Of a stretch of 35,653 bases of DNA, positions 1 to 35,653 are shown piece after piece. Origin of the DNA: a bacterium (GTDB taxonomy: Bacteria; Desulfobacterota_D; UBA1144); the NCBI GenBank assembly GCA_002708105.2, contig PAOQ02000003.1, positions 1 through 35,653 of the forward strand, written 5' to 3'. Positions within the stretch are counted from its first letter, which is position 1. The number at the start of each line of letters is the position of its first letter. Under the pieces are notes generated by a model. The model ran no database searches, was not told where the DNA came from, and saw only the letters and a list, made by a program, of their open reading frames with translations. Made by a program: the position numbers and the translations under genes.

Positions 1-356
1 ATATTTTTTTTTAGATTTATATTTTTTTTATTAATCTCATAGCCTAGTTTAATTAGTTCATCATAGATAGAAGAGGTTGTAATTGAACCAAAGAGCTTTC
101 CGGAATTTTCTTTTACTTTAAAAGTTAGCAGCTCTTTCTCTAATTTTTTAGCAGTTTCTAAAGCAAGTTCTCTATTTTGTGACTCACTTCTTTCAATTGA
201 CTCATTTTTTGCATTTAGGTCATTAATATTCTTTTTGCTAGCCTCAATTGCCAGATTGTTGGGAATCAAATAGTTTCTTGCTTGACCATCCTTAACTTCA
301 ATGATTTCACCTTTCTTCCCTAGTTTCTTTACATCTTTAACTAAGATTATTTTCAT
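1..356 (-). CDS. rplI: 50S ribosomal protein L9, 3' end cut by window edge
   Basis: Large-subunit protein L9, which binds 23S rRNA at the base of the L1 stalk. Reverse-strand translation from the ATG at 356 begins MKIILVKDVKKLGKKGEI and continues with KDGQARNYLIPNNLAI, the N-terminal RNA-binding domain of L9. A long charged helix rich in Asn, Glu and Lys follows (about residues 40-75), then the start of the C-terminal domain (KLFGSITTSSIYDEL). About 118 codons are present and the frame is still open at base 1, so roughly the last 30 residues lie outside. It is the last visible gene of the rpsF-rpsR-rplI set, 6 bases after rpsR. No Shine-Dalgarno sequence is visible; the ATG lies in a small hairpin with the end of rpsR, suggesting translational coupling. 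Confidence 0.95.
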   Translation of the reverse strand, partial: MKIILVKDVKKLGKKGEIIEVKDGQARNYLIPNNLAIEASKKNINDLNAKNESIERSESQNRELALETAKKLEKELLTFKVKENSGKLFGSITTSSIYDELIKLGYEINKKNINLKKN

Positions 357-371
357 AAATTTTTATTTATG
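354..371 (-). promoter_or_regulatory. Hairpin linking rpsR stop and rplI start
   Basis: A perfect 7-bp inverted repeat (CATAAAT, 4-base spacer, ATTTATG) spans the last two sense codons and stop of rpsR and the ATG of rplI. Because rplI has no visible Shine-Dalgarno, a ribosome finishing rpsR could open the stem and re-initiate. The repeat is seen directly; the coupling role is inference, and short AT-only dyads arise easily by chance here. Confidence 0.35.
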
Positions 372-611
372 ACTTACTACATATGGTAGCAATGCCATAT
401 ATCTAGCTTTTTTAATTTCTTTTGCAACTTGTCTTTGCTGAAGAGCAGTACAACCAGTCATTCTTCTAGGGGCTATTTTTTTTCTCTCTGTAATAAAATT
501 ATTTAAAAGTTCTACATTTTTGTAATTAAGTTGCGTATCTCCTTCTAAAAGTTTAGAAGGCCTCTTCCTTGGTCGCCTTTCTCTTTTATCATATTCCCTT
601 TTTTCTGCCAT
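363..611 (-). CDS. rpsR: 30S ribosomal protein S18
   Basis: Small-subunit protein that pairs with S6 on the platform of the 30S subunit. The 82-residue product has the usual basic N-terminus followed by the conserved S18 core: [17 protein letters not shown], then [19 protein letters not shown] and [11 protein letters not shown]. Length is normal for the family. The ATG at 611 is preceded by an AGGAG Shine-Dalgarno sequence. It lies 20 bases after rpsF and 6 bases before rplI, the standard order. Identification is secure. Confidence 0.97.
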
Positions 612-631
612 ATTTATCTCCTAATTGTTTT

Positions 632-922
632 TTACAGCTTATCTATAAGAAACCGCAATACTTTAGATTTTTCAAAACTTAAAATTCCTTCTACCTCTTT
701 TATAGCTTCAGATGAACAATTTGTTTCCAATATATGATAAGTTCCATTTTCATTATCATTTATCGAATAAGCCAACTTTCTATCAGCCCATTTTTCAAAT
801 TTTGTTATCTCGAAAGAATACTTTTTTTCAATAGTTTCTTTAATTTTATTTGAAAGTTCTGAGAAATCTTCTTCTGAAATAGTTGTTGGTACTATAAAAA
901 GTACTTCATATAAACTTGTCAT
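632..922 (-). CDS. rpsF: 30S ribosomal protein S6
   Basis: Small-subunit protein S6, partner of S18. The 96-residue product starts MTSLYEVLFIVPTTISEED and carries the S6 signatures KWADRKLAYSI and the GTYHILE strand. It ends at RFLIDKL without the Glu-rich tail of the E. coli protein, which is common outside Gammaproteobacteria. A very strong AGGAGG precedes the ATG by 6 bases and overlaps a leader hairpin, so expression may depend on RNA structure. ychF ends about 50 bases upstream on the same strand, so this may be one long operon with local translational control. Confidence 0.96.
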   Translation of the reverse strand: MTSLYEVLFIVPTTISEEDFSELSNKIKETIEKKYSFEITKFEKWADRKLAYSINDNENGTYHILETNCSSEAIKEVEGILSFEKSKVLRFLIDKL

Positions 923-928
923 TTCTGA

Positions 929-969
929 CCTCCTGTTTTGGTCTGCTGGTCAAGTAAATTGACAACAGG
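929..969 (-). promoter_or_regulatory. rpsF leader: two-stem RNA element overlapping the Shine-Dalgarno
   Basis: Just after the ychF stop, the minus-strand transcript can form an outer stem (CCTGTT at 969-964 with AACAGG at 937-932). It encloses a perfect 5-bp hairpin (GTCAA at 963-959, 5-base loop, TTGAC at 953-949) and leaves an 11-base single-stranded bulge on the 3' side (948-938). The outer stem shares three bases with the AGGAGG at 934-929, so it would mask the rpsF ribosome-binding site. Leaders of rpsF are known in many bacteria to bind the S6:S18 complex for feedback control. This element has the right position and general architecture, but I do not see the conserved CCG trinucleotide, so membership in that family is uncertain. 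Confidence 0.45.
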
Positions 970-972
970 TTG

Positions 973-2064
973 CTAAACATTATACCTAAAGTGAATTATA
1001 TCTCCATCTTTTACGATGTACTCTTTCCCTTCCGACCTCATTAAACCTTTATTTTTTGATTCTTCCTCAGATCCAGAGCTGATAAAATCTATATATTCAA
1101 TAACTTCTGCTCTTATAAAACCCTTTTGAAAGTCTGTATGAATTTTTCCCGCTGCAGCCGGTGCTTTTGTATTATTCGCAATGCTCCATGCTCGAGATTC
1201 TTGAGGGCCTGCAGTGTAGTAAGTTATAAGATTTAGTATTTTATACGACTTTTCAATTAGCTGCGATAAACCAGCTTCTTTAATTTTATACTCATCGAGG
1301 AATATTCTTTTTTCATCCTCTTCTAAATCCTTGATTTCATTTTCTAATAAACCATAAATCTCAACAAAAAAACTATTTTTTTGCACAATTATTTCTTTTA
1401 GTTGTTCAATTCTTTCAGATTCAATTGAATCATTTCCAAAATTTAAAATATATATCGTAGGCTTTGTAGAAATCAAATTTAATTCTTTAATAATTTTTCT
1501 CTCTTCAGGGTCCGAAAAATCAGACAATGTTATTTCTTCATTCTTATTAATTGAATTAATTAAACTTTGAATAATCTCAAATTCTTTAATAGATTTTTTA
1601 TCACCGCTTCTTTTATTTTTTTCGACCTTTAATATCCTTTTTTCTAATATTTGCAAATCACTTATTGATAATTCTAGGTTTATTATTTCTAAGTCTCTAA
1701 TAGGATCAACAGTTTCCATTACATGGGTTGTTTCCCCATTAAAACATCTTAAGACATGAACTATTGCATCAACCTCTCTTATATTTCCTAAAAACTTATT
1801 TCCAAGACCTTCACCTTTGCTGGCACCTTTAACTAGTCCAGCTATATCAACAAACTTTAAACTTGTTGCTATCTTTTTTTTTGAATTTAATAGATCGGCT
1901 AAATTATTAAGTCTTGGATCGGGCACGTCTACTACGGCAATATTTGGTTCAATTGTTGTGAAAGGATAATTTGCACTTTCTACTGCGGCATCTGTAAGCG
2001 CACAGAATATTGTTGATTTGCCAACATTCGGTAGTCCTACGATGCCGCAGCTTAAAGAACTCAT
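973..2064 (-). CDS. ychF: Redox-regulated ATPase YchF (Obg-family)
   Basis: Ribosome-associated P-loop NTPase of the Obg/TRAFAC class that prefers ATP. The P-loop GLPNVGKST lies at residues 10-18, followed by [11 protein letters not shown] (switch region) and [17 protein letters not shown] (DxxG motif). The C-terminal half has the TGS domain, with [10 protein letters not shown] and [14 protein letters not shown] chose the ATG at 2064 (363 residues) because the protein then starts [17 protein letters not shown] as in other YchF proteins. The longer reading from 2088 adds 8 unconserved residues inside hppA. Only one base separates the hppA stop from this start, so the two are probably translationally coupled. 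Pairing with pth and the rpsF cluster is common in bacteria. Confidence 0.95.
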
Positions 2065-2065
2065 C

Positions 2066-4111
2066 TTATAAGAAGATAGGAGCAACAACTAATGAAACAA
2101 TTGTCATTAGTTTAATTAAAATGTTCATTGCTGGGCCAGATGTATCCTTAAATGGATCACCAATTGTATCACCTACAACTGCAGCCTTGTGAGCTTCTGA
2201 GCCTTTTCCGCCTTGATTACCTTCTTCAATATATTTTTTTGCATTATCCCAAGCTCCACCAGCATTAGACATCATTAACGCAAGGGCAACTCCTGATATT
2301 AATGCCCCAGCCAGAAATCCTGCTAGTCCACTTGCTCCTAGTAAAAATCCAACGATTATTGGACATACAACAGCAAGAATGCCTGGAAGTATCATTTCTT
2401 TTAGTGATGCTTCGGTACTAATTTTAATACAGGACTGATAATCAGGTTCTGCTTTACCTTCCATTATTCCTGCAATTTCTTTAAACTGTCTTCTAACCTC
2501 TTGAACCATTTTCTCAGCAGATCTTCCAACAGCACCCATTGTTAGTGCACCAAATAAGTATGGAACCATTCCACCAAGTAATAAACCAGAGACAACTTTA
2601 TAATTTAGTATATCAACCGAGTCTAGGTTGGTTGCAGCTGCGAAAGCAACAAATAAAGCAAGTGAAGTAAGAGCAGCAGAGCCAATAGCAAATCCTTTTC
2701 CTATTGCGGCTGTTGTATTACCTAATGAATCAAGCTTGTCTGTGATTTTTCTAACTTCAGGTCCAAGACCAGCCATCTCTGCAATTCCACCAGCATTATC
2801 TGCTATAGGACCATATGCATCAACTGACATGGTAATTCCAATTGTAGAAAGCATGCTAACTGCAGCAATACCTATCCCATATAATCCAAAGCTATTAAAT
2901 GATAAGTAGATAGCAAGCACTATAACAATAATAGGTAGAGCCGTACTCAACATACCGACTGATAAACCACTTATAATATTGGTTGCTACTCCACCTCGAT
3001 TTGATGCGTCAGCAATCTCATGAACTGGTTTTCCAGCAGTATAGTATTCTGTTATTCCTCCAATTAGTGATCCAGAAAAAAGACCAATTATTGAACAAGT
3101 AAAAATACTGAGAATTTCTGAACTTGAAAGGCCAGCATTACCACCTACATAGTTTAATGAGAAATATCCAAAAACTAAGAATAGAATTCCTGCAGTCAAG
3201 GACGCTTTCCTTAGAACTCCAGACGGTTCAGAATTTTGAATTATATCAACAACTTTTGTTCCAATAAATGAAGCTAAAGTTCCAACAATTATTAGAATTA
3301 TTGGGAATGCATAAAGGGCAAACTTAGTTTCTGTTCCATATGACATACTAGAAGCGATTACAATTGTAGCAATAACCCCTCCAACATATGATTCAAATAA
3401 ATCAGCTCCCATTCCAGCGACATCACCAACATTATCACCAACATTGTCAGCTATAGTTGCCGGGTTTCTTGGATCGTCTTCAGGTATCCCAGCTTCAACC
3501 TTACCAACTAAATCTGCTCCAACATCGGCAGCTTTAGTATAAATACCTCCACCAACTCTAGCGAACAATGCCACCGAGCTTGCACCCATGGCAAATCCAC
3601 CAATATTAGTTGCGAAAGCTATTAGTAGTTCTTCAGTTATTACTGTGTTATTAAAATAAATTGTAAATGCAGTTGAAAGTCCCAAGATTCCTAAACTTGC
3701 GACTGAAAACCCCATGACACTTCCACCTTTAAATGCAGTTACGAGTGCGGGACCTTGACCTCCAGAGTTTGCAGCTTCTGCTGTCCTACTATTAGCAATA
3801 CAAGCAGATGTCATACCAGCCCATCCACAAGTCATTGATAATGCAGCACCTCCAAAGTATGCCAAAGCTGTTGCCATTCCAAGAAAGTAGAAAAGTGTAG
3901 TTCCAACAACAAAAACAAATATTACAATATATTTGTATTCTTCTTTAATGAATGACATAGCGCCATTATAAATTGTTACTCCAAGTTTTCTTTGAAGATC
4001 ATTACCTCGAGCCATTGATCTTATATTTACGTAAGTCACTTGAGCATAAATCAATCCCAATACTGCAAGAATTATTCCACCATAAGTGACAAACTGATTT
4101 GATAAATCCAT
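2066..4111 (-). CDS. hppA: Membrane-bound ion-pumping pyrophosphatase, K+-dependent type
   Basis: Integral membrane enzyme that hydrolyses pyrophosphate and pumps H+ (or Na+) across the membrane. The 681-residue product has about 16 hydrophobic segments. The catalytic loop around residues 195-241 is intact: [13 protein letters not shown], then [19 protein letters not shown] and [10 protein letters not shown] second acidic set, [16 protein letters not shown] (431-446), and a third, [15 protein letters not shown] near the C-terminus, complete the active site. [10 protein letters not shown] at 464-473 has Ala and Gly where K+-independent enzymes have Lys and Thr, so K+ dependence is expected. 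I cannot decide between H+ and Na+ transport by reading. It sits between pth and ychF, which normally adjoin each other. The pyrophosphate released by biosynthesis, tRNA charging and similar reactions is its fuel. Confidence 0.96.
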
Positions 4112-4148
4112 AGTCTCCTCCTTTTGTATGTTTTGGTTTGGATAATAT

Positions 4149-4733
4149 TTATTGAATTTTACTGTTAAATGTGTTCATTGCAAATGAAATAGACTTAAAA
4201 ACAATTGAATAAATTATTTCTTTCGCTAAATCATTGATATCATTGATTATTTTTTGGTCATCTTTGCTGAATTTAGAAAGAACATATTTATTGGTCATAG
4301 ACTTTTCTTTGGGTTTTCCAATTCCAATCCGAATTCGAGTAAATTCATTGCTGCCTATATTGTTAATTATTGAATTTATTCCATTATGACCACCAGAACT
4401 ACCGGTATTTTTAATTTTAATTTGGCCAACATCTAAATCTAAATCATCGTATATGACTATAATTTGGCTTGGATTAATTTTATAAAAGTTCTTAATTTCT
4501 TTTACTGCTTCACCACTATCATTCATATATGTCTGAGGCTTCATTAAAATGAACTTTTGTTCACTAATATTTTTTGAGCCTATCAAAGATTGGAACTTAG
4601 ATTCAGTTATTGTACATTCTGTTTGTTTAGAAAAGAAATCGATAAAAGAAAATCCAATATTATGCCTTGTCCCTTCATATTTATTACCAGGATTCCCAAG
4701 CCCTACTATTAAATTTATTTTATGATTTGTCAC
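4149..4733 (-). CDS. pth: Peptidyl-tRNA hydrolase
   Basis: Cytosolic esterase that frees tRNA from prematurely released peptidyl-tRNA. The product shows [21 protein letters not shown] with the catalytic His, [14 protein letters not shown], and [16 protein letters not shown] followed by [12 protein letters not shown], all hallmarks of bacterial Pth. I chose a GTG start at 4733, which gives 194 residues, the usual length, starting (V/M)[13 protein letters not shown] reading from 4796 would add 21 Lys-rich residues lying wholly inside rplY. With the GTG start the gene overlaps the 3' end of rplY by 14 bases, and an AAAGAAG stretch just upstream could act as a weak ribosome-binding site. The rplY-pth pairing is widely conserved. 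Confidence 0.93.
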
Positions 4734-5385
4734 TTTCTTCTTTAGCAGGCTCAGTGTTTTCTTTATCTTCTGAACCTTCGGCACCTTCCGCATCATCCTC
4801 TGTAGGAGTTTCTTCTACGACAATCCTTGGTGCTAATATGCTTATGGTAGTACTTTCTGGGTTTGACAATATAGTAATTTCTTCTTCTATCGGAAGGTCC
4901 TTTACAAAGAGAGTGTCACCAATATTAAGATCACTTATATCAACAGTGATATTGTTTGGAATTTTTTCAGGAACACATTCTATAGAAATCTGATTTGAAA
5001 GTGTTTGTATTACACCACCTTGTTTAACTCCTTCTGGTTTACCTACAAAGTTTAAAGGGCAGACTAGCTTCAACTTCTCTCCTTCAGTTATTTCATAAAA
5101 ATCAAAATGTAAAGGCGCACTAGTTAGAGTATCAAGGTGAGCTTCTTTTAAGAGAACTTTTCTTACTTCATCAGTTCCATCAATTGAAATTGATATAATA
5201 GAATTTTCTTTTGATTCAGTGGCACTTAATAATTTTATTAGTTCTTTGCCACTTATACTAATATTAATATTTTCTTTATTTCGTCCATACACAACCGCAG
5301 GGACCAGACCACTGTCACGAACCTTTTTATTTGCTTGTTTTCCAAGATCATTTCTTTTGATTGCATTCATTTCAACAGTAATCAT
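4720..5385 (-). CDS. rplY: 50S ribosomal protein L25, long CTC/TL5 form
   Basis: 5S rRNA-binding protein of the L25/general stress protein CTC family. Residues 1-92 form the L25 domain (MNAIKRNDLGKQANKKVRDSG, then VPAVVYGRNKENINISI and HFDFYEIT). Residues 95-185 form the extra C-terminal beta domain of the TL5 type (KLVCPLNFVGKPEGVKQGG, then LNIGDTLFVKDLP). Residues from about 188 to 221 are a low-complexity Glu/Asp/Ser/Pro tail. The 221-residue length matches the long form rather than the 94-residue E. coli protein. The first residues could be MITVEMNAIKRN or start at the internal Met 6; the first ATG has an AGGAG sequence just upstream and is kept. It sits 9 bases after prs. Confidence 0.94.
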   Translation of the reverse strand: MITVEMNAIKRNDLGKQANKKVRDSGLVPAVVYGRNKENINISISGKELIKLLSATESKENSIISISIDGTDEVRKVLLKEAHLDTLTSAPLHFDFYEITEGEKLKLVCPLNFVGKPEGVKQGGVIQTLSNQISIECVPEKIPNNITVDISDLNIGDTLFVKDLPIEEEITILSNPESTTISILAPRIVVEETPTEDDAEGAEGSEDKENTEPAKEESDKS

Positions 5386-5394
5386 TTTTTTCTC

Positions 5395-6333
5395 CTAAGA
5401 AAATAACTGACTAATAGATTTATTGTTTCTAATTCTATCTATTGCCTCAGCTATTAGATTAGAAACAGTTAAAACTTTAATTTTATTAGAGTTTTTTAAC
5501 TTTTCTTGATTATCTATTGTATCAGTAATTATCAGTTCATCAATACAAGAATTATCAATATTTTCTAGAGCCTTTCCTGAAAGGACTCCATGGGTACAAA
5601 ACATAGACACACTTTTCGCGCCTGACTTCATCAAAGCCTCAGCAGATTTGGCAGCCGTACCGCCAGTATCAATAAGATCATCAATTAAAATGACGTTTTT
5701 ACCTTTAACATCACCTATTACATTTGTTATTTCAGCTATATTTGGACCTGGTCGCCTCTTGTCCGTCATAGCTAGTCCTGCGTCATTAAGCTTTTTTGAG
5801 TAAAATCTTGCTCTTTCCATCCCGCCTGCATCAGGCGAAGCTATAATAAAGTCTTTATATTTCTTTTTAATGTATTTTATGGCAATTGGAGAAGAATATA
5901 AGTGATCCACAGGTACATCAAAAAAACCCTGAATTTGGCCAGCATGAAGATCCATTGTTACAATCTTTTGTATTCCCGATTTTATTAAAAGGTCGCAAAC
6001 TAATCTTGCTGTAATAGGTGATCTGTCAGAAACTTTTCTATCTTGCCTAGAGTATCCAAAATAAGGTATGACTGCTGTTATCTCATTTACTGCTGCTCTT
6101 TTAAGCGCGTCCACTATTATAAATAGCTCCATTAAGTTTTCGTTTACCGGGCCTGAAGTTGATTGAATAACATATGCATTACTGCCCCTTACGCTCTCAT
6201 CTACCTCAACAAAAATCTCACCATCACTAAATCTTTTAATGTTTAATCTCCCCAAAGAAACCTTTAATTTTTTACATATCGCTTTACTAAGTTTTATATT
6301 AGAGTTGCCAGAAAAGATTTTGATTTTATTCAT
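5395..6333 (-). CDS. prs: Ribose-phosphate pyrophosphokinase (PRPP synthetase)
   Basis: Makes PRPP from ribose 5-phosphate and ATP for nucleotide, histidine and tryptophan synthesis. The 312-residue class I enzyme has FSGNSNIKLSKAI at the N-terminus, the FSDGEIFVEVDESVRG strand, and PYFGYSRQDRK with SPITARLV. The PRPP loop reads MDLHAGQIQGFFD with DHLYSSP, then SPDAGGMERARFY. The ribose-5-phosphate loop reads VILIDDLIDTGGTA. The length is standard. It stands at the head of the prs-rplY-pth set, a common arrangement, 46 bases downstream of efp, and may share the efp promoter. Confidence 0.96.
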   Translation of the reverse strand: MNKIKIFSGNSNIKLSKAICKKLKVSLGRLNIKRFSDGEIFVEVDESVRGSNAYVIQSTSGPVNENLMELFIIVDALKRAAVNEITAVIPYFGYSRQDRKVSDRSPITARLVCDLLIKSGIQKIVTMDLHAGQIQGFFDVPVDHLYSSPIAIKYIKKKYKDFIIASPDAGGMERARFYSKKLNDAGLAMTDKRRPGPNIAEITNVIGDVKGKNVILIDDLIDTGGTAAKSAEALMKSGAKSVSMFCTHGVLSGKALENIDNSCIDELIITDTIDNQEKLKNSNKIKVLTVSNLIAEAIDRIRNNKSISQLFS

Positions 6334-6379
6334 AGAAAAATTGTAAAATATATGTTCTATAAAGTAAATTAAATTGATA

Positions 6380-6952
6380 TTATGCTTTTTTAATTCTTTC
6401 TAAGTATTTACCGTCTCGGGTATCAACTTTTATAATATCATCAATATTGATAAAAAGAGGAACTGCTATATCTGCACCTGTTTCAAGTGTTGCAGGTTTA
6501 TTGCCACCTGTTACAGAATCACCTTTAAGGCCTGGTTCTGTTGTAGAAATCTTTAGTTCAACGCTTGTAGGAAGTTCTATTCCTATAATCTCTTCCTCAT
6601 AACTTAACAATTGCACGCCAAGCTCTTCTTTTAAGAATCTAGACTTTTCGCCTACAACAGAATTTGTAACTTGTATTTGTTCATAAGATTCTAAGTCCAT
6701 AAAAGTATAGTTTTCAGAGTCCGAATACAAATATTGGGCATTTTTAGTTATTAAGTCAGGCAATTCAAACATATCACCCGATCTAAAACTCTTTTCTTGA
6801 GTTAGTCCGGTGATTATATTTTTAAGTCTTGTTTTAACTATTGGCTTTCTGGCTTGCATGACACGATGCTGAAAATCTACAATTTCCCATAATTCTTTTT
6901 CAAAAATAATTTTTTGACCTTTATAAAATTTTGTGGTGTCTGTTGATCCCAT
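6380..6952 (-). CDS. efp: Elongation factor P with atypical modification loop
   Basis: Translation factor that relieves ribosome stalling at proline stretches. The 190-residue product has the three EF-P beta domains: KGQKIIFEKELWEIVDFQH (domain I), KTRLKNIITGLTQEKSFRSGD, and a C-terminal OB domain ending VDTRDGKYLERIKKA with GDSVTGGNKPATLETGA. Most EF-Ps have a PGKG or SGRN tip bearing a Lys or Arg that is modified. Here the loop reads RVMQARKPIVK (residues 30-40). Ungapped alignment to the flanking FQH and LKN puts Ala 35 at the tip, with Arg 36 and Lys 37 next. No modification enzyme gene (epmA, epmB, earP, ymfI) lies in the window. A good promoter precedes it. Confidence 0.93.
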   Translation of the reverse strand: MGSTDTTKFYKGQKIIFEKELWEIVDFQHRVMQARKPIVKTRLKNIITGLTQEKSFRSGDMFELPDLITKNAQYLYSDSENYTFMDLESYEQIQVTNSVVGEKSRFLKEELGVQLLSYEEEIIGIELPTSVELKISTTEPGLKGDSVTGGNKPATLETGADIAVPLFINIDDIIKVDTRDGKYLERIKKA

Positions 6953-6989
6953 TTTAAAATCCCTTTGAAATAGTAAATATAATACATTT

Positions 6990-7018
6990 ATTATATTCCA
7001 ACTTATTTATTAGTCTAA
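6990..7018 (-). promoter_or_regulatory. Putative sigma70-type promoter for efp (and prs)
   Basis: On the minus strand TTAGAC (7018-7013) is followed after exactly 17 bases by a perfect TATAAT (6995-6990). The efp ATG lies about 37 bases downstream, and an AAAGGGA sequence sits in a good ribosome-binding position. The -10 box lies inside a perfect 9-bp inverted repeat (6976-6984 and 6989-6997), which could instead be an operator or simply AT-rich symmetry. Confidence 0.6.
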
Positions 7019-7030
7019 TGAGTTTATAAT

Positions 7031-7510
7031 TTATTTCACTTTTTTGTATAGCTCTATAATTCTTTTCTTTAAATCTTTTTCTAAAGTCATCCTAATAAGT
7101 TTGGTGAAGCTAGCGTTCTTTCCATTTGTGCTAAAATTAATTTTAATGTCTTTGTTTACATTTACAGTGGAGGTAAAAAAGAAGTCATTATCTTCTTTAT
7201 CAGATGCATTACAAACGAAGATTTTTTTTGATTTACCGTAGGCGGCTATATCTTTATTTATTTTTTTATCATCAGTACAAGCAAGAATAAAATCTTGTTT
7301 CTCTATATCGCTTTTTCTAAATTTTCTTTTTATAATTTTTAAGTTTTTATTTTTTTCTTCTAGTCTTTCCAAAGTTGTTGTGATTTTAGGTGATACAAGT
7401 TTAACCTCTCCCATTTCATCTAATATTTTTTTTACTCTTCTAGTCGCAACTTTTCCGCCTCCAACGATAAGCCATTTTTTTGATGTGAGATTAATATTTA
7501 AATTAAGCAT
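7031..7510 (-). CDS. Siroheme synthase N-domain protein (precorrin-2 dehydrogenase/ferrochelatase-like), short
   Basis: Resembles the Met8p/CysG N-terminal module that oxidises precorrin-2 to sirohydrochlorin with NAD and can insert iron. Seen: KKWLIVGGGKVATRRVKKIL (residues 11-30), the Rossmann GGGxVAxRR signature. Then KLVSPKIT, FILACTDDKKINKDIA and VCNASDKEDNDFFFTSTV, where the Asp after NASD is in the region of the catalytic Asp of the family. It ends soon after GKNASFTKLIRMTLE, so at 159 residues it lacks the complete C-terminal helical region of longer homologues. No uroporphyrinogen methyltransferase gene is in the window. It starts within the last 8 bases of a small membrane-protein gene, so translation is probably coupled. 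Function is by family; whether it does one or both reactions is unknown. Confidence 0.85.
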   Translation of the reverse strand: MLNLNINLTSKKWLIVGGGKVATRRVKKILDEMGEVKLVSPKITTTLERLEEKNKNLKIIKRKFRKSDIEKQDFILACTDDKKINKDIAAYGKSKKIFVCNASDKEDNDFFFTSTVNVNKDIKINFSTNGKNASFTKLIRMTLEKDLKKRIIELYKKVK

Positions 7511-7676
7511 TTATAAGATTATAGAATAAAATAAAAATTAGATATAGGATAGGCAAAACAATTCCTATTACTGAGATATATATATAAACCTTTAGAATTT
7601 TCTTAGCTTTATATCCTGGAACAGCGACAGCCTGTTCCTTAACTTTGTTTAGTAAATTCTTTATAGTTTTAATCAT
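7503..7676 (-). CDS. Small predicted membrane protein (57 residues), unknown function
   Basis: An intact small reading frame running from an ATG at 7676 to a TAA at 7503. The product starts MIKTIKNLLNKVKEQ, has a basic stretch GYKAKKILKVY (about residues 21-31), and then a single strongly hydrophobic segment of about 22 residues (IYISVIGIVLPILYLIFIL and on), ending NLINA. The cytosolic N-terminus is positively charged, so an N-in orientation is likely. It overlaps the stop of the GYD gene by 8 bases (ATGATTAA) and the start of the siroheme-domain gene by 8 bases (ATGCTTAA). These precise overlaps on both sides strongly suggest a real, coupled gene. I do not recognise the family. Confidence 0.7.
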   Translation of the reverse strand: MIKTIKNLLNKVKEQAVAVPGYKAKKILKVYIYISVIGIVLPILYLIFILFYNLINA

Positions 7677-7965
7677 TTTCAATATTTAGTTTTTCTATAA
7701 AATCGTCAATAGCAATTGCAGGTAATGTAGTAATTTGTAATGTGCCACGTGATGTGAGCTCAATTGAAAGCTTGCTAATTGCTTCATTATTAGGCGCTTC
7801 AACAATATTAACAAAATCAAACGGGCCTAAGGTGGCGAATTGACCTAGAATTTTTATTCCCATAGCCCTTATTTCAGTGTCAACTTCTTTCATTCTCGCA
7901 GGCCTTTCTTTTAACGTTCTTCTGCCCAAAGTTGTTAAAGAAGAAAGTAATATATATTTCTGCAT
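7669..7965 (-). CDS. GYD-domain protein
   Basis: A 98-residue protein resembling the GYD family (a ferredoxin-like alpha/beta fold of unknown role). Seen: the N-terminal strand KYILLSSLTTLGRRTLKERP, where family members have a Thr-rich strand and a helix with Arg/Pro. Then VDTEIRAMGIKILGQFATLG, GPFDFVNIVEAPNNEAISKL and LTSRGTLQITTLPAI, all matching the usual family layout. The ATG at 7965 follows a GGAGG sequence at good distance. It is the first gene of a tight three-gene set with the small membrane protein and the siroheme-domain protein. Family members are usually annotated without a function, so I assign none. Confidence 0.8.
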   Translation of the reverse strand: MQKYILLSSLTTLGRRTLKERPARMKEVDTEIRAMGIKILGQFATLGPFDFVNIVEAPNNEAISKLSIELTSRGTLQITTLPAIAIDDFIEKLNIEND

Positions 7966-7982
7966 ATATCCTCCAATGCTAA

Positions 7983-8010
7983 TTACATGGTAGAGTTTAT
8001 CTGATATTAT
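7983..8010 (+). promoter_or_regulatory. Possible promoter for the 8027 gene
   Basis: TTACAT (7983-7988), 16-base spacer, TATTAT (8005-8010), with the ATG 17 bases after the -10 box. This lies in the 61-base divergent gap to the GYD gene. The fit is fair rather than strong and the region is AT-rich. Confidence 0.4.
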
Positions 8011-8026
8011 TTTTTAACAAAATACT

Positions 8027-9499
8027 ATGAAAAAATTAAATTACATAATATTAATATTTTCACTATTGATTATACCTCTTTTAGGACAATTTGCTGTCAG
8101 CGCTGAAACAGCGAATTCCAATAACGAAAATGAGATAAAAAGAAACATTAATGAAATTGATGATATAACTAAAGTTGTTGTTTCTGAATTTAGATGGAAG
8201 CAAAAAACAAAAGGCATTCCTGGTATTTTTGATTATGTAGAAATAAATAATAAATTAACTGTAGACATTAAAGATGTAAGAATAGAAGTTTTGGCCTATG
8301 ACAGCAAAGGCATACTTTATAAATTTCTTATTCCTATTAAGGGCGAAATAAGGGGTAATAGTAAGAAGCGATTTTATTCAATTCTAACACCAATCTTAAA
8401 TCTTTTTCCTGACGAGACAATGGTAAATGTTGAATCAGCTAAATTGTCTTATCAGTCAGACAACTTAAAGATAAAAGCAAAGAATGCAATAAAAATTAAT
8501 AATTTTGATTATATTGTTGAGAATATTGCTTCCGAGACTGTTCAGGTTAAAGAGCTAGATTTTATAAATGAAAGTTCAAATTATTTTAAAGATATAGTTT
8601 TTTCTATTGAGTTTTATGACGAGAAAAATAAGTTAATAAATTCGGTTCCATTTAAAGTGCGAGGGGTAATTGGTCCAAAAGAAAAGAAAGTTGCAAAGAA
8701 TTTTCAGATTCCTGGAATTAATATAAAATATTTTTCAGAAGTGAAGTTATCAGTATTTAAGGGAGACTTGATTGATGCAAAAGAGTATATATCAGAAGGT
8801 GGAGATTCAAAGTTAGTTGATGAGTCTAACCTACGGGATTCTAGAGCATTACCTCGTAAAGATATTAAAATTAATGATTTTAAAATTATAAATAAGTCAA
8901 AAAATACAATAGGTCTTATAAATATAGATTTAACAAATAGAAGTAGATTTAAATATGAAAATATAGTTTTATCAATTGGTTTTGAAAATAAATCTGGAAA
9001 TACATTTACTTCCAAAAAAATCAGGATAAAAGATATCCTTTTACCTTATTCAACTAAGAATTTTATAAATGCTGAATTTGGTTTAGTTGATAATGATTTT
9101 GCAAAAATCAATCTAGCTATTTTGTCTGCTGATATGATTGGTAGCGTTAAAGAGGTTAAAAAGAGTAAGCCAAATAATATGATTAAAAATAAAAGAATCA
9201 CTAAAGATTTAAAGGCCTTTAAAGGAAACAATGAATTAATAATATTAAATTCAAATCTTGGCACTTTAACTTCAGTCCGAGTATTGAATGTTTCAGACAA
9301 TAAAATATTTAATCCAGTTTTTGAAATTAAACTTTTGGATGAAAATTCAAAAAATCTTAAAACGTTATTAATTAAAGGAGAAGGCCCGATTGATTCAAAA
9401 AAAGAAAGAACCTATAGATCAATTAAAATTCAAGATTTCAACTCTTACGAATATGTAAATTATACTATTGAATTTATCTCTGGGGAAAAATTAAAATAG
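8027..9499 (+). CDS. Secreted four-repeat beta-domain protein, unknown function
   Basis: I do not recognise a named family. The 490-residue product starts with a clear signal peptide (MKKLNYIILIFSLLIIPL, then LGQFAVSAETA, cleavage probably near residue 26). The mature part seems to hold four copies of an about 90-residue beta-rich unit, at roughly 51-142, 160-245, 282-370 and 403-487. Each contains an Asn-rich turn, a DI/NI/NP step, alternating hydrophobic strands and an acidic turn: NNKLTVDIKDVRIEVLAYD, NESSNYFKDIVFSIEFYD, NRSRFKYENIVLSIGFEN, NVSDNKIFNPVFEIKLLDE. Each is followed by a strand and a polar turn such as GEIRGNSKKRF or GVIGPKEKKV. The pattern recalls immunoglobulin-like FxLYD-type domains, but that is inference. 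Lys-rich and probably periplasmic. It lies 36 bases before mreB, which appears to have its own promoter. Confidence 0.8.
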   Translation: MKKLNYIILIFSLLIIPLLGQFAVSAETANSNNENEIKRNINEIDDITKVVVSEFRWKQKTKGIPGIFDYVEINNKLTVDIKDVRIEVLAYDSKGILYKFLIPIKGEIRGNSKKRFYSILTPILNLFPDETMVNVESAKLSYQSDNLKIKAKNAIKINNFDYIVENIASETVQVKELDFINESSNYFKDIVFSIEFYDEKNKLINSVPFKVRGVIGPKEKKVAKNFQIPGINIKYFSEVKLSVFKGDLIDAKEYISEGGDSKLVDESNLRDSRALPRKDIKINDFKIINKSKNTIGLINIDLTNRSRFKYENIVLSIGFENKSGNTFTSKKIRIKDILLPYSTKNFINAEFGLVDNDFAKINLAILSADMIGSVKEVKKSKPNNMIKNKRITKDLKAFKGNNELIILNSNLGTLTSVRVLNVSDNKIFNPVFEIKLLDENSKNLKTLLIKGEGPIDSKKERTYRSIKIQDFNSYEYVNYTIEFISGEKLK

Positions 9500-9500
9500 A

Positions 9501-9530
9501 TTGAAAAAAACTCTATATGAATCATACTAA
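9501..9530 (+). promoter_or_regulatory. Possible promoter for mreB, implying a leaderless mRNA
   Basis: TTGAAA (9501-9506), 18-base spacer, TACTAA (9525-9530). Only five bases separate the -10 box from the mreB ATG at 9536, so transcription would start at or within a base or two of the ATG. No Shine-Dalgarno sequence is visible before mreB. An alternative is that mreB is read through from the upstream gene. Confidence 0.4.
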
Positions 9531-9535
9531 TTTTG

Positions 9536-10591
9536 ATGAAAAAAACTAATTATTCAATCTGGGACCGCCTTGCTAATTATTTTTCTATTGATATTGGACT
9601 TGATCTTGGTACCGCAAATGTTGTTGTTTATGTAAAAGATCAAGGAATAGTTGCGAATGAACCATCAGTTGTTGCTGTGCAAATTGATAAAGCTGGAGAA
9701 GTGAATATCTTAGCTGTAGGTGATGAGGCGAAACAGATGATAGGGAAAACGCCAGGCAGTATTGAAGCTATAAGGCCCTTAAAAGAAGGAGTTATTGCAG
9801 ATTTCGAAGTAACTCAAAAAATGTTGGAGTATTTTATATCTAAATATCATAAAAATAATTTTCTTGTTAGACCAAGAGTTGTAGTTTCAGTTCCTATAGG
9901 TATTACGCCAGTTGAAAAGAGAGCAGTTGTTGAAGCCGCTGAATCTGCAGGTGCACGAGAAGTCTATTTAATTGAGGAAACTATGGCTGCAGCATTGGGA
10001 GCTGACATGGACTCTGTTCTTAATTCTAGAGGTGGAATGATAATTGATATCGGAGGTGGAACAACTGGAATCTCAGTTATTTCTCTCGGAGGGCTTGTTA
10101 TCAGCAGATCTATAAAAACTGCAGGTGATTCTATGAATTTAGCAATTATAAATTATGTTAAGAATACTTACGGACTTTTAATTGGTGAAAACATGGCTGA
10201 AAGTGTTAAGAAAACAATATGTGATGTAACAGATGTCCCAAGTGAAAGTTTAAAAATGTCTGTAAGAGGAAGGAGTTTAGAATCTGGTCTTCCAGAATCA
10301 ATTCAATTGACAGCAATCGACACCAAAAGAGCATTAGATGAGTCAGTAATACATATTATAAATACAGTAGTTGAAACTTTGGATGCTACTCCCCCTGAAC
10401 TATCTGGAGATATTATGGTTGATGGTATAGTACTTGCAGGTGGCGGTGCTTTGTTGGGAGGTCTTTCAGAAAGACTGTCAAAAGCGACTAGATTAAAAGT
10501 AACAGTGGCAGAAGATCCTTTAATGTGTGTTGTAAGAGGCTGTGGTAAAGCTCTAGAGGAAATTAATACATTAAGAAAGATTTCACTTTAA
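9536..10591 (+). CDS. mreB: Rod shape-determining protein MreB
   Basis: Bacterial actin that forms membrane-bound filaments and positions the elongasome. The ATPase phosphate-1 motif reads IGLDLGTANVVVYV (about residues 20-33), followed by NEPSVVAV. Then VVVSVPIGITPVEKRAV, LIEETMAAALGA, the phosphate-2 motif MIIDIGGGTTGISVISLGG and the adenosine motif GIVLAGGGALLGGL. A TTG lies directly before the ATG in the same frame; I chose the ATG at 9536 (351 residues), giving MKKTNYSIWDRLANYF. The amphipathic N-terminal stretch IWDRLANYF may help membrane binding. It heads the mreBCD-mrdA-rodA operon. Confidence 0.97.
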   Translation: MKKTNYSIWDRLANYFSIDIGLDLGTANVVVYVKDQGIVANEPSVVAVQIDKAGEVNILAVGDEAKQMIGKTPGSIEAIRPLKEGVIADFEVTQKMLEYFISKYHKNNFLVRPRVVVSVPIGITPVEKRAVVEAAESAGAREVYLIEETMAAALGADMDSVLNSRGGMIIDIGGGTTGISVISLGGLVISRSIKTAGDSMNLAIINYVKNTYGLLIGENMAESVKKTICDVTDVPSESLKMSVRGRSLESGLPESIQLTAIDTKRALDESVIHIINTVVETLDATPPELSGDIMVDGIVLAGGGALLGGLSERLSKATRLKVTVAEDPLMCVVRGCGKALEEINTLRKISL

Positions 10592-10598
10592 TTATTAA

Positions 10599-11321
10599 AT
10601 GTTATCTAAACGAAACCAAAAAAAACTTCTTTTAATTTTAATTACGATTTTATTTATTACTGGATTCTTTCTATTGAATTTCAATTTTTATTTATCAAAT
10701 TTTATGATTTCAAATTTCTCTTATAAAAGTGATTATCTATCTAATGTAAATAACCTAAAAGAAAAAGTATCTGATTTAGAGATCAAGATTAAAATTCAAG
10801 AGGCATTAATTGCAGAAAATAAATCTTTAAAAAAACAACTCAATCTTAAAAATAGTAACTTTAAGTTTTTAAGTGCCGAACTAACTGTTGTCTCTCCGTA
10901 CACTTTTGCATCTACTGGAATTATTAATTTAGGATTGAATGATCAAATCAAAAAGGGTCAATTAGTAATTAAACCTGAAGGTTTAGTTGGTAAGATATCA
11001 GTTGTTAATGATGAATTTTCTGAGGTAATTTTTACTTTTAATCCTGGTTTTACTTTAATGGTTTTTGTTGGGGAAAATAATGTTCCTGGAATCCTTAAGG
11101 GAAATGGTGTTTCTTCAAGGATTAAGTATGTTACGAATGATAAGAAAATCAAAATAGGAGATAAAGTTTTTATTGGGAATAATAGTAAAGAAAATTATCC
11201 AAATATTCAGATAGGTACAATTTCGGAAATTGTTGATAATCGTGGCTTCTTTGATTTGAGCATAAGTGATTTAGCCGATCCTAGAAACTCAAAATATATT
11301 TCCGTAATTAGATATGATTAA
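10599..11321 (+). CDS. mreC: Rod shape-determining protein MreC
   Basis: Bitopic membrane protein of the elongasome that binds and activates PBP2. The 240-residue product has a basic N-terminus (MLSKRNQKK) and one transmembrane anchor (LLLILITILFITGFFLLNF, about residues 10-28). A coiled coil follows at about 47-85 (VNNLKEKVSDLEIKIKIQEAL, ENKSLKKQL), then two beta-barrel domains. Family features include GIINLGLNDQIKKGQLVI, EGLVGKISVVNDEFSEVIF and VGDKV-like IGDKVFIGNN near the end. Slightly shorter than the average MreC (270-300). It starts 7 bases after mreB and its stop overlaps the mreD start in ATGATTAA. Confidence 0.93.
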   Translation: MLSKRNQKKLLLILITILFITGFFLLNFNFYLSNFMISNFSYKSDYLSNVNNLKEKVSDLEIKIKIQEALIAENKSLKKQLNLKNSNFKFLSAELTVVSPYTFASTGIINLGLNDQIKKGQLVIKPEGLVGKISVVNDEFSEVIFTFNPGFTLMVFVGENNVPGILKGNGVSSRIKYVTNDKKIKIGDKVFIGNNSKENYPNIQIGTISEIVDNRGFFDLSISDLADPRNSKYISVIRYD

Positions 11322-11820
11322 TCAATATTCTTCTTTTCTTTTTTTAATCTTTATAGGATTGATACTGTTGCCAATTTACCCGAACTCGGGTTCATTAGAT
11401 TTTGGTGGCCACGTAGACGTTTCTATAGTTTACATACTTATCTTAATATTTACTGGAAATAATAAAAGTAGGCTGATGTATGGTTCATTGATCTTAGTTT
11501 TCTATTTCTTATTAGCGGATACGTATGGTTTGATAGAGCTAGGAACAAAGTTGGTAGTTTTTTATTTATTTATAGAATATATAGAAAGATTCTTTTGGAA
11601 AAATATTCAAAACGAAAGTCTTTTAATTCTATTGTTTTTAACCGTTTTCTATTCTCTAAGTTTTATAGTTTATAAAATTGGTTTTAATATTGGACTTTAT
11701 GAATTTTTATCCTTTATATGTTTGCCATTCATCTACAATTTTTTCGTTTCCTTGATTTTATTGATTATAATTAAATATACCTCATGGCCAAAAGTGAACG
11801 ATCAAGTCTATCGATTTTAA
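11314..11820 (+). CDS. mreD: Rod shape-determining protein MreD
   Basis: Small polytopic membrane protein of the elongasome. The 168-residue product is almost all hydrophobic, with five to six predicted membrane segments, and shows the loose MreD pattern (LPIYPNSGSLDFGGHVDVSI, then an acidic/aromatic loop YIERFFWKNIQNE). Sequence conservation in MreD is weak, so the call rests mainly on topology, length and its place between mreC and mrdA. It overlaps mreC by 8 bases and its 3' end overlaps the mrdA start by 37 bases, an unusually long in-operon overlap. Confidence 0.85.
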   Translation: MINQYSSFLFLIFIGLILLPIYPNSGSLDFGGHVDVSIVYILILIFTGNNKSRLMYGSLILVFYFLLADTYGLIELGTKLVVFYLFIEYIERFFWKNIQNESLLILLFLTVFYSLSFIVYKIGFNIGLYEFLSFICLPFIYNFFVSLILLIIIKYTSWPKVNDQVYRF

Positions 11821-13553
11821 TAGTTTCCCTTTTATTAGCAGTAATAATATTAAGACTGTTTTATATTCAGCTAATAAATGGTTATGAGTATCGAAGAATA
11901 TCAAATAATAATTTTCTCAAAGAAGTTATAGTCCCGTCTCCAAGAGGAACTATCTATGATAGATTTGGAAAAGAGATTGCCCACAGTAAAGCTGTTGTAA
12001 ATTTATACTATAAGCATAATACGAAAGATAATATCTCTAATTTAAGAGGGTTCCTTAGTAGTGACTTGGAAATAGAAAAGAAATTTCTTAATAAGATAAT
12101 TAAGAAATCAAAGTTGGGAAGCAATATAAATAAAAGATTTTTATTAAAAGAAGATTTAAAATTAGAGAATATATATAAAGTTGAGAATAAAATAAGCTCT
12201 TATCAATCACTAGAGTTAGTTGTTGACTACTTAAGAGTATATCCATTTGATAGAGTGGGCTCTCATAAAATTGGTTATTTAAAATCCAATGATAAAAGAG
12301 ACATCGTCTATGGGTCTTTCCTCTCAAATAGATTGGGGGCCTCAGGTCTAGAAAAGATTTTTGACAATGATTTGAGAGGTGAAAGTAATTCTAGATTTTT
12401 GTTAATTGATAATAGAGGCCGTGAAGTTAGATCTAAAATTTTAAGTTTTGAAAAAGAGGCTAACGATTTCAAGCCAGGTGAAAATTTAAATTTAACAATC
12501 GATATAGAGATGGAGAAGCTGATTTACTCATCTTTTGGAAACTTTAATGGTGCTGCTGTTGTACATGATATTGAGACTGGAGAAATTCTTGCCCTAGTAA
12601 GCAAACCTTCTTTTAATCCGAATGATTTTTCAAAAACTATTTCACAAAAGAAATGGAAAAGTATTCAAAATCAATCAAATAAACCCTTTTTAGATAGATC
12701 TTTTCTATCATCAAATCCCCCAGGATCAATAATTAAGATAGTGACTGCTGTTGCAGCATTAGAGGAAGATGTTGTTACTTCGGAGACTGAGCATTATTGT
12801 AAAGGATACTATGAATTAGGGGGTAGAAAGTTTAGATGTTGGAAGCAAGGCGGACATGGAAAAGTGAATGTTGTTAAAGCTTTAATTACTTCGTGCGACG
12901 TCTTCTTTTATAAAGTAGGCCTATCATTAGGGATTGATAGGTACTCAAAATGGCTAAAGAATTTTGGATTTGGAGAAAAAATCAATACTTTGTTTTCACA
13001 AAATTCTGGTGTAATTCCAAATAAAAATTTTATTAATAGATTCCTTAAGGGTAAGTGGTATAAAGGGGATATGGTCAATGTTGCAATTGGTCAAGGTTAT
13101 TTAACAGTTAATCCAATTCAAGCATCAATAATGACATCTATAATAGCTTCTAATGGAGAATATCCAGAATTAAAAGTTGTAAAAAGTTCGAAAAATAATA
13201 AACAAAAAAATTTAAAAATTAAGAAAAGGAATTTGTTATTAGTTCAAAAAGGTTTGCTTGGTGTTGTAAATGAAAGAGGGGGCACAGGATTTCATGCTTT
13301 CGATGATGGCCAGTTAGCAGGAAAAACAGGAACAGCGCAGGTAATTTCTAAGAGCTCTAGAGAATATAATTTGGGTAAATTTAAAAATCACGGTTGGTAT
13401 ACCTCATATTATCCTTATACAAATCCTAAAATTGTAATAACAGTTTTTGTAGAAAACGGTGTCTCAGGAGGTAGTTCCGGCGGACCAATAATAAAAAGAA
13501 TAGTGAAGTACTATAAGAAAAATTATATGAGTAATAAAGGTGAAACTAATTGA
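11784..13553 (+). CDS. mrdA: Penicillin-binding protein 2, elongasome transpeptidase
   Basis: Class B PBP that cross-links peptidoglycan during cell elongation. One transmembrane anchor lies at about residues 9-28. The pedestal domain includes SPRGTIYDRFGKEIA (52-66). Transpeptidase motifs: SxxK as S315-I-I-K318 in NPPGSIIKI, SxD as S370-C-D372 (typical of PBP2), and KTG at 514-516 in GKTGTAQ. Cys 339, Cys 352, His 358 (in GGHGKVN) and Cys 371 lie where a zinc site has been described in PBP2 proteins, so a zinc-stabilised fold is plausible. Length, 589 residues, is normal. Its start lies inside mreD and its TGA overlaps the rodA TTG start by 4 bases. Confidence 0.96.
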   Translation: MAKSERSSLSILIVSLLLAVIILRLFYIQLINGYEYRRISNNNFLKEVIVPSPRGTIYDRFGKEIAHSKAVVNLYYKHNTKDNISNLRGFLSSDLEIEKKFLNKIIKKSKLGSNINKRFLLKEDLKLENIYKVENKISSYQSLELVVDYLRVYPFDRVGSHKIGYLKSNDKRDIVYGSFLSNRLGASGLEKIFDNDLRGESNSRFLLIDNRGREVRSKILSFEKEANDFKPGENLNLTIDIEMEKLIYSSFGNFNGAAVVHDIETGEILALVSKPSFNPNDFSKTISQKKWKSIQNQSNKPFLDRSFLSSNPPGSIIKIVTAVAALEEDVVTSETEHYCKGYYELGGRKFRCWKQGGHGKVNVVKALITSCDVFFYKVGLSLGIDRYSKWLKNFGFGEKINTLFSQNSGVIPNKNFINRFLKGKWYKGDMVNVAIGQGYLTVNPIQASIMTSIIASNGEYPELKVVKSSKNNKQKNLKIKKRNLLLVQKGLLGVVNERGGTGFHAFDDGQLAGKTGTAQVISKSSREYNLGKFKNHGWYTSYYPYTNPKIVITVFVENGVSGGSSGGPIIKRIVKYYKKNYMSNKGETN

Positions 13554-14656
13554 TTGATTATTTAAGAAAACCTGAGGGAAAAATTTTTAGTTTTGGGTTT
13601 TTAATAATGTTGCTGGGTTTAGTTAATCTTTTTTTCATTAGAAATGAATCTTTCTTTAATTCCTATTCGTTTAAGCAGTTGATCTGGATAATCATTGCTG
13701 GATTAATTTATTTTATAGTATCAAGATTTAGGTTGCAGACTCTTAAGCAAATTTCTATACCTTTTTATATCATAACTTTAATTCTGCTACTCTTTGTTTT
13801 AATTTTTGGGGATGAGATATCTGGTGCAAAGAGTTGGATTAGAATAGGTTCTTTTATGTCTTTCCAGCCATCTGAATTAGTTAAAATTTCATTTATCTTT
13901 ATTATTGCAAAATTTTTTTCAGATCTAGGTGTTTATTCGAGATCATTAACAATTAAATATCTTTTAGGATTTACTTTCTTCTTTATACCGTTTTTCCTTA
14001 TAATGCTTCAGCCAGATTTGGGCTCGGGATTAATGCTATTAATAATTTCTCTTTGTACCATAATCAGTTTTTCTTATAATAAGAAGGTTCTAATAACTTT
14101 ATGCATACTAATTACTGTCTCTGGCTTTCCAATATGGAATTATGGCCTGGAAGATTATCAAAAACAAAGGATTATTAGTTTTATGGCCCCTGAAAAGGAT
14201 CCTTCAGGCTATGGATATAATGTAATTCAATCAAAGGTCGCTGTAGGGTCCGGAGAATTATTTGGTAAAGGTTTTGGAAACAGCTCTCAAGGAAAGCTGA
14301 AGTTTTTACCAGAGAAACACACTGATTTCGCTTTTTCAGTATGGGCTGAACAAACTGGATTTTTTGGGTCTTTACTTTTAATTGGACTTTATGGTTTTAT
14401 AGTTATTTTTTCATTAACATTTTTACAAAAAATTAAGGATTTATTTCTTCAAGTATTACTTTTTGGCTTGAGTACATATTTCTTTTTTCATTTATTGATT
14501 AATGTTTCAATGACAATTGGACTCTTTCCTGTTGTTGGCATCCCATTATTAATGTTTAGTTACGGGGGCTCTTCGTTAATGTGCGGAGCTTTAGCGTTGA
14601 GTCTAATATCGTTAATTATTAGTAATTATAAGGATGTTAATAGGTTGGGCTTATAA
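13550..14656 (+). CDS. rodA: Peptidoglycan glycosyltransferase RodA (SEDS)
   Basis: SEDS-family membrane enzyme that polymerises lipid II into glycan strands together with PBP2. The 368-residue product has about ten membrane helices. Family landmarks are GAKSWIRIGSFMSFQPSELVK, LQPDLGSGLML, the large periplasmic loop with PEKDPSGYGYNVIQSKVAVGSG, EKHTDFAFSVWAEQTGFFGS (with the catalytic-region acidic residue) and GIPLLMFSYGGSSLM. The start is a TTG at 13550, overlapping the mrdA stop (TTGA), with AAAGGTG at a good ribosome-binding distance. birA begins immediately after the stop codon. Confidence 0.95.
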   Translation: MIDYLRKPEGKIFSFGFLIMLLGLVNLFFIRNESFFNSYSFKQLIWIIIAGLIYFIVSRFRLQTLKQISIPFYIITLILLLFVLIFGDEISGAKSWIRIGSFMSFQPSELVKISFIFIIAKFFSDLGVYSRSLTIKYLLGFTFFFIPFFLIMLQPDLGSGLMLLIISLCTIISFSYNKKVLITLCILITVSGFPIWNYGLEDYQKQRIISFMAPEKDPSGYGYNVIQSKVAVGSGELFGKGFGNSSQGKLKFLPEKHTDFAFSVWAEQTGFFGSLLLIGLYGFIVIFSLTFLQKIKDLFLQVLLFGLSTYFFFHLLINVSMTIGLFPVVGIPLLMFSYGGSSLMCGALALSLISLIISNYKDVNRLGL

Positions 14657-15439
14657 ATGTTCACAAAATTACGTGAAAAAATATTATCTAAAGAATTTCT
14701 TAGTTCTAAAATTAAAAGAATTATTATTTTAGATTCTGTAGATTCGACTAATAATTATGGACAATTATTAGATAGACCTTTGGATGGAACTATTGTAATT
14801 GCGAATAACCAAACAAATGGAAAGGGAAGAAATGGTAGAGAGTGGAAGTCATTTAATGAAAAAAATATTGCAATTTCAATGATTTTAAATTATCCGAAAT
14901 CCAATGAGCACATAGGACTTACATCTATTTTGACAGCAAATTCTGTTATTCAAACTTTAGAAATGCTTGATTTTTATCCGAGAGTGAAATGGCCAAACGA
15001 TATTTTAATAAATTCTAAAAAAATATCAGGAATTTTATCTGAAGCAGTTTTTAAAAATAATAAAGCTAAATCTTTGATAATTGGAGTTGGTATAAATGTT
15101 AATTGTGGTTCAAGCGATTTTTTTGAAGGTAGTTTTGATTATAGGATAGACCCTACAAGTATGTTCTTGGAAAAAAATTGTATTTTTTCAAGAGAAGATG
15201 TAATTGTAAGTTTTTTAGAAAATTTTTTTAAATGGGTGGATGAATTTAAATGCAAAAATTTTGAAACCATATTAGATTTTTGGTTATCCAGATGGGACGA
15301 GATTGGAAAAAATATCTCTATAGTAAAAAATGGAAAGAAAATAAATGGAAATATATATAATGTAAACACTAAAGGGGAATTGATATTACAAGTTGACAAC
15401 AAAGAGATTGTCATTAATTCTGGAGAGATTTTAGTTTAA
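14657..15439 (+). CDS. birA: Biotin--[acetyl-CoA-carboxylase] ligase, no DNA-binding domain
   Basis: Attaches biotin to the carrier subunit of acetyl-CoA carboxylase and related enzymes. Seen: the substrate motif DSVDSTNNYG (26-35), the biotinyl-AMP loop NGKGRNGREW (54-63), VKWPNDILIN (110-119) with KKISGILSEA (121-130), and a C-terminal SH3-like domain ending GELILQVDNKEIVINSGEI. With 260 residues and no N-terminal helix-turn-helix it is a class I ligase, not the E. coli repressor type. The ATG directly follows the rodA stop codon, so it is part of the same transcript. It converges on the next gene with a 4-base overlap. Confidence 0.93.
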   Translation: MFTKLREKILSKEFLSSKIKRIIILDSVDSTNNYGQLLDRPLDGTIVIANNQTNGKGRNGREWKSFNEKNIAISMILNYPKSNEHIGLTSILTANSVIQTLEMLDFYPRVKWPNDILINSKKISGILSEAVFKNNKAKSLIIGVGINVNCGSSDFFEGSFDYRIDPTSMFLEKNCIFSREDVIVSFLENFFKWVDEFKCKNFETILDFWLSRWDEIGKNISIVKNGKKINGNIYNVNTKGELILQVDNKEIVINSGEILV

Positions 15440-15747
15440 ATAATTTTTGTGATTTCGTCTTTTAATTTTGTCATTAATTCTGTCCACTTCTCACCACTTT
15501 TAAAGTCATTAATTGGCAGTTCTTTGTTTATCTCAATTCCATTTGGAATAATGCTAATATCGTAATTCTTTTTCTTTTTCAGAATCTCACCAAACTTTAT
15601 TAGAGCTTCTATGCTTTCTTCATCTTTACCTTTAAATGTAGTTCTAAGATTAATATTTTGATCCATACCTTCATATAAAAGATTCCACATGGAGCCAGGT
15701 GTAGTAAGGCCAAATCTTAACTCAATTCTTTTATTTTTATTAATCAT
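15436..15747 (-). CDS. Hypothetical protein (103 residues)
   Basis: I do not recognise it. The product begins MINKNKRIELRFGLTTPGS, contains MWNLLYEGMDQNINLRTTFKG, a charged helix EESIEALIKFGEILKKKK, then YDISIIPNGIEINKELP and an amphipathic C-terminal helix. No signal peptide or membrane segment is visible, so it is probably a small cytosolic alpha/beta protein. It is a single gene on the minus strand between birA and rluD, with its stop codon overlapping that of birA by 4 bases and about 50 bases separating it from rluD. Conserved-looking composition and an open frame of 103 codons in AT-rich DNA make it likely real, but no function can be given. Confidence 0.6.
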   Translation of the reverse strand: MINKNKRIELRFGLTTPGSMWNLLYEGMDQNINLRTTFKGKDEESIEALIKFGEILKKKKNYDISIIPNGIEINKELPINDFKSGEKWTELMTKLKDEITKII

Positions 15748-15763
15748 TTTTTATACACAATTG

Positions 15764-15791
15764 TTTACAAATAAAACTATCTGAACATAAT
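15764..15791 (+). promoter_or_regulatory. Possible promoter for rluD-pgeF operon
   Basis: TTTACA (15764-15769), 16-base spacer, CATAAT (15786-15791), followed by AAGGA before the ATG at 15801. The short distance to the ATG implies a leader of only a few bases. Overlaps the divergent gap with the minus-strand hypothetical gene. Confidence 0.4.
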
Positions 15792-15800
15792 TAAGGATAA

Positions 15801-16736
15801 ATGGATAATAAATTTTGGCAATCCAAAGTTGATATTGATAATGTTGATAAGCGATTAGATATATTTTTAGCAGAGAGTTTTCCTGATAAATCTAGATCTT
15901 ATATATCTAAACTTATTAAAGATAAGTTTATTTCTTGCAACGGATTAAAAACAAAACCATCATATAAGCTTAGATTAAATGATTCGATTACAGTTTCTTT
16001 CCCTGAAGTTAAGAAGTCATCATTAGAGCCATTTGATTTACCTCTAAATTTTCTTTATGAGGATAATGACTTAGTAGCTATTGAAAAACCCACCATGTTA
16101 TCTGTTCATGCGGGAGCAGGTATAAATTCTCCAACCCTAGTAAATGCACTATTGTTTCACTGTAAAAATCTTTCAGGAATAGGTGGGTTCTTAAGGCCTG
16201 GGATTGTTCATAGGCTCGACAAAGAAACCTCCGGAGTAATGATAGTTGCAAAAAATGACTTTTCTCATTCAAGACTTTCAGATCAATTTAGAGATAGAAC
16301 TATAAAAAAATCTTATCTTGCAATTGTCCATGGCATACCAGACAAGGATGAAGGTTTCATTAATCTTAAGATTGGAAGAGATATTAACAATAGGATTAAA
16401 ATTTCAAAGAATTCTAAATCATTAAGAATCGCAGAAACTAAATGGAGAAAGAAAGAGGTTTTAGAGAATTTTTCATTACTTGAGGCTTTCCCATTAACAG
16501 GAAGAACTCATCAAATTAGGGTTCATCTTGATTCAATAGGCCATCCAATAGTTGGGGATAAACTTTATGGGAAAGGGTTTAAATCGAGCTTAAGTTCTAC
16601 ACTAAAAAAAAGAGCTGAAAGACATTTGTTACACGCAAATTCGATAGAGTTTAGGCACCCTAGAACTGAGAAAGTAGTTAAAATAGATTCAAAAATTCCA
16701 AAAGATTTTTCTAATTTTATTGAGGCTTTAAAGTGA
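15801..16736 (+). CDS. rluD: RluD-type 23S rRNA pseudouridine synthase
   Basis: RluA/RluD-family enzyme that isomerises uridine in 23S rRNA. Residues 15-70 form an S4 RNA-binding domain (KRLDIFLAESFPDKSRSYIS, then KLRLNDSITV). The catalytic domain has LYEDNDLVAIEKPTMLSVHAG, then the signature GIVHRLDKETSGVMIVA with catalytic Asp 140, and LTGRTHQIRVHLDSIGHPIVGD. At 311 residues it has the length of RluD rather than RluA or RluC, but exact target uridines cannot be read from sequence. Its TGA overlaps the GTG start of pgeF (GTGA), so the two are coupled. Confidence 0.92.
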   Translation: MDNKFWQSKVDIDNVDKRLDIFLAESFPDKSRSYISKLIKDKFISCNGLKTKPSYKLRLNDSITVSFPEVKKSSLEPFDLPLNFLYEDNDLVAIEKPTMLSVHAGAGINSPTLVNALLFHCKNLSGIGGFLRPGIVHRLDKETSGVMIVAKNDFSHSRLSDQFRDRTIKKSYLAIVHGIPDKDEGFINLKIGRDINNRIKISKNSKSLRIAETKWRKKEVLENFSLLEAFPLTGRTHQIRVHLDSIGHPIVGDKLYGKGFKSSLSSTLKKRAERHLLHANSIEFRHPRTEKVVKIDSKIPKDFSNFIEALK

Positions 16737-17398
16737 AACAAGCTGGCTTTATACAATCGAATATTATTAATGAAAATAAATTAATTCAACATTATTTTGG
16801 TAATAGAGATTTTGTCGTACCAGATCAAGAGAATGTTTTTTTTCTAAATCAAATACATAGTGATAAATTTATTAATTTGGATGATATTGTCTCATTAGAT
16901 AAAAAAATTGAAGGTGATGCAGTAATAACTTCCAAGAAAAATATTTTTGTTGGAGTTAGAACAGCTGATTGTTCTCCTATTCTATTAACTTCCAAGGACT
17001 CAGCTTTTGTAGCAGCAGTTCATTCAGGATGGAGAGGAACTTATAATAAAATTATTGAAAATGTAATTGAAGAAATTTTAGGAAGGTATAAATGTTTAAA
17101 ATCTGATTTACTATGTGCTATTGGACCTTCAATTGGACAATGTTGTTACGAGGTTGGGGAACCAATGGCTAAGAAGTTTAATAAGAAATTTATTTTAAAT
17201 AATAATGATCTAAAACTGGTTAATAAAAAATATCTACTTAATCTACCTGGTATAAACAAAAAAATTATTAATCAACTTGGGATTTCTAATGTAGAATTAT
17301 TGTCTGACTGTACTCATTGTTTGAAAAGTTACTTTTCTTATCGAAGAGATGGTTCTAGAGTAAATAATCAGATTAGTATTATTAAATCTTTAATATAA
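16733..17398 (+). CDS. pgeF: PgeF/YfiH laccase-domain protein (cell-wall editing, purine nucleoside-active)
   Basis: Member of the DUF152/YfiH family, earlier called polyphenol oxidase. Homologues act in peptidoglycan editing and on purine nucleosides. The zinc ligands of the family are visible as His 42 (LNQIHSD), Cys 80 (VRTADCSPILL) and His 97 (AAVHSGWRGT). IGPSIGQCCYEVGEP and the CTHCLKSYFSYRRDG motif complete the pattern. The 221-residue length is normal. It starts with GTG overlapping the rluD stop; rluD-pgeF pairing is widespread in bacteria. Confidence 0.92.
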   Translation: MKQAGFIQSNIINENKLIQHYFGNRDFVVPDQENVFFLNQIHSDKFINLDDIVSLDKKIEGDAVITSKKNIFVGVRTADCSPILLTSKDSAFVAAVHSGWRGTYNKIIENVIEEILGRYKCLKSDLLCAIGPSIGQCCYEVGEPMAKKFNKKFILNNNDLKLVNKKYLLNLPGINKKIINQLGISNVELLSDCTHCLKSYFSYRRDGSRVNNQISIIKSLI

Positions 17399-17426
17399 AA
17401 TAATACTAACTTAGGAGGCGTTAAAA

Positions 17427-17861
17427 ATGTTAAATATTGGTTGTTTAGTTGTTAATGAGGATTATGACAGACTTAAATCTACGATGAAAGAAAACAAGTT
17501 ACCTCATTTTACTTATACACTTACAGTCACCGGTGCTCCCGAAGGCGGGACTTCGACCACATTAAAACTCTATGTTGTTGAATTAGTATCATCTAATCTA
17601 TCTATCGGGTTTACTCTTCCCCCTGACAAACCTATAGATAAAGAACTTGAAATAATATTTACGACTCAACCAACTGCAGATGTAAAAATGCCTGAAGACC
17701 TTAAATTAATATGCGACTTTTCTGAAGAGAAGAAAGATACAGAATATGCTGGCGAAAACTTAGAGAAGCTAGAATATATAGGATATTCATTGGAAAAGTT
17801 TTATGAAACCAAAAAAGCTACCTTTTATCTCTTTGATTATGAAGGGATAACAAAGATTTAA
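17427..17861 (+). CDS. Hypothetical protein (144 residues), strong ribosome-binding site
   Basis: I do not recognise the family. The product begins MLNIGCLVVNEDYDRLKST, has a possible strand-rich middle (YTLTVTGAPEGGTSTTLKLY, SIGFTLPPDKPIDKELEI), an acidic linker DFSEEKKDTEYAGENLEK, and ends YLFDYEGITKI. No signal peptide, membrane segment or catalytic motif is obvious; a cytosolic beta-rich fold is likely. A near-perfect AGGAGG Shine-Dalgarno lies 8 bases upstream of the ATG, stronger than that of most neighbours, so it may be well expressed. The stretch near 17530-17570 is more GC-rich than the surroundings. It sits 28 bases after pgeF and 4 bases before argG. Confidence 0.7.
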   Translation: MLNIGCLVVNEDYDRLKSTMKENKLPHFTYTLTVTGAPEGGTSTTLKLYVVELVSSNLSIGFTLPPDKPIDKELEIIFTTQPTADVKMPEDLKLICDFSEEKKDTEYAGENLEKLEYIGYSLEKFYETKKATFYLFDYEGITKI

Positions 17862-17865
17862 TTAT

Positions 17866-19062
17866 ATGAAAAAGAGATCTATAGTTCTTGCATATTCAGG
17901 TGGGTTAGATACCTCTATAATATTACACTGGTTAAAAGAGAATTATAATGCAGATATTATTGCTTACATTGCAGACTTAGGTCAAGGCGAAAACCTCCAA
18001 GCCATAGCAAAAAGAGCTAAAAAGGTTGGTGCAAAAAAGGTATACGTTGAGAATCTTAGAAATGAATTTGTTAAAGATTTTATTTTTCCTATGATTCAAG
18101 CAAGTTCAGTATATGAAGGAAATTATTTACTAGGGACTTCGATTGCTAGACCATTAATTGCTAAGAGGCAAATTGAAATAGCAAAAAAAGAAAAATCCTT
18201 TGCAGTCTCTCATGGTTCAACAGGAAAAGGGAATGATCAAATAAGGTTTGAGCTATCATTCAATGCTCTTAATCCTGATATAGAGATTATTGCTCCATGG
18301 AGGATTTGGAATCTTAAGTCCAGAGAAGATTGTATTCAATACGCAAGAAAAAATAAGATTTCGGTACCTGTAACAAAAAGTAAGCCATATAGTTGTGATA
18401 GAAATATCTATCATATTAGTTATGAAGGAGGGGTCTTGGAGGATCCATGGACTGAGCCTCCAGTAGACATGTACGAGTCTGTTAAAATTCTTGAAAAAAC
18501 TCCTAATAAACCAACAAATCTTACTGTAAGTTTTAAAGAAGGAGTGCCTATAGCTTTAAACAATAAGAAACTTTCCCCAGTTTCCTTACTCGAAACCGTT
18601 AATAAAATAGGCGGCTTAAACGGCGTAGGTGTTGTTGATATAGTAGAGAATCGTTTTGTTGGAATGAAGTCAAGAGGAGTATATGAAACCCCTGGAGGTA
18701 CAATTCTGAATATAGCCCATAGAGCCATGGAATCTTTAACTATGGATAGAGAAGTTATGCATATTCGCGACTCATTAGTTCCAAAAATTTCTCAGCTGAT
18801 TTATAATGGTTTTTGGTTTTCTCCCGAAATGTCTTCAGTAATGGCTTTAGTTAAGGAGTCACAAAAAAATGTTTCAGGGGATGTAAGGTTAAAAATATTT
18901 AAAGGTAATGTTGTTGTATCTGGAAGAAGATCAAAATCCTCTTTGTATAATTCAAAATTAGCTACTTTCGAAGAAGATAACTTATATAATCAAGAAGATG
19001 CTACTGGGTTTATTAAGCTCAATTCACTTAGACTTATTTTAGATAAGCTTAAAAATAAATGA
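17866..19062 (+). CDS. argG: Argininosuccinate synthase
   Basis: Joins citrulline and aspartate using ATP in arginine synthesis, releasing pyrophosphate. The 398-residue product has the N-type ATP pyrophosphatase P-loop AYSGGLDTSIILHWL (9-23), IAYIADLGQGE, then SHGSTGKGNDQIRFE and APWRIWNLKSREDCI. Then the SCDRNIYHISYEGGVLEDPW segment and SRGVYETPGGTIL, all typical. argH is not adjacent. It follows the hypothetical gene by 4 bases and its TGA overlaps the queA start (ATGA), so it is co-transcribed with queA. Confidence 0.97.
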   Translation: MKKRSIVLAYSGGLDTSIILHWLKENYNADIIAYIADLGQGENLQAIAKRAKKVGAKKVYVENLRNEFVKDFIFPMIQASSVYEGNYLLGTSIARPLIAKRQIEIAKKEKSFAVSHGSTGKGNDQIRFELSFNALNPDIEIIAPWRIWNLKSREDCIQYARKNKISVPVTKSKPYSCDRNIYHISYEGGVLEDPWTEPPVDMYESVKILEKTPNKPTNLTVSFKEGVPIALNNKKLSPVSLLETVNKIGGLNGVGVVDIVENRFVGMKSRGVYETPGGTILNIAHRAMESLTMDREVMHIRDSLVPKISQLIYNGFWFSPEMSSVMALVKESQKNVSGDVRLKIFKGNVVVSGRRSKSSLYNSKLATFEEDNLYNQEDATGFIKLNSLRLILDKLKNK

Positions 19063-20063
19063 ATCTATCAAAATATGATTTCAACTTGCCTAAAGAGCAA
19101 ATTGCAAACAGACCAAAAAAGCCCAGAGGCTCATCTAGGCTCTTAGTAGTTGAAAAGAAAACTGGAAAAATTACCTCTACAACTTTTGATAAGATAGTAG
19201 ATTATTTCTCTCCAAACGACTTGTTTATTTTTAATAATACAAAAGTAGCCCCATTGTCTTTAATTTTAAAAGATAATATGGATAAGGAGAGAAAAATACT
19301 ATTAGTAGAGGAGCTACAGAAAGATATATGGAAAGTATTAACCAAAAGACCAAAACCTCAGACTTTTAATCTTTCTGATGGATTGACCTGTAAGCTATAT
19401 AAAAATTATAATGACAATGATTGGCTAATTAAATTTAATAAAGATTCACAGCTATTTATTGATAAGTATGGAATGATGCCGATACCACCATACCTCAATA
19501 GAGAGGCAGATGCAGCTGATTTTATTGATTACCAAACAGTTTATGCGAAAGTCTCAGGCTCTATTGCTGCACCTACAGCGGGGCTTCATTTTAACGAAAG
19601 TATATTAAATAAAATTAGAGAGAAAAAAATTGAAACTAAATTTCTTACATTACATGTTGGTATGGGGACCTTTATACCTATTAAAGTTGAAGACGTCGAG
19701 AACCATAAAATGCATAAGGAAAAATTCTTTGTGGAGTCAGATTTAATTAAAAATATCTACGATGTAAAGGGTGCGGGAGGTAGAACTCTTAGCGTAGGCA
19801 CAACAACTTTGAGGGCCCTAGAGGGCTCAAATCTATGTGGGAAAAAATATGATCAATGGTTTGAAACAGATATATTTATCACCGAAGGGTTTGATTTTAC
19901 TCTAACAGATTCTTTACTTACAAATTTTCATTTGCCAAAATCCACCTTGTTAGTATTGATTTCATCTTTTTTGGGATATGAATTAACAAAGTTATCTTAT
20001 GAATTTGCTATTAAAGAAAAGTTCAATTTTTATAGTTATGGGGATGCTATGCTTATAATTTAA
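19059..20063 (+). CDS. queA: S-adenosylmethionine:tRNA ribosyltransferase-isomerase
   Basis: Transfers the ribosyl moiety of SAM to 7-aminomethyl-7-deazaguanine in tRNA, forming epoxyqueuosine. Seen: the N-terminus YDFNLPKEQIANRPKKPRG, LFIFNNTKVAPLSL, MMPIPPYLNREADAADFIDYQ, VYAKVSGSIAAPTAGLHF, LHVGMGTFIPIKVEDVENH, GTTTLRALEG and NFHLPKSTLLVLISSFLGYE. The 334-residue length is normal. It overlaps argG by 4 bases. Other queuosine genes (tgt, queC-F) are not in the window. Confidence 0.96.
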   Translation: MNLSKYDFNLPKEQIANRPKKPRGSSRLLVVEKKTGKITSTTFDKIVDYFSPNDLFIFNNTKVAPLSLILKDNMDKERKILLVEELQKDIWKVLTKRPKPQTFNLSDGLTCKLYKNYNDNDWLIKFNKDSQLFIDKYGMMPIPPYLNREADAADFIDYQTVYAKVSGSIAAPTAGLHFNESILNKIREKKIETKFLTLHVGMGTFIPIKVEDVENHKMHKEKFFVESDLIKNIYDVKGAGGRTLSVGTTTLRALEGSNLCGKKYDQWFETDIFITEGFDFTLTDSLLTNFHLPKSTLLVLISSFLGYELTKLSYEFAIKEKFNFYSYGDAMLII

Positions 20064-20070
20064 GTGCTCC

Positions 20071-20096
20071 TTCAAATTGCATTATGTGAATTTGAA
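20071..20096. repeat. Perfect 8-bp inverted repeat upstream of aroC
   Basis: TTCAAATT (20071-20078), 10-base spacer, AATTTGAA (20089-20096), immediately followed by TATAAA (20097-20102), which could be a -10 box for aroC. It could be an operator, a weak hairpin, or chance in AT-rich DNA. There is no T-run after it, so it is not a classical terminator of queA. Confidence 0.4.
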
Positions 20097-20111
20097 TATA
20101 AAATCATTTAA

Positions 20112-21194
20112 ATGTCGGGAAATTCATTTGGAAATATATTCAGAATAACTACTTGGGGAGAATCTCATGGTAAAGCTTTAGGCGTTGTGATTGATGGATG
20201 TCCTGCGGGTTTAAAAATAAAAGAAAAAGATATACAAGTTGAACTTGATAGAAGGCGGCCTGGTCAGAGTAGATATACAACACAAAGAAAAGAAGCAGAC
20301 AAAGTTGAATTTTTATCTGGAATATTTAAGGGTGTCACAACCGGAACTCCAATCTCTATGTTGATACCGAATGTAGATGCTATATCAAAGTCTTATGAAA
20401 ATTTTAAAGATATATATAGACCTGGTCACGCAGATTTTAGCTACGATGAAAAATATGGCGTAAGAGATTACAGAGGTGGTGGAAGATCATCTAATAGGGA
20501 AACTGTTGGGAGAGTTGCAGCTGGTGCAATAGCAAAGAAAATTTTGACTTCTATGAAAATTAAAACATTTGGCTTTGTTGCCCAAATTGGCAATATAAAA
20601 TCAGAAAATATAGATGTTAAGTTTATTGAAAAAAATCCATTAAGGATTGCTGATAAAAACAAATTAAATGAAATGACTGATCTGATTGACTCTGTAAGAA
20701 AGGAAGGAGATTCGATTGGAGGAGTTATTGAAGTTCGATCAACAGGAGTACCAGCAGGTTTAGGATCCCCAGTGTTTGAAAAATTTGATGCTAGATTGGC
20801 ATCGGCAATAATGGGAATAGGGGGTGTTAGAGGATTTGAGATTGGTATGGGTTTTTCCGTAGCTGCAATGAAGGGATCTGAAACTAATGATATTATGCTG
20901 GGTAAGTCAAATGGAAAGGTGAAATTTAAAACCAATAATGCTGGTGGAATATTGGGCGGAATCACAAACGGTAACGATATTGTATTGAGATTTGCTTTGA
21001 AGCCTACATCTTCAATCTCACAGGTTCAAAAATCTATAAACAGTAAAGGTAAATCAAAAAATTTACAAGTTAAAGGGAGGCATGATCCGTGCTTATGTCC
21101 TCGGGCTGTTCCAATAGCCGAAGCTATGGTCAACCTCGTGCTTTTAGATTGTATTTTAGAAAACCAGACATCAAATATTAAAAAAATTAAGTAA
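20112..21194 (+). CDS. aroC: Chorismate synthase
   Basis: Last step of the shikimate pathway, converting EPSP to chorismate with reduced FMN. Signature regions: GNIFRITTWGESHGKALGVVIDG at the start (with the conserved His in GESHG), DRRRPGQSRYTTQRKE, DIYRPGHADFSYDEKYG, DYRGGGRSSNRETVGRVAAG, the GGILGGITNG loop and GRHDPCLCPRAVPIAEAM. The 360-residue length is normal for bacteria. It follows queA after 48 bases, and converges on the aminotransferase gene with a 5-base gap. Confidence 0.97.
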   Translation: MSGNSFGNIFRITTWGESHGKALGVVIDGCPAGLKIKEKDIQVELDRRRPGQSRYTTQRKEADKVEFLSGIFKGVTTGTPISMLIPNVDAISKSYENFKDIYRPGHADFSYDEKYGVRDYRGGGRSSNRETVGRVAAGAIAKKILTSMKIKTFGFVAQIGNIKSENIDVKFIEKNPLRIADKNKLNEMTDLIDSVRKEGDSIGGVIEVRSTGVPAGLGSPVFEKFDARLASAIMGIGGVRGFEIGMGFSVAAMKGSETNDIMLGKSNGKVKFKTNNAGGILGGITNGNDIVLRFALKPTSSISQVQKSINSKGKSKNLQVKGRHDPCLCPRAVPIAEAMVNLVLLDCILENQTSNIKKIK

Positions 21195-21199
21195 AATTT

Positions 21200-22339
21200 T
21201 TATAGCTTATCAAGAATACTTGTAGCTTTTGCTACACCTGCACCCGAATCAAATTTGTGACCTAATTCTGACAATATTCCCTCAACTCCAGCTATAACTG
21301 CTATTATGTCGCCCTTATCAACATATCCCATATGGGTTATTCTAAAAATCTTTCCTTTTGCTTGATCTTGTCCACCAGCAACTATCATTCCATATTTTTC
21401 TTTTAAACCTTTTATTATAAGACTTGCGTCTACACCTTCAGGTGCTTTAATCACTGAAAGTGCAGTGCTTGTGCATCCTTCGGCGAAATTCTCGAGACCT
21501 ATTGCTTTAAATCCTTCAACTGTTGCTTCGGACAAAATAGCATGTCTTTTGAATAATGACTCCAATCCAATTTTATCAAAATATCCTAAAACAGCATTTA
21601 ATCCAATCACGAGAGTAACTGCTGGAGTCCATGGAGATGTTTTTTTTAAACTATTTTTATGTGCTTGAGTTAAATCTAAATAAAATTTAGGTAAGTCGGA
21701 TTTTTTGCTAAATTCCCATGCCTTTTGGCTAAGAACAATAAAGGCTAGACCAGGAGGCATCATAAATGCTTTTTGTGAGCCACCGATCAAAATATCTATA
21801 CCCCAATTATCAAATTCAACAGGAAAAGCTCCTACTGCAGTTATGCCATCTACGATTAGTATAATATCATTCCTATCTTTTGTTAGTTTAGCGATATCTT
21901 TTATAGGATGCTCAACACCCGTAGAAGTTTCACTAGCTTGGACTAAGATTGCTTTGATGTCACTGTTCCCTTTTAAAATTTCTTTAATTTGTAAAGGTTG
22001 AACTGCATGGCCCCATTCGACCTTGTGTTCGATAGTTTCAACACCATATGCCTTACATATTTTTAACCATCTTTCACCAAACTTTCCCCCATTGATAACG
22101 AGGGCTTTATCACCTTTACTTAATGTATTAGATATTGCAGCATCCATAGCACCGGTACCAGAGGATGCAAGTATTAAAACTTCTTCTTTAGTCATGAATA
22201 CTTTTTTTAGCCCCTCGGTTGCTTTGGAAAAAATTGCCTCAAACTCTTCAGTTCTATGGTGAATAATTGGTTTTGCCATTTCCAGCATAACAAATTCTGG
22301 AACTGGAACTGGGCCTGGTGTTAAAACGTAATTTTTCAA
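21200..22339 (-). CDS. Class V PLP aminotransferase (alanine/serine-glyoxylate type)
   Basis: A fold-type I aminotransferase of the serine-pyruvate/alanine-glyoxylate family, also annotated in many bacteria as soluble hydrogenase small subunit. Seen: LTPGPVPVPEFVMLEMAKP, IIHHRTEEFEAIF, LASSGTGAMDAAISN, VDGITAVGAFPVEFDNWGID, and the PLP-binding Lys 190 in GGSQKAFMMPPG. The 379-residue length is normal. In several non-gammaproteobacterial groups a member of this family sits next to serA and may act on phosphoserine or serine; serA is not here, so the substrate is open. The start is a TTG at 22339 with GGGGAG six bases upstream; no ATG gives the conserved N-terminus. Confidence 0.9.
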   Translation of the reverse strand: MKNYVLTPGPVPVPEFVMLEMAKPIIHHRTEEFEAIFSKATEGLKKVFMTKEEVLILASSGTGAMDAAISNTLSKGDKALVINGGKFGERWLKICKAYGVETIEHKVEWGHAVQPLQIKEILKGNSDIKAILVQASETSTGVEHPIKDIAKLTKDRNDIILIVDGITAVGAFPVEFDNWGIDILIGGSQKAFMMPPGLAFIVLSQKAWEFSKKSDLPKFYLDLTQAHKNSLKKTSPWTPAVTLVIGLNAVLGYFDKIGLESLFKRHAILSEATVEGFKAIGLENFAEGCTSTALSVIKAPEGVDASLIIKGLKEKYGMIVAGGQDQAKGKIFRITHMGYVDKGDIIAVIAGVEGILSELGHKFDSGAGVAKATSILDKL

Positions 22340-22363
22340 TATATACTCCCCTAAGATAATAAA

Positions 22364-22386
22364 AATGTTAAGTTTAATATAACATT
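22364..22386. repeat. Perfect 7-bp inverted repeat in the divergent aminotransferase/prfB gap
   Basis: AATGTTA (22364-22370), 9-base spacer, TAACATT (22380-22386), centred between the start codons of two divergent genes. The position suits an operator or overlapping promoters. Only AT-rich bases are involved, so chance is possible. Confidence 0.35.
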
Positions 22387-22403
22387 AATTGTTGAGTTAA
22401 AAA

Positions 22404-23502
22404 ATGATTGAATTAAACCAAGCCTTAAAAATTTTAACAAAAAAACTTGAGACTATTAGAGGCTATCTTTGACCTTACTAATCTAGAAATTGAGTTAAAC
22501 AAATTAGTATCTATGACTGAGAAAAATGATTTTTGGTCAGATAAAAAAAATGCACAGTCTATTTTAAAAGAAATTTCAATCATAAATAAGAAACTAGATT
22601 CTTTTAAATCTTTGGACAAAGACCTTATAGATTTAAAAGAAATTAGTGAAATTTATAAAGATGATGAAATTGATAAGAATACGTTAAAAGAAATAAATGA
22701 TTCGTTGTCTTCTTTGACTGAATCAATTGAAGCATTTGAAATTAAAGTTATGTTATCTGGGAAGGATGACAGTAAGAATGCTATTCTATCAATTAATTCT
22801 GGTGCAGGTGGAACAGAAGCGCAAGACTGGGCTAGTATGTTATCAAGAATGTATTTTCGATATTCAGAAATAAACAATTTCAAAGCAGAATTCTTAGATT
22901 TTTTAGATGGTGAAGAAGCAGGTTTGAAGAATTGTACAATCCTTATTAAAGGCGAATATGCATATGGATATTTAAAAAATGAAATAGGGGTTCATAGATT
23001 AGTTCGAATCTCACCTTTTGATTCAAACAAAAGAAGACATACTTCTTTCGCTTCAGTTTCAGTCTCACCAGAAGTTGAGGTAGATATAGATATTCAAATT
23101 GATGATAAGGATTTAAAAATTGATACTTTTAGAGCTGCTGGGGCAGGTGGCCAACATGTCAACAAGACTGATTCTGCTGTTAGGATAACTCATGTACCTT
23201 CGGGAATTGTTGTTGGGTGTCAGAATCAAAGATCACAACATCAAAATAGGAATGCAGCATTAAAGATTCTTTCGTCAAAACTTTATGAACTAGAGCTCGA
23301 TAAATTAAAGGATAAAGAAAAAGAATTAAATTCAGAAAAAAAAGAAATTGGATGGGGTAGTCAAGTTAGATCATATGTTTTGCATCCATATAGGATGGTG
23401 AAAGACCACAGGATCGATAGTGAAATAGGGGATGTGGACTCATTTTTGGATGGGAACATACAAAATCTAATAGAAAAGCTTTTATCTAAAGCGGATCCTT
23501 AG
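22404..23502 (+). CDS. prfB: Peptide chain release factor 2, with programmed +1 frameshift
   Basis: Recognises UGA and UAA stop codons and triggers peptide release. The gene is in two frames: ATG at 22404 reads 22 codons (MIELNQALKILTKKLETIRG, YL) to an in-frame TGA at 22470-22472. A +1 shift at CTT continues with GAC CTT ACT, giving RGYLDLTN as in other RF2 proteins. Total is 365 residues, the same as E. coli. SPF codon-recognition tripeptide is at 203-205 (RISPFDSN) and the catalytic GGQ at 248-250 (AAGAGGQHVNKTDSAVR). Read in one frame only, the gene would seem to start at a TTG at 22447 and lack its beginning. Confidence 0.96.
22458..22473 (+). promoter_or_regulatory. prfB programmed frameshift site
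   Basis: AGAGGC TAT CTT TGA C: an SD-like AGAGG, then TAT, the slippery CTT and the in-frame TGA followed by C. This matches the classic RF2 autoregulatory site, where low RF2 lets the ribosome slip +1 at CTT. The SD-like element is weaker than the usual AGGGGG but correctly spaced. Confidence 0.93.
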
Positions 23503-23539
23503 GGATACAAAATAATTTATCTGATTTATAATATATTTA

Positions 23540-24412
23540 ATGATTTTTGGTATTTTGGCAAAACCTAAGTTAAAAGGGTTTCAAAAAGTTGAAGAAACCT
23601 TATTAAATTTTTTTAAAAAAAGAAAAGATAAAGTTTTAATCCATAACTCTATAAAGAGGAAGAACACTGCTAATTCAAATATCCAATCTGTATCAAAAGA
23701 TGAACTGGTCAAAAGGTCCGATGTCTTAATTGTTCTGGGGGGAGATGGAACATTGCTTCATATTGCAGAAGATGCAGCAAAGAACAAGAAGCCTGTGTTA
23801 GGGGTTAATCTGGGGAATTTAGGTTTTCTGACTGAAACACCTTTAAGTAAATTAGAGTTATTATTAGACGAGTATCTTAAAGACAACCTAGTCTTAGACA
23901 CTAGAGAGTTATTGCAAGCAAAAATTTTGGAATCAAATCAAGTTATCTATAGTACTAGCTTTCTGAATGATGTTGTAATCAATAAAGGTGCTTTAGCAAA
24001 AATTATAAATTTAGATTTATTTATTGACGAATCCCTGGTCTCTAATATTCGCGCAGATGGAATAATATTCTCCACGCCAACAGGCTCCACTGCGTATTCT
24101 TTATCAGCTGGAGGACCAATTGTAACCCCAAAGTTGCCCTTAGTGATAATTACCCCTATATGCCCCCATACGTTATCAAATCGACCCTTGGTAATATCAA
24201 ATAAATCTTTAATCAAAGTTAAACTTGACTCAATAAATTCACCGGTTTTTACAACCTTTGATGGTGACTATAGCATGGAAATGGAATCAGGATTTGAGTT
24301 AGAAATTTCAAAATCACCACTGAAGTTAAAACTATTAAGATTGAAAGATACTAAATACTTCGATGTTCTAAAAGATAAATTGATGTGGAGTAATAATTAT
24401 GGACGAAAATAA
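23540..24412 (+). CDS. nadK: NAD kinase
   Basis: Phosphorylates NAD to NADP. The 290-residue product has the GGDGTLLH motif (67-74), GVNLGNLGFLTE, the LNDVVINKG segment (the NE/D motif, here Asn-Asp), and the Gly-rich DGIIFSTPTGSTAYSLSAGGPIV. TPICPHTLSNRPLVI is also typical. It follows prfB after 37 bases. Its last 14 bases overlap the start of the next gene in a different frame, indicating coupling. Confidence 0.95.
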   Translation: MIFGILAKPKLKGFQKVEETLLNFFKKRKDKVLIHNSIKRKNTANSNIQSVSKDELVKRSDVLIVLGGDGTLLHIAEDAAKNKKPVLGVNLGNLGFLTETPLSKLELLLDEYLKDNLVLDTRELLQAKILESNQVIYSTSFLNDVVINKGALAKIINLDLFIDESLVSNIRADGIIFSTPTGSTAYSLSAGGPIVTPKLPLVIITPICPHTLSNRPLVISNKSLIKVKLDSINSPVFTTFDGDYSMEMESGFELEISKSPLKLKLLRLKDTKYFDVLKDKLMWSNNYGRK

Positions 24413-24770
24413 AAGAGATATTTTCTTGCATGATTGGGTAATTGATGAAATACAATATCAATATTCTAAAGAATTTAATGAAATTAAGATAAATAAGTAC
24501 GATTCTAAAGATAATATTTTTGAAGGTATGTACCCTGATATAATCTTTGGAAACTATGGTCAAGTAGTTATGCTCGGAGAAGTTGAAGTTAATTCAACAA
24601 TTAATGATGAGTCTGTAAGTGAATGGAAGAAAATAATTTCTCTTGGCGTTAACCTGGTCTTATTTGTACCTAAAATAAAACTAAAGAAAGTAAGAGACAT
24701 GTGCTGGGATAATAAGTTAATTGAAAAAATTAAAGTTTCACCTTTTTCTGTTGATATTCCTATCAAGTAA
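24399..24770 (+). CDS. Hypothetical protein, possible PD-(D/E)XK-like fold
   Basis: Not a family I can name. The 123-residue product has Pro46-Asp47 (YPDIIFGN), a strand, then Glu61-Val-Glu63 (GEVEVNST), a helix with SEWKKI, and a strand NLVLFVPK. This order recalls the minimal PD-(D/E)XK nuclease fold, in which a PD is followed after a hairpin by (D/E)xK. Here the usual Lys is Glu, so it may use an E-x-E variant or have lost nuclease activity. The protein is acidic, cytosolic, with no membrane segment. It overlaps the end of nadK by 14 bases and converges on fmt with an 8-base overlap. Fold assignment is inference at moderate-low confidence; that the gene is real is likely. Confidence 0.65.
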   Translation: MDENKRDIFLHDWVIDEIQYQYSKEFNEIKINKYDSKDNIFEGMYPDIIFGNYGQVVMLGEVEVNSTINDESVSEWKKIISLGVNLVLFVPKIKLKKVRDMCWDNKLIEKIKVSPFSVDIPIK

Positions 24771-25689
24771 AGTGCGGATTTTCTATTTTAGAAATCCCAT
24801 TAATAAAATCTATACCCGAAATTTTTTTTTGCCCACTTTTTTGAATTTCTAAAATCTCAATATTAAGATCATTACATCCTACGACCATTGACCCATTAAT
24901 TTTTTTTATATTACCCTCTAAAATTTTTTCTGAATTATGAGGTTTGATTTTATAAACTTTTACCATTGTTCCCTCTAAAGTCGTATGCGCAATAGGCCAT
25001 GGATTACAGCCTCTGATTAGGGAGTTTATTCGACTAAATTTAGATTTCCAGTTTATTCTACCATCTTCCTTACACATCTTTGGCGCCATTGTAGCTTCAT
25101 CATTATTTTGTTTATTATAAGCAACATTCAATCCATCCCTAAATCTATTAACTAGCTTAACTATTTCGTTAGCTCCAATTTCTGCTAATTTATTTGTTAA
25201 TGTTAAAGTTGTATCTTCATTGTGAATTTGTATTTTTGATTGAGATATAATATCTCCAGTATCCATTCCTATATCCATTTTCATTAATGTAATTCCTGTT
25301 TCCTTTTCACCATTTATTATTGCTCTATTTATAGGTGCGGCACCGCGAAATTTTGGCAATAGAGATGCATGTATATTTATACAGCCAATCTTTGGTATAT
25401 TAAGAATTTCGTTATTTAAAATTTTCCCATATGCTGCAACACAAATTAAATCAGGGTTAATCTCTTTTATATTTTCAATAAAATCAGTATTATTTTTCAG
25501 TTTTTCTGGTTGAAGATATTTTAATCCCTTTTCAACACAATATTTCTTAACCGGAGACAATAGTATTTCTTTTTTTCTTCCAACAGGTTTGTCTGGCTGA
25601 GTCACTACTAGTTCGACATTAAAACTTTTATCCAAAGCTTTCAGACTTAATAGAGCAAATTCTGGTGTTCCCATAAAAATAATTTTCAT
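24763..25689 (-). CDS. fmt: Methionyl-tRNA formyltransferase
   Basis: Formylates initiator Met-tRNA with 10-formyl-tetrahydrofolate. I chose the ATG at 25689 (308 residues) because the product then starts MKIIFMGTPEFALLSL, as in the family. The longer frame from 25734 adds 15 residues that cover the putative promoter. Further motifs: TQPDKPVGRKKE, NPDLICVAAYGKIL, INIHASLLPKFRGAAPINRAI, the catalytic NxH...D pattern with MKMDIGMDTGDI, and a C-terminal domain with GCNPWPIAHT. def is not adjacent. Confidence 0.94.
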   Translation of the reverse strand: MKIIFMGTPEFALLSLKALDKSFNVELVVTQPDKPVGRKKEILLSPVKKYCVEKGLKYLQPEKLKNNTDFIENIKEINPDLICVAAYGKILNNEILNIPKIGCINIHASLLPKFRGAAPINRAIINGEKETGITLMKMDIGMDTGDIISQSKIQIHNEDTTLTLTNKLAEIGANEIVKLVNRFRDGLNVAYNKQNNDEATMAPKMCKEDGRINWKSKFSRINSLIRGCNPWPIAHTTLEGTMVKVYKIKPHNSEKILEGNIKKINGSMVVGCNDLNIEILEIQKSGQKKISGIDFINGISKIENPHFT

Positions 25690-25704
25690 TTTCTGATGTA
25701 TAAT

Positions 25705-25734
25705 ATTATATTCGAAATATTTAACTGGATACAA
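25705..25734 (-). promoter_or_regulatory. Putative promoter for fmt
   Basis: On the minus strand TTGTAT (25734-25729), 18-base spacer, perfect TATAAT (25710-25705), with the fmt ATG 15 bases downstream. This placement supports the short fmt start. A 7-bp inverted repeat overlaps the -35 box. Confidence 0.55.
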
Positions 25735-25749
25735 TAAATAAGATTGTAT
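25729..25749. repeat. Perfect 7-bp inverted repeat in divergent fmt/htrA gap
   Basis: ATACAAT (25729-25735), 7-base spacer, ATTGTAT (25743-25749). It overlaps the -35 box proposed for fmt and lies 15 bases before the protease ATG. It could be an operator; chance symmetry is possible in such AT-rich DNA. Confidence 0.4.
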
Positions 25750-25763
25750 ATATTTTATTAATT

Positions 25764-27122
25764 ATGAAAAATTTTTTTAATATTCTCTTAACTTTTAGCT
25801 TTTTTTTCCTTTTAACTTTAACCTCTAGTCTTAGAAGTAGCACCTTACCTGATTTGATAGAAAGCTTAACGAGCTCTGTAGTTAGAATTGAAACAACTAA
25901 TATTACTAAACAAAACCCTCATATAACAGGTGACCCATTTTTTGATGAGTTTTTTAGGCGTCAATTTGGTGATGAAACACGACCTAGAACATCAAAGGGG
26001 CTAGGATCAGGTTTTATTTATTCTGCTGACGGATATGTTGTGACTAATTTTCATGTCATAGAAAAAGCAAATGATATATCAGTTGTTCTTGAAGATGACA
26101 ATAGATATGAAGCCGAAGTTGTGGGAACGGACCCTAGAACAGATTTAGCTTTATTAAAAATATCAGGTGATATAGCTCTTAATAAAGTTAAGATTGGAGA
26201 TTCTGATAAACTAAGAATCGGAGAAGGAGTAATAGCGATTGGGAACCCATTAGGTTTTGGTGCTACTGTAACAACAGGAATTATTAGCGCTAAGGGCAGG
26301 TACATTGATGGCTTGGGAACATATGTTGATTTTCTTCAAACCGATGCAGCTCTCAATAGAGGGAATAGTGGTGGACCACTCTTTAATTTCAACGGAGAGG
26401 TTGTCGGTGTAAATACTGCTATAGCTGCTAATGGGCAAGGAATCGGGTTTGCCATACCTATATCAATGGCAATTAATGTTATAAAAGATTTACAGAATAC
26501 CGGAAAGGTACAAAGAGGTTGGATGGGGGTTGTAGTTCAAAAAATTACTCCTGAAATTGCTGATTCATTGGGACTAAAGTCGACAAAGGGTGCTTTAATC
26601 AGCAGAGTTCTTAATGATGGACCAGCTTTTAAAGCCAAACTAAAAAGGGGCGATATAATTCTTTCAATAAATAAAAATAAAGTATTAACATATGAAGATT
26701 TGCCAAAAGAAGTTGGGAAATTGAAACCTGGGACTAAAGTTAGCTTAGTTATTCTAAGAGACTCAAAAGAATTAGATTTTGATGTGGAACTTGGTGATAT
26801 CCCGGAACCAAAGATTACACAGGCAACTAAATCTGACGCAGCTGCAAAAAAGTTTGGGATAATTGTCAATGAGGTGCTTGATCCTTCAGAAAATAACAAA
26901 ACAATGATATTAGTGACAAATATCGCTAAGGGCTCTAGTGAGTCTAGGATTTTTCAAAAAGGAGATGTTATTTTAGAAATTAATAGACAAGTTATAGATA
27001 ATATTAAATCATTTAATTTGGCTCTAAAAAAAATTAAGTCAGGACAAAATTGTTTGTTTTTGATTCAAAGGAAGAATAAGGACTCTGAATTAACACTTTA
27101 TAAGTCGGTAAAATCTAACTGA
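25764..27122 (+). CDS. degP: Periplasmic serine protease, HtrA/DegP family
   Basis: Periplasmic quality-control protease and chaperone. A hydrophobic signal sequence covers about residues 4-24 (FFNILLTFSFFFLLTLT). The trypsin-like domain carries the full triad: His 97 (TNFHVIEKA), Asp 127 (DPRTDLALLK) and Ser 202 (GNSGGPLF). Two PDZ domains follow, about 245-335 (RGWMGVVVQKITPEIADSLG) and 350-447 (with IFQKGDVILEINRQVIDN). At 452 residues it matches DegP/DegQ-type enzymes. It ends two bases before the convergent thiG stop. The region to its left contains a dyad that may be regulatory. Whether it is the DegP or DegQ functional type cannot be read from sequence. Confidence 0.94.
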   Translation: MKNFFNILLTFSFFFLLTLTSSLRSSTLPDLIESLTSSVVRIETTNITKQNPHITGDPFFDEFFRRQFGDETRPRTSKGLGSGFIYSADGYVVTNFHVIEKANDISVVLEDDNRYEAEVVGTDPRTDLALLKISGDIALNKVKIGDSDKLRIGEGVIAIGNPLGFGATVTTGIISAKGRYIDGLGTYVDFLQTDAALNRGNSGGPLFNFNGEVVGVNTAIAANGQGIGFAIPISMAINVIKDLQNTGKVQRGWMGVVVQKITPEIADSLGLKSTKGALISRVLNDGPAFKAKLKRGDIILSINKNKVLTYEDLPKEVGKLKPGTKVSLVILRDSKELDFDVELGDIPEPKITQATKSDAAAKKFGIIVNEVLDPSENNKTMILVTNIAKGSSESRIFQKGDVILEINRQVIDNIKSFNLALKKIKSGQNCLFLIQRKNKDSELTLYKSVKSN

Positions 27123-27124
27123 TT

Positions 27125-27892
27125 TTATTTTTTCTTAAAAGGCATTCCAATATTAGTAGTTGATGCAGTAGCAAAATTTCTTATTGGTATGAGTCCTGAG
27201 TCTATGGATATTTTAGCAGCATCAATTGATAGTTTAAGTGCTTGTGCAAATTTTTTTGGATAATTTGCTTTTGAGATTGCAGTATTAAGTAATACGCCAT
27301 CATATCCTAACTCAAATGCTTCACACACATGAGATATTCTTCCTATTCCAGCATCAATAATGAGAGTTAAATCTTCGATCTCATTCCTGATTTTTAATAG
27401 TTTATCTGGATTTTCTAAGCCTCTACCAGATCCTATCTGTGATCCCCAAGGCATAATGACTTTACATCCTATCGATTTCATTGTTTTTACAAATTTTATA
27501 TCATCTGTCGTGTAAGGTAGGACTTTAAACCCTTTTTTTAGCAATTTTTCACCAGCTTTTATTGTATTCTTCATGGAGGGTTTTAAAGTTAGGTCATCTT
27601 CTATTACTTCTAATTTGATTAAATCAGTCTGAAATATTTCTCTTGCCATCTCAGCGGTGACTACAGCTTCATCTATAGATAGGCAACCTGCTGTATTTGG
27701 TAGAATCGTACACTTAGTTTTTTTTATCAGATTTAAGAAGTTATTATTTTCACTCTTTTTTAATCTTCTGACGGCAACAGTTATCATTTCGCAGTTTAAA
27801 ATTTTTACACAATCAATAAAAGTCTGTGGTGATGGATAACCCGATGAACCTAATATGATATTTGTTTTTAATTTAATGTCATATATTTGCAT
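27125..27892 (-). CDS. thiG: Thiazole synthase ThiG
   Basis: Forms the thiazole phosphate of thiamine from DXP, dehydroglycine and the ThiS thiocarboxylate. The 255-residue TIM barrel shows NIILGSSGYPSPQTF, ITVAVRRLKK, LPNTAGCLSIDEAV, the Schiff-base Lys 93 in LIKLEVIEDD, VLPYTTDDIKFVKTM, VIMPWGSQIGSGRGL, DAGIGRISHVCEAFELGYDG and LLNTAISKA. Its ATG directly follows the thiS stop. It is the last gene of thiO-thiS-thiG. Confidence 0.96.
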   Translation of the reverse strand: MQIYDIKLKTNIILGSSGYPSPQTFIDCVKILNCEMITVAVRRLKKSENNNFLNLIKKTKCTILPNTAGCLSIDEAVVTAEMAREIFQTDLIKLEVIEDDLTLKPSMKNTIKAGEKLLKKGFKVLPYTTDDIKFVKTMKSIGCKVIMPWGSQIGSGRGLENPDKLLKIRNEIEDLTLIIDAGIGRISHVCEAFELGYDGVLLNTAISKANYPKKFAQALKLSIDAAKISIDSGLIPIRNFATASTTNIGMPFKKK

Positions 27893-28096
27893 TTATCCCC
27901 CAGGTTGTGCTGTCACTACTTCAACCTTATCCCCTTCCTTAATAATTATATCTTTATATCTCGATTTGGGGATAAATTCGTTGTTAAGGGCAACTGCATA
28001 AGAGGACCGTGATTGAGTAAAATTCAATTTAAGTAGTTTTGATAAACTTAATTCTTGATCAAGATTGGTTTTAATGCCATTAATATAAATTACCAT
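27893..28096 (-). CDS. thiS: Sulfur carrier protein ThiS
   Basis: Ubiquitin-like sulfur carrier for thiazole synthesis. The 67-residue protein begins MVIYINGIKTNLDQELSLS, contains SSYAVALNNEFIPKSRYKD, and ends GDKVEVVTAQPGG. The terminal Gly-Gly is the site of adenylation and thiocarboxylate formation. thiF, which would activate it, is not in the window. Five bases separate it from thiO, and none separates it from thiG. Confidence 0.95.
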   Translation of the reverse strand: MVIYINGIKTNLDQELSLSKLLKLNFTQSRSSYAVALNNEFIPKSRYKDIIIKEGDKVEVVTAQPGG

Positions 28097-28101
28097 CTGA
28101 A

Positions 28102-29166
28102 TTAATTATAAATGTAATATAAATCCTTGTCTTTTATATCTTTTAAGCAATATTGAACAACCAAGTCAGAAATGATAGGTGACAATAAATATCCATGTCG
28201 GAATAAACCATTTGCCGAAATATAATCATCATTAATTCGAATTTTAGGAAGGTTATCAAAAAAGGCAGGCCTACAATTATTAGATAAAGCAGTAATTCTA
28301 GCTTCAGAAAACTTTTTTGATATTACTAGTGATGAATTTAGCAATTCAATTGCAGATCTAATAGAAACAGGAGAAAAGTCTTCGCTTTCAATTTCTGATG
28401 CTCCAATTAAATATTTATAATCTTCACGGGGAGTTATATAAACTGGATACCTAAAATGATTTAGTCTAATCGGTCTTGAAATTTTTATTTCAGGCGCTAA
28501 AACTTCAATGATCTCACCTCTGACACCTCTTATTTTGTCTTTGTTGCTGAATGTTCCTAAGCCACAGCATTCAACAACGAAGTCGAATTTAATTTTCTTT
28601 TTATTGGATAATGAAATCTCATGATTCTTAATTTGCTTAACATGAGAATTAAAATTAATTATAGATCCTTTCTTTAATATAAACTCAGACAACTCGATCA
28701 TTATTTGTTTTGTGTCAATTTGACCTTCTTTATTAAAAAATAAGCCAATTAAATTTGTAGAATCAATATCTGGTTCTAAGGATCGAATTTTCTTGTTTGA
28801 TATTATTTTAAACTTGGATTTAGTATATTCATTAGTTCTAATGCATATTGATTCCAATTCGTTTTCATGATCTTTATCCGCAACAATCAGACTACCCTTA
28901 GTTTGAAAATAAACTTTCTTTTTTAATTCTCTAATGATTTTTTTCCATCTTTCAAGAGAGTCATATCCAAGATCAAAGATTTTTTTATCACTATGTATTA
29001 ATTCACTATAAGGTGATAGCATTCCAGCAGCTGTCATACTACAATTTTTAAAATTATCTCTACTATTTTTTTCAAATATTGTGACCTGGTGCCCTAATTT
29101 GGAAAAGGCATATCCTATTAATAAGCCCATAATTCCACTTCCAACTATGCCTATTGTTTTCTTCAC
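28102..29166 (-). CDS. thiO: Glycine oxidase ThiO (FAD-dependent)
   Basis: Oxidises glycine to iminoglyoxylate, the dehydroglycine needed by ThiG. This implies an oxygen-dependent route rather than ThiH. The FAD-binding IGIVGSGIMGLLIGYAFSKLG opens the protein, followed by VTIFEK, SMTAAGMLSPYSE, RGVRGEIIEVLAP, PVYITPREDYKYLIGAS and NGLFRHGYLLSPI near the C-terminus, all of the DAO/ThiO family. At 354 residues it is of normal length. The start is a GTG at 29166 with no clear Shine-Dalgarno; no better in-frame start retains the dinucleotide-binding motif. It is first in thiO-thiS-thiG. Confidence 0.92.
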   Translation of the reverse strand: MKKTIGIVGSGIMGLLIGYAFSKLGHQVTIFEKNSRDNFKNCSMTAAGMLSPYSELIHSDKKIFDLGYDSLERWKKIIRELKKKVYFQTKGSLIVADKDHENELESICIRTNEYTKSKFKIISNKKIRSLEPDIDSTNLIGLFFNKEGQIDTKQIMIELSEFILKKGSIINFNSHVKQIKNHEISLSNKKKIKFDFVVECCGLGTFSNKDKIRGVRGEIIEVLAPEIKISRPIRLNHFRYPVYITPREDYKYLIGASEIESEDFSPVSIRSAIELLNSSLVISKKFSEARITALSNNCRPAFFDNLPKIRINDDYISANGLFRHGYLLSPIISDLVVQYCLKDIKDKDLYYIYN

Positions 29167-29175
29167 ATAAATATT

Positions 29176-29204
29176 TTACACAATGTGGCTATAGATGTTA
29201 TAAA
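29176..29204 (+). promoter_or_regulatory. Putative promoter for the PpiD-like gene
   Basis: TTACAC (29176-29181), exactly 17 bases, TATAAA (29199-29204). The ATG at 29236 is 32 bases downstream. A GTG at 29185 in the same frame lies inside this promoter, so it is not the start. Confidence 0.55.
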
Positions 29205-29235
29205 AATATATCTCTTATATGCTATATTCTTAATT

Positions 29236-30744
29236 ATGTTTTTCTCTTATATTAAGAGCTTTATCAGTAAGACTATCATTGCACTGTTGGGATTGGGATT
29301 AGTAATAAGTCTAAGTGTAGGGACCGATATAATTTCTTTTGGAATGTCCGACAAAGTAGTCGCAGAAGTAAATAATAAAGAAATTTCTCTTCAAGAGTTC
29401 AATTATTTCAGGAAATTAAAATTCTCTCAGTTATCTAAAAAGCTTCTTTCAGATAAAGAAGCATTAAAAATTATTGATAGAGAAATTGTTAATACAATTG
29501 CTAGGAGAAAAGTCTCATCTAATCAAGCGTTAAGTCTTGGATTAATTGTTTCGCAGGAAGAGCTGAAGAATAAAATTAAGGATACTTTAATGTTTAAGGA
29601 TAATGGTCAATTTATAGGTTTTGATAGATATAAGGTAAGAGTAAAAGATGCTTTTGGATTAAAAGTAGAAGTCTTTGAACAGATATTAAAAGAAGAAATT
29701 TTAACAGACAAGCTAGAGTCCTTATTTTATTCATTTGTTTTTGTTTCTGACACAGAAATTAAGCAGAAGTTTATAAATGATTCAACTAAGCTTAATTTTT
29801 ATGTAATCAGATCTACAAATGAGAGTTACAAGACACCTAACTTTAATGAGAATGAAGTTAAAGAATTTATTAATTCATTGCAAGCAGATACTAAAGAGTC
29901 GGAATCGACATATAGGTTAGTTGAGCTTGACTATAAGTACATTACTAAAGATATTGAGATTACAAAAGAAGATATTGATACATTTATTTTAAATTATTCC
30001 GAAGAAGAGGGTGAGATCTCAGACGAAAAAGTTAAGGAATTATTAAAGAAAAGAATTGCTATAAATTTATTCCCACAAAAGATTCAATATTTTAATCAGT
30101 TAGCTGAGATAAAGAGTTTTGATGAAATTCTTCGAGAACTTGCTGTAGAAAATATGATTAGGAATATTAATATTGATAAATCATCAAAAGGAATTTCACA
30201 AGATTTGATTAATCAAATTAAAAGGACAGATTTTAATAATCAGACTAAGGTTCTTTTTAGTGGAGACTCTATATTGATTGTAAGCAAATTAAATAAAAAG
30301 ATTTTTTCTAAAGAAGAAGCGATCAGTTCACTTAAATTTCGACATTTAGATCAATATGAAAAAAGTATATTAAATATACTAATAGAATCTAAGAAAATAA
30401 ATGATGAAGAAGCTTTCGAATTAATTAAGGGAGATACAAGATATACTTATGAATTTAATTATAATCTAAGTTTAGATGATTTTAATAGGATTTTAGGATC
30501 AGAAATCTCAATTAATACTATAAATGAAGGGAATTTCATACCTAAATTACAATCAACTGATGATGGTAATTTTGTAGTTTTTATAGAAAAGATTAGAAGG
30601 GCTGATTCAGATTTCCTATTATTAGACATAGACAAAATCAAAAAAGATATATCAATTCCTAGAAAAGAAAAAATTTATGGCAAATTTTTGTCTGAAATAT
30701 TTAATAACTCAACGATAAAATATAATAAAAAATATATTGAATAA
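29236..30744 (+). CDS. PpiD/SurA-N-like membrane-anchored chaperone, no isomerase domain seen
   Basis: Resembles the PpiD group of periplasmic folding factors anchored in the inner membrane. The N-terminus MFFSYIKSFISKTIIALLGL leads one membrane helix (about 11-30), then VVAEVNNKEISLQEFNYFRK (41-60), the typical opening of the SurA N-terminal chaperone domain. Helical text follows with EILTDKLESLFYSFVFVSDTEIKQKF and TYRLVELDYKYITKDIEITKEDID, as in PpiD. I see no parvulin isomerase signature such as a GGxLG motif. The ATG at 29236 gives 502 residues; the longer GTG frame is rejected because it overlaps a promoter. Divergent from thiO, and followed by smc after 70 bases. Confidence 0.75.
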   Translation: MFFSYIKSFISKTIIALLGLGLVISLSVGTDIISFGMSDKVVAEVNNKEISLQEFNYFRKLKFSQLSKKLLSDKEALKIIDREIVNTIARRKVSSNQALSLGLIVSQEELKNKIKDTLMFKDNGQFIGFDRYKVRVKDAFGLKVEVFEQILKEEILTDKLESLFYSFVFVSDTEIKQKFINDSTKLNFYVIRSTNESYKTPNFNENEVKEFINSLQADTKESESTYRLVELDYKYITKDIEITKEDIDTFILNYSEEEGEISDEKVKELLKKRIAINLFPQKIQYFNQLAEIKSFDEILRELAVENMIRNINIDKSSKGISQDLINQIKRTDFNNQTKVLFSGDSILIVSKLNKKIFSKEEAISSLKFRHLDQYEKSILNILIESKKINDEEAFELIKGDTRYTYEFNYNLSLDDFNRILGSEISINTINEGNFIPKLQSTDDGNFVVFIEKIRRADSDFLLLDIDKIKKDISIPRKEKIYGKFLSEIFNNSTIKYNKKYIE

Positions 30745-30777
30745 ATGAACTATCTTAAAAATACTTAATATTATCTA

Positions 30778-30806
30778 TTGCCTTTATAACTAATGTATTT
30801 TATTAT
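30778..30806 (+). promoter_or_regulatory. Putative promoter for smc, implying a leaderless mRNA
   Basis: TTGCCT (30778-30783), 17-base spacer, TATTAT (30801-30806). The smc ATG begins 9 bases after the end of the -10 box, so transcription would start within 0-2 bases of the ATG. No Shine-Dalgarno is present. Confidence 0.5.
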
Positions 30807-30814
30807 TTGCAAAA

Positions 30815-33800
30815 ATGAGAATAAAGTCCTTATATATTAAAGGTTTTAAGACATTCTATGATAAATCTTTAATAAAATTCGATAAAGAGATTTCTACAAT
30901 TGTTGGTCCCAATGGCTGTGGGAAGACCAATCTTTTAGATGCGATGAGGTGGGTTTTAGGAGAGCAAAACCCAAGATTGTTAAGGTTAGATTTAATGTCG
31001 CAAGTTGTCGCTGACGGAAATGATAATTTACCTAAGCAAAATTTCGCAGAAGTATCATTGCTAATAGAAAATGATGATAATGATGATTTTATAGAAACAG
31101 AAATAAAGAGAAAGCTATATAGATCGGGAGAAAGCGAATATTTTCTTAATGGAGAAAGATGCAGACTAAAAGATATTACTAATATTATTATGTCGGCGGG
31201 AGCAGGGTCTAGAACTTTTACAATAATTCCTCAAGGGCAAATTGATACTTATATAACATCAAAACCCGAAGAGAAAAAAAACTTAATTGATGAAGCAGCC
31301 GGTTTGGCGATTTATAAATCTAAAAGAGCTGAAACAGAAAGAAAAATTTTATTAGTTGAAGATAATTTAGAAAGAACTAGAGATATACAGCTTGAGATCA
31401 AGAAGCAAAAAGATTCTCTGGAGGAACAAGCTAAGGAGGCAGATCGATACTCTCAGCTTGTAGATAAATTTAAAAGTCTGGAAAAATTATTTTACAAAAG
31501 CAGATTTAGAGAACTTAATTTAAAGTTATCTGAATCAATACAGAAAAGGAATCAATATAATCAGGAAACTTCTGATATTGAGAAAGAAAGAGATAATATT
31601 AAATCTGAAATTTTTAAAAATGGTAAAAAGCAGGAAGATGTCGGAAAAAACATTGAGAATGATAATGCACTATTGTTAAATATTAAAGAAGAGAGAATTA
31701 CTTCGGGATCACAAGTAAACGTTTTCCAAAAGGAAAATATTCTTTTAATTGAAGAATTATCAAGAGCAAAAGAAGCCAAGAGTGAACTAAGAGAAGAAGT
31801 TGATAAGTTAATTTTAGAAACCCAAGCATTAGATAAGACTTATGAAACATTAGAGAAAAGATTATTAGATGTAAATGAAGAAGTTAGCTTTTCTTCTTTA
31901 GATGAAAATAAAACTTTAGGAATTACTCAAGATGAAGCCAAGGCTAGACTTTTGGATGCAGTTGAACGATATTCATCATTAAAAACAAGCTATTCAATTA
32001 TAGAAAATGAATTAAAAGACTTGGCTGTAAAACAAAGGGATTATGAAGGAGAGTCATATAAAGTAGAAGAGTCCATATCCGCCATAAAAAAAGAGATGGA
32101 GGAAATAAAGCAAAATTCTCTTAGGCTAGAATCAATTCGAGATAATTGTGAAAATAATAAAAAAGAAGAGGAAGATAAGCTCTTAAATAGTAATGGAAAA
32201 CTTAGAGAAATAAATGATAAATACGCTAAGATTAATTCTGATATTGAGGCAACCAAGTCAAGAGTAAAAGTTTTAGAAAACATTGAAGCAACCTATGGTT
32301 GGCTACCAGAAGGTATAAGGAATTTTGTTCACCAACTTAAAGGAAAAAGTGTGGATGGAACTGTTTCGGATTTCATTAAATCTAAGCCTGGATATGAAAA
32401 GGCTATTGAATCAGCTTTAGGAGAAAAACTAAAATGGATTCTTATTAATGATAAAGAAAATACTATAAGTACTATCCAGAAATTTAAGGAAACCTGCACA
32501 GGTAGGGGGACTTTTATATCATTGGATAATAGAAGAGTAGCTGGTGGGAGTCTAGAAATAGATCAGATAAGAATAATGGACTGTATAGAATGTAATCAAG
32601 AAAATCGTCCCTTTTTAGCTTCAATATTAGCCGATACGTATATAACAGAAAGTATACTAGAGGCAATAAAGGCAAGAGATAAATTTCCAAGTTTTAACTT
32701 CGTTACTAAAGATGGAGAGTTCTTTGACTCAAATGGTTCAATTTCTGTTGGGTCTGCTCCGGATAATATATTGCAAATAAAGGATGAGATTAAAGATTTA
32801 AATGATCAGAAAGCCAAGTTTGACAATGAAATGGATTTAATTCAAATAGAAATTAAAGACATTGAGGAAGAAATTTTTAATATTAACAATAGGATTGAAT
32901 CATTTAATAGCGAAATTCACTCATGTTCGGAATCATATGAATCTATTTCTAAAAAGCTGAATGATTTTAATTCTAAACTATCTGCTGAGACAACTTTAAT
33001 GCAAAATGTAAATTCCCAGTCAACTGATCTTGAAGCGAGTTTAACTTCAAAGAAAAATCAATTAGAGAAAATATATGATGAAATTAATTTAATTATTGAA
33101 GAAAAGAATGAGTTTGAGAAGAAATTTAATTTATTAGAAAAAGCGAAGGATATTTCTGGTTCTCATGTGGTGTTGGAATCTAAAAAGAATGAGATAAAAA
33201 ATTTAAAAGTATCTTTAAATGACCAAAATAATACTCGAAAGAATATTGATGAAAGAATAAACACTATTTCAATTAAAATTGAAGGAGAAACATCAAGAAT
33301 TATTAGTTTGGAGGATAATATAGAGTCTAATTCTTTAGAATTAGAGAAACTTAAAAAAATTAGTGATGATTTAAATATCAAAGAGAACAACATGCAATCA
33401 AAAATCAATGATGCTAAAGATAGCCTGCTTGAAATCAAAAATATAATCACTCAGAATTCACTTCAAAAGAGTCAAAAAGAAGATGATTTAGAAATGAGGC
33501 GCCAGGAGTCTTTTGAGTTAGAATCTAATGTTCAGAAGGTAGAGTTAGAAATTGAACAACTAATGGAAAATATAAATCCAGAATTTGAAAGTAACGATAT
33601 TAAAAATGTTTCCAAAGAAGAAAATGAGGAAATTTTAATTTTAGAAAAAAATAATGATTTATCAAAATCAAAATTCAATAAATTGCAGAAATCTATAGAA
33701 ACTTTTGGTCCTGTTAATCTATTAGCACCTGAGGAGTTTTATAAATTAAAAGAAAGATTTGATTTTACAGAATCACAGATTTCCGACTTAGATGAATCAT

Positions 33801-34300
33801 TAAACAATTTAAATGCAGCTATAAACAAGATAGATGTAGAATCGGAAACTGCTTTTCTGGATACATTTAATAAAATCTCTAATAAGTATGATGAATATAT
33901 AAAAGCCTTATTTGGGGGAGGAGAAGGAAAGCTTGTTTTAACAAATCCAGGTTCATTAAAAGATACAGGAATCGAAGTTATGCTAAAAATTGGGCTTAAA
34001 AAATATAGAACTTTAAAATCATATTCTGGAGGAGAAAGAGCACTGGCTGGTATAGCCCTTTTACTCTCTGCTTATTTTGTTAAACCTGCGCCTTTCTTGC
34101 TCTTAGACGAAGTTGATGCTCCTTTAGATGATAAGAATATTGATAAGTTTGGCCATATGCTCAAAGAAATTTCAAAAAAGTCTCAAGTGGCTATTATTAC
34201 TCATAATAAGAAAACAATGAAGTTTTCGAATAAATTAATCGGAATTACATCTAAATTAGAAGGATTAAGTGAAGTTATCCCTGTAGACTTATCAGAGTAG
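30815..34300 (+). CDS. smc: Chromosome segregation protein SMC
   Basis: Bacterial condensin ATPase that compacts and segregates chromosomes with ScpA and ScpB. The 1161-residue product has the Walker A site GPNGCGKTNLLDAMRW (31-46), a long coiled coil, a hinge at about 490-640 (YGWLPEGIRNFVHQLKGKSV, GYEKAIESALGEKLKWILI, CTGRGTFISLDNRR), a second coiled coil rich in Glu, Lys and Asn, and the C-terminal head. The head carries the signature YSGGERALAGIALLLSA (about 1070) and Walker B FLLLDEVDAPLDD with the D-loop. The length is normal. scpA and scpB are not adjacent. The gene lies between a PpiD-like gene and secA, 22 bases before the latter. Confidence 0.96.
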   Translation: MRIKSLYIKGFKTFYDKSLIKFDKEISTIVGPNGCGKTNLLDAMRWVLGEQNPRLLRLDLMSQVVADGNDNLPKQNFAEVSLLIENDDNDDFIETEIKRKLYRSGESEYFLNGERCRLKDITNIIMSAGAGSRTFTIIPQGQIDTYITSKPEEKKNLIDEAAGLAIYKSKRAETERKILLVEDNLERTRDIQLEIKKQKDSLEEQAKEADRYSQLVDKFKSLEKLFYKSRFRELNLKLSESIQKRNQYNQETSDIEKERDNIKSEIFKNGKKQEDVGKNIENDNALLLNIKEERITSGSQVNVFQKENILLIEELSRAKEAKSELREEVDKLILETQALDKTYETLEKRLLDVNEEVSFSSLDENKTLGITQDEAKARLLDAVERYSSLKTSYSIIENELKDLAVKQRDYEGESYKVEESISAIKKEMEEIKQNSLRLESIRDNCENNKKEEEDKLLNSNGKLREINDKYAKINSDIEATKSRVKVLENIEATYGWLPEGIRNFVHQLKGKSVDGTVSDFIKSKPGYEKAIESALGEKLKWILINDKENTISTIQKFKETCTGRGTFISLDNRRVAGGSLEIDQIRIMDCIECNQENRPFLASILADTYITESILEAIKARDKFPSFNFVTKDGEFFDSNGSISVGSAPDNILQIKDEIKDLNDQKAKFDNEMDLIQIEIKDIEEEIFNINNRIESFNSEIHSCSESYESISKKLNDFNSKLSAETTLMQNVNSQSTDLEASLTSKKNQLEKIYDEINLIIEEKNEFEKKFNLLEKAKDISGSHVVLESKKNEIKNLKVSLNDQNNTRKNIDERINTISIKIEGETSRIISLEDNIESNSLELEKLKKISDDLNIKENNMQSKINDAKDSLLEIKNIITQNSLQKSQKEDDLEMRRQESFELESNVQKVELEIEQLMENINPEFESNDIKNVSKEENEEILILEKNNDLSKSKFNKLQKSIETFGPVNLLAPEEFYKLKERFDFTESQISDLDESLNNLNAAINKIDVESETAFLDTFNKISNKYDEYIKALFGGGEGKLVLTNPGSLKDTGIEVMLKIGLKKYRTLKSYSGGERALAGIALLLSAYFVKPAPFLLLDEVDAPLDDKNIDKFGHMLKEISKKSQVAIITHNKKTMKFSNKLIGITSKLEGLSEVIPVDLSE

Positions 34301-34322
34301 ATTTTTAAGATTTGAATTTGAA

Positions 34323-35653
34323 ATGTTAAATTTAATCAAAAAAATATTTGGCTCAGATAACAAACGTGAGCTTTCTAGGATTCAGAAGATAGTTGATTCC
34401 ATAAATAAATTTGAAGATGAATTGGTTAAAAAGTCTGATCATGAATTAAAGTCAGAGACTGCATCTATTAGAAGTTCAATTAACAATATAGAAGATTTAG
34501 ATAAGCATCTTCCCAGAATTTTAGGAATTGCTAGAGAGGCATCAAACAGAAATCTAGGGTTAAGGCCTTTTGATGTTCAGCTTGTAGGAGCAATCGCTCT
34601 ACATGAAGGTAAAATTTCAGAAATGAAAACAGGAGAAGGTAAAACTTTAGTTGCTTCCCTGGCTGTAGTATTAAATTCACTTTATCGTAGCGTCCATCTT
34701 ATTACTGTTAATGATTATTTAGCAAGAAGAGATGCTCTTTGGATGTCACCTATATATATTTCTCTAGGCTTAAAAGTTGGTGTTTTGAATACAGATTCTT
34801 CATATCTAGTTGAAAAGGGTAGCTCAGGTGAACTCTTGCTAAAGAAGGCAGATCGGAAAGATACTTATTTGGCTGATGTTGTATATGGAACTAACAGTGA
34901 ATTTGGGTTTGATTATTTGAGAGATAATATGAAGTATTCATTAGATGAAGTTGCTCAGTCTGGTCATTACTTTGCTATTGTAGATGAAGTAGATAGTATT
35001 CTTATTGATGAAGCAAGAACGCCTTTGATAATTTCAGGACCTACCGAAAGCTCAGTTATAGATTATGGAAATATAAATAATATTGCAAAAAGTCTTGCCA
35101 AAGAGGATATTACTAAAGATGAAAAGACCAAACAAGTTTTTATCCTTGATTCTGGGATAGAAAAAATAGAAAAAACTTTATCTTTATCAAACCTTTATGA
35201 TCCTAAAAATCTTTCTATTGTTCATTCTGTTACACAAAGTTTAAGAGCTATCCATATGTATGAAAGAGATAAAGATTACGTTGTTCAAGATGAGAAAATT
35301 ATAATAATTGATGAATTCACCGGAAGGTTGATGCCAACAAGAAGATGGGGAGAAGGATTACATCAAGCTGTTGAGGCCAAGGAAAGATTAACGGTAGAAG
35401 AGGAGAATCAAACTCTTGCTTCAATAACTATTCAGAATTATTTCAGGATGTATGAAAAGCTATCTGGAATGACCGGGACAGCTGACACAGAGTCTTTAGA
35501 ATTTAATAATATATATGATTTAAAGGTATTAGTTATTCCAACTAATGTGCCAATGATAAGAGATGATTTGAATGATTTAATTTATAAAACTGAAAGTGAG
35601 AAGTTTAATGCAGTTATTGAGACTATTATCGATTTTAATAATAAAAAAAATCC
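34323..35653 (+). CDS. secA: Preprotein translocase ATPase SecA, 5' part
   Basis: Motor ATPase that drives Sec-dependent export across the inner membrane. From the ATG at 34323 an open frame of 443 codons runs off the window end, about half the usual length. Seen: RPFDVQLVGAIALHEGKISEM with Walker A MKTGEGKTLV (101-110), TVNDYLARRDALWM, YGTNSEFGFDYLRDNM, Walker B AIVDEVDSILIDEARTPLIISG (218-239), FTGRLMPTRRWGEGLHQAVEAKE, and the LSGMTGTADTES segment. Between KVGVLN and the YGTN motif (about 155-187) there is a stretch roughly 15-20 residues longer than in E. coli SecA. Such an insertion is seen in several non-proteobacterial lineages. The protein starts MLNLIKKIFGSDNKRELSR as usual. Confidence 0.96.
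   Translation, partial: MLNLIKKIFGSDNKRELSRIQKIVDSINKFEDELVKKSDHELKSETASIRSSINNIEDLDKHLPRILGIAREASNRNLGLRPFDVQLVGAIALHEGKISEMKTGEGKTLVASLAVVLNSLYRSVHLITVNDYLARRDALWMSPIYISLGLKVGVLNTDSSYLVEKGSSGELLLKKADRKDTYLADVVYGTNSEFGFDYLRDNMKYSLDEVAQSGHYFAIVDEVDSILIDEARTPLIISGPTESSVIDYGNINNIAKSLAKEDITKDEKTKQVFILDSGIEKIEKTLSLSNLYDPKNLSIVHSVTQSLRAIHMYERDKDYVVQDEKIIIIDEFTGRLMPTRRWGEGLHQAVEAKERLTVEEENQTLASITIQNYFRMYEKLSGMTGTADTESLEFNNIYDLKVLVIPTNVPMIRDDLNDLIYKTESEKFNAVIETIIDFNNKKN

Follow-up and report, generated by a model that had tools for sequence, protein, structure and literature searches.

In a 35,653-nucleotide stretch of contig PAOQ02000003.1 (the window), an open reading frame located exactly at 8027–9499 on the forward strand encodes a protein of 490 amino acids, called X here. 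The gene is preceded by a divergent GYD-domain gene and followed on the same strand, 33–36 nt after its stop codon, by mreB and the other genes of the elongasome operon (Table 1); mutL and efp recur further upstream of the X and GYD genes. Signal-like N-termini, read by eye in the window protein and its orthologues, suggest that X is exported. The window's genome (G000) is a 0.91-Mb draft in 24 contigs. The host belongs to Dadabacteria and its nearest named relative is TMED58 ("Deltaproteobacteria bacterium TMED58", G001), whose X is 98% identical to the window X; "Candidatus Dadabacteria bacterium UBA1144" is also among the X-bearing relatives. Elsewhere in the window, an ORF of 59 aa lies between the sirC-like and GYD genes (7503–7682, minus strand); it has a single hydrophobic stretch and probably encodes a small membrane protein. 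A 103-aa ORF between birA and rluD (15436–15747, minus strand) has no Pfam match at the default cut-off and is 94% identical to G001, while its neighbours are 58–68% identical.

Table 1. Features of the X locus, in coordinates of the window
Feature	Position	Strand	Basis or remark
Gene X, 490-aa secreted tandem FxLYD-like protein (putative export)	8027..9499	+	ORF; orthologues in 55/57 class genomes
Signal-peptide-like N-terminus of X, residues 1-25	8027..8101	+	Sequence reading: KK, hydrophobic core, AVSA; helix in AlphaFold model
Domain D1, residues 48-143	8168..8455	+	Universal in aligned class rows
Domain D2, residues 152-250	8480..8776	+	Universal in aligned class rows
Short conserved helix after D2, residues 248-262	8768..8812	+	Class pattern roughly (I/L)SxKE; candidate contact site
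Domain D3, residues 277-374	8855..9148	+	Universal in aligned class rows; in most other families after a long K/E-rich linker
Domain D4, residues 402-490	9230..9496	+	Window's family only; profile kinship to the other domains
GYD-domain gene, 98 aa, divergent from X	7669..7965	-	PF08734, E 2.6e-24
mreB	9533..10591	+	PF06723, E 1.8e-126; first start TTG 9533, ATG at 9536
mreC, mreD (by position; no Pfam match at default cut-off), mrdA (PBP2), rodA	10599..14656	+	Context
Putative single-cistron recombination tract common to the window and TMED58 (G001)	7979..9534	.	20 differences in the 1473-nt gene, 0 in the gaps

A contig profile search with six close X sequences gave 6 loci. Across the class, X was found in 55 of 57 genomes, counting as X-bearing G018 (a two-piece match in one 623-aa frame) and G032 (cut by a contig end). 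It was not found in G047 (89% complete), and G056 (74% complete) contains a single-domain match of 145 aa only. Outside the class, none of 329 genomes gave a match at E<=1e-4 with a 21-row profile, which matched 53 of 386 genomes, all of them from the class, and missed three family members that a 34-row profile found; the class restriction is therefore a statement about these 329 genomes rather than all bacteria, made with a profile of limited reach. With 55/57 genomes inside the class and 0/329 outside, X looks like a class signature. It is retained even in genomes of 0.8–1.1 Mb.

The first-pass annotation had described four divergent copies of a β-domain, and both family profiles and an AlphaFold model bear this out. 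In single-sequence alignments compared with 2000 shuffles, D2–D3 (z 9.7) and D2–D4 (z 6.2) stand out, and the remaining four domain pairs are at chance. Profiles of the window's family compared with hhalign recovered all six pairs, with probabilities of 52.6–97.9% (D3–D4 being the weakest), and the three class-wide domains match one another at 99.7–99.9%; the maximum among column-reversed decoys was 15.8% (49 comparisons). Of the Asn-rich turn and acidic turn that the same annotation assigned to each repeat, the asparagine is real, as N75, N181, and N304 occupy equivalent places in D1, D2, and D3 and are invariant in 34 orthologues, but the acidic turn is less constant. The best conserved segment of X that is not β-structure is the short helix following D2.

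The number of domains differs within the class. In the 34-row alignment A1, D4 is present in 13/13 rows of the window's family and in 0/21 other rows, and in all 21 of the latter X consists of D1, D2, a linker, and D3, and then ends. The linker between D2 and D3 is long and K/E-rich in most of the non-family rows and short in all 13 family rows. The usual X is thus a three-domain protein, and the fourth domain is confined to the window's streamlined family with genomes of about 1 Mb.

The AlphaFold model of the window X (34 sequences; mean pLDDT 81.4, overall pTM 0.41) presents a run of about six strands four times over, that is, four predicted Ig-like units. A model of the three-domain orthologue L059 contains three domains (mean pLDDT 73.1). 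Among solved structures, fold comparison places X closest to the Ig-like domains of GH2 enzymes and transglutaminases, with Z values of at most 7.6, which unrelated arrangements also reach, and these matches may reflect a common arrangement only. X thus shares a general β-sandwich likeness with the Ig-like domains of GH2 glycosidases and with transglutaminase C-termini but, unlike them, carries no attached enzyme, and it has no sequence kinship to any PDB chain: searching the PDB by sequence gave no match for the single protein or for a 45-row domain profile. The β-sandwich fold names no function, X has no recognised functional domain, and no catalytic site was noticed in it.

The annotation knew no family with this architecture. 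Our results showed that the domain itself is FxLYD-like: 20 of 21 class orthologues match NCBIfam FxLYD (NF038353) at E<=1, the best at 4.1e-9. Scanned singly, L055 (23.5 bits) and L063 (26.0 bits) exceed the curated 23-bit cut-off, L062 (22.1), L044 (20.5), L033 (17.9), and L052 (14.0 bits) fall under it, and L067 has no match. The window protein scores 13.5 bits (E 0.049), also under the cut-off. As orthologues pass and the window protein does not, we call the domains FxLYD-like without making the window protein a formal member. In the models of the window protein and of L059, the domains are β-sandwiches of about 70–100 residues, as expected for FxLYD. The likeness further includes a conserved Asn followed by an (F/A)YD-like strand, which D1 and D2 of the window protein show clearly; X differs in having three or four tandem copies, and those of the window protein are too diverged for the cut-off. 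No Pfam family applicable to X was found, either with the window protein (weak matches only) or with its orthologues. We know of no function for the FxLYD domain, and a literature search on FxLYD and on combined domain terms returned nothing relevant.

Related domains occur elsewhere in the larger Dadabacteria genomes. These encode small single-domain relatives of about 136 aa, apparently exported, the closest of which matches the D2 part of the X profile at E 8.2e-29, and a DUF4136 protein into which a D2-like domain is inserted. In the cases fetched, both kinds lie on contigs separate from X. The insert sits in the middle of the DUF4136 proteins (L123 646–1602, L124 705–1658, and L125 637–1611; Pfam match in L123 and L124). 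Neither the small FxLYD paralogues nor the DUF4136 form was found in the window's streamlined family.

We then compared X between the window and TMED58. The two genes are 98.6% identical (20 differences in 1473 nt), whereas the genome background averages 76.6% over 180,654 compared nt, out of 262,549 nt sampled from the window's genome. The tract of identity, which corresponds to L031 6513–8068, includes both intergenic gaps without a single difference, has its edges about 15 nt or less from the start codon of each neighbouring gene, and is flanked by sequence about 75–80% identical. A regression over the family's other pairs predicts that X should be about 59% identical in nt between these two genomes, which leaves a residual of 39.3 points (SD 1.63), and these roughly 24 residual SDs are not a formal probability, as the regression pairs have genomes in common. 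Among the neighbouring products, MreC is 52% and MreB 95% identical between the two genomes. Of the differences inside X, 12 are synonymous and 8 non-synonymous, a pattern that fits a constrained gene. From these comparisons, a recent exchange of X as a single cistron has apparently taken place between the window's species and TMED58.

Identity above 92% over 300 nt between these two genomes was observed in four places: X, a tRNA cluster (L106), a stretch of L098 in an ORF that we take to be ATP synthase subunit c (atpE), and 371 nt of L107. The last of these (L107 666–1036 against L078) is 98% identical and lies at contig edges. X was also considered as a general recombination hot spot and rejected as such: the next largest residual is 6.6 points in the family, and among the pairs scored for 11 g6 genomes none exceeds 3.5, the twelfth (G031) being left out for missing background genes. 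Since a second exchange was found neither in the window's family nor in the scored g6 pairs, we do not claim a hot spot. Separately, G010 (L040) is a mosaic, nearer to G007 (L039) from uL25 to about the end of mreB and nearer to G011 (L041) from mreC onwards, which shows that recombination occurs at this locus but is not centred on X.

Such an exchange could mean that X is exposed at the surface as an adhesin or receptor, perhaps one targeted by phages or predators, and that its alleles are swapped between species as new variants are favoured. This is possible, if doubtful. A tract of one cistron with both gaps, 39 percentage points above expectation, is consistent with it, and few genes of the locus evolve faster than X, whose rate is about that of mreC and mreD. 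Ig-like repeats are common in surface proteins, and the top Foldseek row for X is an adhesin repeat (6xi3, E 1.8e-6), although with a TM-score of 0.11. However, there is one exchange only, with no comparable outlier in the other family pairs or in the scored g6 pairs, and the differences between the shared alleles are not replacement-rich. Bacterial Ig-repeat adhesins have long, near-identical repeats and a surface anchor; the repeats of X are divergent, which by itself decides neither for nor against membership. No membrane anchor is seen in the sequence of X. Viral contigs also argue against this reading, as two alignments (302 and 28 pattern matches) revealed no relative of X there.

The tract could instead be an assembly chimera, in which X from a TMED58-like population that shared the sample was built into the contig of the window's species. 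TMED58 is titled as a MAG and the window's genome is itself a 24-contig draft, both of which would allow this. Nevertheless, a chimera requires two independent false joins, one at each end of a single gene. Exact matches at the edges are short, as only 17 nt separate the differences at 7960 and 7978 and more differences follow outside, and with 59–61% nt identity within the genus X otherwise offers little room for shared k-mers. Moreover, as the alleles differ at 20 sites, the sequenced TMED58 would not itself have been the donor. We consider a chimera unlikely and infer that the exchange is real.

The position of X next to mreB raises another alternative, namely that X serves the elongasome as a dedicated accessory, partnering MreC, PBP2, or RodA in the periplasm and organising side-wall synthesis. 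In the window's family the two genes are adjacent on the same strand in 14/14 genomes, with an operon-like gap of 28–55 nt in the 13 other than the window's. This spacing, together with a consensus scan that found 16 sites against 12.2 +/- 3.3 in shuffles, gives no support to the first-pass suggestion that mreB has its own promoter; promoter and terminator scans were at chance. Beyond the family, mreB is within 3 kb of X in 3 of 41 genomes (17 of the 55 X-bearing genomes overall): G043 and G046 (f5) and G040 (f7, with one GGDEF-HD gene between), so that three families show the linkage. A further 31 X-bearing genomes have an mreB match away from X, and in f2, f3, f4, f6, and most of f5 mreB is either away from X or not found. 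The linkage to mreB from which an envelope role had been proposed is therefore not lost in all relatives, yet it is a local trait.

In 7 of the 55 X-bearing genomes there is no mreB match (E<=1e-30). Six of these seven (G017, G020, G030, G038, G045, and G055, G053 having MreC) also lack an MreC match, in a search of 17 genomes whose control recovered MreC from 8 of 14 reference genomes. Completeness is 90–96% for five of the six and 59% for G055. A gene may go missing from a draft assembly, yet G017 and G030 each consist of one contig, and the two f3 members agree. As X is kept in six genomes without mreB and MreC matches, it appears not to depend on the elongasome. The divergent GYD gene is a steadier neighbour than mreB: of 42 X-bearing genomes in which GYD has a match, 41 have it adjacent to X, and in the sole exception (G031) X is at a contig edge. 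GYD is not required either, given the 13 X-bearing genomes without a GYD match. X is probably an envelope protein, as first proposed, but one independent of the elongasome, and a dedicated accessory of that machinery is quite improbable.

Least probable is that X binds a polymer, peptidoglycan or another, that Dadabacteria are believed to scavenge: the fold matches do include GH2 Ig-like domains, but these act as structural linkers, and X has no match to carbohydrate-binding families. The trait that would favour it, peptidoglycan degradation across Dadabacteria, is reported in a published genome survey (PMC8115339).

The explanation that we find somewhat probable, taken as a whole, is that X is a housekeeping envelope scaffold or binding protein with a history of fixation in an operon and an exchangeable allele. 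X would be a single-copy protein of Dadabacteria, exported by its signal peptide to the periplasm or the cell surface. There, its three (here four) Ig-like domains of FxLYD type may form a rod that binds or spaces other envelope components, as a scaffold or binding protein and not an enzyme; sequence and fold point to this location and role. The window's family of streamlined ocean bacteria would have lost the long charged linker that separates D2 from D3 and gained a fourth domain, and X would have become fixed just upstream of mreBCD-mrdA-rodA, probably on one transcript with mreB. X would work without need for the elongasome and would not be a core part of it. It could also be replaced whole by homologous recombination, as suggested by the one recent allele common to the window's species and TMED58.

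A bolder reading, which we regard as rather doubtful, is that nearly every Dadabacterium needs X and that the streamlined ocean lineage passes its allele between species as a whole cistron, gap to gap, since the exposed variant decides survival, for example through phage or predator recognition. X would then be an exchangeable coat component heading a cell-shape operon. The exchange permits no bolder reading than this surface-variant one, and a lone event does not establish it.

As an apparently exported, single-copy protein kept down to genomes of about 1 Mb, X is a good candidate for a lineage-specific envelope part overlooked by metabolic surveys. The tract, with its sharp edges, makes gene exchange across roughly 24% divergence testable in ocean metagenomes.
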